Positions 1-64,000 of a stretch of 64,000 nt of DNA are shown here, piece after piece. The position numbers and the translations under genes were made by a program. Position 1 is the stretch's first letter. Each line of letters opens with the position of its first letter. A model generated the notes under the pieces. It saw nothing but the letters and a program-made list of their open reading frames with translations. It was not told the origin of the DNA and searched no databases. This stretch comes from Streptomyces sp. HUAS 15-9 (GTDB taxonomy: Bacteria > Actinomycetota > Actinomycetes > Streptomycetales > Streptomycetaceae), in assembly GCF_025642155.1 (NCBI RefSeq), contig NZ_CP106798.1, forward strand, positions 5,518,001-5,582,000, read 5' to 3'.

Positions 1-1086
1 GTACGAGGCGAGCTGCACCAGCACCGGCACACACCAAAGCTGCCGGGGCAGTCGGCACGCGGCCATCACGGTGAGCACGTCCGCGGCGTAGAAATACCGC
101 TCGTGCATCGAGGGCAGCAGGAACGGCACCACGATCGCGGAGCAGGTGGCCAGCAGCACGATCCGGGTGTCCGTGAGTCCCGGCACGCGAAGGCCGGAGT
201 CCGGCACGCCCTGGCGGCGGCGCCGCAGGGACCAGACCGCCATCCCCATCAGGAGCGACACAAGCACCCCCGCGACCAGAATGCCCGCGCTGCGCACGGG
301 GTCGGTGTCACCGGGCACCGACACGAACTGGTATACGGACGGCGCGTTGATGGTCAGGGTGTGGTACTTGTCCGTCTGCTGGGCGTAGACCGTCAGTAGC
401 CGCCCCGGGTCGGCGCCGAGCACGAGGGCCGGGACGTCGAGTGCAAGGTACGCCGCGGGAACGGCGAGCAGACACCGCCACGGCACCCGTCCCACCAGCA
501 CCAGTACGAGCAGGCAGGGGAAGAGGAAGACGGCCTGGAACTTGAACGCCAGCGCGATCCCGAAGAACGTGCACGCCCACCACGGCCGGTCGCGCAGCAC
601 GTGGTAGATCCCACCGACCAGGAAGGCCGTGTAGAGGGCGTCGCACTGCCCCCACCACGCGCTGTTGGTGACGACGGTGGGCAGGAAGAGCACGACCGCG
701 CCCGCGCCGAGGGCCGCCCAGCGGCGCGTGGGCCGGAACAGGCACACAATCCGGAAGGTGTAGTACGCCAGCGCCAGGTCGAAAGGGATCGAGACCCACT
801 TGATGCCCACCAGCGACGACAGCGGCAGGTAGGTCAGCGCGGCCATCAGATAGAGGTAGGGGACGTTGTAGTCCGAGAAGCTGGGGTCGGCGAGAGCGTG
901 GAACCCGCCGTGGCTCACGATGTGCCAGTACCAGGGCTCGAGAAAGGTGACATAGTCGCCCGACTCGCGGGGCAGCAGAGGCATACGGACCAAGACGGCC
1001 ACCGTCACCGTGACGTACGCGGCCAGTGCCAGCAACGTCGAATCGGTGGTGTGCCGGCGGGGGGCCTCGGCGGCTGTGTCGGGCAT
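1..1086 (-). CDS. Polytopic membrane sugar transferase (GT-C type), 3' end cut by window edge
   Basis: The frame runs open from an ATG at 1086 to the window edge (362 codons, no stop seen). The protein is highly hydrophobic with many membrane segments. It carries a WWGQCDALYTA stretch after the early segments and a MHERYFY motif near the visible end, both typical of the large actinobacterial family of polyprenyl-phosphate-dependent GT-C mannosyl/glycosyltransferases. Such enzymes add a sugar from a lipid carrier on the outer face of the membrane. The gene is divergent from rmlA with 138 bp between starts, so they may share a control region. Family-level assignment is fairly sure; the sugar and acceptor are not visible from sequence. 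Given the neighbouring dTDP-rhamnose genes, a role in surface glycan or glycoprotein assembly is an inference. Confidence 0.8.
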   Translation of the reverse strand, partial: MPDTAAEAPRRHTTDSTLLALAAYVTVTVAVLVRMPLLPRESGDYVTFLEPWYWHIVSHGGFHALADPSFSDYNVPYLYLMAALTYLPLSSLVGIKWVSIPFDLALAYYTFRIVCLFRPTRRWAALGAGAVVLFLPTVVTNSAWWGQCDALYTAFLVGGIYHVLRDRPWWACTFFGIALAFKFQAVFLFPCLLVLVLVGRVPWRCLLAVPAAYLALDVPALVLGADPGRLLTVYAQQTDKYHTLTINAPSVYQFVSVPGDTDPVRSAGILVAGVLVSLLMGMAVWSLRRRRQGVPDSGLRVPGLTDTRIVLLATCSAIVVPFLLPSMHERYFYAADVLTVMAACRLPRQLWCVPVLVQLASY

Positions 1087-1224
1087 TCCGGACTCCGTTC
1101 AGGTCGCGCTCGATCGCGCCGCCCGGAGGGCATCCGGGGCGCGACGGCGATCAGTATGTCCGAAACATTCCTTGGTGATGTGTAACAACCCGGTATTTAC
1201 CGGCAATTCGCCTATGGTGCTGCC

Positions 1225-2154
1225 ATGCGTGGAATTCTTCTGGCCGGGGGCACCGGTTCGCGACTGTGGCCACTGACCCGCTCGGTGTCGAAGCAGTTGC
1301 TGCCGGTTTTCGACAAGCCGATGGTCTATTACCCGCTTTCCACACTGGTGATGGCCGGTGTGCGCGAGATCCTTGTCATCACCACCCCCGAAGACCAGTA
1401 CCAGTTCCGTCGTTTGCTCGGCGACGGCGGTCAACTCGGCCTGCGCCTCGCATACATGGCGCAGGAGCGCCCGGAGGGCATCGCCCAGGCCTTCCTCCTG
1501 GGAGCCGACTTCATCGGTGACGAGTCGGTGGCCCTGATCCTGGGCGACAACATCTTCTACGGAAGTGGCCTCGGCACCCGGCTGGCCCGCCACGACGACC
1601 TCGAGGGCGGCACGGTGTTCGCCTACCCGGTCGCCAATCCCTCGGCCTACGGCGTCGTGGAGTTCGACGAGTCGGGCCGGGCCCTGTCCATCGAGGAGAA
1701 GCCGGCCCGCCCGAAGTCCCGCTACGCCGTGCCCGGCCTCTACTTCTACGACCGCCACGTCGTGGAGGTCGCCCGCGGTCTGCGCCCCAGCGCCCGGGGC
1801 GAGTTGGAGATCTCCGACCTCAACCGCGTCTATCTGGACTCCGGGACGCTCCGGGTCACCCGACTGGACCGGGGCACCGCATGGCTGGACACCGGGACCT
1901 TCACCTCCCTGATGCAGGCGTCGGAGTTCGTCCGGGTGATCGAGGAGCGCCAGGGCTTCAAGGTCGGGTGCGTGGAGGAAGCGGTGTGGCGCGCCGGCCT
2001 GATCGATGACGACCGGCTCAGGGAACTGGCCCGGCCCCTGCTCAAGAGCGGATACGGCCACTACCTGCTCGGGCTGCTGGAGGACTACAGGCATGCCGTC
2101 GTGCCGCAGAGAGGCGGCGCGGCGCACCACGAGGCACCGATGGGCCGTCCCTGA
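1225..2154 (+). CDS. rmlA: Glucose-1-phosphate thymidylyltransferase
   Basis: First enzyme of dTDP-L-rhamnose synthesis: joins dTTP and glucose-1-phosphate to make dTDP-glucose in the cytoplasm. The 309-residue protein opens with the nucleotide-binding signature [11 protein letters not shown] followed by the [16 protein letters not shown] block, then EGIAQAF, the LGDNIFYG metal/substrate motif near residue 110, and EEKP. Length fits the long RmlA type. The ATG at 1225 places the signature at residues 7-17 as usual. It is followed 30 bp later by the rmlC-like gene, with rmlB and rmlD beyond the collagen-like gene, so the four pathway genes lie together in the order A-C-B-D. Confidence 0.95.
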
Positions 2155-2184
2155 ACCGAACGCGCGTCGGAAAGGAGCATCCAC

Positions 2185-2829
2185 ATGGAGCCACTTGGCA
2201 TCGAAGGGGCCTGGGTGGACACGCCCAAGGTGTTCATGGATACCAGGGGCAGATTCCATGAGTGGTTCAAGGGGGAACGGTTTCGCGATTCCGTCGGCCA
2301 CGGACTCCGACTTGAGCAGGCCAACTGCTCGCGCTCCGTTCTCGGCACTCTCCGCGGCATCCACTACGCGTCGGTGCCACCGGGCCAGGCCAAGTTCGTC
2401 ACCTGCGTCAGCGGCGCCGTCCTCGACGTGGTGGTCGACATCCGCGTCGGCTCTTCGACCTTCGGGAAATGGGAAGCGGTCAGGCTCGACGACACGACGC
2501 ACCGCTGCGTCTATGTCTCGGAGGGACTGGGCCATGGCTTCATGGCACTGGAGGACAATTCCACCGTCGTCTACCTCTGTTCAGCGGGATATGCGCCGCA
2601 CCGTGAATACGGGATCAACCCGCTCGACCCCGATCTGGCCATCGCCTGGCCCGAGGAACTCGCCCCGCACCTTTCCGACAAGGACACGGCCGCGCCCACG
2701 CTGGAGGAGGCCGGGCGACAAGGTCTGCTGCCTTCTTTCGAGGACTGCGTCGCGTATCGCCGAGGGCTCGCCGACGGAGTCCGCCAGGAAGACCCGGAAA
2801 AAGCAGGTTCATTGAGGCCGCACGGGTGA
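2185..2829 (+). CDS. rmlC: dTDP-4-dehydrorhamnose 3,5-epimerase family protein
   Basis: Cupin-fold epimerase expected to convert dTDP-4-keto-6-deoxyglucose to dTDP-4-keto-rhamnose. The 214-residue protein shows DTRGRF near residue 19, the LRGIHY block with the candidate catalytic His60, the [13 protein letters not shown] strand pair, LGHGF, a YLCSAGY tyrosine region, and the GINPLDPDL...WP end motif holding the Asp of the usual His-Asp pair. A GGAAAGGAG-like ribosome site precedes the ATG. It sits between rmlA and the collagen-like gene. The family also contains 3-epimerases and 5-epimerases of other deoxysugar pathways; presence of rmlA, rmlB and rmlD supports rhamnose. Confidence 0.9.
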
Positions 2830-2989
2830 TCCTTACGCAACTCGTGGCGTGACCCGTGACCTTTCAATTGCCGCGAGTTTAAGAATGGATTCGTCCGTAG
2901 CCAGAGGCGACGTGACTCGCATGCGAAAAAGCGCACCGGATGCGCGCGCTTGCGGTCTGACTCCCTCCCAGTTACTGAGGAAGGTTCTC

Positions 2990-3691
2990 TTGAACCGTAG
3001 AACGATCCGAAGTTCACGCCTGAGGTCCGCCACGCTGGTGTCCGCGGGCGCTCTCGCGGTGGCGCTCAACGTTGGGCAGAGCTCGGTGGCCATCGCCGAC
3101 GCGATCCACAGGTCGAGCTCCGCTCCCCATGCGGCGACCACCACCAGCACGCACGAAGAGCAGGCCGCCGGCAGGGGCGGCGACCGGGGCCCTCAGGGTC
3201 CGCGGGGCCATGACGGCAAGCCGGGCAAGCAGGGCCCGCAGGGCGCTCAGGGCGCGCAGGGTGCCCAGGGCGGGCAGGGGCCGCAGGGTCCGAGGGGCCC
3301 GCAGGGTCCGCAGGGTGCTCAGGGTGCTCAGGGTGCTCAGGGCGCCCAGGGTGCTCAGGGCGCCCAGGGTGCGCAAGGTGCCCAGGGTGCCCAGGGTGCT
3401 CAGGGTGCTCAGGGTGCTCAGGGAGCCCAGGGCGCGACCATCCACACGTACGTCGTCCACGACACGTTCACTGTCGCCGATGGGGGGGTGACTGTCTTCT
3501 GCCTGCCCGGCGACGAAGCCACCGGCGGCGGATTCAATGGACCTGCCCCCGTCGTCGAGACCAGCAGGCCCATCCCCAGCTCCACAGGAGTCACTCCCAT
3601 CGGGTGGCAGGTGACCATCCCACCTGGTGTCGCGCTGCCGCCGACTGCCCCGCCCACGTTCGACGCCTACGTGGTCTGCAACAACCTGTAA
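2990..3691 (+). CDS. Secreted collagen-like Gly-X-Y repeat protein
   Basis: I place the start at the TTG at 2990 because GAGGAAGG lies 7 bases upstream and the product then begins with a clean signal peptide (arginine-rich start, Ala/Val core, possible cleavage after SVAIADA); the open frame continues upstream to 2849. The 233-residue protein has a short Ser/Thr-rich linker (residues 41-55), then about 30 uninterrupted Gly-X-Y triplets (residues 61-150), ending in thirteen consecutive Gly-Ala-Gln, and an 83-residue C-terminal domain with two cysteines that I do not recognise. Such repeats form collagen triple helices in bacteria, usually as surface stalks, with the C-terminal domain as a possible trimeriser or tip. 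It lies inside the rml gene cluster, which suggests a link to surface glycosylation; that link is inference. Confidence 0.85.
3170..3439 (+). repeat. 9-bp tandem repeat tract coding for Gly-X-Y triplets
   Basis: The DNA is a run of 9-bp units, mostly variants of GCTCAGGGT and GCCCAGGGC, coding Gly-Ala-Gln. Thirteen GAQ units in a row lie at about 3316-3432, with only third-base differences between units. Such tracts can gain or lose whole units by slippage while keeping frame, so the stalk length may differ between strains. Confidence 0.85.
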
Positions 3692-3859
3692 CCCCACGCG
3701 AGCGGTGGCGCGCTACTGGCCACCCGCTTCCGTAGAGAATGAGCGACGGTGCCCCCGAGGCTTCGGCCTCGCGGGCACCGTCCGCTTTGTGTCCGCGCCC
3801 GCGATCCGGCGTCTGACGCTTCGGTGCCGGCCCCGGGCGACAGAAAGACTCGGAGAACC

Positions 3860-4834
3860 ATGCGCATCCTTGTGACCGGCGGTGCTGGATTCATCGGTTC
3901 GGAATTCGTCCGCCGACAACTGAATTCGGATCCGGCAACGCGGATCACCGTCCTCGACAAACTCACCTATTCGGGGGTCGAGGCCAATCTGGCAGCGGTG
4001 GTGCGGCACCCGGGACACACCTTCGTCCGGGGCGACATCTGTGACCCGGATGTGGTCGACCAGGTGATGGCGGGCCAGGACGCGGTGGTCCATTTCGCCG
4101 CCGAGTCGCACGTGGACCGGTCGATCGACGGGGCCGGTCCTTTCGTGCGCAGCAATGTGATGGGCACGCAGGTGCTCCTGGACGCGGCCCACCGGCACGG
4201 TGTCGGCCGCTTCGTCCATGTCTCCACCGACGAGGTCTACGGCTCGATCGGCGAAGGCTCATGGACCGAGGACCGGCCCCTGGTGCCGAACTCCCCCTAC
4301 TCCGCGTCCAAGGCCGGCTCCGACCTGCTGGCCCTCGCCCACCACCGCACCCACGGCCTGGACGTCGTGATCACCCGGTGCTCCAACAACTACGGGCCGT
4401 ACCAGTTCCCCGAGAAGGTCGTCCCGCTCTTCATCACCAACCTCATCGACGGGAAGACGGTCCCCCTGTACGGAGACGGCCGCAACATCCGCGACTGGGT
4501 GCACGTGTCCGACCACTGCCGGGGCATCGACCTGGTCCTGCACGGCGGCAGGGCCGGGGAGGTCTACAACATCGGCGGCGGGACCGAGCTGAGCAACCAC
4601 AAGCTCACCGGCCTGCTGCTGGACGCGGTCGGCGCGGGCTGGGACCGGGTCGAGTACGTCGCCGACCGCAAGGGCCACGACCTGCGCTACTCACTGGACG
4701 ACAGCAAGATCCGCGAGCACCTCGGTTACGTCCCGCAGGTGTCCTTCACCGAGGGCCTGGCCGACACGGTCGCCTGGTACCGCGCACACCGCTCCTGGTG
4801 GGAGCCGCTCAAGAAGAGGGCCGCGCCGCGATGA
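3860..4834 (+). CDS. rmlB: dTDP-glucose 4,6-dehydratase
   Basis: Short-chain dehydrogenase-fold enzyme making dTDP-4-keto-6-deoxyglucose with bound NAD. The 324-residue product begins MRILVTGGAGFIGS, with the GxxGxxG dinucleotide loop at residues 7-13. DKLTYSG at 33-39, the catalytic Thr123-Asp124-Glu125 in STDEVYG, and Tyr147 with Lys151 in YSASK are all present. The ATG at 3860, after a GGAGAA site, puts the Rossmann loop at the expected place; the longer open frame upstream (from 3749) lacks family similarity. Its stop overlaps the rmlD start (ATGA), implying translational coupling. Confidence 0.95.
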   Translation: MRILVTGGAGFIGSEFVRRQLNSDPATRITVLDKLTYSGVEANLAAVVRHPGHTFVRGDICDPDVVDQVMAGQDAVVHFAAESHVDRSIDGAGPFVRSNVMGTQVLLDAAHRHGVGRFVHVSTDEVYGSIGEGSWTEDRPLVPNSPYSASKAGSDLLALAHHRTHGLDVVITRCSNNYGPYQFPEKVVPLFITNLIDGKTVPLYGDGRNIRDWVHVSDHCRGIDLVLHGGRAGEVYNIGGGTELSNHKLTGLLLDAVGAGWDRVEYVADRKGHDLRYSLDDSKIREHLGYVPQVSFTEGLADTVAWYRAHRSWWEPLKKRAAPR

Positions 4835-5740
4835 CCACGAGCTGGCTGGTGACCGGCGCGCGCGGCCTCCTCGGCCAGGACGTGCTGGCCGAGCTCGCCA
4901 CCGATCCGGACGCCATGGTGACGGGACTGAGCCGCGACCGGCTCGACATCACCGACCCCACAGCCGTCCGCGCCGCCGTCGCCGGTCACCGAGTGGTCGT
5001 CAACTGTGCCGCATGGACGGACGTCGACGGCGCCGAGCGGTCCGAGGCGGCGGCCACGGCCGTGAACGGCACGGGCGTCCGGCACCTCGCACGCGCCTGC
5101 GCCGACAGCGGCGCGTTTCTGCTCCACGTCTCCACCGACTATGTGTTCCCGGGCGACGCCCGCCGACCGTACCCCGAGGACGCGCCGACGGGGCCCGTCA
5201 ACGCGTACGGGCGAAGCAAGCTCGCGGGGGAGCGGGCGGTCCTCGAACTGCTGCCGCACACCGGCTACGTCGTGCGCACCGCCTGGCTCTACGGCGCACA
5301 CGGCCCGAACTTCGTGGCCACCATGCTGGAACTCGCCACCCGGCACGCGACCTTGGACGTGGTGGCCGACCAGCACGGCCAGCCGACCTGGTCCCGGGCC
5401 CCCGCCCGGCAGCTGATCGCCCTCGGCCGGGCCGCGCCGGCCGGACGGGCGCCACGGCGTCTACCACGGCACGGCGGCCGACCGCACCACCTGGTGCGGT
5501 CTGGCGCGTGAGACCTTCCGGCTCAGCGGCCTCGATCCCGAGCGGATCCGCCCGGTCGGCTCGGACAAGTTCCCGCGTCCGGCCGCCCGCCCGGCCTTCG
5601 GCGTCCTCGGCCACGACAACTGGCCGCGGGCCGGCCTCGCCCCGCTCGCGCCTTGGGACGACCAGCTGGCGGCCGCCCTGAAGGAACCGGCGTTCACCGA
5701 CCTGGCCGCCGCGGCACGCGCGAGCGCCCGCCCCAGGTAG
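4831..5740 (+). pseudogene. rmlD: dTDP-4-dehydrorhamnose reductase, frameshifted
   Basis: Last step of dTDP-L-rhamnose synthesis, NADPH-dependent reduction of the 4-keto group. Frame 1 from the ATG at 4831 gives an RmlD start (VTGARGLLGQDV loop, CAAWTDVDGAE, VSTDYVF, YGRSKLAGE with the catalytic Tyr-Lys) but ends at 5511 in an unrelated tail. From about 5441 the next frame continues the family sequence (DGRHGVYHGTAADRTTWC and on through RPVGSDKFPRPA) to a TAG at 5738. One extra base between about 5420 and 5445, in a GC-rich run, explains this. The span is 910 bp, one more than a multiple of three. It may be a true loss or a sequence error; the surviving coding quality of the second half favours a recent event or error. 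Confidence 0.85.
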
Positions 5741-5742
5741 AA

Positions 5743-5777
5743 GGCGCCCTGCGGAACCGGACGGTCCGCAGGGCGCC
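5743..5777. terminator. Bidirectional terminator hairpin after rmlD
   Basis: A perfect 13-bp stem (GGCGCCCTGCGGA paired with TCCGCAGGGCGCC) with a 9-base loop lies between the end of rmlD and the end of the convergent TPR gene. There is no T tract, as is common in Streptomyces. Confidence 0.85.
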
Positions 5778-5795
5778 CTACGCGCCGTCGGCCAC

Positions 5796-6407
5796 TCATC
5801 GAGAAGATCGGCTCACGGAATCCCGGAACTCCTTTGGCACTTGGGACAGCAGTCCGTGCTCGATCTCGACCACATGACGGTACACGTCCACGGCCTCGTC
5901 CTTGCGGTGCTGCTCCGTCAGCAGGAAACCCAGCTGCATCTGGACCGCGGTGCCCTTCGGATCGGCGGCGACGGCACGTCTCAAGAGCTCGATGGCCCGG
6001 TCGGGATCGCTCGACCTCAGCAGATTCGCCTCGCTGTAGAGGGCGGACATGAAGGACGGATCGGAGTCCAGAGCCTTCTCGTACGCGGCACGGGCCTCCG
6101 CCGTCCTGCCGTTCTGCTGCTCGATGAGGCCGAGGCCGTACCAGGCCTGCTTGTTCCCGGGATCCAGTTCGAGCACATGCCGGTAGTCCCGGGCGGCGCC
6201 CTGGGAATCCTGGTGCGACTGGTGGTCGAGCGCGGACTGCAACAGCGCGTTCGTCTGCTCGTTGTTCCGGGTCGCCGATGCGTGCTTGGATTCCGACGGC
6301 ACGGTTGACGGAGACGGAAGCGCCCAGACGGTCACCCCGGCGGCGACCGCCACCGTCACGACGAGCCCTGCCCACAAACTCCTACGTGTCACTTTGTCCC
6401 ATCTCAT
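5796..6407 (-). CDS. Membrane-anchored TPR protein
   Basis: The 203-residue protein has a basic start, one membrane segment at about residues 11-30 (LWAGLVVTVAVAAGVTVWAL), then a polar linker and about three TPR units from residue 60 onward (AARDYRHVLELDPGNKQAWYGLG, AEARAAYEKALDSDPSFMSALY and a third). The TPR part should lie outside the membrane. Its end, SQVPKEFR, matches the end of the second TPR protein at 7771-8346, so the two are paralogues. It is downstream of the GT2 fusion gene and likely in its transcript. TPRs bind partner proteins; here a scaffold role in a surface-glycan complex is only a guess from location. Confidence 0.75.
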   Translation of the reverse strand: MRWDKVTRRSLWAGLVVTVAVAAGVTVWALPSPSTVPSESKHASATRNNEQTNALLQSALDHQSHQDSQGAARDYRHVLELDPGNKQAWYGLGLIEQQNGRTAEARAAYEKALDSDPSFMSALYSEANLLRSSDPDRAIELLRRAVAADPKGTAVQMQLGFLLTEQHRKDEAVDVYRHVVEIEHGLLSQVPKEFRDSVSRSSR

Positions 6408-6443
6408 GGACTGGTGGTGGATGGATTCACGGATTCACGGGGG

Positions 6444-7718
6444 TCAGACCAGGAGCTTTCCGCCGTGCCGCGCGGTGCCGTCCTTCATCGCGATGAGGTT
6501 GGCGACCACGTACGAGATGTCGTTCTTGGAGTGCCACTCGCTCGGGAAGTAGGTGACCAGGCGCGATGACTGGAACCGGGCCTCGAGGTCCGGCACGAAG
6601 GCGCGGTACTGGTCGTCCGTGTAGTACCAGAACGAGTTCTCGTTGTAGTAGGCGGTGTGTGTCGGGTCCTGGTACGCGCCACGGCCGTCGGAGCTGGGCG
6701 TCATGGTGAGGAGCATGCCGCCGGGCGCCAGCAGCCGGTACAGCTCGTTGATCAGCGGCACCTTCGCGGGCACGTACTCGAGGAAGTCCACCGCCCGCAT
6801 CAGGCCGACGGAGCCGTCGGGCAGGTCCAGCTTCCCGGGCAGGGTCGCGACGATGTCGACCCCGTCTCCCGGCCGCCGGTCCACGCCGACGTACCCCGGC
6901 GGTTTCCGGCGGGCCGCGCCGAGGTCCAGCGCGATCAGTCCGCGCCGGTAGGTCCAGGCGAGGGCGTTGGCCTCGATGTACTTGTCATACAGGGCGACCG
7001 TCTCGCGCTGGATGTGCGCGTTGATCTCCGGGTCGCGCTGGGTGTTCCCGGGGTGCACCCGCTGGAGGTAGAGGCAGCGGTTGATGTGGTGGAAGTCGCC
7101 GATGTGGAAGAGGCGGCACATCAGGTCCTGGTCGTCCAGCACCGTGCGCGCGGCGTCGTACCCGCCGGCCTTCTCGTAGCTCTCCTTGCGGAACGCCCGT
7201 ACGTGGTTGGGCGCGTACCAGATGTAGGCGACGTTGTGCGGGGTCGGCGCCAGCGAGACGACCTGCAGCAGCTTGCGGCCGTCGACCTTCACCTCCTCGT
7301 ACTGCCAGCCGAACGTCTCGTCGAAGCGGCTGTCGTCCCGCTTCCCGTCCTCGTCGATCTGCGCGGTGTTGCTGTAGACGAAGACGGCGTCGGGATGCTC
7401 GTCGAACGCCTTGCCGAGCTCCGCCAGGCACGCCTTCGCGAGCAGGTCGTCGTGGTCGAGTTCCACGAGGATCTCGCCGCGCGCCAGTTCGCAGGCCCTG
7501 CGCTTCGCGGCACCCACGCCGTCGACGTCGTCCGCGATCTCGATGCGGACCCGGTCGTCGGGCCGCTCCGGCCGCCACCGGGCGCCGTTGTTGAGCAGGA
7601 CGATCCACTCCCAGTCCGAACAGGTCTGTGCCTGCAGGGTCGCCAGGCACTCATCGAGGAAACGGGGCCGGTGGCTGGGGGTGAAGACGGAGAACCTCGG
7701 TGTCGCGGTCGACGTCAT
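6444..7718 (-). CDS. GT2 glycosyltransferase fused to a methyltransferase-like domain
   Basis: I chose the ATG at 7718 because AGGGAG precedes it and the GT-A fold begins at once (RFSVFTPSHRPRFLDECL); the open frame extends upstream to 7928. Residues 8-220 are a family 2 glycosyltransferase with the metal-binding acidic motif LDHDDL (residues 88-92) and a DDQDLMCRL acceptor-site region. Residues 270-400 resemble a Rossmann methyltransferase: ALDLGAARRKPPGYVGVD, a LPDGSVGLMRAVDFLEYVP stretch and LLAPGGMLLTMTPS, with QDPTHTAYYNENSFWYY after it. The fusion suggests transfer of a sugar and its methylation by one 424-residue cytoplasmic protein, or a degenerate second domain. It lies between two TPR membrane protein genes on the same strand. 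Confidence 0.8.
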   Translation of the reverse strand: MTSTATPRFSVFTPSHRPRFLDECLATLQAQTCSDWEWIVLLNNGARWRPERPDDRVRIEIADDVDGVGAAKRRACELARGEILVELDHDDLLAKACLAELGKAFDEHPDAVFVYSNTAQIDEDGKRDDSRFDETFGWQYEEVKVDGRKLLQVVSLAPTPHNVAYIWYAPNHVRAFRKESYEKAGGYDAARTVLDDQDLMCRLFHIGDFHHINRCLYLQRVHPGNTQRDPEINAHIQRETVALYDKYIEANALAWTYRRGLIALDLGAARRKPPGYVGVDRRPGDGVDIVATLPGKLDLPDGSVGLMRAVDFLEYVPAKVPLINELYRLLAPGGMLLTMTPSSDGRGAYQDPTHTAYYNENSFWYYTDDQYRAFVPDLEARFQSSRLVTYFPSEWHSKNDISYVVANLIAMKDGTARHGGKLLV

Positions 7719-7770
7719 CTGTTGCTCCCTGCTTGGCTCGATGTCGGTGAGAGGGTTGCGGAGTCGGGAA

Positions 7771-8346
7771 TCACCGGAATTCCTCCGGCACTTGGGACCA
7801 AAGTGAGGGATCGGCGGTGATTGCGCGACGGAACTCGTCCGCGGCGTCTTTGTCACGTTTCTGCAGCGCCCGGATTCGGCCGAGGTGCAGATGTGCCGTG
7901 CCCGCACGGGGATCGGCGGCAATGACACGCTTCAGGAGTTCGCCGGCCTGGTCGGGATCGCTCGACTCCACCAGCAGCGCCTCGTTGAAGAGAGCCGACG
8001 GGAACGCCGGGTCGATCTTCAGGGCCTTGTCGTAGGCCGCGCGGGCATCGGCCGCCCGGCCGGCCTGGTGCGCCATGACTCCCAGGTTGTACCAGGCGTA
8101 CTTGTTCTGCGGGTCCAGCTCCAGGACGCGCCGGTAGGTGCGGTCGGCCCCTTCGACGTCATGGTTCTGCTGCTGCGTAATTCCGGCCTGCAAAAGCGTA
8201 TCGGCGTCCCGCAGATTCTGGTCCGCCGATGACGGAGCCTTGGCATCCGCGGGCGCTGCCGAGTAGGAAAGAATCGCCCACGACGTCACTCCGGTGGCAA
8301 CCGCAGCCACAGCGAAGAGCCCCACCAACAATTGCCTACGTTTCAC
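7771..8346 (-). CDS. Membrane-anchored TPR protein (paralogue of 5796-6407)
   Basis: A 191-residue protein with a signal anchor at residues 5-30 (LVGLFAVAAVATGVTSWAIL) and three or four TPR-like units (DRTYRRVLELDPQNKYAWYNLG and ADARAAYDKALKIDPAFPSALF, then two weaker ones), ending SQVPEEFR. It is the upstream paralogue of the TPR protein on the far side of the GT2 fusion gene. The pair with the fusion gene probably forms one transcript reading toward lower coordinates. Function unknown. Confidence 0.75.
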   Translation of the reverse strand: MKRRQLLVGLFAVAAVATGVTSWAILSYSAAPADAKAPSSADQNLRDADTLLQAGITQQQNHDVEGADRTYRRVLELDPQNKYAWYNLGVMAHQAGRAADARAAYDKALKIDPAFPSALFNEALLVESSDPDQAGELLKRVIAADPRAGTAHLHLGRIRALQKRDKDAADEFRRAITADPSLWSQVPEEFR

Positions 8347-8572
8347 TTTGTCACATCTCGTGGAATAGTGAGGGACGATGGGATGTCGGAGTCCGAACCA
8401 CCGTCATTTCCACCGACGTTACGAGGCAGTGGTGATGCGGCCGCCGTTTGGCGGGCATGAGGGACGCGCAGTCCACCCGAATGTACGCGTCGTATCACAA
8501 AAATGGCGCCCGGTCCGCGCGCCGCAGTGGGTGTACGCGGACCGGGGCCGACGAGGGGACCCCGGGGTGAGG

Positions 8573-9007
8573 TCAGTGGGCCGCGCTGAGTTCCTTCGGG
8601 TCGGCCAGCGCGGCGGTGTGCGCGTCCATGCGTTCGGCGGACAGGATCGCCACCGCCGTATCGGCGCGGGAGGCCGCGACGACGAGCGCGCGGCCGGCGA
8701 GGGTGTGGGCCCGCTCGTGCAGGGCCGCCGACCGGGGGCCGGGCCCGGTGCCGGTCGCACGGGCCGGGGTGTGCCCGCTGCGCAGCCGGGCCACCTGCTC
8801 GGCGAGCCGTTCGGCCGCCAGGTCCAGGTCGGCGGAGGGCACGAGCGCCCGCAGCTCGTCCGTGACGGCGAGCAGGGCCGCGAGATGTCCCGCGAGCTGG
8901 ATGTCCAGTTCCTCCTCGCGCGACCGGTGGGGGAAGTCCGAGGTGGTGCCGGCCATCGTGCTGTGGACGGACCTGCGGGAAGGCCCAGTGCGGATCGGTT
9001 CGTACAT
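8573..9007 (-). CDS. Small helical protein of unknown function
   Basis: The ATG at 9007 has AGGAGG eight bases upstream. The 144-residue product is Ala/Leu/Arg-rich, predicted mainly helical, with a SREEELDIQLAGHLAALL stretch, no signal peptide and no membrane segment. I do not recognise a family. A second Met at residue 18 (MAGTTSDFP) is a possible alternative start. It is a single gene with its own promoter region carrying a small inverted repeat. Confidence 0.6.
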   Translation of the reverse strand: MYEPIRTGPSRRSVHSTMAGTTSDFPHRSREEELDIQLAGHLAALLAVTDELRALVPSADLDLAAERLAEQVARLRSGHTPARATGTGPGPRSAALHERAHTLAGRALVVAASRADTAVAILSAERMDAHTAALADPKELSAAH

Positions 9008-9045
9008 GGATGGCCTCCTGTGCTCTGACAGGAAGCCATCCTAGC

Positions 9046-9060
9046 TTAGATTTCGTCTAA
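9046..9060. promoter_or_regulatory. Inverted repeat TTAGA-N5-TCTAA upstream of the 8573-9007 gene
   Basis: A 15-bp dyad in an otherwise GC-rich stretch, 39 bases upstream of the start codon, near where a promoter would sit. It looks like an operator for a small dimeric repressor. No regulator was identified. Confidence 0.4.
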
Positions 9061-9132
9061 AGTTGAGCCTGTCACGGATTGCGGTCCACCGGCTACGGCG
9101 GGCCGTCCACGGGTATGGCGGGCCGTCTCCGG

Positions 9133-10344
9133 CTACGGCTGGCCGTATCCGTCCAGGAAGGTGCCGATCCGGGTCACCGCGTCGCGCAGGTCCCCGACCG
9201 ACGGCAGCGTCACCACGCGGAAGTGATCCGGCTCCGGCCAGTTGAAGCCGGTGCCCTGCACGACCATGATCTTTTCCTGGCGGAGGAGGTCGAGGACCAT
9301 CTGGCGGTCGTCCTTGATCTTGAAGACCTGGGGGTCCAGACGCGGGAAGAGATACAGCGCGCCCTTCGGCCGTACGCACGTCACGCCCGGGATCTGGGTC
9401 AGCAGCTCGTAGGCGGTGTCCATCTGTTCCTTCAGCCGCCCGCCCGGCAGCACCAGGTCGCTGATCGACTGGCGGCCGCTCAGCGCGGCCACGACCCCGT
9501 GCTGGCCCGGCATGTTCGCGCACAGGCGCATGTTCGCCAGGATCGTCAGACCCTCGATGTAGGAGTCGGCGTGCGCGCGCGGGCCGGAGATCGACATCCA
9601 GCCGACCCGGTAGCCGGCCACCCGGTACGCCTTCGACATGCCGTTGAAGGTCAGCGTCAGCAGGTCGGGGGCGACGGACGCGGTCGGGATGTGCGTCGCG
9701 TCCTCGTAGAGGATCTTGTCGTAGATCTCGTCCGAGCAGACCAGCAGATTGTGCCGGCGGGCGATGTCCGTCAGACCCTTGAGCACCGACTCGTCGTACA
9801 CCGCGCCCGTCGGGTTGTTCGGGTTGATGATGGCGATCGCCTTGGTGCGGTCGGTGACCTTGCGCTCGATGTCGGCGAGGTCGGGCATCCAGTCGGACTG
9901 CTCGTCGCAGCGGTAGTGCACCGCCGTACCGCCGGAGAGGGAGACGGCTGCCGTCCACAGCGGGTAGTCCGGCGCCGGTACGAGGACCTCGTCGCCGTCG
10001 TCCAGCAGGCCCTGCATCGCCATCACGATCAGCTCGGAGACGCCGTTGCCGATGAAGACGTGCTCGACGTCCGTCTCGATGCCGATGGTCTGGTTGTGCA
10101 TGACGACCGCGCGGCGGGCGGCCAGCAGGCCCTTCGCGTCGCCGTAGCCGTGCGCCGTGGAGACGTTGCGGAGGATGTCCTCCAGGATCTCGGGCGGGCA
10201 CTCGAAGCCGAACGCCGCCGGGTTGCCGGTGTTCAGCTTGAGGATGCGGTGGCCGGCCGCCTCGAGACGCATCGCCTCCTCAAGAACCGGGCCCCGGATC
10301 TCGTAACAGACGTTGGCGAGCTTCGTCGACTGGATCACCTGCAT
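9133..10344 (-). CDS. alaA: AlaA-type PLP aminotransferase (glutamate-pyruvate type)
   Basis: Fold-type I aminotransferase, expected to make alanine from pyruvate and glutamate. The 403-residue protein starts MQVIQSTKLANVCYEIRGP, a hallmark of the AlaA group, with KLNTGNPAAFGF, the IINPNNPTGAVY motif, CSDEIYDKI, and the PLP lysine in FNGMSKAYRVAGYRVGW. I take the ATG at 10344; the frame opens upstream to a TTG at 10404 but the extra residues do not look like family sequence. It is transcribed alone, divergent from the small-protein gene at 10471. Confidence 0.85.
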   Translation of the reverse strand: MQVIQSTKLANVCYEIRGPVLEEAMRLEAAGHRILKLNTGNPAAFGFECPPEILEDILRNVSTAHGYGDAKGLLAARRAVVMHNQTIGIETDVEHVFIGNGVSELIVMAMQGLLDDGDEVLVPAPDYPLWTAAVSLSGGTAVHYRCDEQSDWMPDLADIERKVTDRTKAIAIINPNNPTGAVYDESVLKGLTDIARRHNLLVCSDEIYDKILYEDATHIPTASVAPDLLTLTFNGMSKAYRVAGYRVGWMSISGPRAHADSYIEGLTILANMRLCANMPGQHGVVAALSGRQSISDLVLPGGRLKEQMDTAYELLTQIPGVTCVRPKGALYLFPRLDPQVFKIKDDRQMVLDLLRQEKIMVVQGTGFNWPEPDHFRVVTLPSVGDLRDAVTRIGTFLDGYGQP

Positions 10345-10470
10345 GTCCGTGAGCTTACGGCCCGGTAACGCCCCATGGGCCGTGTTTTCCACCACGTGAG
10401 ACAAAGCGTTTTGTGCTGTTATCGCCGGTAGCTGTCCCAGCCGCCCCTCCCGTACCTAGAATTCCCGGCC

Positions 10471-10785
10471 ATGTCCAGCCATCGCCAGCACGGAAACGGG
10501 GCCGACGGCGTGAACGATGCGAACGACGCGAACGGCACGCCCGAGGCGCGCGACGCCCACGAGGCGGGTCCCGTGGACGGTGGGCCCGTCGGCGGTGGGC
10601 CCGCGGGCGGTGGGCCCGCGGTGGTGCCGAACGTCTACCATCCGCAGGCCGCGGCGGCGCCCGCGTACGACGGGTACGCCGATCCGGCGACCGCGCACGG
10701 CTGGCAGAACGCGTACGACGAGACGTGCGAGCTGCCCCGGATGACGGACGAGACGGCCCCGCTGCCGGCTCCCGTCGCAGCCTAG
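10471..10785 (+). CDS. Small Gly/Ala/Pro-rich protein
   Basis: A 104-residue product with a low-complexity Asp/Asn/Gly-rich start and a better-structured core (VVPNVYHPQAAAAPAYDGYADP, then AHGWQNAYDETCELP). No known domain. It ends 4 bp before the GTG of the next frame, whose product supplies a membrane segment. The two may be the front and back of one membrane protein split by a frameshift near 10780, since the downstream frame is open back to 10745. Confidence 0.5.
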   Translation: MSSHRQHGNGADGVNDANDANGTPEARDAHEAGPVDGGPVGGGPAGGGPAVVPNVYHPQAAAAPAYDGYADPATAHGWQNAYDETCELPRMTDETAPLPAPVAA

Positions 10786-10789
10786 CCCG

Positions 10790-11278
10790 GTGGGCGTGCC
10801 GGACAGTGCGCCGCCAGGCGTGCCGACGGGGCCGGGCCGTGCCGCGGCGCGGCGCGCGCGGAGCAGGCGGAGCGCGTCGCGGCGCCGGATCGCGGTGGCC
10901 GCCGGTGCCGTGGGTGCCGTCTCCCTCGCCGTGATCGCGGGGGTGTCCGCCTTCTCGGGGTCCTCGTCGGACGGCCCGCAGGGCCAGGGAGGGCACAGCG
11001 GTTCGAACGCCAAGGACGACTCCGGGTCGCCCACCGATCCGCGGTCGTCCGCCGCGCCGTCCGCCACGGACCCCTCGGACGGCGCGACGCAGGCTCCCGC
11101 CGCCTCCGCGAGCGCGACCCCGAAGGCCTCGGCGAGCGCCTCCGCGAGCGGCGGCACCTCGCCCGCGTCGTCCGCCCCCGCCACCGGCCTCCCGTCGGCG
11201 AGCGCCTCCTCGGGCGGCCAGGACGACCAGGGCGGCCGTCCCGGGCGCGGCTGGGGCCGAACCAAGTACCCCAAGTAG
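10790..11278 (+). CDS. Small membrane protein with Ser/Ala-rich exposed tail
   Basis: A 162-residue product with an Arg-rich stretch, one membrane segment at about residues 34-55 (IAVAAGAVGAVSLAVIAGVSAF) and a long Ser/Ala/Pro/Gly tail. The GTG start lacks a good ribosome site, which supports the idea that it is the second half of the gene at 10471. The tail composition resembles cell-wall-spanning linkers. Function unknown. Confidence 0.5.
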   Translation: MGVPDSAPPGVPTGPGRAAARRARSRRSASRRRIAVAAGAVGAVSLAVIAGVSAFSGSSSDGPQGQGGHSGSNAKDDSGSPTDPRSSAAPSATDPSDGATQAPAASASATPKASASASASGGTSPASSAPATGLPSASASSGGQDDQGGRPGRGWGRTKYPK

Positions 11279-11299
11279 ACGTCTTTTGAGGTGAGTTGA

Positions 11300-11330
11300 G
11301 TATGCGGTCCGCGCCGTGCGGACCGCATAC
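11300..11330 (+). terminator. Terminator hairpin after the small membrane protein gene
   Basis: Perfect 13-bp stem GTATGCGGTCCGC / GCGGACCGCATAC with a 5-base loop, 21 bp after the stop codon. Confidence 0.85.
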
Positions 11331-11432
11331 AACTTCTTGCCGCCATGACGGGCGCCCCTCACAATGCACATGACAAGACAGCAGGCGACCGGAAGATCTC
11401 CGGTCGCTCACGTCTGCAGAGGGGACCCCCAC

Positions 11433-12293
11433 ATGAACAAGCCTCTCCTTGCCACGCTCGCCGCCCTGGTGATCACCGGGGCGGGCATGGCCCCCGCGGC
11501 GGCCGCCACGGCGACGCACAGGACGGCCACGGAGACGAAGAGCGCGGCACCCACACTCAAGGCCGTCAACTTCGCCGGCACCGTCTCGCTCAGCAACTGC
11601 TCCGGCTCCGTCATCCGCTTCCCGGCCTCCGCGGACAGCGACCCGGCGCTGGTGATGACCAACGGCCACTGCCTGGAGACCGGCTTCCCGTCGCCCGGCG
11701 AGGTCATCGTCGACCAGGCATCCAGCCGCAGCTTCGGTCTGCTCAACGCGTCGGGCACGCGGGTCGGGACACTGCGCGCCGGCAAGGTCGCGTACTCGAC
11801 GATGACCGACACGGACGTCACGATCTACCAGCTGACCCGGACGTACGCGCAGATCAAGAGCTCGTACGGGATCAACGCGCTGACGGTGCAGGACACGCAC
11901 CCGACCGCGGGAACCGCCATCACGGTCGTCTCCGGCTACTGGAAGCGGACCTACGCCTGCAACGTCGACGGGTTCGTCTACCGCCTCAAGGAGGGCAGCT
12001 GGACCTGGAAGGACTCGGTCCGCTACACCTCCGCCTGCCAGACCATCGGCGGCACCTCCGGGTCCCCGGTCATTGACAACGCCACCGGCAAGGTCGTCGC
12101 CGTCAACAACACCGGCAACGAGGACGGCGAGCGCTGCACCGACAACAACCCCTGCGAGGTCGACGCCAACGGCAACGTGACCGTCCGCTACGGCATCAAC
12201 TACGCCCAGGAGACCTACAACATCCCGGCCTGCTTCACCACGGGCAACAAGCTGAACCTGAACGCCGACGGCTGCACCCTGCCCAAGCCGTAG
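11433..12293 (+). CDS. Secreted trypsin-like serine protease (S1 / glutamyl-endopeptidase-like)
   Basis: The ATG at 11433, after GAGGGGA, gives a 286-residue pre-protein with a signal peptide (cleavage around residues 24-27, after PAAAA). The catalytic triad is visible: His79 in TNGHC, Asp128 in TDTDVTIYQL and Ser209 in GGTSGSP. The mature domain is about 250 residues with paired cysteines (NCSG, GHC, YAC, SAC, RC/PC and others) suggesting disulphides. The GTSGSP form of the serine loop is closer to the V8/glutamyl-endopeptidase branch than to trypsin proper. Expected to act outside the cell. A longer open frame begins at 11364. Confidence 0.85.
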   Translation: MNKPLLATLAALVITGAGMAPAAAATATHRTATETKSAAPTLKAVNFAGTVSLSNCSGSVIRFPASADSDPALVMTNGHCLETGFPSPGEVIVDQASSRSFGLLNASGTRVGTLRAGKVAYSTMTDTDVTIYQLTRTYAQIKSSYGINALTVQDTHPTAGTAITVVSGYWKRTYACNVDGFVYRLKEGSWTWKDSVRYTSACQTIGGTSGSPVIDNATGKVVAVNNTGNEDGERCTDNNPCEVDANGNVTVRYGINYAQETYNIPACFTTGNKLNLNADGCTLPKP

Positions 12294-12311
12294 CGGGGAG
12301 CGGGGCGGCGG

Positions 12312-13922
12312 TCACACCGGAGTCCGGCGGACCGCCCGCCCCGCCAGTACGTCCGTCCGGCGCCCGTCCTCGATCACGAACCGGCCGTCGACCAGGACGT
12401 GGGGAATGCCGGAGGGCAGCGCGCGCGGCTGCTCGAAGGTGGACCCCGCCGCGACCGTCTCCGGGTCGAACAGGACCAGGTCGGCGCGGTATCCCTCGCG
12501 GACGAGCCCGCGGTCCGGCAGGCGCAGCCGGGCCGCGGGCCGTGCGGTGAGATGGGCGACGCACTCCTCCAGGGACAGCACGCCCAGCTCCCGCACATAC
12601 CGGCCGAGGTAGTGCGGGAAGGTGCCGTACGCCCGGGGATGCGGCTTCGTGCCCTGGAGGATGCCGTCCGAGCCGCCGGTGTGGGCGCGGTGCCGCATGA
12701 TCGCCCGGACGTTCTCCTCGTGGCCGACGTGGTGCAGGATCGTCGAACCGAGCCGGTCCTCGACCAGCAGCCGGCGCGCGGTCGTCCAGGGGGCCTCGCC
12801 GCGCAGCTGCGCCGACTCCTCGACCGTACGGCCGACGTACTCCCCGAGCGCCGGGTCCAGCACGCCCGAGATCTCGATCGTGTCCCAGTCCACGGGCACG
12901 CCGTGGCAGCCGTCCGCGCCGACGACCTCCAGGTGGTGCCGGATCCGCTCGGCGGCCGCCTCGTCGGTGAGCCGGCCGAGGACCGCCTCCGGGCCGCCCT
13001 CGCCCGCCCAGCTCGGCAGCAGCGCGGCGAGCGTCGTGCAGCCGGGGGTGTAGGGGTAGGTGTCGAGGCTGATGTCGGCACCGGCGGCCTGGGCGTTGTC
13101 GAGCAGCGCGAGCAGTTCGGGCGCCCTTCCCTCGTTGACGCCGAAGTTCATGGTGGCGTGGGCGAGATGCAGCGGGCAGCCCGCCTGCCGGGTCAGCTCC
13201 ACCATCTCCGCGTACGCCTCCAGGGCGCCCGCGCCGTACGAGCGGTGGTGCGGGCAGTAGTAGCCGCCGTAGGACGCCACCACCCGGCACAGCTCGGTCA
13301 GTTCGGCGTCTTTGGCGTACATGCCCGGCGTGTAGGTGAGCCCGGACGACATGCCGACCGCGCCCTGTTCCATGCCCTCCGCGACCAGCTGCCGCATCCG
13401 GTCCAGCTCTTCGGGCGTGGCCTCCCGGTCCTCCCAGCCGACGGCGAGCGCGCGGACCGTGCCCTGGGGGATGAGATAGGCCGCGTTGACGGCGATTCCG
13501 CGGTCGAGCCGGTCCAGGTACTCGCCCACCGACCGCCAGTCGAAGTCGACGTCCTCGCCGTACCCGTTCCAGCCGGTGACCGCCCGGCGCACCTCGTCGA
13601 GCGTACGGTCGTCGACCGGCGCGTACGACAGCCCGTCCTGGCCGAGCACCTCCAGCGTCACGCCCTGCGCCGCCTTGGCGCTGTGATCGGGGTCGCGCAG
13701 CAGGGCGAGGTCGCTGTGGGCGTGCATGTCGATGAAGCCGGGGGCGAGGACCAGGCCCTCGGCGTCCAGCTCCCGCATCGCCTGCGGGCGCTGGCAGCCC
13801 GCGGCCGCCGCCTCCTTGACGATCGAGACGATACGGCCGTCGTCGACCACCACATCGGCGCGGTACGAGGGCTCCCCGCTGCCGTCCACCACGTCCGCGT
13901 CCCGGACGACGAGCTGCTCCAC
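12312..13922 (-). CDS. N-acyl-D-amino-acid deacylase (amidohydrolase superfamily)
   Basis: The 536-residue protein has the N-terminal metal motif HAHSD (His67, His69), GLSYTPGMYA-like SGLTYTPG, the LHLAHATM region, TYPYTPG, and the C-terminal composite sheet ending LVLFDPETV...LVDGRFV. These match D-aminoacylase, which removes acyl groups from N-acyl-D-amino acids using zinc. Next to it on the same strand, 30 bp upstream, is a D-threonine-aldolase-like gene, and divergent from both are a PfkB kinase and an IclR regulator. This context fits catabolism of modified D-amino acids. Substrate unknown. Confidence 0.85.
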   Translation of the reverse strand: MEQLVVRDADVVDGSGEPSYRADVVVDDGRIVSIVKEAAAAGCQRPQAMRELDAEGLVLAPGFIDMHAHSDLALLRDPDHSAKAAQGVTLEVLGQDGLSYAPVDDRTLDEVRRAVTGWNGYGEDVDFDWRSVGEYLDRLDRGIAVNAAYLIPQGTVRALAVGWEDREATPEELDRMRQLVAEGMEQGAVGMSSGLTYTPGMYAKDAELTELCRVVASYGGYYCPHHRSYGAGALEAYAEMVELTRQAGCPLHLAHATMNFGVNEGRAPELLALLDNAQAAGADISLDTYPYTPGCTTLAALLPSWAGEGGPEAVLGRLTDEAAAERIRHHLEVVGADGCHGVPVDWDTIEISGVLDPALGEYVGRTVEESAQLRGEAPWTTARRLLVEDRLGSTILHHVGHEENVRAIMRHRAHTGGSDGILQGTKPHPRAYGTFPHYLGRYVRELGVLSLEECVAHLTARPAARLRLPDRGLVREGYRADLVLFDPETVAAGSTFEQPRALPSGIPHVLVDGRFVIEDGRRTDVLAGRAVRRTPV

Positions 13923-13952
13923 GAGCGGTGACCTCCTGGAAGAACGTATGGA

Positions 13953-15218
13953 TCAGAAGAACGTACGGATGTAGTCGACGACCGTCCCGTCCGCCTCGGC
14001 CACCGGGATCAGCTGCCACTTGTCGAAGGACGTGCACGGGTGGGACAGGCCGATGCCCAGCCAGTCGCCGACCTCGATGTCCGCCTCCGGTCCGGTGCGC
14101 AGCCACAGGTGCTGGTCGGACAGGGCGGTCACCTCGATCCCGGCCGCCGGGCGCTCGACACCCTCCCTGCGTACCACCTGGGCGACCGGCAGGTCGAGGT
14201 CGTGGGCGGCGTCCCGCTTGCCCGCGTTGACGAACGCCTCGGTCATCGACGGGCGGGACACCACCTGGGCCCACAGCCGGAACGCGGGCTCCAGGGCGCC
14301 CTCCTCGGGCACCCGGTTGAACGGGGTCTGCTTGCGGTAGTGCACGTCGTCGTGCGAGACGTAGGCGCCCGAGCGCAGCAACTTCAGCACTGGCAGGGAG
14401 AGTTCGGGGATCTCGTCGAACACGTCGGCGACCGCGTCGAACCACTCGCTGCCGCCCGCGCTCACCACGATCTCGTCCGCCCGCGCGAACCGCCCCGCCT
14501 TGTCGAACTCCACGGCGATCCCGGTCAGCCGGCGCAGCCAGGCTCCTACCGACTCCACGGAGGCGCGGGGGACCTGGGCCTCATAGCCCGCCACGCCCGC
14601 CAGGCGCAGCGTCCGCGTGCCCGCCACCGCGTCCGCGACCGCCGCGCAGTCCGCCTCCGTGCGCGCGCCGGTGCGGGCGCCCTCACCCGCGCCCAGCTCG
14701 ACGACGACGTCCAGCGGGCGGGAGGCGCCGCGCAGAGCCGCGTCCATCAGTTCCACCCCGCGCACGGAGTCGACGTAACAGATGAAGCGGAAGGACGGGT
14801 CGGCGTCCAGCTCGGCGGAGATCCAGCGCAGTGCCGCCGCGTCCACCAGTTCGTTGGCGAGGAACACCCGCTCGATGCCGAACGCCCGCGCCACCCGCAC
14901 CTGGTGCGGCAGCGCGAGCGTGATGCCCCAGGCGCCGTGCTCGATCTGGCGCCGGAAGAGCTGCGGGGCCATGGAGGTCTTGCCGTGCGGGGCGAAGACG
15001 AGGTGGTGCCGGGCCGCGTAGGTCTCCATGAGCCTCAGATTGTGTTCGAGGCGCTCGGCGGACAGGGCGAGGACGGGCGTGGTGAAGCCGTCGGTGAAGA
15101 GGTTGCGCCGCTCGGCCGCCAGTTCGCGGACGGTCAGGCCGTCGGCGTCCGGGGGAAGGCCCTTGAAGCGGTGGTCGACCCGTTCCTCGGCCAGGCGGGC
15201 GAGCGCTTCGGTGCTCAT
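13953..15218 (-). CDS. D-threonine aldolase / D-serine dehydratase-like PLP enzyme
   Basis: Fold-type III (alanine-racemase-like barrel) PLP enzyme of 421 residues. The PLP lysine is Lys80 in FAPHGKTS, after TTPVLALS. The C-terminal domain carries SHPCTSFDKW, the His-x-Cys zinc site of D-serine dehydratases and D-threonine aldolases. Homologues are often named amino acid deaminase. It is the first gene of the operon with the D-aminoacylase, so acylase and PLP enzyme would act in series on a D-amino acid. Its start is 191 bp from that of the divergent kinase, and the IclR protein may act there. Confidence 0.85.
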   Translation of the reverse strand: MSTEALARLAEERVDHRFKGLPPDADGLTVRELAAERRNLFTDGFTTPVLALSAERLEHNLRLMETYAARHHLVFAPHGKTSMAPQLFRRQIEHGAWGITLALPHQVRVARAFGIERVFLANELVDAAALRWISAELDADPSFRFICYVDSVRGVELMDAALRGASRPLDVVVELGAGEGARTGARTEADCAAVADAVAGTRTLRLAGVAGYEAQVPRASVESVGAWLRRLTGIAVEFDKAGRFARADEIVVSAGGSEWFDAVADVFDEIPELSLPVLKLLRSGAYVSHDDVHYRKQTPFNRVPEEGALEPAFRLWAQVVSRPSMTEAFVNAGKRDAAHDLDLPVAQVVRREGVERPAAGIEVTALSDQHLWLRTGPEADIEVGDWLGIGLSHPCTSFDKWQLIPVAEADGTVVDYIRTFF

Positions 15219-15409
15219 GGAGCCTCCCTCTCAGGATGGTTGCAACATATGCAACGTTCATTGCGTATGGCGCTGTTCGGTGTCTAGCATCTCGCCGACA
15301 ACCGGGTCAACGGAGCCGCCGCCCGGGCATCGACAGGGGCATCATCCTGGACGCTACTGACGACTCTGTCATCGACTGCACCATCGACTCCGCCGTCGCC
15401 CCCGCTGTC

Positions 15410-16426
15410 GTGGACGTCGTCGCGCTCGGCGAGTCCATGGTCACGTTCCTGCCCACCCGGCCCGGCCGCCTCGCCGACGTCCCCGTCTTCGACCGTGCCA
15501 TCGGTGGCGCCGAGTCCAACGTGGTCTGCGCCCTGGCCGCCGCCGGACATCCGGTGCGCTGGGTGAGCCGGGTCGGGGCGGACGGCTTCGGTGACCACCT
15601 CGTCGAGACGATCGGGGCGTACGGCGTCGATGTCGCCTCCGTGCGGCGCGACCCGCAGCGGCCCACCGGCATCTACTTCCGCACGGCCGGCGACCGGGCG
15701 GGCGGCGACCACGAGGTGGCGTACTACCGCGCCGGATCGGCGGCCTCGGCGATGGCTCCGGGGAACGTGGACCTGGCGGCGGTGCGCGCGGCGCGCGTGC
15801 TGCACCTGACCGGCATCACCGCCGCGCTCTCCGCGGACTGCCTGGAACTGGTACGGGCGCTCACCGCCCCCGGCGCCGGACGGCCGCTGGTCTCCTTCGA
15901 CGTCAACCACCGGCCGGGACTGTGGCGGGACGGTGCCGGGGCACGGGTCCTTCTCGAACTGGCGCGCGGGGCCGACATCGTGTTCGTGGGCGAGGACGAG
16001 GCGGATCGGCTGTGGGGCCTGCACGGCCCCGACGCCATCCGTACGGCCTTCCCCGGCCCCGCGGTGCTGGTCGTCAAACAGGGCGCTGCCGGAGCGACCG
16101 TCCACGACCAGGACACCGTCACCTTCGTCCCCGCCCTCTCCGTCGACGTCGTGGCCGCCGTCGGTGCGGGCGACGCCTTCGCCGCGGGCTTCCTCTCCGC
16201 CACCCTGCGCGGCCTCCCCGTACGCGACCGCCTGCGGCACGGTCACCTCGTGGCCGCCGCCGCGCTCACCGTCCCCGGCGACCTCGCCCTGCCTCCCGCC
16301 CGCGACCACGCCGCCCGGCTCGCCGCCCTGGACGAGGAGTCGTGGGGCAGACTTCGACTCGGCCCCGGCTGGACGCGGGCCGATCGGGTCCCTGATCGGA
16401 CCTCTGAGGAGGCAGTCACCCCATGA
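15410..16426 (+). CDS. PfkB-family sugar kinase (2-keto-3-deoxygluconate kinase-like)
   Basis: Ribokinase-fold kinase. From the GTG at 15410 the product reads VDVVALGESMVTFLP, the usual KdgK start; the frame is open further upstream to 15236 without conserved sequence, and no clear ribosome site settles the choice. Visible motifs are GGAESNVVCALAAAG near residue 40, FDVNHRPGLW, and the catalytic DTxGAGD-type motif, here AVGAGDAFAAGF, with the Asp base. KdgK phosphorylates 2-keto-3-deoxygluconate. In this cluster the substrate could be a keto acid or sugar derived from the D-amino-acid pathway. The stop overlaps the IclR start (ATGA). Confidence 0.8.
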   Translation: MDVVALGESMVTFLPTRPGRLADVPVFDRAIGGAESNVVCALAAAGHPVRWVSRVGADGFGDHLVETIGAYGVDVASVRRDPQRPTGIYFRTAGDRAGGDHEVAYYRAGSAASAMAPGNVDLAAVRAARVLHLTGITAALSADCLELVRALTAPGAGRPLVSFDVNHRPGLWRDGAGARVLLELARGADIVFVGEDEADRLWGLHGPDAIRTAFPGPAVLVVKQGAAGATVHDQDTVTFVPALSVDVVAAVGAGDAFAAGFLSATLRGLPVRDRLRHGHLVAAAALTVPGDLALPPARDHAARLAALDEESWGRLRLGPGWTRADRVPDRTSEEAVTP

Positions 16427-17190
16427 GCCAGACCGTCGACCGTGCGCTGAGCATCCTGCCGCTGCTCGCCGAGGGCCCCGCCGACCTCGGCCGGGTCGCC
16501 GACCGGCTCGGCGTGCACAAGTCCACGGCGTTGCGCCTCCTGCGTACCCTCCACGAACACGGCCTGGTCTACCGCCAGTCCGACCAGCGCTACCGCCTCG
16601 GCGCCCGCCTCTTCGCCCTCGCCCAGGAGGCGATGGAGAACCTCGACATCCGCGAGATCGCCCACCCCCACCTCGTCCGCCTCAACGAGCAGTGCGGACA
16701 CACCGTCCATCTCGCGGTGTACGAGGAGAACGAGGTGCTCTACCTCGACAAGGTGGACAGCCGCTACCCCGTGCGCATGTACTCGCGGATCGGCAAGCCC
16801 GTCGCCATCACCGTCGCGGCCGTGGCCAAGCTGCTGCTCGCCGATCTGCCCGAACCAGAGCGCCGCGCGGTCGCGGAACGGCTCGAATACCCCATGTACA
16901 CGGTTCGTTCAACGCCCAACGCCCCTGCCTATCTAAGGGAGTTGGACAGGGTGCGCGAACAGGGCTGGGCCGCTGACCTCGGCGGCCACGAGGAGTCCAT
17001 CAACTGTGTCGCGGCCCCCGTCCGGGGCGTCGACGGCCGGGTGGTCGCCGCGATGTCGCTCTCCGCGCCGAACGTCGTCGTCACCGCCGAGGAACTCCTC
17101 ACCCTGCTCCCGCTGGTGCGTCGTACCGCGGACGCGATCAGCAGCGAATATTCCGGCCGAACTCCGGTTCAAGACCCCGAACTCCGGTAA
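16423..17190 (+). CDS. IclR-family transcriptional regulator
   Basis: A 255-residue protein with an N-terminal winged helix-turn-helix (residues 4-60, ADRLGVHKSTALRLLRTL) and a C-terminal IclR effector domain (REIAHPHLVRLNEQCGHTVHLAV, then EESINCVAAPV). It is translationally coupled to the kinase by an ATGA overlap, so it probably regulates the cluster, including the divergent D-aminoacylase operon, in response to a pathway metabolite. The reading frame ends normally just before the IS110 remnant. Confidence 0.9.
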   Translation: MSQTVDRALSILPLLAEGPADLGRVADRLGVHKSTALRLLRTLHEHGLVYRQSDQRYRLGARLFALAQEAMENLDIREIAHPHLVRLNEQCGHTVHLAVYEENEVLYLDKVDSRYPVRMYSRIGKPVAITVAAVAKLLLADLPEPERRAVAERLEYPMYTVRSTPNAPAYLRELDRVREQGWAADLGGHEESINCVAAPVRGVDGRVVAAMSLSAPNVVVTAEELLTLLPLVRRTADAISSEYSGRTPVQDPELR

Positions 17191-17204
17191 AGGACTTCCC
17201 AATC

Positions 17205-18600
17205 GTGATGTCAAGCCGCAGCCGTGACGGGAGGTGAACCTTGATAGCACTCTCCGTCACGGATCATCGCCCACAAGACGTTGAGCCTGCGGCGAGCGAG
17301 GGCCAGCAGGGCCTGCTTGTGTCCTTTCCCCTCGCTGCGCTTGCGCTGGTAGTACGCCTTGGAGGCGGAGCATGTCGTGATGCTGACCATCGCCGAGAGG
17401 TACATCGACCGCAGCAGGCCACGGTGGTACCGCTTGGGCCTGCGCAGGTTGCCGCTGACGCGGCCGGAGTCGCGTGGTCTGGGGCCAAGCGGCGAAGCCG
17501 GCCAGTCGGTCGGCGCTGCCGAAGGCGTCCATGTCACCGCCGGTGGCGGCGATGAACTCGGCACCCAGCTTGGTGCCCATACCGGGGAGGCTGCGGATCA
17601 CCTCGGCGTGCGGATGCTCGCGAAACCTGGCCTCGATCAGGGCGTCGAGCTCGGCGATCTCCTCATCGAGGGCCATCACCCCCTTCGCGAGGCGGACCAC
17701 CATGGCGGCGGCCAGCCTCTCGCCGGGCAGCGCAGTCTGCTGGGCTTGCGCGGCTTCCACCGCCTTCTTCGCGAGCGTGGCGGCGCCGCGGACCTTGCGG
17801 TGCTTCAGCCAGGTCTCGATCCGCTTGACGCCGGCGCGGCGGATCGCGGCCGGGGTCTGGTAGCCGGTCAGCAGCGTCACCGGGCCCTTGTTGACCAGGT
17901 CCAGCGACCGTTCCAACGCGGGAAGATCTCCAGCAGTTGAGCCCGCAGACGGTTGATCTGCCGGGTGCGGTCGAAGACCACGTCCAGCCGCCGGGTGGTC
18001 AGAGTGCGCAGGTCGACGGCGATCTCGTCACCGGGCCGCAGCAGCCCGAGGTCCCGGCGGACCCGGGCCTGGTCGGCGATGACGAAGGCGTCCTTCGCGT
18101 CGGTCTTGCCCTCGCCCTTGTAGGTGGCCGAGGCCCGGTGGACCGCCAGGCCGGTGAGGTAAGCCATCGGCTGGCCGTGATTGAGCAGCAGGCCAATCAG
18201 CAAAGCGGCGCCGCCGTGGTTGAGGTCGACGGCCCACAGCACGTCGGTGGATATCGCCAGGACATCGCCGATGAGCTGCAGCAGCTCGGTCTCGTCGTTC
18301 AGGACCCGACGGGACAGCAGACGTTCGCCATCCGCGTTGATCACCACGCAATGGTGGTGTTCCTTGCCGATGTCCACTCCGGCCCAGATCTCGGGCACGT
18401 TCCCCTCCGCCAGCTCGCCATCACATCGATCCCGCAGACGACCTCGCCGACGTTGTCCTACAGCAGCGATCGAGTCGCGTCTCCCAATTGGCGGTCGAGT
18501 CGTCGCGGGGCTCCGGGCGGCCAAGTCCTTTGAGCCGTCGAACCGGCGCTCGCATGACAGCCATACCGAGAACCCCTGGGCCCTCCGATCTTACGAATGA
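17205..18600 (-). mobile_element. Decayed IS110-family insertion sequence
   Basis: The stretch between the IclR and RidA genes holds a single frameshifted IS110-type transposase on the minus strand plus about 200 bp of non-coding sequence upstream of its start (18399-18600). Elements of this family lack clear terminal inverted repeats, so both ends are uncertain by tens of bases. In the family the non-coding sequence outside the transposase gene encodes the bridge RNA that pairs target and donor; 18399-18600 is where I would expect it if this is an IS110-group rather than an IS1111-group member. It separates ridA from the other D-amino-acid genes. Confidence 0.75.
17211..18398 (-). pseudogene. 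IS110-family transposase, two or more frameshifts
   Basis: The GTG at 18398, after GAGGGGAAC, starts an N-terminal DEDD domain (IWAGVDIGKEHHH, then KTDAKDAFVIADQARVR). This frame breaks at about 17915: the next frame resumes with LERSLDLVNKGPVTLL, a one-base loss. It carries the GMGTKLGAEFIAATGG region to about 17490, where a second shift leads to the C-terminal part (SGRVSGNLRRPKRYHRGLL, the serine-containing segment, and ARRRLNVLWAMIRDG) ending at 17211. All family segments are present, so decay is recent or partly due to sequence errors. As read it is non-functional. Confidence 0.85.
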
Positions 18601-18633
18601 CCAGAGCAACCACCCTTGAAAGGTAGGACCCGC

Positions 18634-19044
18634 ATGACGGACAAGATCGCACTCACCCCGAAGACCCACGGCACCCCTCCCGCCAAGTTCTCGTTCGGTG
18701 TGCGCAAGGGCAACATCCTCCAGGTGGCCGGTCAGGTCGGCTTCCTCCCGGCCGAGGAGGGCAGGCCCCCCACGCCCGCAGGACCCACCCTGCGCGAGCA
18801 GACCCTCCAGACCTTCGTCAACGTCAAGGCGGTCCTTGAGGAGGGCGGCGCGAGCTGGGACGACGTGATGATGCTCCGCGTCCATCTGACGGACACGGCG
18901 CACTTCGCGGAGATGAACGAGATCTACGACGCCTATTTCGAGGAGCAGGGGCTCACGCAGGCTCCGGCCGCTCGTACGACGGTGTACGTCGGTCTTCCCG
19001 AGGGTCTGCTGATCGAGATGGACGCCTTGGCCGTACTCGGCTGA
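18634..19044 (+). CDS. ridA: RidA (YjgF/UK114) family enamine/imine deaminase
   Basis: A 136-residue protein starting at the ATG at 18634 after GAAAGG. RidA proteins hydrolyse reactive 2-aminoacrylate-type intermediates released by PLP enzymes. The conserved Arg lies in APAARTTVYVG and the C-terminal LPEGLLIEMDALAV matches the family. It probably belonged with the D-serine-dehydratase-like gene, whose chemistry produces exactly such intermediates, before the IS110 element inserted between them. It is followed 40 bp later by the TPR-CHAT gene. Confidence 0.9.
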   Translation: MTDKIALTPKTHGTPPAKFSFGVRKGNILQVAGQVGFLPAEEGRPPTPAGPTLREQTLQTFVNVKAVLEEGGASWDDVMMLRVHLTDTAHFAEMNEIYDAYFEEQGLTQAPAARTTVYVGLPEGLLIEMDALAVLG

Positions 19045-19084
19045 CCGACCGGGACGCGAACCCGACGGGCCCTGTCCGGGCAGT

Positions 19085-22000
19085 ATGGGCTCTGTGACCG
19101 ACGACCTCCTCGAAGAGCTGGCCGCCGAGCGCGACCAAGTGCTCGACGCGCTGGCCCAGTTGTCCTCCGGCGACCCTGACGCGCCCGGCATGTGCGGATA
19201 CGCGGGCGAGTTGAGCCACCGGCTGTATCTGCTGCGCGCCCGGGGCGAGGACGACGAGGAACTCGCCCTGGCCGTCGACGCGTTCGAGCACGCCTTCCGC
19301 AGGCCCGGCGTGGAGCCGGTGTGGTCGGCCTGGCGAATCCGGTTCGGGCATCTGCGGGCCGTGCAGTACGAGGCGGAGGGGCAGCGCCGGCTCCTCGACG
19401 AAGGCTGGGAGTTGCTGCGTGACGGGGTCGACGGGCTGGCGTCCGACGACCCCGACTTCGGCAACGAGCGGGCGTGGGGCCGGTATCTGCTCGCCGTCTG
19501 CGCCAAGACCCGCTACCTCGCCGCCCCGGACCCGGACGCCCTCGACGAGGCCCTGCGCCGCCACACCGACGCACTGGACGACGTGGAACCGGACGGCGAG
19601 GAGGAGGCCGATCTGCGGACCGCACTGGGCTTCCTCCATCTGCAACGAGCCCGGCTGTACGGCGACTTGGCGGCCGCCGCCGAGTCGGCCGCGCACTACC
19701 GCGCCGTGCTCGCCGTGGCCGGGCCCGCCGACCTCCCGCACATCCGCCACAGCATGGGCATCGCCACCATGCTGCACGGCCGGGCCAGCGGCGACCAGGA
19801 GGAGCTGGAGACGGCCCGGGACGCCTTCGACACGGCCCTCACCGAGGCCCGCAGGGCAGGCGGCCCCGAGCCCGACTGGGCCTTCGAGGCCGAGGTCAAC
19901 GCCATCTTCGTACGCGCCGTGATCTGGTCCACCTGGAAGGACGTCGGGCACGCCCTCGCCGCCGAGGTCGAACTGCGCCGGCTGCTCGAACGTCCCGGCG
20001 CCGAAGCCCAGTTGTTGCCCCAGTACCTCGACGCGTTCGGACGGCTGCTGTACGAGCGGGCCGCCGAGCGCGACGACGCCGAGGGCCGGGACCGCGGGAT
20101 CGTGCTGATACGGCGGGCCGTCACCGAGTGGGACCAGGACCGCGACGGCGAGATCGCGCCCCCCGCCCTGTTCCTCGCCCTCCTCCAGCAGGCCCGCTAT
20201 CACGACGACCCGGACCCGCGCCGGGCCCAGGACGTCCTGGAGGCCGCCGGACGGCTCCTGAACGGCCGGCACGGCAACCATGACGGACGGCTCGACAACC
20301 ATGAACTGACGCAGTCGGCCCTCATGCTGGACGGCTGGGCCCGCTTCACCCTCGCCGAGCACGGACTCCTCGCCCGGACCGACGACGGACTCCCGGAGGG
20401 CCTCGACGCGGAGGCGTTCCGCGGGACCGTCGACACCATGCTCGACGACCTGCGCGAGGGACGCGCCTTCCTCGACTTCGGCGAGGAGGAGTTCCTGCGC
20501 GGCATGGAACGGGACGTGACCGGCCGCAAACGCCGTATCGAGAGCTTCGAGAAGGCACTCGCCCAGCTGCGCGGCGCCGAACCGGGCAGCGCGGGCCGGG
20601 CCCAGCTCGCCGCGATGATGCTGTGCAACCTCACCGTCGTCGACCCGGAGGGCACCTATGTCACCGCCGAACACCGGCGGCAGCTGACAGAAGCGGTGCT
20701 CGAGCGTGCCGAGCGGGACCCGGCCTGGCGCGGGCAGGCCCACGTCGTCGCGGGCATGGCCCGGCTGCACGAGGAGACGACCGTCGGCACCGGCGCGGGC
20801 CTCGACGAGGTGCTCGCCCACTTCGACCGGGCGCAGGAGGCCGGCGTCCCGGAGACGGACGGCCACGGCGGCTACGGCCTGGCCATGGCCCGGCTCATGG
20901 CACAGACCCAGCGCGGCCAGACCGGCGGCGCCGCCGACGACATGGAGGCGGGCGCCCGGACCTGGCGCCGGCTGCGCGACAACCCCGCCCTGCCCGCACA
21001 TCTGCGCCGCATGATGGACCTCCAGCAGGCCGGCTTCGACGCGCACACCGCCGTCCAGCGCGGCGACCTGGCTGCCGCCGACCGGCACATCGCCGCGCTC
21101 ACCGAGGGCCACGCCGCCATGAGCGACGAGGACCCCTCCCGCATCGAGATCTACACCGCCCTGGAGAACGCCCGCGCCGCCCGCGACAACCTCGCCCGCA
21201 CCCTCGGTGCCCCGCCCCTGCCACCGCTGCCCGGCCGCCCCGGCGCGGCCGAACTGCGCCGCCAGGCCCGCAGACTGCCCCGCGACCACCGCGCCTGGGT
21301 GCTCGGCGACGCCGGCATCACCCGCTTCACCCGGGCCGGGGCCGCCATGGACGGATCCGGCATCGTGGAGGCGATCGGCCTGCTCAAGGAGGCCCACGAG
21401 CTGTCCGAGCCGGGCAGTGACAGCCGCCTCAGATACGGCCACTGCCTCGGCATCGCCCACTGCGCCCTGTCCGGCCTGGAGTTCGACCGCGTCCGGCGCC
21501 GCGAGCGGCTGGCCCGGGGCATCGAGCTCCTGGAGCGCGGGTTCGCCGAGGCGGGCGGGCCCGAACACCGCCTGTACGCCGAGATCGGCCTCGCGCTCGC
21601 CCGTGCCCACCGCACCCGCGACGACCTCCACCGCCGCGACCGCGCCTCCGCCCGCACCCTCGGCCTGACGTCCCTGCGCGGCCACGCCTGGGCCGCCCTG
21701 CTCCAGTCCGGCACCGACCACGCCGCCCTCGCGGCCGCGCACGCCACCCGCTCGGCGCTGGAGGTGGCCGGCTGGTGCCTCAAGGACGACCGTCCCGAGG
21801 AGGCGCTCCAGGCCCTCGACGCCTGCCGCGGCCTGGTCCTGCACGCCGCGCTGACCTCCACCACCGTGCCCGACCTCCTCACCTCGGCGGGCCGGGCCGA
21901 CCTCGCCGAGGAATGGCGGGCCACGGGCGCGGACGCCGCCGACCGGCCGACCGACCCGCTGACGGCCGCGCGCGCGCCCCTCGCCGTCCCCAGCACCCTG

Positions 22001-23248
22001 CGCCGCCGCGTCCTCACCGCGCTCACCGACACAGAGGCCGGCGCCCCCCTCGCGGCCCGGCTCCTCGACCCGCCCGCCCCCGACGAGATCGCCGGGGCCC
22101 TGCGCGCACTCGCCAAGGACGCCCTGGTCTACCTGGTCCCGTCCTCCGACGACGCGCCCGGCACCGCCCTGGTCGTCACGTCCAGCGGCACGGTGCACGC
22201 CGTACCCCTGCCGACGCTCTCTCAGGACGCGGCGCCGCTGAAGGAGTACGCCCCCGCGGGCGTCCTCACCCGCGACCTCGGCCCGGTCCCCGGCTCCGTG
22301 TTCGCCGCGGCCCCGCCCTCCCTGCGCAAACAGCTCGACCGTCTGTGCGGCTGGGCCTGGTACGCCGCCATGCGCCCGCTGCTGGAGGCCTTCGAGATGC
22401 CGCGGGGCCGGCTGCCCCGGCTCGTCCTCGTCCCCATGGGGACGCTCGGCCTGGTCCCCTGGCACGCCGCGTGGGAGTCGGGCGGCCCGCGCGGGCGCCA
22501 GTACGCCCTCCAGGCCGCCGAGATCTCCTACGCCGCCTCCGCCCGGCTCCTGTGCCAGGTGGCCGCCCGGCCCGCCACCGACCACACCGGCGGCGCGCTG
22601 GTCGTCGGCAACCCCACCGGCGACCTCCACTACGCGGGCGAGGAGGCCGACGCCGTCCAGCGCGCCTTCTATCCCCAGGGCCGCTTCCTCGGCCGCCGCG
22701 GCACCGGCCCGGCGGACGGCACGGGCACCCCGGGCGAGGTGCTGGACTGGCTGCGCGAGGGTGCCGACGGGGGAGTGCTGCACCTCGCCTGCCACGCCTC
22801 CGTCGCCGCGAACGCCCGCCGCAGCTCGTATCTCTCCCTCAGCGACGGCCAGTTGGCGGCCGAGGAGATCACCGGCGCGGGTGCCGGGGACGGTGGCGGC
22901 CCGGCCCTCGTCCTGCTGGCGGCCTGCCGCAGCCATGTCTCCGGCCGGGGCCACAACGAGGCCTACAGCCTCGCCACCGCCTTCCTCGTCGCGGGCGCCC
23001 GCTCGGTCGTCGGCTCACTGTGGCCGGTCCCCGACGAGGCGACCTCGGTCCTGATGTTCCTCACCCACCACTTCCTGCGCACCCACGGCGAACCCCCGGC
23101 GAAGGCACTGCGCCGGGCCCAGCTGTGGATGATCGACCCCGACCGCGCACTGCCCGCCGAACTCCCTCCGGCCCTGGCCGACCGCGCCCGCCGGATCGAT
23201 CCGCACGACCTGAGCGCGTGGGCGGGGTTCACCCACCTGGGCCGCTGA
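19085..23248 (+). CDS. Large TPR-CHAT protease-like protein
   Basis: A 1387-residue protein. About the first 1000 residues are helical, Ala/Arg/Asp-rich TPR-like repeats. The last 300 form a CHAT domain (a caspase-HetF-associated protease of the separase/caspase clan). Candidate catalytic residues are His1237 in HLACHA and Cys1281 in LLAACRS, followed by YSLATAFLVAGARSVVGSLWPVPD, the CHAT hallmark. TPR-CHAT proteins act as proteases, some switched on by partners, as in type III-E CRISPR or gasdermin immunity. No CRISPR or gasdermin is visible here. Its stop overlaps by 20 bp the end of the convergent caspase gene. A GTG 9 bases after the ATG is an alternative start. Confidence 0.85.
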   Translation: MGSVTDDLLEELAAERDQVLDALAQLSSGDPDAPGMCGYAGELSHRLYLLRARGEDDEELALAVDAFEHAFRRPGVEPVWSAWRIRFGHLRAVQYEAEGQRRLLDEGWELLRDGVDGLASDDPDFGNERAWGRYLLAVCAKTRYLAAPDPDALDEALRRHTDALDDVEPDGEEEADLRTALGFLHLQRARLYGDLAAAAESAAHYRAVLAVAGPADLPHIRHSMGIATMLHGRASGDQEELETARDAFDTALTEARRAGGPEPDWAFEAEVNAIFVRAVIWSTWKDVGHALAAEVELRRLLERPGAEAQLLPQYLDAFGRLLYERAAERDDAEGRDRGIVLIRRAVTEWDQDRDGEIAPPALFLALLQQARYHDDPDPRRAQDVLEAAGRLLNGRHGNHDGRLDNHELTQSALMLDGWARFTLAEHGLLARTDDGLPEGLDAEAFRGTVDTMLDDLREGRAFLDFGEEEFLRGMERDVTGRKRRIESFEKALAQLRGAEPGSAGRAQLAAMMLCNLTVVDPEGTYVTAEHRRQLTEAVLERAERDPAWRGQAHVVAGMARLHEETTVGTGAGLDEVLAHFDRAQEAGVPETDGHGGYGLAMARLMAQTQRGQTGGAADDMEAGARTWRRLRDNPALPAHLRRMMDLQQAGFDAHTAVQRGDLAAADRHIAALTEGHAAMSDEDPSRIEIYTALENARAARDNLARTLGAPPLPPLPGRPGAAELRRQARRLPRDHRAWVLGDAGITRFTRAGAAMDGSGIVEAIGLLKEAHELSEPGSDSRLRYGHCLGIAHCALSGLEFDRVRRRERLARGIELLERGFAEAGGPEHRLYAEIGLALARAHRTRDDLHRRDRASARTLGLTSLRGHAWAALLQSGTDHAALAAAHATRSALEVAGWCLKDDRPEEALQALDACRGLVLHAALTSTTVPDLLTSAGRADLAEEWRATGADAADRPTDPLTAARAPLAVPSTLRRRVLTALTDTEAGAPLAARLLDPPAPDEIAGALRALAKDALVYLVPSSDDAPGTALVVTSSGTVHAVPLPTLSQDAAPLKEYAPAGVLTRDLGPVPGSVFAAAPPSLRKQLDRLCGWAWYAAMRPLLEAFEMPRGRLPRLVLVPMGTLGLVPWHAAWESGGPRGRQYALQAAEISYAASARLLCQVAARPATDHTGGALVVGNPTGDLHYAGEEADAVQRAFYPQGRFLGRRGTGPADGTGTPGEVLDWLREGADGGVLHLACHASVAANARRSSYLSLSDGQLAAEEITGAGAGDGGGPALVLLAACRSHVSGRGHNEAYSLATAFLVAGARSVVGSLWPVPDEATSVLMFLTHHFLRTHGEPPAKALRRAQLWMIDPDRALPAELPPALADRARRIDPHDLSAWAGFTHLGR

Positions 23249-25040
23249 TCGGCTTTGGCACGAGTGTGCGCAGGGGGAGGGTGACGGTGGTCCAGCGGCC
23301 GGGCCCGCCCCCGGGGACCGGTCCCAGGTCGCGGATGCCAAAGGGGGTCCAGGGATCCCAGGCGGGCAGTTGGAACGGCAGTGTGTTCAACTCCCCTTCC
23401 GCGACGATCAGCTTGAGCCAGTCCCACCCCTCGGCCCCGGGCACTGCCGCACGGCCGCGCGGCAACGACAGCTGCACGGGCTCGCCGTCCAGCGCGTAGC
23501 CCGTACGCCCGGGACCGATGAAGTGCCCGGGATACAGGAGGGAATGGCAGGCGTAGCTGTCGGTCAGATCCAGCAGCAGGCACCACAGCGTGCGGTCGGG
23601 GGAGCTGTTGTGCAGCCGGATCGAGACCCAGGGCGCCTGCCCGTCCGCATACGCACAGACGATCTCCCCGGCGGCGTCACGTCGCAGCGGCTCGTCGGAG
23701 CCCCAGGAAGTGATCTCCACCCGTACCAGTTCGTCGAGCAGCGAGGGCCGCGGAGTCATGTCGCGCAGCTGGTGCCAGCGGGTGAGGTGCGTCAGACAGT
23801 CCACGACACGTCGCGCGTCCGCACCGCCCCCGTACGGCACAGGCTCGGTGAACGCCGTGCCGTCGCGCCGCAGCACCTGGGCCGCACCGTCCCGTACCCG
23901 CACCCGGAAGTGCAGATCACCGGCGTCTTCGGGCCCGTCGACCAACCGCACCAGTGGCGCGTCCGAGAGGGCTTCGGCCAGCTCCCGTACGGCCGCGGCG
24001 GACCCGTCGACCGCCACCGTCCCGGGCGGCAGCGCGACCGCCGAGAGTTCCACCGGATAGACCCGCTCCTGCTCCGGCACCCACCCGACGGGCGTGACCA
24101 GCGTCCGGCCCACCCCCACTTCCCACGCCTGTACGACGGATCGTCCCGGCTCCCCGTCCACCACCGCGAACTCCGTCCCCCGGGCCCCCGCACCGTGCAC
24201 GCTGCCGCAGTCCACCTCCCAGCCGTCCGGCCCGTGGCTCAGCAGATGCGGACTCGGCGCCCTGCCCGCCCCGCCTCCCAGGAACGGCCGGTCCACCGCG
24301 CCGCCCGGTAGATCCGGGTACAGCACCGGCCGCTGCCCGCTCCCCAGCCGCTGCACACCCACCGCGGCCGCCGCCAGCAGTTCCCGGCAGGTGGCGTCGT
24401 CCCCGGCCGCGCGGGCCGCGCTAACCAGCGCGCGCGTGAACGCACCCTGTCGCACCCCGTCGAACCAGCCCTCGAAGGACTGCTGGTCGAGCCGGCACGC
24501 GGCCAGCAGCAGATGCCGGGGAGGGGTGCGGGAACCCTGCGTGTCACGCGCCCCCAAGTCCCAGGCGGGCAACGGCGGCGCGTACCGCGCCGTCAACTCC
24601 GCGTCGCGCGAGGCACCCCCGGAATGACAGCAGTCCAACACCGCCACCACCTGCCCACCCCCGGCCGCCACCGTGTCGAGCAGCGCGCCCAGGCGCTTGT
24701 CCAGCAGCGGGCCGTCCACGCAGACCAGGGCCTGGTTGAGCCCCGTCGCCTCGATCAGCAGGTCGTCGCCGGTGGCTTCCCGCTGGGTGCCGTGTCCGGA
24801 GAACCACAGCAGCGCGGTGTCCCCGTCGCCCGCCGCGCCCAAGTGCCGTACGACCGCGTCCGTCACCGCGTCGACCGTCGCCTCGTCGTCCAACAGGACC
24901 ATGACGTCGGCCCGTTCGCCCGCGAGATCGGTCAGCAGCCGGTGTGCCGCGGCAACGTCGTTGGCGCAGCCACCCAGTGGTGTCGCCACGGATTCCGGAT
25001 AGTCGTCGACCCCGACCAGGAGCGCCTTGATCCTTCCCAT
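23229..25040 (-). CDS. Caspase-family (C14) protein with long C-terminal domain
   Basis: From the ATG at 25040 (MGRIKALLVGVDDYP, the usual start) the protein is 603 residues. Residues 1-250 are a caspase/metacaspase fold: His83 in WFSGHGTQ and Cys138 in VLDCCHSGG form the dyad. The remaining 350 residues include a beta-rich region (PWVSIRLHNSSPDRTLWC and the following LDLTDSYACHSL) seen in other bacterial caspase-like proteins. The frame is open upstream to 25235 without family similarity. It is divergent from the five-gene AAA+ operon, 97 bp between starts, and convergent with the TPR-CHAT gene. Confidence 0.85.
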   Translation of the reverse strand: MGRIKALLVGVDDYPESVATPLGGCANDVAAAHRLLTDLAGERADVMVLLDDEATVDAVTDAVVRHLGAAGDGDTALLWFSGHGTQREATGDDLLIEATGLNQALVCVDGPLLDKRLGALLDTVAAGGGQVVAVLDCCHSGGASRDAELTARYAPPLPAWDLGARDTQGSRTPPRHLLLAACRLDQQSFEGWFDGVRQGAFTRALVSAARAAGDDATCRELLAAAAVGVQRLGSGQRPVLYPDLPGGAVDRPFLGGGAGRAPSPHLLSHGPDGWEVDCGSVHGAGARGTEFAVVDGEPGRSVVQAWEVGVGRTLVTPVGWVPEQERVYPVELSAVALPPGTVAVDGSAAAVRELAEALSDAPLVRLVDGPEDAGDLHFRVRVRDGAAQVLRRDGTAFTEPVPYGGGADARRVVDCLTHLTRWHQLRDMTPRPSLLDELVRVEITSWGSDEPLRRDAAGEIVCAYADGQAPWVSIRLHNSSPDRTLWCLLLDLTDSYACHSLLYPGHFIGPGRTGYALDGEPVQLSLPRGRAAVPGAEGWDWLKLIVAEGELNTLPFQLPAWDPWTPFGIRDLGPVPGGGPGRWTTVTLPLRTLVPKPISGPGG

Positions 25041-25083
25041 GGGTCCGAGTGTGTCAATTGTGCTTCGAGCTCGCACTCTTGAC

Positions 25084-25093
25084 GTGACGTCAC
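25084..25093. promoter_or_regulatory. Palindrome in the shared caspase / AAA-operon promoter region
   Basis: GTGACGTCAC is a perfect 10-bp palindrome in the 97-bp divergent intergenic region, directly after a TTGACG -35-like hexamer at 25079-25084 reading rightward. It could be the operator that co-regulates both directions. Confidence 0.4.
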
Positions 25094-25137
25094 TAAACTT
25101 TGCTCCTGGTAACACCACCCATGACATCGGGGGACAC

Positions 25138-25602
25138 ATGGGGTACACCGAACGTCCGCGACGTATCGTGCGGCCCACACTCGGCACCGGACAGTCGCAC
25201 GCGCCCTCCGCACCCGCCGCTCCGGCGCCCGGCATCGCGCGCCGCGAGCTCTACGGGCCACGCTCCGCACCCCTGCTGGAGGCCGTGCGCCGGCTCGACG
25301 CGGGCCTCGACGAACAGGCGAGCCGCTCGCTCGCGGACTGGGTCCGGGAGCAGTACACGACGTCGTACGGCTCCGTGCCGCTCGGCTTCGTCGCCCGCTG
25401 CTTTCTGGGCCCGCCGTACGTCGACCACCAGCTCAACCTGTTCCATGTCATCGTGCGGCACTTCGCCCCGGCCGAGCAGATGCCCGAGCCGTTCTCGGCG
25501 GCCCGGATGCTCGCCCGCTCCGGCGGCTACGCCTACGTCGAGGTGTACGCCGACGGCCTGATCCTGCCCGTACTCGACGACGGCACGGTCGTACGGCCCT
25601 GA
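25138..25602 (+). CDS. Small protein of unknown function, first gene of AAA+ operon
   Basis: The ATG at 25138 follows GGGGGA. The 154-residue protein has a disordered start (Pro/Ala-rich to residue 38) and a folded, helical body: LLEAVRRLDAGLDEQASRSL, then DHQLNLFHVIVRHFAP and AYVEVYADGLILPVLD at the end. I do not recognise a named family. By position and size it could be an adaptor or an effector-associated module for the AAA+/caspase system. Confidence 0.65.
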   Translation: MGYTERPRRIVRPTLGTGQSHAPSAPAAPAPGIARRELYGPRSAPLLEAVRRLDAGLDEQASRSLADWVREQYTTSYGSVPLGFVARCFLGPPYVDHQLNLFHVIVRHFAPAEQMPEPFSAARMLARSGGYAYVEVYADGLILPVLDDGTVVRP

Positions 25603-25660
25603 GCCGGTGCCGCCCCCACGCTCCACACCCCCAGACGCAGCACGCGAACGGAGTTCCCGC

Positions 25661-27481
25661 ATGTCCGAGGTCGACCTCGCCCTGCACCGCAAGGTGCAGG
25701 AAGTCAGCAACCTCGTCATCAGGCTCAGCGAACAGGTCGGCTCGGTGTCCGGCCAGGTCTCCACGGTCGAGTCCAACCAGCAGCAGACGCGCACCGAGCT
25801 CCAGCAGCTGCGGGACGAGTTCCTGGCCTTCGTCAGACAGGCCGAGTCCACGGCGAACGTGCAGCGCGCCGAGACCCGGATCGGGGCCATCGAGGACAAG
25901 ATCGACCACGAGTTCGGCCATCACAAGACGGTCCGGCGCACCGCGGTCGGCATGCTCCAGGCCTTCGACGTCGGCCTGGTCTCCGAGGAGAACGTCCGGA
26001 TGGTCAGCGACCAGCTGATGATCCAGACGCCCCGCTACTGGCTGGCGCCCGCCCTGGTCGCGCTCGCCTCCTGGTCGGCCGACGACCGGCAGCTGTGCGA
26101 CCGCGCCGTCGACGAGGCGTTCCGCCGCTCGCCCGACCGCACCTCGCTGTTCTTCGCGCTCGTCCTGCGCCGCCAGGGCCGGTCCGAGTCGGCGGTGCGC
26201 TGGCTGCGGCACTATCTGCTGGCCCAGGACCCGGCCGCCCTCGGGCGTGAGTTCGCCGTCATCCTGGAGGCCATCGCGCAGGGCGCCTTCGGACTCGTCG
26301 GCCGTGATCTGCTCGACCGCACCCTCGCCGAGTGGCGCGCCCAGCTGATGGACAGTGCGGACGCGCAGGCCCGGCAGATCAAGCGGTGGCGCGACGAGAT
26401 CGACACGCTGCGCGCGCCGTCGAGCCAGGGCGAGTTCCCGCGGCTGGCCGCCGTCTCGCCGCAGTGGGTCACCCTCGACGGCGTGCTGTCCGCCGCGCGC
26501 GGGCAGACGGCCCTCCTGGACAAGTACAGGGCCATCATGGAGCGGGAGTTCGAGCCGTCCGAGCGTATCGAGGACGCCGTCGACGACATCCTCGACCGGC
26601 TGGTCTCCGAGTACGACAACGAGGAGCTGCCGCTGCGCCGCGACCTCGCCTTCAACCAGGCGGTCGTGGACCACGACGGCGACCTCGGTGCCGCCCGGCA
26701 GACGGCCGACGCGGACGCCGCCTCGTACGAGGAGACCCTCGACTACCTCACCGTGCAGACCACCGCGGCCCTCAATCCGCAGGCCATCGGCACCTCCCCG
26801 GCCACCCAGCGGCTGGCCGTGGCCGCCTGCCACGAGTGGTTCCAGCAGGCGCACGCCGGCCACACCCGCGACTACCGGGCGGCCGTGCCGCAGGATGTGC
26901 AGGCCCAGTTCGGCACTGCGCACAGCGTCGGCGCGCAGACCTTCCAGCTGCCGCCGTGGATCGGCTCGTTCACCCAGCCGCTGGCCACCCTCGAGAAGGC
27001 GCTCGGCGACCACTGGGACCACTACACCGGCCCGTTCGTCGACGCGCTCGGCTACCCCTGGCTCAAGAAGGCCGCGCCGCTGATCGCGGTGATCGCGGGC
27101 ATCCTGCTGTTCTTCGTCGGCTTCTTCCCCGGCTTCGCGTTCGGCGCCGCCGCGATCGTCGGCATCGTCTGGGGCCTGGTCCTCCACAACGGCTCCCAGA
27201 CCGCCCAGCGCAACCAGGACGCGGCGCGTGAGCTGCTGGCCCGCGCCAAGACCGAGTCGCTGCACCACCTGCGGGCCGCTTCGGCCGAGCTGACGGACTG
27301 GTACGAGAAGTTCCGGGACGCCGACCGGGTCGAGGCCAAGGTCCGCGAGCTGATCGCCACGCTGCCGACGGCGGGCGGCGGCGCCTCGCCGTTCGAGGGC
27401 CGCACCGTACGCAAGGAGTCCGAGGCCAAGATGCCCGAGGCCAACGAGTCCGTGAAGCCCGAGGAGGACACCGTCCGATGA
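25661..27481 (+). CDS. Coiled-coil protein with C-terminal membrane segments
   Basis: A 606-residue protein. The first 80 residues are an amphipathic coiled coil (VSNLVIRLSEQVGSVSGQVS, then heptads to about residue 80). A helical middle follows, and residues 470-510 form one long or two short membrane helices (LIAVIAGILLFFVGFFPGF, then AAIVGIVWGLVLH), with a charged helical tail. ATG at 25661 after GGAG. Its stop overlaps the next start (ATGA). No known family is evident. A coiled-coil sensor plus a membrane hairpin is an architecture seen in membrane-targeting effectors of conflict systems; that reading is inference. Confidence 0.75.
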   Translation: MSEVDLALHRKVQEVSNLVIRLSEQVGSVSGQVSTVESNQQQTRTELQQLRDEFLAFVRQAESTANVQRAETRIGAIEDKIDHEFGHHKTVRRTAVGMLQAFDVGLVSEENVRMVSDQLMIQTPRYWLAPALVALASWSADDRQLCDRAVDEAFRRSPDRTSLFFALVLRRQGRSESAVRWLRHYLLAQDPAALGREFAVILEAIAQGAFGLVGRDLLDRTLAEWRAQLMDSADAQARQIKRWRDEIDTLRAPSSQGEFPRLAAVSPQWVTLDGVLSAARGQTALLDKYRAIMEREFEPSERIEDAVDDILDRLVSEYDNEELPLRRDLAFNQAVVDHDGDLGAARQTADADAASYEETLDYLTVQTTAALNPQAIGTSPATQRLAVAACHEWFQQAHAGHTRDYRAAVPQDVQAQFGTAHSVGAQTFQLPPWIGSFTQPLATLEKALGDHWDHYTGPFVDALGYPWLKKAAPLIAVIAGILLFFVGFFPGFAFGAAAIVGIVWGLVLHNGSQTAQRNQDAARELLARAKTESLHHLRAASAELTDWYEKFRDADRVEAKVRELIATLPTAGGGASPFEGRTVRKESEAKMPEANESVKPEEDTVR

Positions 27482-27816
27482 GCACCCCGCCCCCCACCGC
27501 CCAGCCCGACCCCACCCCACCGCCGTCGTACAGACCGCCGGCCGACTCGCCGTGGGCGGCGACCGCCCCACCGGCGGAGGCTCCGGCCGCGCCGTGGAGT
27601 GCGGCCACCGGGCAACCCGGCCAGACGCCCGCGGCTTCTCCGTGGGCCGCCTCCGCCGACGGCGCACGCGCCCAGAGCTCACCCTGGGCCGCCCAGCGCC
27701 GCCCGCAGCGGGAGCGGGTCACCAGCAGGCTCCGGCGGGTCGTCGAGGGGCTGCCCGACTGGGAGCCGCTGCCGCCCGGCGAGACCGTCGTACGCCGGCC
27801 GGGCAGCACATCGTGA
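27478..27816 (+). CDS. Small Pro/Ala-rich protein
   Basis: A 112-residue protein, translationally coupled at both ends (ATGA with the preceding gene, GTGA with the next). Four SPWAA/APWSA-type motifs (SPWAATAPP, APWSAATG, SPWAASAD, SPWAAQRR) repeat along a disordered Pro/Ala stretch, then a basic segment and LPDWEPLPPGETVVRRPG. The repeated SPWAA motifs look like short binding sites for a partner. No known family. Confidence 0.65.
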   Translation: MSTPPPTAQPDPTPPPSYRPPADSPWAATAPPAEAPAAPWSAATGQPGQTPAASPWAASADGARAQSSPWAAQRRPQRERVTSRLRRVVEGLPDWEPLPPGETVVRRPGSTS

Positions 27817-28364
27817 GCGGGCTGTGGGGCGACGGCGGCGCCTACCAGGCCTGGGTCGGCTTCCTGCGCCGCTGGGCCGCCCTGGAACCCGCCGACCCGG
27901 CCACGCTGCCCGCGCTCGTCCAGGAGCAGTACGACGCCGACACCTGGGTACGCCTCGCCGAGCACCTCACGACCGCCCTGGACACCCGGCTCGTCACCTG
28001 GGCCGAGTCCCTCGTCCGCGCCCTGGACCAGGCCCGGGACGCGTTCTCGTACGGCCGTGAACTCGCCCAGGCCCGCACCGGCCTGCACACCGTCCGCGCC
28101 CTGGCGGCCCACCCCGGCCTGCCCGAGTCCCTGCGCACCCGGCTCACCGAGCTCGTCGACCGCCAGATCCCGCAGGTCCAGGCCCAGTTGGAGCAGAACC
28201 TGGACCACGAGGCCCGGCGCGGCGCGGACCCGAGGACCGTCGAGCGCCGCCGCCGCACCCTGCGGGACAACGCGCTGACCGGAGCCCTCACCGTGCGGAC
28301 GACCCAGGACGGCTGGGCGTACGACCCGGCGGCACCGTCGCGACGGCGCATCGTGCCCGGGTGA
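27813..28364 (+). CDS. Helical protein of unknown function in AAA+ operon
   Basis: A GTG start at 27813 overlaps the preceding stop. The 183-residue product is almost all helical (AYQAWVGFLRRWAALEPAD, then LDTRLVTWAESLVRALDQAR), ending in a Arg-rich segment and WAYDPAAPSRRRIVPG. No signal or membrane segment. Likely a subunit or substrate adaptor that binds the AAA+ ATPase encoded 50 bp downstream. Confidence 0.65.
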   Translation: MSGLWGDGGAYQAWVGFLRRWAALEPADPATLPALVQEQYDADTWVRLAEHLTTALDTRLVTWAESLVRALDQARDAFSYGRELAQARTGLHTVRALAAHPGLPESLRTRLTELVDRQIPQVQAQLEQNLDHEARRGADPRTVERRRRTLRDNALTGALTVRTTQDGWAYDPAAPSRRRIVPG

Positions 28365-28413
28365 GCGGCCCCGCCGCCCCGCCGCCCGCAATCCACCCTC
28401 CGAGAAGGCCCGA

Positions 28414-29979
28414 ATGTCGAACTACGCCGAGAGCCTCAGCCACCTCGACAGCTATATCTCCGCCCGCGTCCCGGTCATCGCGATGCGCACCATCGAGCAG
28501 CAGCGCGCCCTGAGGCTGCTGCGCGAGGCGGCGACCCAGTCCCGGCGCAGCAGCATGCCGTTCTGGATCTACACCCGGGCCACCGGACTGCGCGATCTGC
28601 GCACCAACGCGCCCGTGCAGGACGACCGTTCGCTCACCGGTGCCATGGACTTCGCCGCGGCCCAGTTCGGCAGCCGCGCCAACGCCACCGTCGTCTTCGT
28701 CGACCCCGACGAGCTGGAGTCGGACACCCCGGTCACCCGGCACTTCGCCGAGCTGGCGCGGCTCGCCGACAGCAACATGGGCAGCATCGTGCTGATCACG
28801 GACACGCCGATCTGGAGCGGTCTGCAGCGCCTCGGCATGAGCCTGCGTCTCGACCTGCCGGACTCCGAGGAGATGTACGGCATCCTCAGCGGTTTCCTGG
28901 GTGATCACCACGGCCACATCCCCATCGAGTGGACCGAGGAGGACGCCCGCCGTGCCGCGGAGTTCCTGAGCGGGGTCACCGAGGCGGAGTGCGTCAACCT
29001 GATGGCGACCATCGCCGCCAAGGGCTCCATCCGGCGCGACGACGTCCTCGGCCTCGCCCAGGCCAAGGACCGCATCTTCAGCGACCTCACCGGCCTGGAG
29101 AGGGTGCAGCTCAGGCAGAGCGACTACGCCATCGGCGGGCTGAGCGGTCTGCGCACCTGGCTGGAGCGCAAGCACGACATGATCTCCCGCGACCTCAGGA
29201 ACACCGCCCTGCGGCCGCCGCGCGGAGTGCTGCTGGTCGGTGTCCCCGGCTGCGGCAAGTCCCTGTCCGCCAAGGCCATCGCCCACGACTGGAAACTCCC
29301 GCTGTACCGGCTCGACATGGCCTCCATCCACGGCAAGTACCTCGGTGAGTCCGAGGGCCGCTTCCGGGAGGCGCTCGCCATGGCCGACCGGGTGGCGCCC
29401 TGTGTCCTGTGGATCGACGAGATCGAGAAGGGCCTGGCCGGCCGCGACGACATGTCCGGCGTGCCGCAGCGCATCATCGGCCAGTTCCTCTACTGGCTCC
29501 AGGAGTCCCAGTCCCGCGCCTTCGTCGTGGCCACCGCCAACGACATCCGCAGCCTGCCGCCCGAACTCCTGCGCAAGGGCCGCTTCGACGAGCTGTTCTT
29601 CGTCGACCTGCCCGACGCCCAGGACCGCAAGGAGATCATCCGCATCTACCACCGGCGCTATCTCCAGGCGGACCTCGACCCCGACCGGCTGGACCGGCTC
29701 GTCGACCTCTCCGAGGGCTTCGCCGGCTCCGACATCGAGGCCGCGCTGCACGACGTGGGCGAGGAGGCGGTGCGCCGAGGCGGCGTGGCCCAGCTGAAGG
29801 ACTCGTACGTGATGGACACCTTCGCCCAGGTACGCCCGCTCAGCGTCAGCAATCCCGAGCAGATCGAGGAGATCCGCGCCTGGGGCCGCGAGCGCGCGGT
29901 GCCGGCCGGCCGGGCCGCGGTGACACCGGTGCCGGGCGACGGGGGACGGACGCGGCGGATCGTGTTCATGGACGAGTAG
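28414..29979 (+). CDS. AAA+ ATPase (Ycf46/classic AAA-like)
   Basis: A 521-residue protein. Residues 1-230 form an N-terminal domain resembling the inactive first part of Ycf46-type proteins ([19 protein letters not shown] at the start). The AAA core has Walker A GVPGCGKS (about 276-283), Walker [10 protein letters not shown] (331-339), a sensor-1 ATAND, an arginine-finger region [15 protein letters not shown] and sensor-2 [11 protein letters not shown]. It is the classic-AAA type that remodels or threads proteins. Last gene of the tightly packed operon at 25138-29979; its role with the coiled-coil membrane protein and small partners is inferred from that packing. Confidence 0.9.
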
Positions 29980-30063
29980 GGCCGATGACGAGCAATCGGG
30001 GTGAACCCGGGTGAAGGGTGGTCCGGCTGGTTCCGGCACAGGTATGTCGTCCATACTGCCGCC

Positions 30064-30591
30064 GTGGAGCAGCGCATAGGATCGAGCAGCAAGCCCCTGA
30101 AGGGCGCCGGATTCGACCCGGCCTTCATCCCCGGGCTCACCTCCCCAGGGTCCGCGGAGCCGGAGGACGCCGAGCCGGAGACGGCCGAGGCGGAGGCCGA
30201 GACGGCCGAGGCGGCGGTGTCGGACGAGGATGCGGCACCGGCAAAGGCCGCCACCGACGAGGCCGAGGACGAGGCCGAGGAATCGGCGGAGTCGGACGAG
30301 CCGGAAACCCCGGAGGGTCCCGTCTTCGAGGCCGCCGACCGTCGCGCCAAGATAGTGGCCGACCACAAGGGCGTCCGCCTCACCCTCGACGAGGAGTCCT
30401 GCGAGTTCCGCTGGGACGAGATCGGCGCGGTCGAGACGGAGGCCCCCCGCTTCGGCAAGCGCTTCACCGTCACGGTGCACACTCCTGACCGCCGCTGGTT
30501 CCCGATCGAGATCGAGGCGACGGCCAGGAGCCGCTTCAAGGAGTGGGAAGAGCAGCTGGACGCGGTGCTGGACGCCTACTTCGAGGAGTGA
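30064..30591 (+). CDS. Acidic protein with C-terminal folded domain
   Basis: From the GTG at 30064 (MEQRIGSSSKPLKGAGFDP) the protein is 175 residues; the frame is open to 30001. Residues 30-90 are an extreme Glu/Asp/Ala low-complexity stretch. The C-terminal 85 residues (ADRRAKIVADHKGVRLTLD, then IEIEATARSRFKEWEEQLD) look like a small beta domain with a PH-like feel. Cytoplasmic, unknown function. Confidence 0.65.
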   Translation: MEQRIGSSSKPLKGAGFDPAFIPGLTSPGSAEPEDAEPETAEAEAETAEAAVSDEDAAPAKAATDEAEDEAEESAESDEPETPEGPVFEAADRRAKIVADHKGVRLTLDEESCEFRWDEIGAVETEAPRFGKRFTVTVHTPDRRWFPIEIEATARSRFKEWEEQLDAVLDAYFEE

Positions 30592-30800
30592 CCGGCTGAC
30601 CCGCGGTACCGGGCTTCCTTCCTGATCGACCGGTACACGCCGTCCGCGTACCGGCCCGAACCGGCCGGGCAGTGTACGCGCGCGGCGGCCGGCCGGAGTG
30701 TCCCCGGCCAAAGAGCACTCGTTGGCGTGATGAGGGTGTGCGAGCCCACGCACCCCCGGGCAAGAGTGGGGGGTCCGGCCAACAGGAGGGCTGGCTGATC

Positions 30801-33116
30801 ATGGGCGGATCAGCGCCGCGACGCGGCTCTCACCGGCCGGTCGAGACGACCAGCTTCGTCGACCGGCGGGACGAGCAGGCGCAGGGCCGTGAACTGCTGG
30901 CCAGGGCACGCCTGGTCACGCTCACCGGCCCCGGCGGCGTCGGCAAGACCCGCCTCGCCGGACGGATCGCGGCCCGCGTCGAGCGCGCCTTCCCGGACGG
31001 TGTGCGCCACGTCCAGCTCTCCGGCCTGCACGACCCGGCGCTCGTCCCGCTCGCCGCCGCCGACGCGCTCGACCTGCACGACCACTCCGACCAGCCTCCG
31101 CTGGACGCCCTGGTGGAACAGCTCCGCGACCGTCGGCTGCTCCTGGTCGTCGACAACTGCGAGCACCTGTCGGCCGCCTGCGCCGAACTCGCCACCGCCC
31201 TGCTGCGCGGCACCACCGGCATCCGCATCCTCGCCACCAGCCGCCATCGCCTCGGGCTCACCGAGGAGCACCTCATGGAGGTACGGCCCCTGCCGGTCCC
31301 CGACCCCGACGGCGACCTGTCCGCCGCCGAGGCCCACCCGGCCCTGGCCCTGTTCGCCGACCGCGCCGCCGCCGTCGTCCCCGGCTTCCGTCTCACCCCC
31401 GGCAACCACGCCGCCGTCGCCCGCCTCTGCGCCCGCCTCGACGGCCTCCCGCTCGCCATCGAACTCGCCGCCGTCCGGATGCGCGTCCTCGGCATCGAAC
31501 AGCTCCTGGCCCGTCTCGACGACCGCTACCGTCTGCTCTCCGCCGGCAGCCCCGCCGTCGCGCCCCGCCACCAGACGCTCCGCGCCGCCGTCGACTGGAG
31601 CCATGAACTGTGCACCGAGCGCGAACAGTCGGTGTGGGCCCGGCTGTCGGTGCTGGCCGGGAGCTTCGACCTGGAGACGGCGGAGGCGGTGTGCGCGGAC
31701 GGCGAGCGGATCGTGCCGTACGACGTCCTCGAAGCCGTCGCCGGGCTCGTCGACAAGTCCGTCCTCGGCCGGGAGAGCGGGCCCGGCGGGGTGCGCTACC
31801 GGCTGCTGGACACCCTGCGCCACTACGGCCTCGACCAGTTGCGCGAGCACCACGGCGAGGAGACGGCCGCCCGGTGCCGCCAGCGGGACTGGATGCAGGA
31901 GCGGGCCGCCGGATACGAGAGACGCTGGTTCGGGCCGGGCCAGCGGGAGATCGTCGCCCGGCTCCGCGCCGACCAGGACAATCTGCGCGCCGCCCTCGAC
32001 TTCAGCCTCACCACACCGGGCGAGGAACTCGCCGGGCTGCGCCTCGCGGGCACCCTGTGGTTCTACTGGCACGCCTGCGGAGCACCCCGCGAGGGCCGCT
32101 ACTGGCTCGACCGCGCCCTCGACACCGGCCCCGGACCGAGCCGGGAACGCGCGCGGGCCCTGTGGATCTCCGGTCTGCTGGCGGGCTGCCCCGAGGACCT
32201 CACCCGCGGGCTGCGCCGCGCCGAGGAGGCCCGCGCCCTGGCCCAGGAACTCGGCGACCCGGCCGAGGCGGCCCACGCCGACTACGTCATCGGCGTCGTC
32301 CAGCTCTTCGCCGACGACCTGCACACCGCCCTGCGCCACTACGAGTGCACCGTCGCCCGCGGCCCGGTCCCCGGCCAGCACCTCAGCCTGCACGGCCTCG
32401 ACCTGGTCGAACTCGCCTGCGTCCTGGCCCTGCTGGGGGAGGCGACCCGCGCGGTCGCCGTCTGCGAGGACGCCCTGCGCCTGTGCGAGCGGCACGACGA
32501 GGAATGGGTGCGCTCGTACGTGCTGCGCATCCTCGCCCTGGCCCACACGGTGCGGGGGGACTGGCGGCGCGCCGAGCCGTACGCCTGCCAGGCCCTGCGC
32601 CTCAAGCTCGATGTGCACGACGTCATCGGCATCGGACTCACCCTCGACCTGCTGGCGCGGCTCGCCGACGGGACCGGGGCCGCCGAGCGCGCCGCCGTGC
32701 TGCTCGGCGGCGCCGACCGGGTCTGGTCCGACATCGACCGCGACCGCTGGGGCTCGAAGGCCCTCAACTCTGCCCGGCGCGACTGCGAGACGCGGGTGCG
32801 CGCGGCGGTGGGACAGCGGACGTACGAGCGGGCGTACGCCAGGGGCGCCTCGCTCGGCCTCGGCGAGATCGTGTCGTACGTGCTGCACGACCCCGAGGAC
32901 ACCGGCGCGGGGCGGGAGCCGGCCGCGGTCCCGCGGCTGACCCGCCGGGAGGCCGAGGTCGCCCAGCTCGTCGCCGAGGGGCTGGCCAACCAGCAGATCG
33001 CCGACCGCCTGGTCATCGCCCGCCGCACGGCCGAGGGCCATGTGGAGCGCATCCTCAGCAAGCTCGGCTTCAGCAACCGCAGCCAGATCGCCGCCTGGGT
33101 GACGGCCCAGCGCTGA
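30801..33116 (+). CDS. LuxR-family regulator with STAND-type NTPase
   Basis: The ATG at 30801 follows ACAGGAGGG. The 771-residue protein has an N-terminal NTPase (GPGGVGKTRLA near residue 45, LLLVVDNCEHLSAAC as Walker B, ILATSRHRL), a helical region with TPR-like repeats, and a C-terminal LuxR helix-turn-helix (LTRREAEVAQLVAEGLANQQ and on). This is the LAL-like class that switches on DNA binding after NTP and ligand binding. It has its own 209-bp upstream region. Target genes unknown; the MEDS-domain gene begins 40 bp downstream. Confidence 0.85.
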   Translation: MGGSAPRRGSHRPVETTSFVDRRDEQAQGRELLARARLVTLTGPGGVGKTRLAGRIAARVERAFPDGVRHVQLSGLHDPALVPLAAADALDLHDHSDQPPLDALVEQLRDRRLLLVVDNCEHLSAACAELATALLRGTTGIRILATSRHRLGLTEEHLMEVRPLPVPDPDGDLSAAEAHPALALFADRAAAVVPGFRLTPGNHAAVARLCARLDGLPLAIELAAVRMRVLGIEQLLARLDDRYRLLSAGSPAVAPRHQTLRAAVDWSHELCTEREQSVWARLSVLAGSFDLETAEAVCADGERIVPYDVLEAVAGLVDKSVLGRESGPGGVRYRLLDTLRHYGLDQLREHHGEETAARCRQRDWMQERAAGYERRWFGPGQREIVARLRADQDNLRAALDFSLTTPGEELAGLRLAGTLWFYWHACGAPREGRYWLDRALDTGPGPSRERARALWISGLLAGCPEDLTRGLRRAEEARALAQELGDPAEAAHADYVIGVVQLFADDLHTALRHYECTVARGPVPGQHLSLHGLDLVELACVLALLGEATRAVAVCEDALRLCERHDEEWVRSYVLRILALAHTVRGDWRRAEPYACQALRLKLDVHDVIGIGLTLDLLARLADGTGAAERAAVLLGGADRVWSDIDRDRWGSKALNSARRDCETRVRAAVGQRTYERAYARGASLGLGEIVSYVLHDPEDTGAGREPAAVPRLTRREAEVAQLVAEGLANQQIADRLVIARRTAEGHVERILSKLGFSNRSQIAAWVTAQR

Positions 33117-33156
33117 TGACTCCCACCGTGAGGGACGTACGACAGATGGGGAACCC

Positions 33157-34077
33157 ATGAGTGCAGACACACGCGCGCACACCGGCCCGGTCCAGGGGGA
33201 CTTCGACCACCGTATGGCGGTGTTCGGCTCGGACGACGAGTTCGTGGCGGCGGCGCTGCCCTTCCTCGCCGAGGGCCTGGCCGCGCCCGACGAGCCACCG
33301 CCCGTGGCCATCGTCGCCCCCGCCGGTCTCGACCTCCTGCGGGACGCCCTGGGGGCCGACGCCCGGAAGGTCGGCTTCATCGCGCACACCGACTGGTACA
33401 CCGGATCCGCCGCCAACGCGGTGGCGCAGAGCGCCGGTTACCTCGCCGCGCACGCCGGCCCCGGCGGCCGTATCCACCTGCTGATGGAGCCGGACTGGGC
33501 GGGCCGCGCGGGCAGTTCGCCCCGTGAGACCGCCGAGTGGGTCCGCTACGAATCCCTGGCGAACCTCCTCTTCGCCCCCTTCTCCACGACCGCGATGTGC
33601 GCCTACGACACCCGCGTCGCGGGCCTCGCCCTCGTCGAGGCGGCCCGCCGGGCCCACCCCGCCACCGGCGTCTACGAGCCCCCGCCCGCCCTGGTGCGCG
33701 AACTGGACGCCGTACCCCTGCCGCCGCCCCCCGACGACGCCACCCCGTTGTCCGCCCCGGCCGCCGAGGTCGTACGCGCGTGGTCGGCGCAGCACCGGCT
33801 CCCGGCCGCACATGCCGAGTTGTTCACCACGGCGGTGACCGAGGCGGCCGCCGCGCTCGGCCCCGTCACCGGCACCCTGCTGTGGGGCCGGGCCCCGTCC
33901 TGCGTCTGCGAGCTGCGCCTGTCCCATCGCGTCGCCGACCCGCTCGCCGGCTTCGTACCGCCGCCCACCGGTGAGCTGGAGCCCGGACAGGGACTGTGGT
34001 TCACCCGCCAGGTCTGCGCCTACGTGGACGTGCGCGACCACGCCGAGGGATCGACCGTCCGCATCCAGTACGCGTAG
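33157..34077 (+). CDS. MEDS-domain sensor with C-terminal ATP-binding-like domain
   Basis: A 306-residue protein. Residues 15-185 match the MEDS (DcmR-type) sensory domain (HRMAVFGSDDEFVAAALPFL, then EWVRYESLANLLFAPF and MCAYD). The last 100 residues look like a reduced HATPase domain (AHAELFTTAVTEAAAALG, then LEPGQGLWFTRQVCAYVDVR) as in anti-sigma kinases. Such fusions are common in Streptomyces and are thought to control sigma factors. Downstream at 34211 is a second HATPase protein. Confidence 0.8.
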   Translation: MSADTRAHTGPVQGDFDHRMAVFGSDDEFVAAALPFLAEGLAAPDEPPPVAIVAPAGLDLLRDALGADARKVGFIAHTDWYTGSAANAVAQSAGYLAAHAGPGGRIHLLMEPDWAGRAGSSPRETAEWVRYESLANLLFAPFSTTAMCAYDTRVAGLALVEAARRAHPATGVYEPPPALVRELDAVPLPPPPDDATPLSAPAAEVVRAWSAQHRLPAAHAELFTTAVTEAAAALGPVTGTLLWGRAPSCVCELRLSHRVADPLAGFVPPPTGELEPGQGLWFTRQVCAYVDVRDHAEGSTVRIQYA

Positions 34078-34210
34078 CGGCGGCGGCCCCCGCGGATACG
34101 CACGCATGTCCGCATCCATGCATACGCGGGTGCCGGGCGGAGCGACGCAGGTAAGGATTCGGGTATTCCTCCCCGTGTGAGCGGGTATACGGGGAGGGCA
34201 CCCTCAGAAC

Positions 34211-34693
34211 ATGCTGCATCCTTCCGGGAGAAGCCTTCCGGACCCCGGCCCTCAGTACGCCGCGTATCCGCAGCCGCCCATACGGGCCGGCCATCTGAGC
34301 GTCGGGTACGACCCCGTGCCCTCGGCGGCCCGCGAGGCGCGCACGGCTGTCCGCAGGCAGCTGGAGGAGTGGGGGCTCGCGGAGCGGGACGAGGTCGTCG
34401 ACGTGGCCGAGCTCCTGGTCAGCGAGCTGGCCACCAACGCCCTGCGGCACGCGTCGAGCCCGTTCCGGCTGACCCTCCTGGCCTCCCACGGCGTCCTGCG
34501 CTGCGAGGTCGCCGACACCGACCGCCGAACGCCCGAGGTGCTCGACGCGGGCATCGCGGAGAGCGGCCGGGGGATGACCCTGGTGGACGCCCTGGCCCGC
34601 CGCTGGGGCTGCCATCAGGACGGGCCGGGCAAGACCGTGTGGTTCGAGCTCGGCACCTGCGACTGCGAGGGTTGCGGCCACCGAGAGCCGTAG
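34211..34693 (+). CDS. RsbW-like ATP-binding regulator
   Basis: A 160-residue protein with a Pro-rich start and an HATPase_c_2 domain: AELLVSELATNALRHA (N box, the Asn of metal/ATP binding), CEVADTDRRTP (G1-like) and SGRGMTLVDALARRWG. These are anti-sigma-factor kinases of the RsbW/SpoIIAB group. A Cys-rich end (CDCEGCGH) might bind a metal. ATG at 34211. Confidence 0.85.
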   Translation: MLHPSGRSLPDPGPQYAAYPQPPIRAGHLSVGYDPVPSAAREARTAVRRQLEEWGLAERDEVVDVAELLVSELATNALRHASSPFRLTLLASHGVLRCEVADTDRRTPEVLDAGIAESGRGMTLVDALARRWGCHQDGPGKTVWFELGTCDCEGCGHREP

Positions 34694-34706
34694 GCCCACA
34701 AAGCCC

Positions 34707-34740
34707 GGACCCCCGGCGGCCACTCGGGCCGCCGGGGTCC
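34707..34740. terminator. Bidirectional terminator hairpin between RsbW-like and chitinase genes
   Basis: GGACCCCCGGCGGCC pairs with GGCCGCCGGGGTCC (one extra base in one arm), 5-base loop, followed by TTGT. It lies between two convergent genes. Confidence 0.8.
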
Positions 34741-34765
34741 TTGTCCCACCGCCTTCGGGTCGCTG

Positions 34766-36466
34766 CTACGGCAGTGCGTGCACGTGCGGGGCCACCGAGT
34801 TCGACCACGCGTTGCCCGCGGACGCGTCCCAGTTCGTCGACCAGGTCATCGCGCCCCGTAGGCCGGGGTAGGTCTTCGACGGCTTGAAGGTGCCGCAGGC
34901 CGTGGCCTTGGTCAGGCAGTCCAGGGCGTTGTTCACCACGGTCGGCGAGACATAGCCGCTGCCCGCCGCGCTCGTCGAGGCCGGGAGGCCGAGGCCGACC
35001 TGGGACGGGGACAGGCCGCCCTCCAGCTGGATGCAGGCCAGGGCGGTGAGGAAGTCCACGGAGCCCTGGGAGTAGACCTTGCCGTCGCAACCGAGCATCG
35101 AACCACTGTTGTAGTACTGCATGTTGACGACCGTGAGGATGTCCTTGAGGTTCAGGGCCGTCTGGAAGTAGGAGTTCGAGGTCGACTGCATGTCGATCGT
35201 CTGCGGGGCCATCGTCAGGATCAGGGACGAGCCAGCCTTCCCCGACAGCGCGCGCAGGGCCTGCGTCATGTACGTCGCGTTGAGGCCGTTCTCCAGGTCG
35301 ATGTCGACGCCGTCGAAGCCGTACGTCTGCATCAGCGAGTAGACGGAGTCGGCGAAGTTCGCGGCCGACGTCGGGTCGCTCACCGACACCGTGCCGTTCT
35401 GGCCGCCGACCGAGACGATGACCTTCTTCCCGGCGGCCTGCTTCGCCTTGATGTCCGCCTTGAACTGGTCGACGGTGTAGCCGCCGAGACCGGCCGAGTC
35501 CAGGTTGAAGGTCACTGCGCCCGGCGTCGAGGTGGCGTCCGCGAAGGCCACCGCGACGATGTCGTACGACGAGGGCACGTCGGAGATCTTCTGGACCCTG
35601 GCCCCGTTGTTGAAGTTCTGCCAGTACCCGGTCACCGCGTGCTTGGGCAGGTCGCCCCCGCCGCCTCCGCCTCCGGTCGCCGCCGTCGTCCCCGTCACAG
35701 CCGCCGACTTCGGCGACTCACCCGCCGAGTTGGTCGCGGTGACCTGGAAGGAGTACGACGACGAGGCGGCCAGGCCGGTCACGGTCGCCGAGGTGCCGGT
35801 CACCGCGGTCACCTTCGTGCCCTCGCGGTAGACGCTGTAGCCCGTCGCGCCCGACACCGCGTTCCAGGACAGCGACACCGACGAGGAGGTCGTACCGGAC
35901 ACGGCCAGGCCGGCCGGTGCGCCCGGCACCGTCGGGGCCGGGTCGCCGCCTCCGCCGCCGTCGGGGCCGTACACCGACACGTCGTCGGCGTAGTACGCGG
36001 GCTGGCCGTACCAGCCGTGCGTGTACACCGTGACCGAGGTCGTCGACGCGCCCGTCGTGAACGAGGTCGACAGCTGCTTCCACGACGTGGAGTCGGGGGT
36101 CCACGTCGACACGTCCGTCGTGCCCGTACCGGTCACGCCCAGGTATGCGTAGCCGCCCTGCAGCCACGCGCTCAGCGTGTACGACGAGTTGGGCTTCACC
36201 GCCACCGTCTGGGAGCACTGGGCGTAGTCCTGCCCGGCCGGTGTCGCCTTCAGCGCGGCCGTGCCGGAGCGGGCGGGGGAGGAGACCGTCGTACCGCTGT
36301 TCGCGGAGCAGGTCCAGTTGCTCAGGGCCGACTCGAAGCCGGCGTTCTTGACGTTGTTCACATCCGCGGCGGATGCCGGTCCCCCGGACATCCCCGCCAG
36401 TGCCACCGCCGTCGAGAAGGCGGCGACGGCCGACCAGGTTCGTGTGCGTCGTCTCTGTCTGGGCAT
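34766..36466 (-). CDS. Secreted GH18 chitinase with CBM and FnIII modules
   Basis: A 566-residue modular enzyme: signal peptide (to about residue 33, ASA), a carbohydrate-binding module (35-167, NVKNAGFESALSNWTC start), a Gly-rich linker, a fibronectin type III domain (180-262), a second Gly linker, and a GH18 catalytic domain (275-566). Glu392 in FDGVDIDLE is the acid catalyst; SVGGQNG and the MQYYN motif are present. It degrades chitin outside the cell. Two DasR-like boxes sit 11-48 bp upstream of the start. Start at 36466 is the only ATG that gives a signal peptide; no ribosome site is seen, so the mRNA may be leaderless. Confidence 0.92.
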   Translation of the reverse strand: MPRQRRRTRTWSAVAAFSTAVALAGMSGGPASAADVNNVKNAGFESALSNWTCSANSGTTVSSPARSGTAALKATPAGQDYAQCSQTVAVKPNSSYTLSAWLQGGYAYLGVTGTGTTDVSTWTPDSTSWKQLSTSFTTGASTTSVTVYTHGWYGQPAYYADDVSVYGPDGGGGGDPAPTVPGAPAGLAVSGTTSSSVSLSWNAVSGATGYSVYREGTKVTAVTGTSATVTGLAASSSYSFQVTATNSAGESPKSAAVTGTTAATGGGGGGGDLPKHAVTGYWQNFNNGARVQKISDVPSSYDIVAVAFADATSTPGAVTFNLDSAGLGGYTVDQFKADIKAKQAAGKKVIVSVGGQNGTVSVSDPTSAANFADSVYSLMQTYGFDGVDIDLENGLNATYMTQALRALSGKAGSSLILTMAPQTIDMQSTSNSYFQTALNLKDILTVVNMQYYNSGSMLGCDGKVYSQGSVDFLTALACIQLEGGLSPSQVGLGLPASTSAAGSGYVSPTVVNNALDCLTKATACGTFKPSKTYPGLRGAMTWSTNWDASAGNAWSNSVAPHVHALP

Positions 36467-36476
36467 GACAACAAGT

Positions 36477-36514
36477 TGGTCCAGACCAATCCGACTGTCA
36501 ATAGGTCCAGACCA
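36477..36514 (-). promoter_or_regulatory. Two direct 12-bp chitinase boxes (DasR-like)
   Basis: On the minus strand TGGTCTGGACCT and TGGTCTGGACCA lie 26 bp apart. They match the direct repeats of Streptomyces chitinase promoters and the dre site bound by DasR (core TGGTCTAGACCA). A TTGACA hexamer lies between them. The GlcNAc-sensing repressor DasR probably controls this gene. Confidence 0.85.
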
Positions 36515-36713
36515 AATGAAGGAACTGTCGGATGCTCAACCTGTCCTGATTTGACGGGGCTTGCGCACACACGGATCCCGACCAGCTACCCAAACGCTGT
36601 TCTCCGGTCACGGAGCCGTGGATACAGTGCTGAGGTAGTCACGCAATGAAGTCGTTCCGGCGCACTGGAGTAACACCGGTGGGCCGACGGGTGGGAAGAG
36701 CGGGGAGCTGCGC

Positions 36714-37574
36714 GTGCCAACTGCCATTGCCGTGACCAGTGCCGACATGGCGCTGCCGCCGCAGGACGAACGGACCGTGCCCGCCGTCGTACTGCGGGAC
36801 CTCGACAAGCGGCCGCTGGAACATGCGCTCGCCGAACTCCAGGGGCTCGTCGAACAGCACGGGCATGTGATCGTCGTGTGCTCGCAGGCCGTACCGGCCG
36901 CCGTGACACAGCGGCTGCACACCCTGCGCTCGCTCATGGAGAGCGACCGCATAGCCCTGTTCCGGCCCGAACTGCCACCGCTCGGGATCGCCGTCCTGGC
37001 CCGCCAGTTGAGACAGCTCGCCTCCTGCGACCTCAGCCCCGGCGTCCTCGCCTCCGCGGGACGGCTGCTCACCCACTACATCCACGCCGGCGCGGTCCTC
37101 GGCTCCGTCGCCAGACTGGACCGCGTCCCGGTGAGCCTGAAGGCGCATGCCAAGTCCTGGGTGCCCGGCAGCCAGTTCGCCGTCCTCGCCCACCCCGAAC
37201 CGCGGCTCGTGCGGATCGGACCCGGTGCCACCCTGGCCGGTCCCGAGTTCGCCACCTGGATGCTCGTCGCCAAGGGCCAGTTGCAGTCCGAGTGGACCGG
37301 CACCCTCTCCAAGGCCTGGAGCGTGCACGGGCTGCGCGAGGTCCCGCTGGCCGCCGAGTCCGCCCACTGGTGGGGTACGAGCCGGGTCGTCGAGTTCTGC
37401 AGCTACCTCGCCGACCTCTCCGTCCTGTACCAACTGGTCACCTCGGTACGGCAGAACAGCTGCCACTGGTGCGGCATCGACGTCATCGGGGACCGCTGCG
37501 TCTTCTGCTCGGCCACCCCGCCCGGCCATGAACCACCCGCTCCACGGGCCCTGGAGCAGCGAACGCCCGCCTGA
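36714..37574 (+). CDS. Protein with C-terminal zinc ribbon, upstream of tad genes
   Basis: The GTG at 36714 has GGGGAG eight bases upstream. The 286-residue protein is cytoplasmic with no membrane segment; its last 40 residues contain two CxxC-type pairs (SCHWCG and RCVFCSA), a probable zinc ribbon. I do not recognise the rest. It is followed 67 bp later by cpaB, so it may be a Tad-locus accessory gene. Confidence 0.65.
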   Translation: MPTAIAVTSADMALPPQDERTVPAVVLRDLDKRPLEHALAELQGLVEQHGHVIVVCSQAVPAAVTQRLHTLRSLMESDRIALFRPELPPLGIAVLARQLRQLASCDLSPGVLASAGRLLTHYIHAGAVLGSVARLDRVPVSLKAHAKSWVPGSQFAVLAHPEPRLVRIGPGATLAGPEFATWMLVAKGQLQSEWTGTLSKAWSVHGLREVPLAAESAHWWGTSRVVEFCSYLADLSVLYQLVTSVRQNSCHWCGIDVIGDRCVFCSATPPGHEPPAPRALEQRTPA

Positions 37575-37641
37575 TCGGCCCGGCCCGCTCAGTCCCCTTC
37601 GATCCCGCACGACCGAGTCCCCCAATGAGGTTGCACGGTTC

Positions 37642-38343
37642 ATGAACTCCCGTCAGCGCCGCGGCGTGATACTCCTGATCCTGTCGGTGCTCTGCGCGCT
37701 CGGCGCGTTCGCCGGCGTGCTCTCCGTCATCGACGACGTGAAGTCCAAGGTCGGCCCCGAGGTCACCGCGTACCGGCTGAGGTCCGACGTGGCGCCCTAC
37801 ACGACGCTGAACACGGGCCAGTTCGAGAAGATCAAGATGCCCGAGCGGTGGCTGTCGGCCAACGCGGTCACGAACCTGCGCGACATCGACGGCAAGATCG
37901 CCGTGACCACCCTGCGCAAGGGCTCCCTGCTGCAGACCGACATGATCGTCGACCAGCCCGCGCTGCAGGCGGGCCAGCAGGAGGTCGCCATCATGATCGA
38001 CGCGGCCACCGGCGTCGCCGGCAAGATCACCGCGGGCTCCCGGGTCAACGTCTACGCCACCTTCGAGGGCAAGAAGCAGGGCGACCCCGACCTGTCCAAG
38101 ATCATCGTGACGAACGCCCGGGTCCTCGACGTCGGCAAGCTCACCTCCCTCGAGCCCGACAACAAGAACCAGCAGCCCACCGACGCCGTCCCGATCACCT
38201 TCGCGCTGTCCACCATCGACGCCCAGCGCATCACCTACGCCGAGTCGTTCGCCCAGCGGGTGAGGCTCGCGCTGGTCGCACCCGGCAGCACGACCACCGT
38301 CCCGGACAAGGACCGCACGTACGAACTCGCGACGGACAAGTGA
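37642..38343 (+). CDS. cpaB: CpaB/RcpC-like pilus assembly protein
   Basis: A 233-residue protein with one N-terminal membrane anchor (RGVILLILSVLCALGAFAGVL), then an SAF-like domain (APYTTLNTGQFEKIKMPERW, LRKGSLLQTDMI) and a second beta-rich part (GQQEVAIMIDAATGVAGKI, GSRVNVYATFEG). CpaB is a periplasmic/extracytoplasmic part of the Tad secretion machine; in Gram-positives it lies outside the membrane. ATG at 37642, GAGG upstream. Confidence 0.85.
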   Translation: MNSRQRRGVILLILSVLCALGAFAGVLSVIDDVKSKVGPEVTAYRLRSDVAPYTTLNTGQFEKIKMPERWLSANAVTNLRDIDGKIAVTTLRKGSLLQTDMIVDQPALQAGQQEVAIMIDAATGVAGKITAGSRVNVYATFEGKKQGDPDLSKIIVTNARVLDVGKLTSLEPDNKNQQPTDAVPITFALSTIDAQRITYAESFAQRVRLALVAPGSTTTVPDKDRTYELATDK

Positions 38344-38355
38344 GAGGCGTCCCGC

Positions 38356-39600
38356 ATGCCCACCAGGATCCTCCCGGCCGTCTCGGACCCGGACGCGGTC
38401 CGCTCGCTCACCACCCTGCTCAGCCAACTGCCCGACGCCGAACCGCTGGCCCCGGTGACCGACTCCACCCAGCTGATCGACACTCTCGCCCGCCTCGCCG
38501 CCGAGTCCGTCGACGAACTGCCCGAGGTCGTCGTCGTGCACGAGCGCATCGGCCCGGTCCCCGCACTGGAGCTGATCCGCGAAGTCGCCCTGCGCTTCCC
38601 GGCCGTCGGCGTCATCCTCGTCACCACGGACGTCAGCTCCGGGCTCTTCTCCGCGGCCATGGACTCCGGCGCCCGCGGCCTGGTCGGCCTCCCGCTGGGC
38701 TACGAGGAGCTGGCCAGCCGCGTCCAGGCCGTCGCCCAGTGGTCCAACGGCGTACGACGCCATCTCGGGCACGGCTCCGACGTGTTCTCCGGCGTCGGCG
38801 GTACGGTCGTCACGGTCAGCGGCGCCAAGGGCGGCGTCGGCGCCACCCTCACGGCCATCCAACTGGCCCTGGCCGCCCAGGCGTCCGGACGCGCCACCGC
38901 CCTGATCGACATGGACCTCCAGGCCGGCGACGTCGCCTCCTTCCTCGACATCCAGTTCCGCCGCTCGGTCGTCGACCTCGCCGCCATCACCGACATCTCC
39001 CCGCGCGTCCTCGCCGACGCCGTCTTCCGCCACGACACGGGCCTCGCCCTGCTGCTCGCCCCCGGCGACGGCGAACGCGGCGAGGAGGTCACCGACCGCG
39101 CCGCCCGCCAGATCGTCAGCGCCGTGCGCTCCCGCTACGAAGTCGTCGTCGTCGACTGCGGCGCCCAGCTCAGCGGGGCCAGCGCCGCCGCCGTCGAGAT
39201 GGCCGACACGGCACTGCTGGTGACCACCCCGGACGTGGTCGCGGTACGGGCCGCCAAACGCACCGTACGCATGTGGGACCGGCTGCAGATCCGCAAGGCC
39301 GAGGAGACCACGGTCGTCGTCAACCGCCACACCCGCGGTACGGAGATCCAGCCGCCCCTGGTCCAGCGCATCACCGGCACCGCGCTGGCCGGCACGGCCG
39401 TACCCGCCAACTTCAAGGAACTCCAGAGCGCCGTGGACGCCGGACGCATCCACGAGCTCGACAGCAGGAGCACGGTGAAACAGGCCCTGTGGCGGCTCGC
39501 CGGGGAACTGGGACTCGCGCGCGCCCCCGAAGGCTCCCACCGGGGCGGCCGGATGCGCGGGGACCGGGGGTCGGTGAGTCTGCGACGCCGGAAGGAGTGA
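38356..39600 (+). CDS. cpaE: CpaE/TadZ-like localisation ATPase
   Basis: A 414-residue protein with an N-terminal receiver-like region (residues 1-140, lacking the phosphorylated Asp set) and a MinD/ParA-type ATPase (deviant Walker A SGAKGGVGAT near 155, IDMDLQAGDVASFL). TadZ/CpaE places the pilus machine in the cell. It lies 12 bp after cpaB and is followed 4 bp later by a tadE gene. Confidence 0.85.
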   Translation: MPTRILPAVSDPDAVRSLTTLLSQLPDAEPLAPVTDSTQLIDTLARLAAESVDELPEVVVVHERIGPVPALELIREVALRFPAVGVILVTTDVSSGLFSAAMDSGARGLVGLPLGYEELASRVQAVAQWSNGVRRHLGHGSDVFSGVGGTVVTVSGAKGGVGATLTAIQLALAAQASGRATALIDMDLQAGDVASFLDIQFRRSVVDLAAITDISPRVLADAVFRHDTGLALLLAPGDGERGEEVTDRAARQIVSAVRSRYEVVVVDCGAQLSGASAAAVEMADTALLVTTPDVVAVRAAKRTVRMWDRLQIRKAEETTVVVNRHTRGTEIQPPLVQRITGTALAGTAVPANFKELQSAVDAGRIHELDSRSTVKQALWRLAGELGLARAPEGSHRGGRMRGDRGSVSLRRRKE

Positions 39601-39604
39601 GGGG

Positions 39605-39982
39605 ATGAGACGGCCACGCGGGGACGAGGGACAGGTCAGCATCGAGTTCCTCGGTATGACTCCGCTGATCGTGCTGACGCTGGTGCTGGTGTGGCAGTGC
39701 GTGTTGGTGGGGTACACCTTCACGCTCGCCGGGAATGCTGCCGACGAGGCTGTGCGGGCGGGGACGGCGGCGCCACGGGGAGAACGCGAAGCCGCTTGCC
39801 AGGCCGCGGGGATGAAGCACCTGTCGGCGGCATGGAGAGGGGATGCCACGGTGAACTGCGGCGGGGTCGGCTTTGTGACCGCCGACGTGTACCTCAAGGT
39901 CCCTGTCCTGTTCCCGGGCGTGATCGGCTTCCCGGTCACGGTGCACGGCCACGCCGGTGCCGTGGAGGAGGTGAAGGACTGA
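39605..39982 (+). CDS. tadE: TadE-like minor pilin
   Basis: A 125-residue protein with a short basic leader, then a hydrophobic stretch (residues 10-32: QVSIEFLGMTPLIVLTLVLV) of the TadE prepilin-like type, including the conserved Glu at position +5 of the pilin core. Cys pair in AACQAAG and NCGG may form a disulphide outside the cell. It is immediately followed by a second TadE-like gene. Confidence 0.8.
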   Translation: MRRPRGDEGQVSIEFLGMTPLIVLTLVLVWQCVLVGYTFTLAGNAADEAVRAGTAAPRGEREAACQAAGMKHLSAAWRGDATVNCGGVGFVTADVYLKVPVLFPGVIGFPVTVHGHAGAVEEVKD

Positions 39983-39983
39983 G

Positions 39984-40328
39984 ATGCCGTACCTCCGCAA
40001 GCGGCGCGACAGCGGGCAGGTCGCCATCGAGTACCTCGGCTTCATCCCGATCCTGCTGATCGTCGGCCTGGCCGGCATCCAGATCGGGGCCGTCGCCTAC
40101 GCGGCCGAGCAGGCGGGAACGGCCGCCCATGCGGGGGCACGTGCCGCCTCCCTGCGGCAGGACGTGGGACAGGCGTGCGCAAACGCGGTCAGTGCCGGGA
40201 TCGACGTGCGGTGCGATCCCTCGGAAGGGGACGACACCGTCACCGTCACCGCCACCGTCCACATCCCCAAGGTCGTCTGGGACTTCGGCTACGCCCACCG
40301 GACCGCCACGATGCCGCTCGACCACTGA
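39984..40328 (+). CDS. TadE-like minor pilin (second copy)
   Basis: A 114-residue protein with the same layout as the preceding gene: basic leader RKRRDSGQVAIEYLGF with the conserved Glu, one membrane segment, and a short extracytoplasmic domain with two cysteines (QACAN, VRCDP). Two adjacent TadE-type genes are common in actinobacterial Tad loci. Confidence 0.8.
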   Translation: MPYLRKRRDSGQVAIEYLGFIPILLIVGLAGIQIGAVAYAAEQAGTAAHAGARAASLRQDVGQACANAVSAGIDVRCDPSEGDDTVTVTATVHIPKVVWDFGYAHRTATMPLDH

Positions 40329-40353
40329 CCCAGGAACGAGGAGCACCCCACCC

Positions 40354-41691
40354 ATGAGCCTGCGGGCACGCATCAACTCCCCCGAGGAGCACGGCAGCCG
40401 GGGCGAGGACGGCCATCTGGTCGCCTCCTACCGGGCCAAGCTCCTGGAGGAGATCGACCTCGCGGAGATGAGCTCACTGGCCGCCGCCGAGCGCCGGGCC
40501 AGGCTGGAGCGGGTGCTCGGGCACATCATCAGCCGCGAGGGCCCCGTCCTGTCGACGGTGGAGCGTTCCCAGCTGATCCGCCGGGTGGTCGACGAGGCAC
40601 TGGGCCTCGGCATCCTGGAACCGCTGCTCGAGGACGCCTCCATCACGGAGATCATGGTGAACGGCCCCGACGCGATCTTCGTCGAGCGCGGCGGCCGGGT
40701 CGAGCAGCTGCCGCTGCGCTTCGCCTCCCAGGACCAGCTGATGCAGACGATCGAGCGGATCGTCTCGACGGTCAACCGCCGCGTGGACGAGTCCAACCCG
40801 ATGGTCGACGCCCGCCTCCCGTCCGGCGAGCGCGTCAACGTCATCATCCCGCCCCTGTCGCTCACCGGCCCCACCCTCACCATCCGCCGCTTCCCGCGCT
40901 CCTACACCCTCCCGGAGCTGATCGAGTTCGGCTCGCTGGACGAGCACATGCTGTTCCTGCTCGCCGGCCTGGTGCAGGCGAAGTTCAACATCATCGTGTC
41001 CGGAGCCACCGGCACCGGAAAGACGACCCTGCTCAACGCCCTGTCCGGGCTCATCCCGGCACACGAACGCATCATCACCATCGAGGACTCGGCCGAACTC
41101 CAGCTCCAGCAGACACACGTCGTCCGCCTGGAGTCACGCCCCCCGAACGTGGAGGGCAAGGGCCAGGTCACCATCCGCGACCTGGTCCGCAACTCCCTGC
41201 GCATGCGCCCCGACCGCATCGTCGTCGGCGAGGTCCGCGGCGGGGAGTCCCTTGACATGCTCCAGGCGATGTCGACCGGCCACGACGGCTCCCTGGCCAC
41301 CGTGCACGCCAACAGTGCCGAGGACGCGCTCACCCGCCTCCAGACCCTCGCGTCCATGTCCGACGTCGAGGTCCCCTTCGTGGCGCTGCACGACCAGATC
41401 AACAGCGCCGTCGACGTCATCGTCCAGCTCACCCGCTTCGCCGACGGCGCCCGCCGCATCACCGAGATCGCCCTGCTCGACAGCCACGGCGGCGAGCCCT
41501 ACCGGCTGGCGACGGTCGCCCACTTCCACGCACAGCCCATGACCCCCGACGGCCGTGTCCACGGCGTCTTCCAGTACTTCCCCCTCCCGCGCCGCACCGC
41601 CGACCGCCTCTACATGGCGAGCCAGCCCATCCCCCAGGCCTTCGGCGTCGCCCGGCACGCGGACCAGCTCGCCACCCGAGAAGCCAGGTAG
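40354..41691 (+). CDS. cpaF: CpaF/TadA-type secretion ATPase
   Basis: A 445-residue type II/IV secretion ATPase that powers Tad pilus assembly. It has a helical N-terminal domain (to about residue 110), Walker A SGATGTGKTTLL (residues 217-225), the Asp box ITIEDSAELQL, Walker B RIVVGEVRGGE and the His box GSLATVHANS. ATG at 40354 after ACGAGGAGC; the frame is open further upstream into the tadE gene. Forms a hexameric ring at the inner membrane face. Confidence 0.95.
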   Translation: MSLRARINSPEEHGSRGEDGHLVASYRAKLLEEIDLAEMSSLAAAERRARLERVLGHIISREGPVLSTVERSQLIRRVVDEALGLGILEPLLEDASITEIMVNGPDAIFVERGGRVEQLPLRFASQDQLMQTIERIVSTVNRRVDESNPMVDARLPSGERVNVIIPPLSLTGPTLTIRRFPRSYTLPELIEFGSLDEHMLFLLAGLVQAKFNIIVSGATGTGKTTLLNALSGLIPAHERIITIEDSAELQLQQTHVVRLESRPPNVEGKGQVTIRDLVRNSLRMRPDRIVVGEVRGGESLDMLQAMSTGHDGSLATVHANSAEDALTRLQTLASMSDVEVPFVALHDQINSAVDVIVQLTRFADGARRITEIALLDSHGGEPYRLATVAHFHAQPMTPDGRVHGVFQYFPLPRRTADRLYMASQPIPQAFGVARHADQLATREAR

Positions 41692-41702
41692 GTAGGCCAC
41701 CC

Positions 41703-42647
41703 ATGGATCTCCACGACCTCGTCACCCTCACCACCGGTGTCACCCTGCTGACCTGCGTCCTGGCCGTGGTCGGCGTGCACACCTACGCCTCGGGCCGCGC
41801 CCAGCGCGCCGAGCTCGTCGACCGCCTCACCTACACCGGCCGGCTCCCGGAGGCCGGCCGCAGGCGCCGCTTCCGCAACCTCGACCGCAGGCTGCGCCGC
41901 ACCGGGCCAGGCCGGAAGCTCGAACTGCGGCTCGCGGCCACCGGCCTGGACGTCACCCCGGGCGAGTTCTTCGTCTACATGCTCGCCACGGTCGCCGCCC
42001 TCTGGCTCATCGGCCAGGCCGCCCTGGCCCCCTTCTTCGGCCCGCTCGCCGGACTGCTCGGCATCGGGGCCGCGTTCCAGTTCCTCAACTGGCAACGCCA
42101 GAAGCGCATCGAACGCTTCATCAACCAACTCCCAGAACTGGCCCGCATCCTGGCCAACGCCACCCACGCGGGCCTCGCCCTGCGCACCGCCATCGGCATG
42201 GCGGCGGAGGAACTGGAGGCCCCGGCCGGCGAGGAACTCGCCAAGGTGGCGAACCAGTTGTCGATCGGCCACTCCCTGGACGACGCGCTGGGCGAACTCG
42301 CGGACCGCCTCCCGTCCCGCGAACTGGTCGTCCTGGTCACCACCCTCGTCCTGTCCAACAAGGCGGGCGGCCAGGTCGTCTCCGCCCTGCGCAACCTCAC
42401 CGAGACGCTGGAGGAGCGCAAGGAGACCCGGCGCGAGATCCGCACCCAGCTCTCCCAGGTGACCATGACCTCCTACGCCGTCCCCGTCCTCGGCATCGGC
42501 GCCCTGTTCCTCATGGACGGCGTCAAGGACGGCGCCCTGGCGCGCATGACCGGGTCAACCGTCGGCCAGGCCTGCGTGATCATCGCGTTCGGGCTGTACG
42601 CGATCGGCTTCGTCCTCATCCGCCGTATGAGCCGGATCGACGTCTGA
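41703..42647 (+). CDS. tadB: TadB membrane protein (GspF domain)
   Basis: A 314-residue polytopic protein: N-terminal membrane segment, two central segments (VYMLATVAALWLIGQAALAP and a second), a GspF domain (residues 140-270, LPELARILANATHAGLALRTAI) and two C-terminal segments. TadB and TadC form the membrane platform of the Tad pilus. It starts 11 bp after cpaF. Confidence 0.9.
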   Translation: MDLHDLVTLTTGVTLLTCVLAVVGVHTYASGRAQRAELVDRLTYTGRLPEAGRRRRFRNLDRRLRRTGPGRKLELRLAATGLDVTPGEFFVYMLATVAALWLIGQAALAPFFGPLAGLLGIGAAFQFLNWQRQKRIERFINQLPELARILANATHAGLALRTAIGMAAEELEAPAGEELAKVANQLSIGHSLDDALGELADRLPSRELVVLVTTLVLSNKAGGQVVSALRNLTETLEERKETRREIRTQLSQVTMTSYAVPVLGIGALFLMDGVKDGALARMTGSTVGQACVIIAFGLYAIGFVLIRRMSRIDV

Positions 42648-42663
42648 GGGAGGGAGCGGACTC

Positions 42664-43551
42664 ATGGCACTTCTGCTGGCCCTGGTCATGGGCCTCAGCG
42701 TCTGGGGCATCTTCGCCGGGATCCGCATGTACCGCGCGGAGACCAAACTGCCCGGGGACCTGGCGGTGGCCCTGGAGGTGGGCGCCACCCGCACCGGCGC
42801 CGTGGACTCCCTCATCGACCGCATGGGCATGCGCTACGCGCCCATGGTGCTGCGCCTGATGGGCCCCGGACAGGTCGCCAAGTACCGCCGCAGGATCGAC
42901 CTCGCGGGCAACCCCGGCGGCCTGACCATCGACCGCTACGCGGCCCGCAGGGCGGTGTACGGTGCACTCGGCGGCGTCGGCTTCCTGGTGATGCTGATGC
43001 GCGGCAACTACTTCGTCGCCCTGATCCTGCTCGCCTTCGGAGCGTTCTGGACGGAGGTCGGCATCTGGTCGGCGATCCGGATCCGCAGGGACGTGATCGA
43101 GCGGACGCTGCCCGACTTCCTCGACGTGCTCGCGGTGGTCGTCAGCGCGGGCCTCGGCTTCCGCCAGGCGCTGGACCGCGTGGCGTCGAAGTACGAGGGC
43201 CCCTGGGCGGACGAACTCCGCATCACCCTGCGTCAGATGGACCTGGGCATGAGCCGACGCCAGGCCTTCGCCGAGCTGCGCCGCCGCAACGACTCCGAGC
43301 AGGTCGCCATGTTCGTGACGGCCTTGCAGCAGGGGGAGGAGCTGGGCGCGCCGATCGTCGACACCCTCGTCGCCCTGGCCAAGGACATGCGCCGCACGGA
43401 CGCCCAGAACGCCCGCCGCAAGGCCGCCCGCGCGGTCCCCAAGGCCACGCTGATGATCACCACGTTCATGGTCCCGGCGACCCTGCTGCTGCTCGGCGCG
43501 GGCCTGCTGCTGGGTTCCGGGGTGGACTTCGGCTCGATCACGGGGAAGTAG
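42664..43551 (+). CDS. tadC: TadC membrane protein (GspF domain)
   Basis: A 295-residue polytopic protein with a T2SSF/GspF domain (LPDFLDVLAVVVSAGLGFRQA, EELGAPIVDTLVALAKDM) and membrane segments at both ends. Partner of TadB. It is followed 8 bp later by a histidine kinase gene, so sensing and pilus assembly may be co-transcribed. Confidence 0.9.
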   Translation: MALLLALVMGLSVWGIFAGIRMYRAETKLPGDLAVALEVGATRTGAVDSLIDRMGMRYAPMVLRLMGPGQVAKYRRRIDLAGNPGGLTIDRYAARRAVYGALGGVGFLVMLMRGNYFVALILLAFGAFWTEVGIWSAIRIRRDVIERTLPDFLDVLAVVVSAGLGFRQALDRVASKYEGPWADELRITLRQMDLGMSRRQAFAELRRRNDSEQVAMFVTALQQGEELGAPIVDTLVALAKDMRRTDAQNARRKAARAVPKATLMITTFMVPATLLLLGAGLLLGSGVDFGSITGK

Positions 43552-43559
43552 GCGGGCGG

Positions 43560-45047
43560 GTGACCGGCATGGCGGTGACGAGGGCGATGACGAGGGTGAG
43601 GGGGGCGTCGAGGGCGAGGGTGACGTCGGGGGCGAGGGTGACGTCGAGGGAACGCACGCCGCTGCGGTGGCGCCGGACGCGGCAGCCCGCTGCGGCGATC
43701 GAGGCGTCGTCGGCCGAGCGGCAGGCGCCACTGGGGACGCAAGCCCCGGCCGACGGGATCCACAACCCGCTCCACAACCCGCTCCCCGGCCCCGAGAAGA
43801 TCCAGATCCGCGCCCTCCAGGCGATGTGCCGTCAGGTCTTCGGCTTCCGGCTGGCGATGATCGCCCTGGCCGCCCCCGCCGCCCTCGTCAACGCCGCGCC
43901 CGGCGTGGGCGTCCGTCTGGTGGGCGCGGCGGTGGTCATCACCTTCATGGTCTCGTACGTCCTGTTCCGCGACTGGGAACGCTTCGGCCCCCTCCTCCTG
44001 CGCCACCCCTCGCTCCTCGCGGCGGACACCCTCTTCGGCTCCCTGCTCCTGGTTTCGGCGGGCCCGGACACCACCCTCGCCTACGTCAGCGTCTGCACCC
44101 CCCTGCTGGCCGGCCTGGTCTACAGCTGGCGGGGCGCGGCCTGCTTCGCCTCGCTCCAGGCGCTGATCCTGCTGCTGGTCCACGCGACGCTGAAGGAGGC
44201 CCACCGGGCGGACGTCGCCGAGTCCCTCCTCCTGCCCGGCCTCTGCGTCATCGCGGGCGCGGTGGGCTCGACCCTGCGCAATCTGATGCTCCGCTTCGGC
44301 GCCGCGACCCAGGCCCTGACGACGGTCCAGGCCCGGCTGGCGGTGGCGGAGGCGGTGAGCGCGGAACGGGCTCGCCTTGCCCGGGAGATGCACGACTCGG
44401 TGGCGAAGACCCTGTACGGCGTGGCACTGGCCGCCGACGGCCTGGCGGGCTCGGCGGCCACGGGCGCGCGCATGGATCCGGCCCTGATCCGTCAGCAGGC
44501 GGAACTGGTGTCCCGCTCGGCCCGCAGGGCGGCCGCCGAGGCCCGCGAACTCCTCACCGATCTGCGCCGTGAACACGACCCCGCGCACGGCGTGGACGTC
44601 CTCACGGAACTGGCCGTCCGCACCGAGGACTTCGCGTCTCGCACGGGCCTGCGGGTGACGTACCACCGAACGGGTGACCACACGCTCCCCCCGGTCCCGC
44701 CGGCGGTGGCCCGCCAACTCCTGGCGATCGCCTCGGAAGCACTGGAGAACGCACACCGCCACGCTTCGCCGACGCGGATCGGGGTGGAAGCGGGAGTCCA
44801 CGAAGACGTGTTGCGCATGAGCGTCAACGACGACGGCCTGGGCCTGCCTCCCGGTACGGCCCTCGAACAACTCCGCCACTCAGGCCACTTCGGCCTGATC
44901 GGCATGACCGAACGGGCGGCGTCCGTGGGCGCCCGCGTCCGGATCGGCACGGGCAAGGACGCCCGGGGCACGGAGGTCTTGCTGGAACTCCCCCTGGCCG
45001 CCCTGACGCCCTCGCCCCCCGTCCCCCGACAGTCCCCAGACGCATGA
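43560..45047 (+). CDS. Sensor histidine kinase (HisKA_3) next to the Tad genes
   Basis: Kinase of the NarX/DesK group: phosphoacceptor His278 in ERARLAREMHDSVAKTL, HATPase N box ALENAHRHA and G box DDGLGLPPG, GLIGMTERAA. Before this lie about five membrane segments (residues 95-245). The first 75 residues are low-complexity Arg/Thr/Ala, encoded by repeats of a GGCGAGGGTGACGTCG-like unit at 43600-43650, and may not be part of the real protein; a Met at residue 89 is an alternative start. It overlaps no gene and is 14 bp before its response regulator. Confidence 0.8.
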   Translation: MTGMAVTRAMTRVRGASRARVTSGARVTSRERTPLRWRRTRQPAAAIEASSAERQAPLGTQAPADGIHNPLHNPLPGPEKIQIRALQAMCRQVFGFRLAMIALAAPAALVNAAPGVGVRLVGAAVVITFMVSYVLFRDWERFGPLLLRHPSLLAADTLFGSLLLVSAGPDTTLAYVSVCTPLLAGLVYSWRGAACFASLQALILLLVHATLKEAHRADVAESLLLPGLCVIAGAVGSTLRNLMLRFGAATQALTTVQARLAVAEAVSAERARLAREMHDSVAKTLYGVALAADGLAGSAATGARMDPALIRQQAELVSRSARRAAAEARELLTDLRREHDPAHGVDVLTELAVRTEDFASRTGLRVTYHRTGDHTLPPVPPAVARQLLAIASEALENAHRHASPTRIGVEAGVHEDVLRMSVNDDGLGLPPGTALEQLRHSGHFGLIGMTERAASVGARVRIGTGKDARGTEVLLELPLAALTPSPPVPRQSPDA

Positions 45048-45060
45048 GAGGAGGCACCCG

Positions 45061-45813
45061 ATGCCAGGCAACTCCTTGGAGAACCTTCCTCCGGCCACCC
45101 CGGCCGCACCGCTTCGGCTCGTGGTCGCCGACGACAACCCCGTGGTCCGCGCGGGCCTCACGGCCCTCCTCTGCGGCCGGGAGGACATCACCGTGGTCGC
45201 GGAGGCGGCGAACGGCCGGGAGGCGTGCGAGGCGGCCCTGCGACACCGCCCCGACGTCATCCTCCTGGACGTCCGCATGCCCGATGTGGACGGCATCTCG
45301 GCACTTCCGTACCTGGTGCGCCTGGCGCCGGTCATGATGCTCACGTACAGCCACGAACCGGAGGTCGTCCAGGAGGCGGTACGCCTGGGAGCCGGGGGCT
45401 ACTTGGTCCACGGCGAGTTCGGCGTGGAGCAACTGGTCAGGGCGGTACGGGACATCGGGGAGGGCAGGCCGCACTTCACTCCGACGGCGGCCAGGGCGTT
45501 ACTGGAGCAGCTTGGAGTGCGTGCAACTGCACACGCGGTGCGTGAACTTCCGGATTTTCCAACGCCTATTTCTCCCCAAAACCTTTCGCAACTGCAACCC
45601 GATGTGGGACAGTCGGTGAGGTCGCGGTTCCGGCTGAGTTCCAGGGAGGCGGAGATCATGGACCTCATCGCGTCCGGCATGAACAACCAGCAGATCGCCG
45701 CGACCTGCTTCATCAGCGAGAAGACGGTCAAGAACCACATCAACCGAATCTTCGCCAAGCTCCACAGCACGAGCCGGTCGCAGGCGGCGGCGAAGTGGTT
45801 GGGGGTGGCGTGA
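45061..45813 (+). CDS. NarL-family response regulator
   Basis: A 250-residue regulator: receiver domain with phosphoacceptor Asp70 in DVILLDVRMP, and a LuxR-type helix-turn-helix at the C-terminus (SSREAEIMDLIASGMNNQQI). Cognate partner of the preceding kinase by position. Likely controls the Tad genes or the pilin gene 108 bp downstream. Confidence 0.9.
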   Translation: MPGNSLENLPPATPAAPLRLVVADDNPVVRAGLTALLCGREDITVVAEAANGREACEAALRHRPDVILLDVRMPDVDGISALPYLVRLAPVMMLTYSHEPEVVQEAVRLGAGGYLVHGEFGVEQLVRAVRDIGEGRPHFTPTAARALLEQLGVRATAHAVRELPDFPTPISPQNLSQLQPDVGQSVRSRFRLSSREAEIMDLIASGMNNQQIAATCFISEKTVKNHINRIFAKLHSTSRSQAAAKWLGVA

Positions 45814-45852
45814 AGTGGGGAGTTCTGATTGGGCCCGGGAATGGGCCCTGGG

Positions 45853-45866
45853 GCCCTCCGGAGGGC
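45853..45866. promoter_or_regulatory. 14-bp perfect palindrome upstream of the pilin gene
   Basis: GCCCTCCGGAGGGC is a perfect dyad in the 107-bp region between the response regulator and the pilin gene, 54 bp before the pilin start. It is flanked by other GGGCCC-type dyads. It may be an operator or an RNA hairpin. Confidence 0.35.
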
Positions 45867-45920
45867 GGGGGGATGGGGCATACGGTGCCCGCGTCGGAAG
45901 CGAATCCGGAGGGGAACACC

Positions 45921-46118
45921 ATGAGCAACTGGTTCAACACCACTGTCGCTTACTTGCGGGCCCGCGTCGCCCGCAGCGACAGGGGCCAGACCGCGGTGGA
46001 GTACCTCGGCATCATCGCGGTGGTTGTGGCGATTGTGTTGGCGATCACGGGTACGAGCATCGGTCAGACGATTTACGACGCGATCACAGCGAAGATTGCC
46101 GAAGTAACCGGCGGCTGA
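45921..46118 (+). CDS. flp: Flp-family type IVb pilin
   Basis: A 65-residue prepilin from the ATG at 45921 after GGAGGGG. A 20-residue basic leader is followed by QTAVEYLGIIAVVVAIVLAI, the Flp core with Glu at +5 relative to the cleavage site and the following Tyr. This is the major-pilin candidate of the Tad system. Its stop TGA overlaps the CTG that probably starts the next gene. Confidence 0.88.
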   Translation: MSNWFNTTVAYLRARVARSDRGQTAVEYLGIIAVVVAIVLAITGTSIGQTIYDAITAKIAEVTGG

Positions 46119-46711
46119 CCCGCCTCCGTACATACCGCGACGCAGGGCAGGCCTTCCCCATCTACATCACGGTGGTGGCGGGTCTGCTCTTTCTTGCGTT
46201 GGCCTACCTCGCGGTCGGCCAGGCTGCGGCGAATCGGAACAGCGCCCAGACGGCCGCGGACGCGGCCGCTCTCGCGGCGGCACAGAACACACGCGACCAG
46301 CTCGCCGACCAGTGGAAGCTGGACGTACTCGACCCCACCAAGTGGCAGGACATCTTCGACGGCATCGTGAACGCCGATCCCTCCTGCTGGCGGGCCTATC
46401 AACTGGCCGCCCAGAACGACGCCACGGTTGAGGACTGTGCTCCCACCGGGCCACTGGGCTACAGCGTTCGCGTCAAGACCTCCAAGGCCGTCGGCGACTC
46501 CGTGGTCCCCGGCACGGAGAACGTGCACTCGACGGCAACCGCCAGGGCCGTGATCGAGCCGCTGTGCAAGTTCGAACTGCCCGGAGCGGACGCGGGGGAC
46601 GACGCGCTGCCCCAGCTCACCTGCAAGGACGGCAACTGGGACCTGAACCCGGACGACCTCACGGACCTCCCGGGACCTGAGGACCTCTTCGACGTCCACC
46701 TGGCCGACTGA
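46115..46711 (+). CDS. TadG-like membrane protein with apparent CTG start
   Basis: The frame that codes a TadG-type protein (DAGQAFPIYITVVAGLLFL, then AANRNSAQTAADAAALAAAQ, typical of the family) has no ATG, GTG or TTG before the membrane segment. CTG at 46115 overlaps the pilin stop (CTGA), in the place where homologues usually have an ATGA overlap. From there it is 198 residues: basic leader LTRLRTYRDAGQAF, one membrane segment, extracytoplasmic part with cysteines. I infer a CTG start with translational coupling, or an A-to-C change that silences the gene. Confidence 0.75.
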   Translation: MTRLRTYRDAGQAFPIYITVVAGLLFLALAYLAVGQAAANRNSAQTAADAAALAAAQNTRDQLADQWKLDVLDPTKWQDIFDGIVNADPSCWRAYQLAAQNDATVEDCAPTGPLGYSVRVKTSKAVGDSVVPGTENVHSTATARAVIEPLCKFELPGADAGDDALPQLTCKDGNWDLNPDDLTDLPGPEDLFDVHLAD

Positions 46712-46745
46712 CAAGCGAACGACGATTCAAGAAGGAAGCAGAGCG

Positions 46746-47327
46746 ATGATCATTCGGTTCACTGCGAACGCTCGCAGGGGGTTGGTCGCGCTGACGGTGG
46801 CGACCGGTCTGGCCCTCGCCGCGGGCGGCTGCGGCGGCGGTGGCGGCGATGACAAGAAGCCGGAGACGTCGGCATCTGCCTCCAAAGGCGGAGGCTCCGG
46901 GCCGACTGCGCAGGAGGGGCAGTCGGACGCGCCCCTTGCGGAACTGCAGGGCTCGGACGGTCTGTTGCTCCAGATCACCTCTGCTCAGCGTGACTCCGGT
47001 GGCTTCGTCACAGTGAACGGCACTCTGAAGAACGACGGCGCCAAGAGCATCGTCGTCCCCTCCGCCCTGAGCGGTAACGAGACCGAGATCATCAAGAATG
47101 GCAGGTCTCTGGGGGGCGCCACGCTGGTCGACCCCAAGGGCAAGAAGCGTTACTACGTCCTGCGGGACACCGACGGCCGCCCGCTGACCACCACAGGCTT
47201 TTCGACGCTCAAGCCCGGTGACAGCCTGGCGGTCTTCATGCAGTTCCCGTCGCCCCCGGCGGGCACGGCCGAAGTCGACTTCCAACTGCCGACGTTCGCG
47301 TCCGCCACCATCCAGATCTCCGGATGA
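46746..47327 (+). CDS. Lipoprotein of unknown function
   Basis: A 193-residue protein with a lipobox (LALAAGGCGG, lipidated Cys at about residue 29), Gly/Ser linker, and a beta-rich domain (LLQITSAQRDSGGFVTVNGT, then FSTLKPGDSLAVFMQFP). It is coupled to the OmpA-domain gene by an ATGA overlap and follows the Tad genes, so it probably acts at the cell surface with them. Confidence 0.75.
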   Translation: MIIRFTANARRGLVALTVATGLALAAGGCGGGGGDDKKPETSASASKGGGSGPTAQEGQSDAPLAELQGSDGLLLQITSAQRDSGGFVTVNGTLKNDGAKSIVVPSALSGNETEIIKNGRSLGGATLVDPKGKKRYYVLRDTDGRPLTTTGFSTLKPGDSLAVFMQFPSPPAGTAEVDFQLPTFASATIQISG

Positions 47328-47956
47328 GGCCGAACGTGACCACAAAACGCCACCTCGTCGTCACCACCTTCGTCATCGCTGCCAACCTCTGCGGGACCGT
47401 GGCGGCCCACGCCGACGACACCAGCCCCAGCGTCCCCCCAGGCACCGAGGCCTCCGCCACCGCCCCCGTGAAGATCGACCCCACCGACCCCGATCTGAAG
47501 CTCCCCGAGGGCGCCACCCTCGCCCAGCCCAAGGTCCTGGACATCAAGTCGGTCGTCGAGGACCAGAGCGGGGACGAGCGCCGCGAAGACACCAACGCGG
47601 ACGTGAAGTTCGCGCTCCAGGCCGAGGTGCTGTTCGGCAAGGACAGCGCCAAGCTGAGCGCCGAGTCCAAGTCCCGTATCGACGCCATCGCCGAGGAGAT
47701 CAAGAAGCAGAACGCGACCCAGGTCAGGGTCTTCGGCTTCACGGACAACCTCGGCTCCTCCGCCCACGGCGACGTACTGTCCCGGCAGCGCGCCAACGCC
47801 GTACAGGCGGTCCTGGACGCCGACCTGAACGACTCGAACATCACCTTCGAGGTGAGGGGCTACGGCGAGCAGTACCCCATCGCGGACAACTCCACGGAGG
47901 CCGGCCGCAAGAAGAACCGCCGAGTGGAGGTCTCCTTCCCGCGCTCGGGGGGCTGA
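47324..47956 (+). CDS. OmpA-domain protein with signal peptide
   Basis: A 210-residue protein with a signal peptide (cleavage near residue 30, HA-DD), a linker, and a C-terminal OmpA-like peptidoglycan-binding domain (EVLFGKDSAKLSAESKSRI, VFGFTDNLGSS, LSRQRANAVQ and RKKNRRVEV). The domain binds peptidoglycan. In a Gram-positive it is likely to anchor the neighbouring pilus or lipoprotein to the wall. Confidence 0.88.
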   Translation: MRPNVTTKRHLVVTTFVIAANLCGTVAAHADDTSPSVPPGTEASATAPVKIDPTDPDLKLPEGATLAQPKVLDIKSVVEDQSGDERREDTNADVKFALQAEVLFGKDSAKLSAESKSRIDAIAEEIKKQNATQVRVFGFTDNLGSSAHGDVLSRQRANAVQAVLDADLNDSNITFEVRGYGEQYPIADNSTEAGRKKNRRVEVSFPRSGG

Positions 47957-47957
47957 C

Positions 47958-48149
47958 CTACAGCAGGTGGTCGACCTTGCCGGCCTTGATCTCCAGGATG
48001 AGGGCGCGGAGAGCTTCACGGCTGTCCGTGAGGGGGCGCTCCTCCTGCCCGGCGACGGCGATGTAGGCGTTGCCGGCGGGGTCGGTGCCTATGCGGAAGC
48101 AGTTGTTGCCCTCGGCACAGAAGGGCTCCTCCCAGGTGATCTCGGTCAT
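47958..48149 (-). CDS. DUF397 small protein
   Basis: A 63-residue protein from the ATG at 48149. It has the DUF397 pattern: a TW-type motif (ITWEEPFCAEGNNC), a central basic turn and a RPLTDSREALRALI end. DUF397 genes travel with WhiJ-like XRE regulators, as here: the XRE gene begins just upstream, 11 bp away. Probably modulates the neighbouring regulator. Confidence 0.85.
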   Translation of the reverse strand: MTEITWEEPFCAEGNNCFRIGTDPAGNAYIAVAGQEERPLTDSREALRALILEIKAGKVDHLL

Positions 48150-48160
48150 GTAGCTGCTCC

Positions 48161-48991
48161 TCAGAGGTCGCGAGCGATGCTGTGGATGAGGTCGCGTGAC
48201 GATTGCGGGCTGAGTGATTTGGCGTGCCACCAGTCCATGTGAGCACGGTACTTGGCGAGTTGCGCGTCGGCGTGAGTGAACTCTCCGCCATGTGCGGAGT
48301 CCAACTGCACGGTGTCGAGTTGGGGTACCGCACCGTTCGCGTACAGCACGGCGTGACCGGCGCCGGGGAAGGCGCCGACCCCGACGGTCAGGATGCGAAC
48401 GTCGACGTTCTCGCGTTCGGACACCTCGCACAGGTGGGCGAGTTGCTCCCGGGTCGTTCGCCGTCCCCCGAACTGCATGCGCAGCGCCCACTCGTGGACG
48501 TACGCGACGTACTCCACTGATGTCTCCCGCTCCAGCACTTGCTGTCGCTGCATGCGCTGGGCCACCCGTAGCTCGACCTCCGAGTTGGGAAGCGGAGGGA
48601 GGGCAGAATCGAAGATGGCGCGGGCGTAGCCGCTAAGCTGCAGCAGCCCGGGTACATGCACGGTCTGCAGGCTTCGCAGGCGCGTGGCGAACCACTCCAA
48701 CTCGGCTACGTCGAGCAGGCCGTGGGGCAAGATTCCCCGGTACTGCTCCCACCAGCCCCGCTTGCGGGAGTCGGCCATGGTGGCCAGCCCGTCGATGTAA
48801 GCGTGGTCTCCACACTCGTAGTTGCTGGCGAGTATCCGGACGCGCTCGGGTGACGTGGCACGGATGCCTGCCTCCATGTTGGACACCTTCGTACGGTCCA
48901 GGCCGAGCAGCCCGGCAGCGTACTCGGTGGTCCTACCCGCCGCGAGCCTGCTCCGTCCCGGCCTTCGCAGCCCAGGACCTGCCGCCCGCAC
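48161..48991 (-). CDS. XRE-family regulator with DUF5753 (WhiJ-like), shortened N-terminus
   Basis: A 276-residue protein from a GTG at 48991. A helix-turn-helix (RTTEYAAGLLGLDRTKVSNM) is followed by the DUF5753 domain (RGWWEQYRG, HVPGLLQLSGYARAIFD, LRMQFGGRRTTREQLAHL). The first helix region before the motif is short and odd (AAGPGLRRPGRSRLAAG), and an in-frame stop lies just upstream, so about ten residues of the usual start may be missing. The gene is head-to-head with a frameshifted RsbW-like gene. Confidence 0.85.
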   Translation of the reverse strand: MRAAGPGLRRPGRSRLAAGRTTEYAAGLLGLDRTKVSNMEAGIRATSPERVRILASNYECGDHAYIDGLATMADSRKRGWWEQYRGILPHGLLDVAELEWFATRLRSLQTVHVPGLLQLSGYARAIFDSALPPLPNSEVELRVAQRMQRQQVLERETSVEYVAYVHEWALRMQFGGRRTTREQLAHLCEVSERENVDVRILTVGVGAFPGAGHAVLYANGAVPQLDTVQLDSAHGGEFTHADAQLAKYRAHMDWWHAKSLSPQSSRDLIHSIARDL

Positions 48992-49475
48992 CGCTCACTC
49001 CCGAAACCCTCTCCTACAGCCTCACGCTCCCGCGGCCCCGCACGCCCCTGCGATCGCCCGCAGAATGACCCGTACGATCCTCCGGGCGCATGGCCTCACC
49101 GACGTGACGGACGCGGCGGTACAAGTGACGAGCGAACTGGTCGCCTGTGCCTGCCGTTTCGCACCGGCGGCCGATGTGCACGTGTCCCTGCGGTACCGGG
49201 AGGACGCCCTGCGAGTGGTCCTCTACGACGGCCATCCCCGCCACACGCATCCCCGCCACACGCATCCCCGCCACACGCACCCCCGCCACACGCACCCCCG
49301 CCTCGCGACGGCCTGCGATGCCCGGCGCCGGGCGGCGCTGCGCGTCCTGGGCTGCGTGGTCCGGGCCTGCGACGGTGACTGGGGCTTCGGTGACGCCCGC
49401 GAACCGGGCGGCGGAACACGCATTGGGGCGGTGCTGCCGCGGGAGGGCGCCTGCGCCTACCTTCGCCGCGGCTAG
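48955..49475 (+). pseudogene. RsbW-like ATP-binding protein, frameshifted and lacking a clear start
   Basis: One frame gives FAAQDLPPAPLTPETLSYSL ending soon after 49032; the next frame then gives AAPHAPAIARRMTRTILRAHG and the RsbW-like kinase body (AAVQVTSELVACACRF, DWGFGDAREPGGGTR) to 49475. A single missing base near 49030 explains the change. No start codon or ribosome site is evident in the first segment. Without the frameshift this would complete the XRE-DUF397-kinase trio. Possibly a partial product from the ATG at 49065 is made, lacking the first part of the fold. Confidence 0.65.
49236..49295 (+). repeat. Four 15-bp tandem units coding His-Thr-His-Pro-Arg
   Basis: Four copies of CCCCGCCACACGCAT or ...GCAC, coding a HTHPR repeat inside the kinase pseudogene, in the loop after the YDGHP motif. 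Extra His/Pro residues are not expected in this fold. Confidence 0.9.
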
Positions 49476-49484
49476 GGGTCGGCG

Positions 49485-49886
49485 TCAGGGACCTGGATCG
49501 CTGACAGCGGCGGCTTCGACGGTGACCGGCACGCCCACCCGCACTCCCCACTCCGCCATGACCCCCGCCTCCGCCTCCAGCACATGCCGGGACCGCAGGC
49601 GGGGCAGACCGAGTCGGCCGGGCCGCATGGTGCGTACGGCGATGACGGTGAGGTTCCGGTCGAGATACGCGACGTCTATGGGTATGCGCATCCGGAAGGT
49701 GTGGACGCCGTTGGCAGGGGAGAGCAGCATCGCCCCGTCGACGGCATCACGGCCCAACAGCCCTTTCGTCCGGGCGCGATAAGAGGTCGCGATCTCCAGC
49801 GGAACGGCGAGCCCAGCCCGGTGGCCGTTTCCGTTCCCGTCGCCGTGAATCACGAGCTTCCCCCGCCCGTCCCGCCAACGTGCCAT
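49485..49886 (-). CDS. DUF192 family protein
   Basis: A 133-residue protein from the ATG at 49886, with GGAGG 13 bases upstream. The DUF192 motifs are seen: VPLEIATSYRARTKGLLGRD and NGVHTFRMRIPIDVAYLD, GVMAEWGVRVG. Function unknown in general. The frame is open to 49922. Between this gene and the next on the plus strand lies the 1.5-kb inverted repeat. Confidence 0.85.
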   Translation of the reverse strand: MARWRDGRGKLVIHGDGNGNGHRAGLAVPLEIATSYRARTKGLLGRDAVDGAMLLSPANGVHTFRMRIPIDVAYLDRNLTVIAVRTMRPGRLGLPRLRSRHVLEAEAGVMAEWGVRVGVPVTVEAAAVSDPGP

Positions 49887-49950
49887 TCCTGGGCCACCTC
49901 CACTGCGACGGTACTCACTCACGAGCCTGCGCTGAACGCCTGTTGAAGCG

Positions 49951-50291
49951 GTTGCCGTGGGGCCGCCCGCTTCTTGGCCAGTGTCGTGCTTCCACGCCCC
50001 GAGTAAAGGGCGCTCCGCTGTCGCTCCGCGTCGCCTTCGGCGATGCCCCTGCGGGGCACCCTTGACTAGGGGCGTTCCAGCACGGGTGAGAAGCGAGCGG
50101 GCGGCCGGGGAAAGTGGTTACCAGGGCACCAGCCCTCGGGTCGGCTGCGGTCGCGTCCGGAGTTCGGGGCGCGCTCGCGCCTCGCCAGCACGCCGGGTGA
50201 GCTTAGCGGCTTGCGGCCGGTGGGCGGTGGCGCGCGGGAAGGCGAGTGGCGGCACGCCGGGTGGACTTGGCGGCTTGCGGCCGGTGGGCGG
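49951..50291. repeat. Left arm of a giant inverted repeat
   Basis: The first 160 bp (49951-50110) are identical to the reverse complement of 51325-51484. Beyond that the match continues with a few small differences to about 50291, ending in the inverted tandem array. No coding sense was found: ORFs cross it in several frames with no conserved content. Confidence 0.9.
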
Positions 50292-50420
50292 CGGGGCGCG
50301 TGAGCGGGGTGGTGGCACGCCGGGTCGGCATAGCGGCGAGCGGCCGGTGGGCGGCGGGGCGCGGGGGCTCGGTGGCGGCACGCCGGGTGGACTTGGCGGC
50401 TTGCGGGGCACGCCGGGCGG
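50198..50420 (-). repeat. Inverted set of short tandem units (left array)
   Basis: Three to four degenerate units containing GCCGGTGGGCGG and GCACGCCGGGTGGACTTGGCGG, the reverse complement of the 64-bp units of the right array. Confidence 0.85.
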
Positions 50421-50715
50421 GTTCGGCGGCGTTCGGCAGGTGGGGGTCTGCGGACTGAGTTGGACCCTGAGCATTGATTGGGTGCCACCCATCGCCGGGC
50501 GAGGTCCGAGCCCCGGTTACCCCGCCAGTCACATTGGCCTCACGCATCATAGGACAGCAGGCGATTGGAGCATTTGGGTCACCGCATAGAAGACCCCACC
50601 CCTTCCACCTGCATGCCTGTCTCGGCCCCTGACCCAAACTGACCAATCACTGCCCGAGGAGCGGCCCGCGCCCCTCATCGGCGCGCACGACGAGCGGCCT
50701 GGGCCCCGCCCGCCC
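50421..50715. other. Central spacer of the inverted repeat, no gene seen
   Basis: About 300 bp between the two arrays, slightly lower GC (CATTGATTGGGTGCCACCC, CACGCATCATAGGACAGC). No ORF with codon bias, RNA gene or repeat was found in it. Confidence 0.5.
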
Positions 50716-50822
50716 ATCACCCACCGGCCGCAAGCCGCCAAGTCCACCCGGCGTGCCACCACCCCGCCGCCCACCGCTATGTCCACCCGGCGTGCCGCCA
50801 CTCGCCTTCCCGCGCCCCACTG

Positions 50823-51242
50823 CCCACCGGCCGCAAGCCGCTATGCCCACCCGGCGTGCCGCCACCTGTCTCCTCGCGCGCCACCGCCCACCGGCCGCAA
50901 GCCGCTAAGTTCACCCGGCGTGCCGCCACTCGCCTTCCCGCGCCCCACTGCCCACCGGCCGCAAGCCGCTATGCCCACCCGGCGTGCCGCCACCTGTCTC
51001 CTCGCGCGCCACCGCCCACCGGCCGCAAGCCGCTAAGTCCACCCGGCGTGCCGCCACTCGCCTTCCCGCGCCCCACTGCCCACCGGCCGCAAGCCGCTAT
51101 GCCCACCCGGCGTGCCGCCACCTGTCTCCTCGCGCGCCACCGCCCACCGGCCGCAAGCCGCTAAGTCCACCCGGCGTGCCGCCACTCGCCTTCCCGCGCG
51201 CCACCGCCCACCGGCCGCAAGCCGCTAAGCTCACCCGGCGTG
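50823..51242 (+). repeat. 64-bp tandem repeat array
   Basis: Six full and one partial copy of a 64-bp unit start at 50823, 50887, 50951, 51015, 51079, 51143 and 51207. Each contains CCGGCCGCAAGCCGCTA and CACCCGGCGTGCCGCCAC, each able to form a small hairpin. Two subtypes alternate (tails CTCGCCTTCCCGCGCCCC and CTGTCTCCTCGCGCGCCA), giving a 128-bp higher-order period. Earlier degenerate copies are near 50720 and 50769. There are no unique spacers, so it is not a CRISPR array. Confidence 0.95.
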
Positions 51243-51484
51243 CTGGCGAGGCGCGAGCGCGCCCCCGAACTCCGGACGCGACCGCAGCCGACCCGAGGGC
51301 TGGTGCCCTGAGCCGGCCACTTTCCCCCGGCCGCCCGCTCGCTTCTCACCCGTGCTGGAACGCCCCTAGTCAAGGGTGCCCCGCAGGGGCATCGCCGAAG
51401 GCGACGCGGAGCGACAGCGGAGCGCCCTTTACTCGGGGCGTGGAAGCACGACACTGGCCAAGAAGCGGGCGGCCCCACGGCAAC
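51145..51484. repeat. Right arm of the giant inverted repeat
   Basis: Reverse complement of 49951-50291; its outer end lies 99 bp upstream of the F420-oxidoreductase start, as the left arm's outer end lies 65 bp upstream of the DUF192 start. Confidence 0.9.
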
Positions 51485-51583
51485 TCATCAGTGTCGGTCC
51501 CCGGACCCACCCGAACCTCCGCCATGTCGCCCCTGCCGCAAAAAGAGTTGTCCCTTCCCACGCCGCCCGCTACGAAGGTCACC

Positions 51584-52456
51584 ATGACTCGACTCGGCGC
51601 TGTCTTCCGTCCCCAACTGCCTCCCGAGCGGCTCAGGGCGGTGGCCCGTGTCGCGGACGAGGTCGGGCTCGACGAGCTGTGGCTGTGGGAGGACTGCTTC
51701 CGGGAGGGCGGGCTCTCGACCGCGGCCGCCGCCCTCGCCTGGACCGAACGGGTACGGGTCGGCGTCGGTCTGCTGCCCGTGCCGCTGCGCAACGTCGCCA
51801 TCACCGCGATGGAGGCCGCCGCGCTGCACCGGATGTTCCCGGGGCGCGCGATCCTCGGCGTCGGGCACGGCGTGCAGGACTGGATGGGGCAGGTCGGCGC
51901 GCGGGCCGAGTCCCCGCTGACCCTGCTCAGGGAGCATCTCGACGCGCTGCGGGCCCTGTTGCGGGGCGAGCGGCTCACCGTGGACGGGCGGTACGTGAAG
52001 CTGGACGACGTCGCGCTCGACTGGCCGCCGGAGGGCCCCGTCGAAGTGTTCGCCGGTGCTACCGGGCCACGTACGCTGCGCCTCACCGGGGAGGCGGCCG
52101 ACGGCACGATCCTCACCGCCGCCACCTCGCCGGACGGCGTACGGCGGGCGCGGCGGCTCATCGACGAGGGTCGCGCCGCCGCCGGCCGTACCGACCGGCA
52201 CGAGGTCGCCGTCTACCTCCTCACCGCCACCGGGCCCGACGCCGCCGCCCGCCTCCGCGCCGAACTGGTCGCCGAGGGAGTGGAGTCGGTCCCGGACCTC
52301 GGGGTCGCCGGAGACGCGGGGACCGTTGCCGCGGCCGTGCGGCGGCTCGCGGAGGCGGGGGCCGACAGGGTGATCCTTCAGCCGACGGGGGACGAGCCGG
52401 ACCCCGAGGGATTCGTACGGTTCACGGCCGAGCAGGTCCGGCCCCTCGTGCCCTGA
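51584..52456 (+). CDS. LLM-class F420/flavin-dependent oxidoreductase
   Basis: A 290-residue bacterial luciferase-like barrel protein. Motifs: LGAVFRPQLPPERLRAVARV start, ELWLWEDCFREGGLSTAAAA, RVRVGVGLLPVPLRNVAITA, PGRAILGVGHGVQDWMGQVG, and VEVFAGATGPRTLRLTGEAADG. F420 or FMN is the likely cofactor. ATG at 51584 is the family start; the frame is open far upstream through the repeat region, but that is not coding. Confidence 0.9.
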   Translation: MTRLGAVFRPQLPPERLRAVARVADEVGLDELWLWEDCFREGGLSTAAAALAWTERVRVGVGLLPVPLRNVAITAMEAAALHRMFPGRAILGVGHGVQDWMGQVGARAESPLTLLREHLDALRALLRGERLTVDGRYVKLDDVALDWPPEGPVEVFAGATGPRTLRLTGEAADGTILTAATSPDGVRRARRLIDEGRAAAGRTDRHEVAVYLLTATGPDAAARLRAELVAEGVESVPDLGVAGDAGTVAAAVRRLAEAGADRVILQPTGDEPDPEGFVRFTAEQVRPLVP

Positions 52457-52518
52457 CGGAGCCGTGGACGGGGCCGTACAGGGCCCGTTGTCAGTGCCTC
52501 CTGCCAGACTCGGTCGGC

Positions 52519-53031
52519 ATGAGGGAGACGGAGAAGACCGAGACGACCGAGACGCCCAGAACAACCGAGGAGCCCCACGTACTCCTGCGCCCGGTGACGG
52601 AAGACGACCTCGAGGTGTTCCTCGCCTACGAGCACGATCCGGAGGCCGTCCGGCGGTCGAGATTCACGCCCCGGCCGCGGGACGCCTTCCTGAAGCACTG
52701 GAGGGAGAGGATCCTCGGCAATCCCGACGGGCTCGTGCGGGCGGTCACCGTGGACGGGGAGGTCGCGGGGAACATCGTCTCCTGGTGGGAGGGCGAGGAC
52801 CGCTACGTCGGCTACTGGCTCGGCCGCGCGTACTGGGCGCGCGGCATCGGCACCGAGGCCCTGGGCGCCTTCCTCCAGGAGGAGCGCATCCGGCCGCTGT
52901 ACGCCGACCCGTTCTCGGGCAACACCGCCTCCGTCCGCCTCCTGGAGAAACACGGCTTCGAACACGCCGGCACGATCCGGGACGGAGACGACGAATACAA
53001 CCTGCTCGTCCTTGACGCCCTGTCTGTATAA
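52519..53031 (+). CDS. GNAT-family acetyltransferase
   Basis: A 170-residue protein with a charged, disordered first 18 residues (RETEKTETTETPRTTEEP) and a GNAT fold: LRPVTEDDLEVFLAYE, IVSWWEGEDRYVGYWLGR, the acetyl-CoA loop YWARGIGTEAL and NTASVRLLEKHGFE. Resembles the RimJ/RimL group, protein or small-molecule N-acetyltransferases. ATG at 52519. Confidence 0.85.
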   Translation: MRETEKTETTETPRTTEEPHVLLRPVTEDDLEVFLAYEHDPEAVRRSRFTPRPRDAFLKHWRERILGNPDGLVRAVTVDGEVAGNIVSWWEGEDRYVGYWLGRAYWARGIGTEALGAFLQEERIRPLYADPFSGNTASVRLLEKHGFEHAGTIRDGDDEYNLLVLDALSV

Positions 53032-53047
53032 ACGGCGTACCACCCGG

Positions 53048-53575
53048 TCAGGCCGTACCCGTGACCCGCGGATGGTCCCCGGTCGCCCCGTCGATCAGCT
53101 CCCGCACGATGTCCATGTGGCCCGCGTGTCGTGCCGTCTCCTCGATCATGTGGACGAGGACCCAGCGCAGGGACACCGGGTGGTCCCGCCACGTGGGGCG
53201 GCCGAGGTCGTTCAGGGACCGTTCGGTGATGACGTGGTCGGCGGCGGCGCGGGCGCGGGCGTAGAAGTCGGTGATCCGCTGTGTCGTCTCTCCGGGGGCC
53301 ACGGTCATGTCCTCGTCGGCGTACGGGTCGAACCACAGCGGTTCGGGCTCGCCGCCGAACGTCTCCACGAACCAGCCGTACTCCACCGACGCCAGATGCT
53401 TCACCAGGCCGAGCAGACTGGTCCCGGAGGGGGTCATCGGCCGGCGCAGCTGTTCGTCGTCGAGTCCGTCGAGCTTCCACAGGACGGCGTCCCGATGCCG
53501 TTCGAGACTCGCGTGCAGGGTGTCCTTCTCGCCGCCCGTGTACGGCATGCCCGGAGCGTCCTTCTCAGAGGGCAT
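53048..53575 (-). CDS. DinB-family (DUF664) protein
   Basis: A 175-residue four-helix-bundle protein. Metal-binding His residues lie in LVKHLASVEYGW and the C-terminal HMIEETARHAGHMD. DinB-like proteins are thiol-transferase- or hydrolase-like, often linked to mycothiol or bacillithiol. Its upstream end is close to the IS5-family insertion. Confidence 0.85.
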   Translation of the reverse strand: MPSEKDAPGMPYTGGEKDTLHASLERHRDAVLWKLDGLDDEQLRRPMTPSGTSLLGLVKHLASVEYGWFVETFGGEPEPLWFDPYADEDMTVAPGETTQRITDFYARARAAADHVITERSLNDLGRPTWRDHPVSLRWVLVHMIEETARHAGHMDIVRELIDGATGDHPRVTGTA

Positions 53576-53589
53576 TTGATCTAGGCGAA

Positions 53590-54470
53590 TTGCCCTTTCT
53601 ATTCTAGTAAGTCCCTCGCCAGGTTGGTGTCGTCTCGTCCGTTATGCGCTTGGCGAGGTTGTCGATCGAGGCGACGTGGATCATGGCCTCGGAGCTGGCG
53701 GGAAGGGTCTCGTAATCGCGAGAAAGGCGCCGGTGCAACATAAGCCAACCCAGGCTTCGCTCGACTACCCAGCGTCTTTTGACAACGTGAAAGCCGCGAA
53801 CTCCGGGGTTTCTGTTGACGACTTCGACGTCGATTCCGAGACGTGCGCCGTGCTCGATGACGGCGTTCTTGAAGCCGGTGTCGACCCAGCTCTTGGCGAT
53901 GGTTGGATACGTCTTCTTGGCTTGGTCGAGAAGACGTATTCCTACGGCGTTCTCGGAGAGGCTCGCGGCGGTGACAGTCACGGCGAGGATGAGTCCGATC
54001 GTATCGGTGAGTATGCCTCGCTTGCGGCCGACGATCTTCTTGGCGGCGTCCGTTCCCTGGCTGGTCAGGGGCACGTTGGTGGAGGTCTTCACGCTCTGGG
54101 TGTCGATGACGGACCCTGTGGGTTCGGGCTTGCGCCCTTCCTTCACGCGGGCGAGCCCGGTCAGGTCGTAGTTGAGCTGGGCGAGGATTCCCTCATCGCG
54201 CCAGGCGGCATAGTAGGCGTAGACGGTGCCGTAGTTCGGGAAGTCGTGTGGGAGGTATTTCCAGGGGATTCCCGTGCGGTTGATGTAGAGGAGTGCGTTG
54301 AATACGTCGCGCAGGTCGACCTTGGTAAGCTGCCCGGTGGGTCTGCGGTCGAGCCGGGCTTTTCTCCAGGCCGTCAACGTCGGCTCGATTAGGGCCCATC
54401 GGGCGTCGGAAAGGTCGCTGGGGTACGGCTTCCGCTGGCTCACGTTCCAGAGGGATCATGGGTGTGACGG
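53590..54470 (-). mobile_element. IS5-family insertion sequence, apparently intact
   Basis: About 0.88 kb holding one transposase gene. Possible terminal repeats are weak: GTCCCTCGCCAGG at 53613-53625 on one side and its partner GATCCCTCTGGAAC on the reverse strand at about 54440-54460. Ends and target duplication cannot be fixed by eye. It lies just upstream of the DinB gene. Confidence 0.7.
53604..54443 (-). CDS. IS5-family DDE transposase
   Basis: A 279-residue full-length transposase, in one frame. The IS5 N-terminal DUF4096-like region (MSQRKPYPSDLSDARWALIEP, IPWKYLPHDFPNYGTVYAYY) is followed by the catalytic residues: Asp in SVIDTQSVKTS, Asp in SWVDTGFKN and Glu in RRWVVERSLGWLM. Base composition is somewhat lower in GC than its neighbours. 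It appears competent. Confidence 0.9.
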   Translation of the reverse strand: MSQRKPYPSDLSDARWALIEPTLTAWRKARLDRRPTGQLTKVDLRDVFNALLYINRTGIPWKYLPHDFPNYGTVYAYYAAWRDEGILAQLNYDLTGLARVKEGRKPEPTGSVIDTQSVKTSTNVPLTSQGTDAAKKIVGRKRGILTDTIGLILAVTVTAASLSENAVGIRLLDQAKKTYPTIAKSWVDTGFKNAVIEHGARLGIDVEVVNRNPGVRGFHVVKRRWVVERSLGWLMLHRRLSRDYETLPASSEAMIHVASIDNLAKRITDETTPTWRGTY

Positions 54471-54938
54471 AAGATCGGGTTCCGGTGATCATCGGGCGGT
54501 TCCGTGCCATCTCTACGTCAGACACGCTTCGAGGATCGAAGCCGAGCGAAACGGGCGGGCAGGTCCGGAAGTCTTGAAGTGATGAAGCGCATTGATCCGC
54601 CGAAAGACCTCAAACTGACACAGCGACAGAACTCGCATACCGGCATGAGGCATACCTGAACGCCCACTCAGGTGTCGTCATGCCGCGCGAAGCTAGCAGC
54701 GGGCACTGACAGCGCCCTGTGGGCGGAGCGGTTGCCGAGTGGTTGCGGAAATGGCCGGGAAGCGCCGGTCGAGACGTAGAGCAAATCGGGCGATCTGCGC
54801 ATAAGTGAACGCGTTGATCGTGTCGCTCCCTGGAATGTCCACGCGGTTTCCACATCGTTATCGCGAGTGACTCGCATCTACCCGACCCCTCACGTAAGTT
54901 CAGACCAAGGGAATTCGCGTGAGCAAAGCTGCGCGGGC

Positions 54939-54971
54939 GGCACCGCGCAGTGGAGGGGGCTGCGCGGTGCC
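54939..54971. repeat. 12-bp inverted repeat (hairpin)
   Basis: GGCACCGCGCAG and CTGCGCGGTGCC are perfect complements across a 9-base loop. No gene ends immediately before it and no T run follows. It may be a regulatory hairpin or part of an RNA. Confidence 0.6.
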
Positions 54972-55254
54972 GAAATGCACCCGCGGACACGTCAAGCGGT
55001 CGTTCGCGACCGGGGTAGCCCTTCGGGGGGACCGTGGACGGCTTGTCGAATAGCTCCTCAGGGGGCCTCTGGCCCTTTTGATCTCCGTGTGCGCGCCCCG
55101 TTCGCCTGGGAATCCGTCGTGAATCGGCCAAGCCTGACCCCTGAACCACGGCTTCCATGCCCACCTGGGCGTCGCCGCGCGACTCCGGAGAGTAGTTGTG
55201 GCACGCCGATGCACGCATCTGCCCTTACAAAGGGTTATGGTGGAAACCCCCCCT

Positions 55255-55295
55255 CGGGCCGGTCCGTCTCCCCCCCACGGACCGGCCCGTTTTTT
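55255..55295 (+). terminator. Strong intrinsic terminator with six T, no gene before it
   Basis: A perfect 13-bp GC stem (CGGGCCGGTCCGT / ACGGACCGGCCCG, loop of 9) followed by TTTTTT. Such T runs are rare in Streptomyces. There is no plus-strand gene upstream, so it ends a short RNA or an attenuated leader of uppS, whose start is 188 bp downstream. Confidence 0.9.
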
Positions 55296-55482
55296 CGTCC
55301 GGTCGCGGTCCGGCCGCCGTCCCGGCCGCGGTGCGTCTTCCGAGGGGCGCCGGCCGTGCTTGCCCCCGGGAAATCCCCACAGGGAAGCCTCACCCGCCCA
55401 CAGCCCTCGCCAACGGTCAAGGTCCCACAGGGGTAGGCTTCGCCGGCAAGGGGACCGCACCAATGGAGGGGCTGACAATAAC

Positions 55483-56256
55483 GTGAACCTGCGCGACAAA
55501 CTGCGCGGCCTTCTGGTCAGGCTCTACACACGCCGGGTGGAAGGCCACCTGGACCACGCTCAGGTGCCCAAGCACATCGGCGTCATCATGGACGGCAACC
55601 GCCGCTGGGCGAAGGCCGCGGGTTCCACCACGGTCCACGGTCACCGGGCCGGCGCCGAGAAGATCGAGGAGTTCCTCGGCTGGTGCTCCGAGACGGACGT
55701 CGAGGTCGTCACCCTGTGGCTGCTGTCCACGGACAACTTCGACCGCGCCAAGGAAGAACTCGTCCCGCTGCTCGGCATCATCGAGGACGTCGTCCGTACC
55801 CTCGCCGCCGACGGCCGCTGGCGTGTGCACCACGTCGGCACCCCGGACCTGCTGCCCTCTCAGATGCAGTCCGCGCTGAAGGAGGCCGAGGAGGCCACCG
55901 CCGACGTCGACGGGATACTCGTCAACGTCGCCATCGGCTACGGCGGCCGCCAGGAGATCGCCGACGCCGTGCGCTCGATGATCACGGACGCCGCCGACAA
56001 GGGCACCTCCATGGAGGCGCTCGCCGAGTCCGTCGACGTCGACATGATCGGCCGCCACCTCTACACCGGCGACCAGCCGGACCCCGACCTGGTGATCCGT
56101 ACCAGCGGTGAGCAGAGACTGTCCGGATTCATGCTGTGGCAGACGGCCCACTCCGAGTACTACTTCTGCGAGGTCTTCTGGCCGGCCTTCCGCAAGGTCG
56201 ACTTCCTGCGCGCCCTGCGCGACTACGCGGCACGCCACCGCCGCTACGGCGGCTGA
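55483..56256 (+). CDS. uppS: Isoprenyl (undecaprenyl) diphosphate synthase family
   Basis: A 257-residue cis-prenyltransferase from the GTG at 55483, with GGAGGGG 11 bases upstream. Motif 1 IMDGNRRWA (Asp37 binding Mg2+), TLWLLSTDNFDR, and RTSGEQRLSGFMLWQ. It makes a long polyprenyl diphosphate, the lipid carrier for wall and surface polymers; actinomycetes also have short-chain relatives. Product chain length cannot be judged. Located before a PIN-PhoH gene. Confidence 0.9.
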   Translation: MNLRDKLRGLLVRLYTRRVEGHLDHAQVPKHIGVIMDGNRRWAKAAGSTTVHGHRAGAEKIEEFLGWCSETDVEVVTLWLLSTDNFDRAKEELVPLLGIIEDVVRTLAADGRWRVHHVGTPDLLPSQMQSALKEAEEATADVDGILVNVAIGYGGRQEIADAVRSMITDAADKGTSMEALAESVDVDMIGRHLYTGDQPDPDLVIRTSGEQRLSGFMLWQTAHSEYYFCEVFWPAFRKVDFLRALRDYAARHRRYGG

Positions 56257-56601
56257 GGTACACCACCCGGAGCGGGATACGTCCGGAGAGTCGCCCCCTG
56301 TACACCTGTTGGGGCGGAAGTTACGAGGAGTTCACCGGTGTGCTGCCCTATGCATTTGCATGGCAGCGCATGTTCGAGGGCATAAGCCAAGCAGGTCGAC
56401 ACCCGAACCACGGGTGTCGGATCTCAGCGGGCGGCGCGGAGCCGTCCGCCCGGGAGGCCCTTTGCACCAGCCCGACCGTGCGCTCTCAGCACGGACGCAG
56501 CCACGGAGGGCCGGTTCTCGGCCCGCCGTGCGCGGGGGCCGTCGACCGGTCCAGCTCCATCTCGTCGCTCCCCGACCTCATCCGAGGGGGTACGTCCTTC
56601 C
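56257..56601. other. Leader region of the PhoH gene
   Basis: 345 bp between uppS and the PhoH gene. A perfect 8-bp hairpin GACACCCG-AACCA-CGGGTGTC lies at 56398-56418, with AGCAGGT before it and GGATCTCAGC after. No protein gene was found. The region probably holds the PhoH promoter and possibly a structured 5' leader. Confidence 0.5.
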
Positions 56602-57927
56602 GTGGTGACCAGCACAAAGCGCCACAAGTCAGACCGGCGCACGTATGTTCTCGACACCAGCGTTCTGCTGGCCGACCCCAATGCCCTGGCCCGCTTCGAC
56701 GAGCACGAGGTCGTGCTCCCCATCGTCGTGGTCACGGAACTGGAGGCCAAGCGGCACCATCCCGAACTCGGCTACTTCGCCCGGCAGGCCCTGCGCCTGC
56801 TCGACGACTACCGGGTGAGGTACGGCCGACTGGATGCCCCCATCCCGATCGGGGACCTCGGCGGAACGATCCGTGTCGAGCTCAACCACTCGGACCCCAG
56901 CGTGCTGCCCACCGGCTACCGCCTGGGGGACAACGACTCCCGCATCCTCGCGGTGGCCCGCAATCTGCAGGCCGAGGGGTACGACGTCACCGTGGTGTCG
57001 AAGGACCTGCCGCTGAGGATCAAGGCGTCGTCCGTGGGGCTCCTCGCGGAGGAGTACCGCGCCGAACTCGCCATCACGGACTCCTCCGGCTGGACCGGAA
57101 TGTCCGAACTGACCCTGTCCGGCGAGCAGGTGGACATCCTCTTCGAGGAAGGACACGTGTACGTACCGGAGGCGACCGAACTGCCGGTGCACACGGGTCT
57201 GACCATCCAGTCCGAGCGCGGCAAGGCGCTGGGCCGGATGACGTCGGAGGGCAACGTCCGGCTGGTGCGCGGTGACCGGGAGGCGTTCGGCATCAAGGGC
57301 CGCAGTGCCGAGCAGCGGATCGCCCTCGATCTGCTCCTCGACCCGGACGTCGGCATCGTGTCGATGGGCGGCCGGGCCGGCACGGGCAAGTCGGCGCTGG
57401 CGCTGTGCGCGGGTCTGGAGGCGGTCCTGGAGCGCCGTCAGCACCAGAAGGTGATGGTCTTCCGTCCGCTGTACGCGGTCGGCGGGCAGGAGCTCGGCTA
57501 TCTGCCCGGCTCCGAGGCCGAGAAGATGAGCCCCTGGGCGCAGGCGGTCTTCGACACCCTCTCGGCCGTCACCAGCCGCGAGGTCATCGAGGAGGTCACC
57601 GCGCGCGGGATGCTGGAGGTCCTGCCGCTGACCCACATCCGCGGCCGCTCGCTGCACGACGCGTTTGTGATCGTGGACGAGGCGCAGTCGCTCGAACGGA
57701 ATGTCCTGCTGACCGTTCTGTCCCGGATCGGCGCGAATTCACGCGTGGTTCTGACCCACGACGTGGCGCAGCGGGACAATCTGCGGGTCGGCCGGTACGA
57801 CGGTGTGGTCGCCGTCGTGGAGAAGCTGAAGGGGCATCCGCTCTTCGCCCATGTCACTCTGACGCGGTCCGAGAGGTCCCAGATCGCCGCACTTGTGACC
57901 GAAATGCTGGAGGACGGTCACATCTGA
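56602..57927 (+). CDS. phoH: PIN-domain / PhoH-like ATPase (PhoH2 type)
   Basis: A 441-residue protein from a GTG. The first 150 residues are a PIN nuclease-like domain ([13 protein letters not shown] with conserved acidic residues, [13 protein letters not shown]). The C-terminal half is a PhoH ATPase: Walker [14 protein letters not shown] near residue 260, Walker [14 protein letters not shown], and [10 protein letters not shown]. PhoH2 proteins are RNA helicase/nucleases in mycobacteria. Gene between uppS and a transglycosylase gene. Confidence 0.9.
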
Positions 57928-58373
57928 CCCGACTGTCCAACTTGGACGGATTATTCGACAGTTGGCGCCGTCCGGTAAAGGCCCAGAGCCTAGCCGGGCG
58001 GCGCCGTCGTATGTGGCGGTTTCTTAAAATCCCCTGAGTCAAACGGGATGTGAGCTTTCACACGCACCTCGGAATTGCCACCCGGCGTTGTGTTACGGCA
58101 GAGTCTCACTCCTGTCAGGCCCCGCATACGACACACCTGTACCCCTGGGGGTACCCCCACACTTTCGTAGTGGGGGAGGTACGGCACCACGGAAGCACCA
58201 CAGCTAACTCCACAGCGACGTCGTATGCCGCCCGAGCACCACGCGGCGCTCCCGTGCAGGGAGTTGCCCACCGGGCCCGTGCCTCCCGTGACCCCGCAGT
58301 TGGGAGGCCAGCGTCAGGGGCACGATTGCGTCCGCCAGGGTCACCGAAGCGGGCGATGCTGGAAGGAAACCGT
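57928..58373. promoter_or_regulatory. Long structured leader of the transglycosylase gene
   Basis: 446 bp without a gene. Two hairpins abut: GTACCCC/GGGGTAC (58139-58154) and CCCCCAC/GTGGGGG with a 9-base loop (58154-58176). Similar wall-hydrolase genes in Streptomyces have c-di-AMP riboswitches. I looked for the ydaO-type core pattern and did not find it, so no riboswitch is claimed. Confidence 0.5.
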
Positions 58374-59069
58374 GTGAGCCGGATTTCGGTCCGGGGATTC
58401 GCAGTGGCCTCCGCCACCGCGGTCACCGCAGTCGGAAGCGTCGTCGGCGTTGCCTCGGGCAGCGTCGCGCAGAACAGCAACGACGCCGAGCCGACGGCTG
58501 CCGACGCCACGCTCCTCGCGGACATACCCGCGGGTCAGCAGGCCCAGGTGCAGACCGCGTCCCTGACGCAGCAGGCCGACGCCCAGGCCATCCAGGCGGA
58601 CGCGAGCGCCAAGAAGGACGCCGAGGAGGCGGCCCGCAAGGCAGCCGCCGAGACCGCCGTCGCCAAGAAGGTCGCCGCCGAGAAGGCCGAGAAGGAAGCC
58701 AAGGCCCGCGCGGAGGCGAAGAAGGCGGCCACCCGGTCGACCCGCGACTCCTCCAGCTTCCCGGTGCAGAGCTCGTACTCGGTCGCGCAGATCCAGGCGA
58801 TGGCGCGCCAGATGGTGGCGGCCGACCAGTTCCAGTGCTTCAGCAACATCGTGGACCACGAGTCCAGCTGGAACTACCAGGCGGTCAACGCCTCGTCCGG
58901 TGCCTACGGACTCTTCCAGGCCCTGCCCGCCGGCAAGTACGCCTCCGCCGGTGCCGACTGGCGGACCAACCCGGCCACCCAGATCAAGTGGGGCCTCAAC
59001 TACATGAACGACCGGTACCACAGCCCGTGTCAGGCGTGGTCGTTCTGGCAGGCGAACCACTGGTACTGA
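58374..59069 (+). CDS. Secreted transglycosylase-like (SLT) cell-wall hydrolase
   Basis: The GTG at 58374 with GGAAGGA upstream gives a signal-peptide protein of 231 residues (the frame is open to 58050). After the signal peptide are an acidic linker and an Ala/Lys/Glu coiled-coil region (residues 65-125), then a lytic transglycosylase-like domain (FQCFSNIVDHESSWNYQAVN with the catalytic Glu, GAYGLFQALPAGKY, WGLNYMNDRY). It probably cleaves peptidoglycan. An adjacent terminator ends the unit. Confidence 0.9.
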   Translation: MSRISVRGFAVASATAVTAVGSVVGVASGSVAQNSNDAEPTAADATLLADIPAGQQAQVQTASLTQQADAQAIQADASAKKDAEEAARKAAAETAVAKKVAAEKAEKEAKARAEAKKAATRSTRDSSSFPVQSSYSVAQIQAMARQMVAADQFQCFSNIVDHESSWNYQAVNASSGAYGLFQALPAGKYASAGADWRTNPATQIKWGLNYMNDRYHSPCQAWSFWQANHWY

Positions 59070-59097
59070 GCCCGTCGGTTCCCTCTCAACCTTGCGC

Positions 59098-59126
59098 AGC
59101 CCCTCCCCGTCCTAGGGGGAGGGGCT
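59098..59126 (+). terminator. Terminator after the transglycosylase gene
   Basis: Perfect 11-bp stem AGCCCCTCCCC / GGGGAGGGGCT with a 7-base loop, followed by TTC. Confidence 0.85.
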
Positions 59127-59208
59127 TTCGCCCTGTACGGTCGGACGCGAACGACTCCAGGGGGGAGTGGTGGCGAGCACCCGAGGACGCGGGGGAAGAG
59201 GACGGATC

Positions 59209-60579
59209 ATGTCGCGAGTGCCAGGGTGGCTCGGCCGGCTCGGCGCCGGACTGACCGAAATGGGCGAGCGGTTGGACGAGCGGCGGGCCGAGGTGGAGAA
59301 GGAGACCACCGAGCCCGCCCCGGTCGTCGCCGACCGCGTGGCCGAACCGGCGTCGGCCGCCCCCCAGCCGCCGGTGCCGGCCGGTCCCCGTCCCGACCCG
59401 GCCCAGGCCGTGCCGTGGGGCGTCAGGGTCGCCGCCGAGGCGGGCTGGCGGCTGCTCGTGCTCGCGGGCACGGTGTGGGTGCTGATGCGGGTCATCAGCG
59501 CCGTACAGCTGGTCGTCTTCGCCTTCGTCATCGCGCTGCTGATCACCGCGCTGCTGCAGCCGACCGTGGCCCGGCTGCGGCGCCACGGGGTGCCGCGCGG
59601 TCCGGCCACCGCGCTCACCGCGATCCTCGGCTTCGTCGTGATGGGCCTGATCGGGTGGTTCGTGACCTGGCAGGTCATGGAGAACATCGACACCCTCTCC
59701 AGCCAGATCCAGAGCGGCATCGACGATCTGCGCAACTGGCTGCTGAAGAGCCCCTTCCACGTCACGGACAAGCAGATCAACCAGATCGCCAAGAACCTCC
59801 GTGAGGCGATCGGCGCCAACGCCGACCAGATCACGTCCGCGGGTCTGGAGGGCGTACAGGTCATCGTCGAGACCCTGGCAAGCATCCTGCTGGTGTTCTT
59901 CTCGACGCTGTTCCTGCTCTACGACGGCGAGCGCATCTGGGAGTGGTCGCTGAAGCTGGTGCCCGCGGCGGCCCGTCCGGGCGTGGCCGGCGCCGGACCG
60001 CGCGCCTGGCGCACGCTGACCGCCTACGTCCGCGGCACGGTGCTGGTGGCCCTGATCGACGCCATCTTCATCGGCCTCGGCATCTACTTCCTCGACGTCC
60101 CGATGGCCGTGCCGCTGGCCGTGTTCATCTTCCTGTTCTCGTTCATCCCGTTGGTGGGCGCGGTGGCGTCCGGCGCGCTGGCGGTCGTCGTCGCGCTGGT
60201 GACGCAGGGCGTCTTCACGGCGGTCATGACCCTGCTGGTGGTTCTCGCGGTCCAGCAGATCGAGGGCCACGTCCTGCAGCCGTTCATCCTGGGCCGCGCG
60301 GTGCGGGTGCATCCGCTGGCGGTGGTGCTGTCGGTCGCGGCCGGCGGCATGGTCGCGGGCATCGGCGGCGCGGTGGTGGCCGTACCGCTGGTGGCGGTGA
60401 CCAACACGGTGGTGGGCTATCTGCGGGCCTACGCACAGGAACAGGCCCTTCTCGCGGCCCAAGAGGATGCGGCCCCGCCGGAGTTCGATGACGAGGCCGA
60501 CCGGGCCGGGGCGGGGTCCGTGGTCGCGGCCCCCAGGGACGCCCAGGAAAGCACCGGGGGCCTCGCCCACCAGGAGTGA
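59209..60579 (+). CDS. AI-2E-family polytopic membrane protein
   Basis: A 456-residue protein from the ATG at 59209 after GGAAGAGG (frame open to 59167). A Pro-rich N-terminal part is followed by about eight membrane segments with the AI-2E exporter pattern (the long extracytoplasmic loop at 165-230, FIFLFSFIPLVGAVASGALA, and QQIEGHVLQPFILGRAVRVHP). Members export small molecules or act as Na+/H+ exchangers. Substrate unknown. Confidence 0.85.
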   Translation: MSRVPGWLGRLGAGLTEMGERLDERRAEVEKETTEPAPVVADRVAEPASAAPQPPVPAGPRPDPAQAVPWGVRVAAEAGWRLLVLAGTVWVLMRVISAVQLVVFAFVIALLITALLQPTVARLRRHGVPRGPATALTAILGFVVMGLIGWFVTWQVMENIDTLSSQIQSGIDDLRNWLLKSPFHVTDKQINQIAKNLREAIGANADQITSAGLEGVQVIVETLASILLVFFSTLFLLYDGERIWEWSLKLVPAAARPGVAGAGPRAWRTLTAYVRGTVLVALIDAIFIGLGIYFLDVPMAVPLAVFIFLFSFIPLVGAVASGALAVVVALVTQGVFTAVMTLLVVLAVQQIEGHVLQPFILGRAVRVHPLAVVLSVAAGGMVAGIGGAVVAVPLVAVTNTVVGYLRAYAQEQALLAAQEDAAPPEFDDEADRAGAGSVVAAPRDAQESTGGLAHQE

Positions 60580-60591
60580 GCGAGGCCCCGG
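60554..60591. terminator. Bidirectional terminator overlapping the AI-2E gene stop
   Basis: CCGGGGGCCTCGC pairs with GCGAGGCCCCGG, one bulged base, 13-base loop; between this gene and the convergent ahpD. Confidence 0.75.
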
Positions 60592-60606
60592 CACAGCACC
60601 GCGGGA

Positions 60607-61149
60607 CTACTCGGAGAGCACCGCTTCCGCCTCCAGGGTCACCCCGACCGCCTGGACGACCGAGGCGATCTTGAAGGACTCCTGGATGACCTCACGGTCG
60701 ACGCCCGCCTTGCGCAGCACCTGCTCGTGCGAGTCGAGGCACATCCCGCAGCCGTTGATCGCGGAGACCGCGAACGACCACAGCTCGAAGTCGACCTTGT
60801 CGACACCCGGGTTGCCGATGACGTTCATCCGCAGACCCGCGCGCAGGCTGCCGTACTCGTGGTCGGACAGCAGATGACGGGTGCGGTAGAAGACGTTGTT
60901 CATCGCCATGACGGCCGCCGCGGCCTTCGCCGCGGTGTACGCCTCCGGCGTGAGGTTCGCCTTCGCCTCGGGCTCCAGCTCACGCAGGACGATGGGGGAG
61001 CGGGAGGCGATGGCGGTCGCCAGCACCGTGCCCCACAACTGCTGCGCCGGCAGGTCCGAGTTGCCGATGACCGAGCCCAGGTTGAGCTTCAGGTCCTTGG
61101 CGTAGTCCGGTATGCGGGACTTGAGGGAGTCGAGCGACAACTCACTCAC
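60607..61149 (-). CDS. ahpD: Alkyl hydroperoxide reductase AhpD
   Basis: A 180-residue protein with the CXXC plus His active site CGMCLDSHE (Cys134, Cys137, His141). AhpD passes reducing power to AhpC, the usual arrangement in actinobacteria lacking AhpF. GTG start overlapping the ahpC stop by 8 bp, so the two are coupled. Confidence 0.95.
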
Positions 61150-61696
61150 CGGCCAGCAGCGCGACCGGGTCCAGCGTCTCGTCGCCCTTGGACCAGTTGC
61201 ACGGGCACAGCTCGTCCGTCTGGAGGGCGTCGAGGACCCGCAGGACCTCCTTGGGGTTACGGCCGACCGAGCCCGCCGTCACCATGGAGAACTGGATCTC
61301 GTTGTTCTGGTCGACGATGAAGACGGCGCGCTTGGCGAAGCCGTCCTCGCCCTCGATGCCGAGGTCACGCATGAGCTCGTGTTTGGAGTCCGCCATCATC
61401 GGGAAGGGCAGGTCGCGCAGGTCGTCGTGGTCCTTGCGCCAGGCGTGGTGCACGAACTCGGAGTCACCGGAGAAGCCGAGGACCTGGGCGTCACGGTCGG
61501 CGAACTCGTCGTTCAGCTTGCCGAAGGCCGCGATCTCGGTCGGGCACACGAAGGTGAAGTCCTTGGGCCAGGCGAAGACGATCTTCCACTTGCCCTCGTA
61601 GGTCTTGTGGTCGATCGTCTCGAACTCCTTGCCCTTCTCCAGCGAGACGCAGGCGGTCAGTTCGAACTCGGGGAACTTGTCACCGACAGTGAGCAC
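61142..61696 (-). CDS. ahpC: Alkyl hydroperoxide reductase AhpC (2-Cys peroxiredoxin)
   Basis: A 184-residue peroxiredoxin from the GTG at 61696 after AAGGAGAG. Peroxidatic Cys51 in DFTFVCPTE; resolving-Cys region ELCPCNW (Cys164, Cys166). It reduces organic peroxides and H2O2. Divergent from oxyR, which is the expected redox regulator. Confidence 0.95.
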
Positions 61697-61829
61697 GCGC
61701 TCTCCTTGCAGCGAGGAAACCCCCGGATCGCGGGAGTTTCCCATGGGTTGGACGTTGTCGATGTTGGCACAGGGTCGATTGATACGGGAAATAGCTACAC
61801 TCGGTCGTGTTGATCGGAGGTATCTATCA
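61697..61829. promoter_or_regulatory. Divergent ahpC-oxyR control region
   Basis: 133 bp with AT-rich LysR-type features, including GATACGGGAAATAGCTAC and TGATCGGAGGTATCTATC, plausible OxyR half-sites. Both promoters should lie here. Confidence 0.7.
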
Positions 61830-62789
61830 GTGACCGTGAGTAGCGTGAGCGGGCGGCAGCGCCGGCCCAGTCTGTCCCAGCTGCGCGCCTTCGCCGCCGT
61901 GGCCGAGCATCTGCACTTCCGGGACGCGGCCGCCGCCATCGGGATGAGCCAGCCTGCCCTGTCGGGGGCCGTCTCGGCCCTGGAGGAGACCCTCGGGGTC
62001 ACCCTGCTGGAGCGTACGACCCGCAAGGTGCTGCTCTCGCCCGCCGGTGAGCGTCTCGCCGTACGGGCCAAGGCGGTGCTGGACGAGGTCGGTGCGCTGC
62101 TGGAGGAGGCCGAGGCGGTCCGTGCGCCCTTCACGGGGGTGCTGCGGCTCGGGGTCATTCCGACGGTGGCCCCCTATCTGCTGCCGACCGTCCTGCGGCT
62201 CACGCACGACCGGTACCCGGACCTCGATCTCCAGGTGCACGAGGAACAGACCGCCAGCCTGCTCGACGGGCTGGCCGCCGGACGCCTCGACCTGCTGCTG
62301 CTCGCCGTGCCCCTCGGTATCCCCGGCATCGTCGAACTGCCGCTCTTCGACGAGGACTTCGTTCTCGTCACCCCGCCGGCCCACTGGCTCGGCGGCCGTG
62401 AGGGAATCCCGCGCGAGGCCCTCAAGGAGCTCAATCTGCTGCTCCTGGACGAGGGGCACTGCCTGCGCGACCAGGCCCTCGACATCTGCCGCGAGGCAGG
62501 GCGGGCGGACGCTCCGGTCACGACCACCGCCGCGGGCCTGTCGACCCTCGTACAGCTCGTGGCCGGCGGGCTCGGCTGCACGCTGCTGCCCCGTACCGCC
62601 CTCAAGGTCGAGACCACCCGCGGCAGTCAGCTCCTCACCGGATACTTCGCCGAACCGGCGCCGAGCCGCCGTATCGCCCTCGCCATGCGCACCGGATCGG
62701 CCCGCGGCGCCGAGTACCGGGAGCTGACGGCAGCGCTGCGCGAGGCCCTGCGGCCACTGCCCGTACGGGTGCTCGACGGGGTCAACTGA
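61830..62789 (+). CDS. oxyR: OxyR, LysR-type peroxide regulator
   Basis: A 319-residue regulator. The GTG at 61830 has GGAGG 10 bases before it and starts the family N-terminus (the frame is open to 61605). A LysR helix-turn-helix (residues 15-70, FRDAAAAIGMSQPALSGAVS) is followed by the OxyR redox site: Cys211 and Cys220 in GHCLRDQALDIC with the correct 8-residue spacing, matching the OxyR pair. Oxidation makes the disulphide and activates ahpC-ahpD. Confidence 0.95.
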   Translation: MTVSSVSGRQRRPSLSQLRAFAAVAEHLHFRDAAAAIGMSQPALSGAVSALEETLGVTLLERTTRKVLLSPAGERLAVRAKAVLDEVGALLEEAEAVRAPFTGVLRLGVIPTVAPYLLPTVLRLTHDRYPDLDLQVHEEQTASLLDGLAAGRLDLLLLAVPLGIPGIVELPLFDEDFVLVTPPAHWLGGREGIPREALKELNLLLLDEGHCLRDQALDICREAGRADAPVTTTAAGLSTLVQLVAGGLGCTLLPRTALKVETTRGSQLLTGYFAEPAPSRRIALAMRTGSARGAEYRELTAALREALRPLPVRVLDGVN

Positions 62790-62975
62790 GTTCGCTTCCC
62801 AATCGATCAAATGAGTGTCGAACAAGGCGTTTTGAGCAGCTGGACGTGCCAAGTTCCGTCAGCTGCAGACAGGTAGGAAATCCCTGGCAGGGATATGCCG
62901 CTGAACTGATACACATACCCCCTCGGTGCGACGCGTCAGGCGTCAGTGCGAAATGCCGATACGCCAAGGGGAGTG

Positions 62976-63884
62976 ATGTCGGAGGTTCGGGATTCCCTTG
63001 ACCGGGCCGCCTACGGACGGCTCGCGCACGCCCTCACCGTGTGTGGGCGCGAGGGATTCACGGGAGAACTGCGGGTGCCTGGCAGCCCAGGTGGCGCGTT
63101 CCATCTGCGCGACGGACTCGTGGTCGCGGCCGAGAGCCCCGGCGCCCCCGCCCCCGAGGCGCTCCTGCTGCGCTCCGAACGCGTCGACGGCGAGCAGTGG
63201 GCGGAACTGGTGCGCGAGTCCGGCGGGGCGCGCTGGCCGGCCGCCGGGCTGATCGCCCACGGCTACGCGGGGCCCGCCCAGCTCAGGGTGGTCTGTGTCA
63301 TGGCCCTGCACGACGCGGCCTTCGCCATCGTCGCCGGTCAGGTGGACGGCTGCGAGCCCGTCACCGGCACCGAGCCGCACGCCCCGGTCACCGTCGGCGA
63401 GACACCCGCCCGGCTGCTCCAGGAGGCGGTGCGCAAACTGTCCGCCGTGGCCGCGCTGCCGTACCCGGTGCGCCCCGACCGGGAACGCCCCAGGCCCGTG
63501 GTCGCGGCCGACCGCGCCCGCACCCCGCTGCAACAGGAGCTGCTCGTCCACGCCGACGGCCGCCGCACCGCCCGCGACCTGGCCTTCCGTACCGGCCGCG
63601 GGGTCTACACCGTCACGGTGGAGGTCGCGCGCATGCTCGGCGAGGGGCTGCTGGAGTGCGCCGCCCTCACCGACCGGATCCCCGTCCGGATGCCGCTGGA
63701 GGCTCCGGTCGTACGACACCGGAAGCCACCCCCGAGCCCCCCGGACCCGGAGCCGCCCCCCGTCCCCACCGAACTGCCGCGCCGCGATCCGGGCGCCAGC
63801 GGCATCACCGAAGCCCTCACCCCGGCCAAGAGCGGGGCGAGCTGGAAAGGGTTCTTCCGGTTGCGGCACGGAACCGCCAAATGA
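62976..63884 (+). CDS. Protein of unknown function upstream of a roadblock protein
   Basis: A 302-residue protein from the ATG at 62976 after AAGGGGA. The first 170 residues resemble a DUF4388-like regulator domain (YGRLAHALTVCGREGFTGEL, GAFHLRDGLVVAAESPG), then a helical region (ELLVHADGRRTARDLAFRTG, winged-helix-like) and a Pro-rich tail. It precedes the roadblock gene by 58 bp. Likely part of a conservon-like (cvn) GTPase operon; only two genes are visible. Confidence 0.7.
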   Translation: MSEVRDSLDRAAYGRLAHALTVCGREGFTGELRVPGSPGGAFHLRDGLVVAAESPGAPAPEALLLRSERVDGEQWAELVRESGGARWPAAGLIAHGYAGPAQLRVVCVMALHDAAFAIVAGQVDGCEPVTGTEPHAPVTVGETPARLLQEAVRKLSAVAALPYPVRPDRERPRPVVAADRARTPLQQELLVHADGRRTARDLAFRTGRGVYTVTVEVARMLGEGLLECAALTDRIPVRMPLEAPVVRHRKPPPSPPDPEPPPVPTELPRRDPGASGITEALTPAKSGASWKGFFRLRHGTAK

Positions 63885-63942
63885 AAAGCGCGTGTTGATC
63901 GCCGCAACGGTCGAATTCAGTCAGGAACGAGGAGTTGAGCAC

Positions 63943-64000
63943 ATGAATCACGAAGCCCTGGCGCGAGAAATGCGCGGGCTGCGCGAAAGGGTCACCGGAA
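63943..64000 (+). CDS. Roadblock/LC7-domain protein, start only
   Basis: Cut by the window edge. AGGAACGAGGAG precedes the ATG at 63943, and the 19 visible codons read MNHEALAREMRGLRERVTG, the usual start of Streptomyces roadblock/LC7 proteins. These proteins regulate small GTPases in conservon operons. Confidence 0.7.
   Translation, partial: MNHEALAREMRGLRERVTG

Follow-up and report, generated by a model that had tools for sequence, protein, structure and literature searches.

What brings two bacterial proteases and an ATPase operon together at one locus, and do they form a single machine? The question is raised by seven genes lying in one block at positions 19,085-29,979 of a 64,000-nucleotide stretch (the window) of Streptomyces sp. 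HUAS 15-9, comprising a gene for a CHAT protease, one for a caspase and an AAA+ operon of five. A first-pass annotation had put the seven genes forward as one candidate system, with a role in abortive infection or cell fate.

A single insertion in the window

The genes were found arranged as that annotation had described them, with convergent proteases and a tight, divergent operon of five (Table 1). The caspase gene runs tail-to-tail with that of the CHAT protease, the two overlapping by 20 bp, and in the operon the linker start overlaps the end of CC (ATGA) and the HEL start overlaps the end of the linker (GTGA). Homologues of the two flanking genes, RidA and the gene at 30001-30591, adjoin in five of the six relatives' stretches compared; the distance between them is 91 bp in L175, measured from the aligned ends, and close to 1.6 kb in L172, L173, L174 and L177. 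The gene ends of the block agree with the insertion limits drawn from these relatives, and the block is one accessory unit, inserted as a whole. At its site, the relatives carry another gene, or nothing.

The domains and catalytic residues reported earlier are borne out by matches to Pfam CHAT (190.9 bits against a cut-off of 24), Peptidase_C14 (81.2 against 21.4) and AAA, and by the presence of both protease dyads, the His/Cys pair HLACH / LAACRS in the CHAT protease and FSGHG / DCCHSG in the caspase. Motifs of the HLACH and LAACRS type occur in 12 of 15 CHAT HMM matches (of the other three, L048 is truncated at the edge of its locus, and L049 and L071 are weak), and both caspase motifs are seen in 9 of 11 relatives. 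The claim of 1000 residues of repeats in the CHAT protein was not confirmed: its N-terminal 1000 residues gave no match to a TPR model at E up to 1. The C-terminal region of the caspase, about 360 residues, is without a family match. As for the palindrome noted between the caspase gene and the operon, it is present and conserved: the pattern TGAYN6TCA has a single copy on the + strand of the window and is shared by all nine same-genus spacers compared, and single-base shuffling of these spacers placed it in all nine in 0 of 1000 rounds.

Table 1. Positions of the block, its genes and its short sequence elements in the window.
Feature	Position	Strand	Remarks
Accessory block, approximate limits	19053..30015	.	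RidA (to 19044) on one side, the gene at 30001-30591 on the other
CHAT protease	19085..23248	+	1387 aa, long N-terminal region; Pfam CHAT E=4.5e-56, domain residues 1086-1386
Caspase (Peptidase_C14)	23229..25040	-	603 aa; Pfam E=1.2e-22; PADLOC caspase E=2e-29
Palindrome TGACGTGACGTCA	25080..25092	.	Candidate shared operator in the caspase/operon divergent promoter
SMALL (core gene 1)	25138..25602	+	154 aa; no family match; relatives in 78/121 AAA+-bearing loci listed
SMALL head motif RRIVRP	25159..25176	+	Within the first 30 residues
CC (core gene 2)	25661..27481	+	606 aa; coiled-coil protein, predicted membrane protein; relatives in 87/121 AAA+-bearing loci listed
CC tail RTVRK	27401..27415	+	R581 conserved in at least 90% of alignment A6
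Linker (core gene 3)	27478..27816	+	112 aa; SPWAA repeats, then LPDWEPLPPGETVVRR
HEL (core gene 4)	27813..28364	+	183 aa; helical protein; invariant Y11/W14 (alignment A3); relatives in 90/121 loci listed
HEL tail RRRIVPG	28341..28361	+	Tail motif in 51/89 HEL
AAA (core gene 5)	28414..29979	+	521 aa; N-terminal domain and classical AAA+ domain; Pfam AAA E=4.5e-30
AAA tail RRIVFMDE	29953..29976	+	Tail motif in 78/90 AAA

Two modules kept together within the genus

Among the 121 AAA+-bearing loci listed, for which genome loci were taken as the best 80 matches, CC or HEL is present in 90, a CHAT relative in 15 and a caspase relative in 11, protease relatives being counted within 10 kb or less on each side. 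The 31 listed loci without CC or HEL are 29 IMG/VR relatives with 30-42% AAA+ identity and two contig ends. Core genes all lie on the same strand in the clusters examined, and the core extends over Actinomycetota, Bacteroidota, Pseudomonadota, Bacillota and Fusobacteriota; copies lacking the proteases come from several phyla, from plasmids and from a single streptococcal satellite phage. The AAA+ operon forms a module of its own, with a wider range. Most core loci are without CHAT and caspase within 10 kb or less on each side, and the proteases can therefore not be required for the basic function of the core.

Within the order, the picture is one of close association. Of 119 genomes, six carry the AAA+ protein, and all six also carry caspase and CHAT relatives, while the seven genes keep the same order and orientation in all nine readable same-genus loci (a tenth, L050, is cut at the AAA gene). 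The block stands at more than one site, three of these nine loci not being beside the same neighbours. The check proposed in the first-pass annotation, whether the seven genes stay together across Streptomyces, is thus answered positively. The claim of a single system stands in part, in that the genes are kept together in the genus; against it, and partly as the refuting condition set in that annotation foresaw, the AAA+ operon and the CHAT-caspase pair each occur separately, the latter without the core operon in three of the 119 genomes (G036, G044 and G105). Since each occurs alone, the block is a join of two modules rather than an indivisible seven-gene system.

Could the CHAT-caspase pair and the five-gene operon then be two uncoupled systems in one insertion hotspot? 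The pair standing alone in those three genomes, and the majority of listed core loci without both proteases, speak for it. Nevertheless, none of the six core carriers in the order is without either protease, the fixed layout recurs at more than one site, and a conserved palindrome lies between the two halves, and we regard uncoupled systems as unlikely.

A five-gene core and its terminal peptide

What gives this cross-phylum core its interest is that four of its five window proteins, SMALL, CC, the linker and HEL, reach no Pfam or NCBIfam cut-off; AAA alone does (Pfam). Several core proteins of high-GC loci come from open reading frames with doubtful extensions. AAA belongs to the classical (CDC48-like) AAA+ proteins (Pfam AAA, 105.2 bits against a cut-off of 21.2), with Walker A GVPGCGKS and Walker B WIDEIEK, the Walker residues being invariant in a 34-row alignment; its closest PDB sequences are VCP/CDC48. 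We take Ycf46 / SpoVK-type AAA+ as a candidate label, the class mark presumably being a Ycf46-type N-terminal domain. SMALL has the invariant residues R42, D54, C88, H97, H108, Y131 and E135 (alignment A5) and an AlphaFold2 model with a pLDDT of 87. Linker relatives end in an LPxWDLxPPxxxVRR-like sequence, and in 75 of 78 loci the DNA between CC and HEL codes for such a W motif.

CC consists, in order, of an N-terminal coiled coil, a predicted TPR-like solenoid at about residues 85-410, a hydrophobic hairpin at about residues 466-510, predicted to lie in the membrane, and a C-terminal motif tail. A strongly hydrophobic stretch near the C-terminal end is found in 77 of 78 CC proteins, the exception being L044, where the open reading frame used has a long C-terminal extension. 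The matches of the window CC to DLP_helical and LeoA-type models, which would point to a pore-former or dynamin, are weak (E 0.035 and 0.018) and fall on residues 7-96, the coiled coil; together with LeoBC matches of other CC rows, they were rejected as evidence. PADLOC-DB 2.0.0 (2023) gave no model for CC as the scaffold of a known anti-phage system: LeoBC was the commonest match among 54 CC rows (seven rows, best E=6.6e-07), with none for the window CC at 0.01.

It may still be asked whether CC itself kills, the AAA+ protein opening its hydrophobic hairpin into a lesion and the proteases serving as accessory regulators. The near-constant hydrophobic stretch, the presence of CC in most listed loci and the lack of a recurrent neighbour among 133 flanking genes (best 25 of 132 Pfam families) would fit such a role; on the other side, CC shows no resemblance to known pore formers beyond noise, and the sequence of the hydrophobic stretch is itself poorly conserved. 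We consider a killing CC quite improbable.

The core proteins have in common a short terminal peptide, [RK]-x-[IVLM]-[ILVMF], which is a new observation. It is present in the first 30 residues of 62 of 75 SMALL proteins, against 14-41% of controls by group (longest ATG start used, SMALL open reading frames above 215 aa dropped), and its frequency in AAA tails (Table 1) compares with 9.9% of 805 control open reading frames. The strict motif is found in just 36 of 78 CC tails and is mostly missing from Firmicute/Fusobacterial HEL (2/27). Moreover, the AAA tail motif occurs in 74 of 75 loci with SMALL and in none of seven intact loci without it; because these seven fall in one clade of the AAA+ tree, the association may be a single event, and a Fisher p for it carries no meaning.

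A similar motif extends to some neighbours. FtsK/HerA-type ATPases recur beside the core in L055, L087, L110, L113 and L119 (by model) and in L056, where the neighbour has ends like that of L055, and near the N-terminus of the neighbour protein in L055, L056 and L110 there is a like motif (RRRIHL, RRRIHL and RRRIYV), the protein being FtsK-type in the two scanned. The tails of the proteases show no clear motif, it being present in 1 of 13 CHAT and 4 of 11 caspase relatives; the RTVV stretch of the caspase tail is also found in the core-free G044.

From peptide to a proposed machine: defence or housekeeping

One satellite phage has the core at the end opposite the integrase, a small Komagataeibacter plasmid bears it as well, and in L009 it lies about 2.8 kb from an integrase/invertase-type gene. 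It is rare in mobile collections, with two loci found by pattern in 2.9 million IMG/VR contigs, one in 50,697 phage records and four in 72,556 plasmid records, one of these four being a 2.1-Mb replicon. Outside the genus, 133 of 135 immediate neighbours were scanned, two amino-acid-permease-type Flavobacterium neighbours being dropped as near-copies and 20 loci left out as same-genus, cut or near-identical; no recurrent effector emerged beside the core, none of the best 25 of 132 Pfam families occurring in more than three of these neighbours. PADLOC at 1e-10, counted at family level, matched 23 families in 133 near neighbours and 65 in 134 far ones, the best 25 of these 65 being compared, with no sign of enrichment near the core. 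The case for a defence role of the block, abortive infection included, is modest, and the evidence from mobile elements is thin.

The best explanation, held tentatively and with rather less than even confidence, is a membrane machine gathered by terminal peptides and coupled to a CHAT-caspase death switch under a shared operator; docking, a common reader, a trigger, a cascade and a defence role are what we infer here. Module A (SMALL-CC-linker-HEL-AAA) would be a widespread membrane machine, with the CC hairpin sitting in the membrane and the TPR-like solenoid facing the cytoplasm. The basic-hydrophobic ends of AAA, HEL and SMALL, less so those of CC and the linker, would dock on a reader that they share, the CC solenoid being the likeliest, and docking would bring the classical AAA+ ring to the membrane, there to remodel or gate a target. 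Module B is the pair of proteases, CHAT and caspase. In actinomycetes of the Streptomyces type, and in some others, the machine would be coupled to this pair under the shared operator, and its activation, by infection or envelope damage, would release a CHAT-to-caspase proteolytic cascade through which the cell stops or dies.

This explanation is supported by the conserved core content, the terminal motif, the CC model, the insertion as a unit, the fixed layout and the conserved palindrome, as well as by the FtsK-type neighbours with the motif and by the presence of the core on a satellite phage, on a plasmid and near an integrase/invertase-type gene. It is weakened by the proteases without a clear terminal motif, by the many core loci with neither protease nearby, by the single clade that holds all seven loci without SMALL and by the weakness of the strict motif in CC and in Firmicute/Fusobacterial HEL; the PADLOC matches, which show no clear excess close to the core over distant genes, weaken it if anything. 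The defence reading in particular loses from the rarity of the core in mobile collections and from an AAA+ tree that mostly follows phyla (a branch sets each of Actinomycetota, Pseudomonadota and Bacteroidota apart on one side), a pattern less typical of a defence system that moves fast.

These same facts, the tree and the small number of copies in collections of phages, plasmids and viruses, together with the VCP/CDC48 extractases as closest solved sequences, would suit an old, often lost housekeeping or stress module for membrane-tethered AAA+ protein remodelling or extraction, whose target or read-out in actinomycetes would be a CHAT-caspase pair controlling development or cell death, not phage defence. 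The very patchy distribution (six of 119 genomes in the order), the core on a satellite phage and a small plasmid, and the relatives' site with a different gene or nothing tell against it, and we judge it rather unlikely.

Taken at its broadest, the peptide-gathered machine would be a new cross-phylum immune or stress machine, with a membrane TPR-like scaffold, one terminal peptide code, pluggable tagged clients (an FtsK-type ATPase in mycobacteria) and a CHAT-caspase cascade in actinomycetes, an analogue of the apoptosome; we regard so wide a claim as unlikely. Should the core serve immunity or cell death, it would be a new machine of that kind, with a simple assembly rule, and would reveal the wiring of bacterial caspases and CHAT proteases to a membrane gate driven by ATP. 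Were it a stress module, its peptide code and the way protease effectors are swapped in would still be new leads.

Comparison with known systems

The first-pass annotation knew of no described system with this exact gene set, and none was found in the literature searched, to which subscription papers and bioRxiv preprints mostly do not belong. According to Kaur et al. (2020, PMC7159879), the EACC1-caspase two-gene conflict system, prevalent in actinobacteria, consists of a membrane component and a caspase and is thought to release effectors by proteolysis. The block likewise pairs a membrane component with a caspase, itself a weak relative of NCBIfam NF047832, but has in addition a CHAT enzyme as second protease and an AAA+ operon, and its caspase is divergent from, not downstream of, the membrane partner. 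The NF047832 score of 63.9 bits against a cut-off of 140 places the window caspase outside the EACC1-associated subfamily, and none of the Pfam or NCBIfam matches listed for the seven proteins, at E up to 1, is to the EACC1 partner.

In MoxR-vWA ternary systems of multicellular bacteria, an AAA+ ATPase sets the threshold and is accompanied by effector domains (Kaur et al., 2020, 2021; PMC7159879, PMC8195603). The block also sets an AAA+ ATPase beside effector domains in a multicellular bacterium; unlike those systems, its AAA is nearest the CDC48 type, and SMALL, CC, the linker and HEL lie below Pfam and NCBIfam cut-offs. Neither MoxR nor vWA is among the Pfam and NCBIfam matches listed for the block proteins.

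The long N-terminal region of the block CHAT protease recalls that of the CHAT protease of Craspase, TPR-CHAT Csx29 (PMC10028731, PMC9729208). The Csx29 model gives 23.1 bits on the block against a cut-off of 300, and no Cas family is among the listed Pfam and NCBIfam matches of its proteins. In type III CRISPR SAVED-CHAT to caspase cascades, a CHAT enzyme stands upstream of another protease, and the CHAT-to-caspase cascade proposed here is modelled on such enzymes. A gasdermin was not matched by sequence among the block proteins (Pfam, NCBIfam), a search that would miss a remote one.

The anti-phage system IetAS consists of an AAA+ protein and a protease partner, a subtilase. The AAA of the block is similar to IetA (PADLOC E=7.6e-26), at 71.4 bits, far below the curated cut-off of 510, and an AAA+ protein goes with a protease in both. 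Whereas IetAS relies on a subtilase, which has no match in the block, the block has proteases of another clan and four further core genes.

Composition and insertion of the block

The first-pass annotation had placed a CHAT protease, a caspase and a five-gene AAA+ operon in one block, and this observation is confirmed: all seven genes are present, and a sequence motif check found the catalytic residues' motifs preserved in both proteases. Its reading of them as one candidate undescribed conflict system is partly supported: the block is a composite of a widespread core, undescribed in the literature searched, plus a protease pair. The core comprises SMALL (154 aa), CC (a membrane coiled-coil/TPR-like scaffold of 606 aa), a linker, HEL (helical) and AAA (AAA+ ATPase), with overlaps of ATGA between genes 2 and 3 and GTGA between genes 3 and 4. 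SMALL, CC, linker and HEL of the window reached no Pfam or NCBIfam cut-off and gave PADLOC matches at noise level only.

Features of the window and of compared loci (L handles)
Feature	Locus	Coordinates	Strand	Match or position
Probable insertion sequence	window	17,189-18,638		between IclR-type gene and RidA
CHAT protease	window	from 19,085	+	Pfam CHAT, E=4.5e-56
Caspase	window	ends tail-to-tail with CHAT	-	Pfam Peptidase_C14, E=1.2e-22
Five core genes, divergent from caspase	window	up to 29,979	+	AAA: Pfam AAA, E=4.5e-30
Right neighbour of block	window	30,001-30,591		
1132-aa protein	L080	6758-10153		AAA domains, FtsH-type M41 peptidase
Tagged neighbour	L055	3233-6151		FtsK/SpoIIIE-type ATPase
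Tagged neighbour	L056	3348-6203		
Tagged neighbour	L110	886-3795		FtsK/SpoIIIE-type ATPase

The window occupies 5.52-5.58 Mb of a contig of 9.26 Mb (genome 9.6 Mb), and G+C content is a little higher in the block (73.5% vs 70.0%). The empty-site comparison covered flank searches in 41 genomes and six stretches. In L175 (genome G001) the block is absent and 91 bp separate RidA, its left neighbour, from the homologue of the right neighbour; in L172, L173, L174 and L177 the interval between the flanking neighbours is ~1.6 kb and holds a single open membrane-protein gene, judged by eye to be of the gluconate-permease type. The right-hand neighbour was not found in the stretch examined of L176. The two neighbours hence occur without the block in five of six stretches, where the window has ~10.96 kb, a comparison that shows the block as one insertion.

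The nearest named relative of the AAA gene, among the best 80 matches in 84,980 species genomes, is from Streptomyces (97% identity), and the window's genus was assigned accordingly. Ten same-genus loci carry the gene, L050 being cut at it; the other nine (window, L039-L042, L044-L047) present CHAT, caspase and core in identical layout, and all keep the palindrome in the divergent caspase/core promoter. The right neighbour recurs in six of the nine. Neither neighbour was found within the stretch examined in L041/L159, L042 and L047, and therefore the seven-gene unit stands at more than one place. Adjoining RidA, a 1.45-kb stretch recurs at a listed identity of 100% at four further places of the same chromosome; these would probably be five copies of an insertion sequence.

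Distribution of the core and the protease pair

Searches of 119 genomes from the order found the AAA+ gene in 6 (E≤1e-30), caspase in 9 (E≤1e-40) and CHAT in 15 (last 567 residues as query, E≤1e-30). All six AAA+ carriers have both proteases; in G036, G044 and G105 CHAT adjoins caspase, with no core gene within the 16-20 kb examined, and six further genomes have a CHAT relative only. The wider AAA+ set joined the best 80 matches in the 84,980 species genomes to virus, plasmid, phage and order-genome loci. The AAA+ protein was found in at least 121 loci, with SMALL in 78, CC in 87, HEL in 90, CHAT relatives in 15 (two weak) and caspase in 11, the protease carriers all being actinomycetes. Within the stretches examined the core mostly occurs without CHAT or caspase, and it is therefore a system of its own. 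Among the matches listed, it was found in Actinomycetota, Pseudomonadota, Bacteroidota, Bacillota and Mycoplasmatota, while Fusobacteriota and other phyla are represented by single loci and many carriers are metagenome bins; in many Bacillota SMALL is placed after AAA, not first.

Regarding mobility, Streptococcus satellite phage Javan368 has its integrase at one end and CC, HEL, AAA and SMALL at the other, and all five core genes are found on a Komagataeibacter plasmid of 26 kb and on a Comamonas replicon of 643 kb; in L009 an integrase/invertase-type gene lies ~2.8 kb downstream of AAA. Among 50,697 phage records a single one matched the core, and among 72,556 plasmid records four did; an IMG/VR scan for CC gave 2 loci only, and branches of the AAA+ tree mostly keep within phyla. 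The core thus has a patchy distribution and is mobile in some cases, but these data do not show a fast-spreading defence system. On the virus-collection contigs L010-L038, an AAA+ relative at 30-42% identity came with no CC, HEL or SMALL match, and these relatives appear to form a separate branch with other partners.

CC was detected in 11 of the 119 genomes (E≤1e-10), the six with AAA+ and five others whose relatives share 25-27% identity. By eye, four of six loci of distant CC relatives, all from other genomes of the genus (L152, L155, L156, L157; not L153, L154), have a Ser/Thr-kinase-like neighbour; the scaffold may also serve a second, kinase-based system. In L114 a single gene row contains CC twice together with a SMALL, and in L080 the 1132-aa protein directly follows the core's SMALL gene.

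A shared terminal motif

Listing the protein ends revealed that [RK]-x-[IVLM]-[ILVMF] recurs in the core: in AAA tails (25 protein letters, not shown), HEL tails (GRRILL, GRKIIF, RRRIVPG), SMALL heads (MARAILG, MARIILQN, MPRPMLRRPQ, PRRIVRP) and some CC tails and linker heads. It lies in the last 12 residues of 78/90 AAA and 51/89 HEL proteins (control: 9.9% of 805 other ORFs of the same loci, 2-21% by group), the last 16 of 36/78 CC and the first 30 of 62/75 SMALL (control from the same loci: 14-41% by group), counts within one family not being independent of each other. Like endings on unrelated families within one operon would not be expected. CHAT and caspase, whose ends were checked, do not clearly carry the motif.

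Of the 75 loci that have SMALL, 74 show the AAA tail motif, the exception being L059 (GRRVVV 24 residues before the AAA end), but none of seven intact loci lacking SMALL does (five incomplete ones left out). These seven (L108, L109, L111, L115, L117, L118, L119) lie in one Bacilli/Mollicutes clade with the order CC-HEL-AAA, SMALL being absent from the stretch examined. The HEL tail motif, in turn, occurs in 48/53 loci with SMALL first vs 0/23 with SMALL last. Upstream of the core in L055, L056 and L110, a neighbouring protein bears RRRIHL or RRRIYV near its N-terminus; it is of the FtsK/SpoIIIE ATPase type, with Pfam run on those of L055 and L110 only. The strict RRRI-type form occurs in the first 45 residues of 19/805 control ORFs, these three among them.

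A proposed mechanism

The ends of the core proteins would be docking peptides for a common reader, for which the TPR-like region of CC is the best candidate; grooves of TPR proteins are known to read terminal peptides. Docking would assemble an AAA+ ring together with HEL and SMALL at the membrane, and phage or envelope damage could be the trigger. In actinomycetes the output would be the CHAT-caspase pair, expressed from the divergent promoter with its conserved palindrome, and for such a CHAT-to-caspase cascade type III CRISPR provides a precedent.
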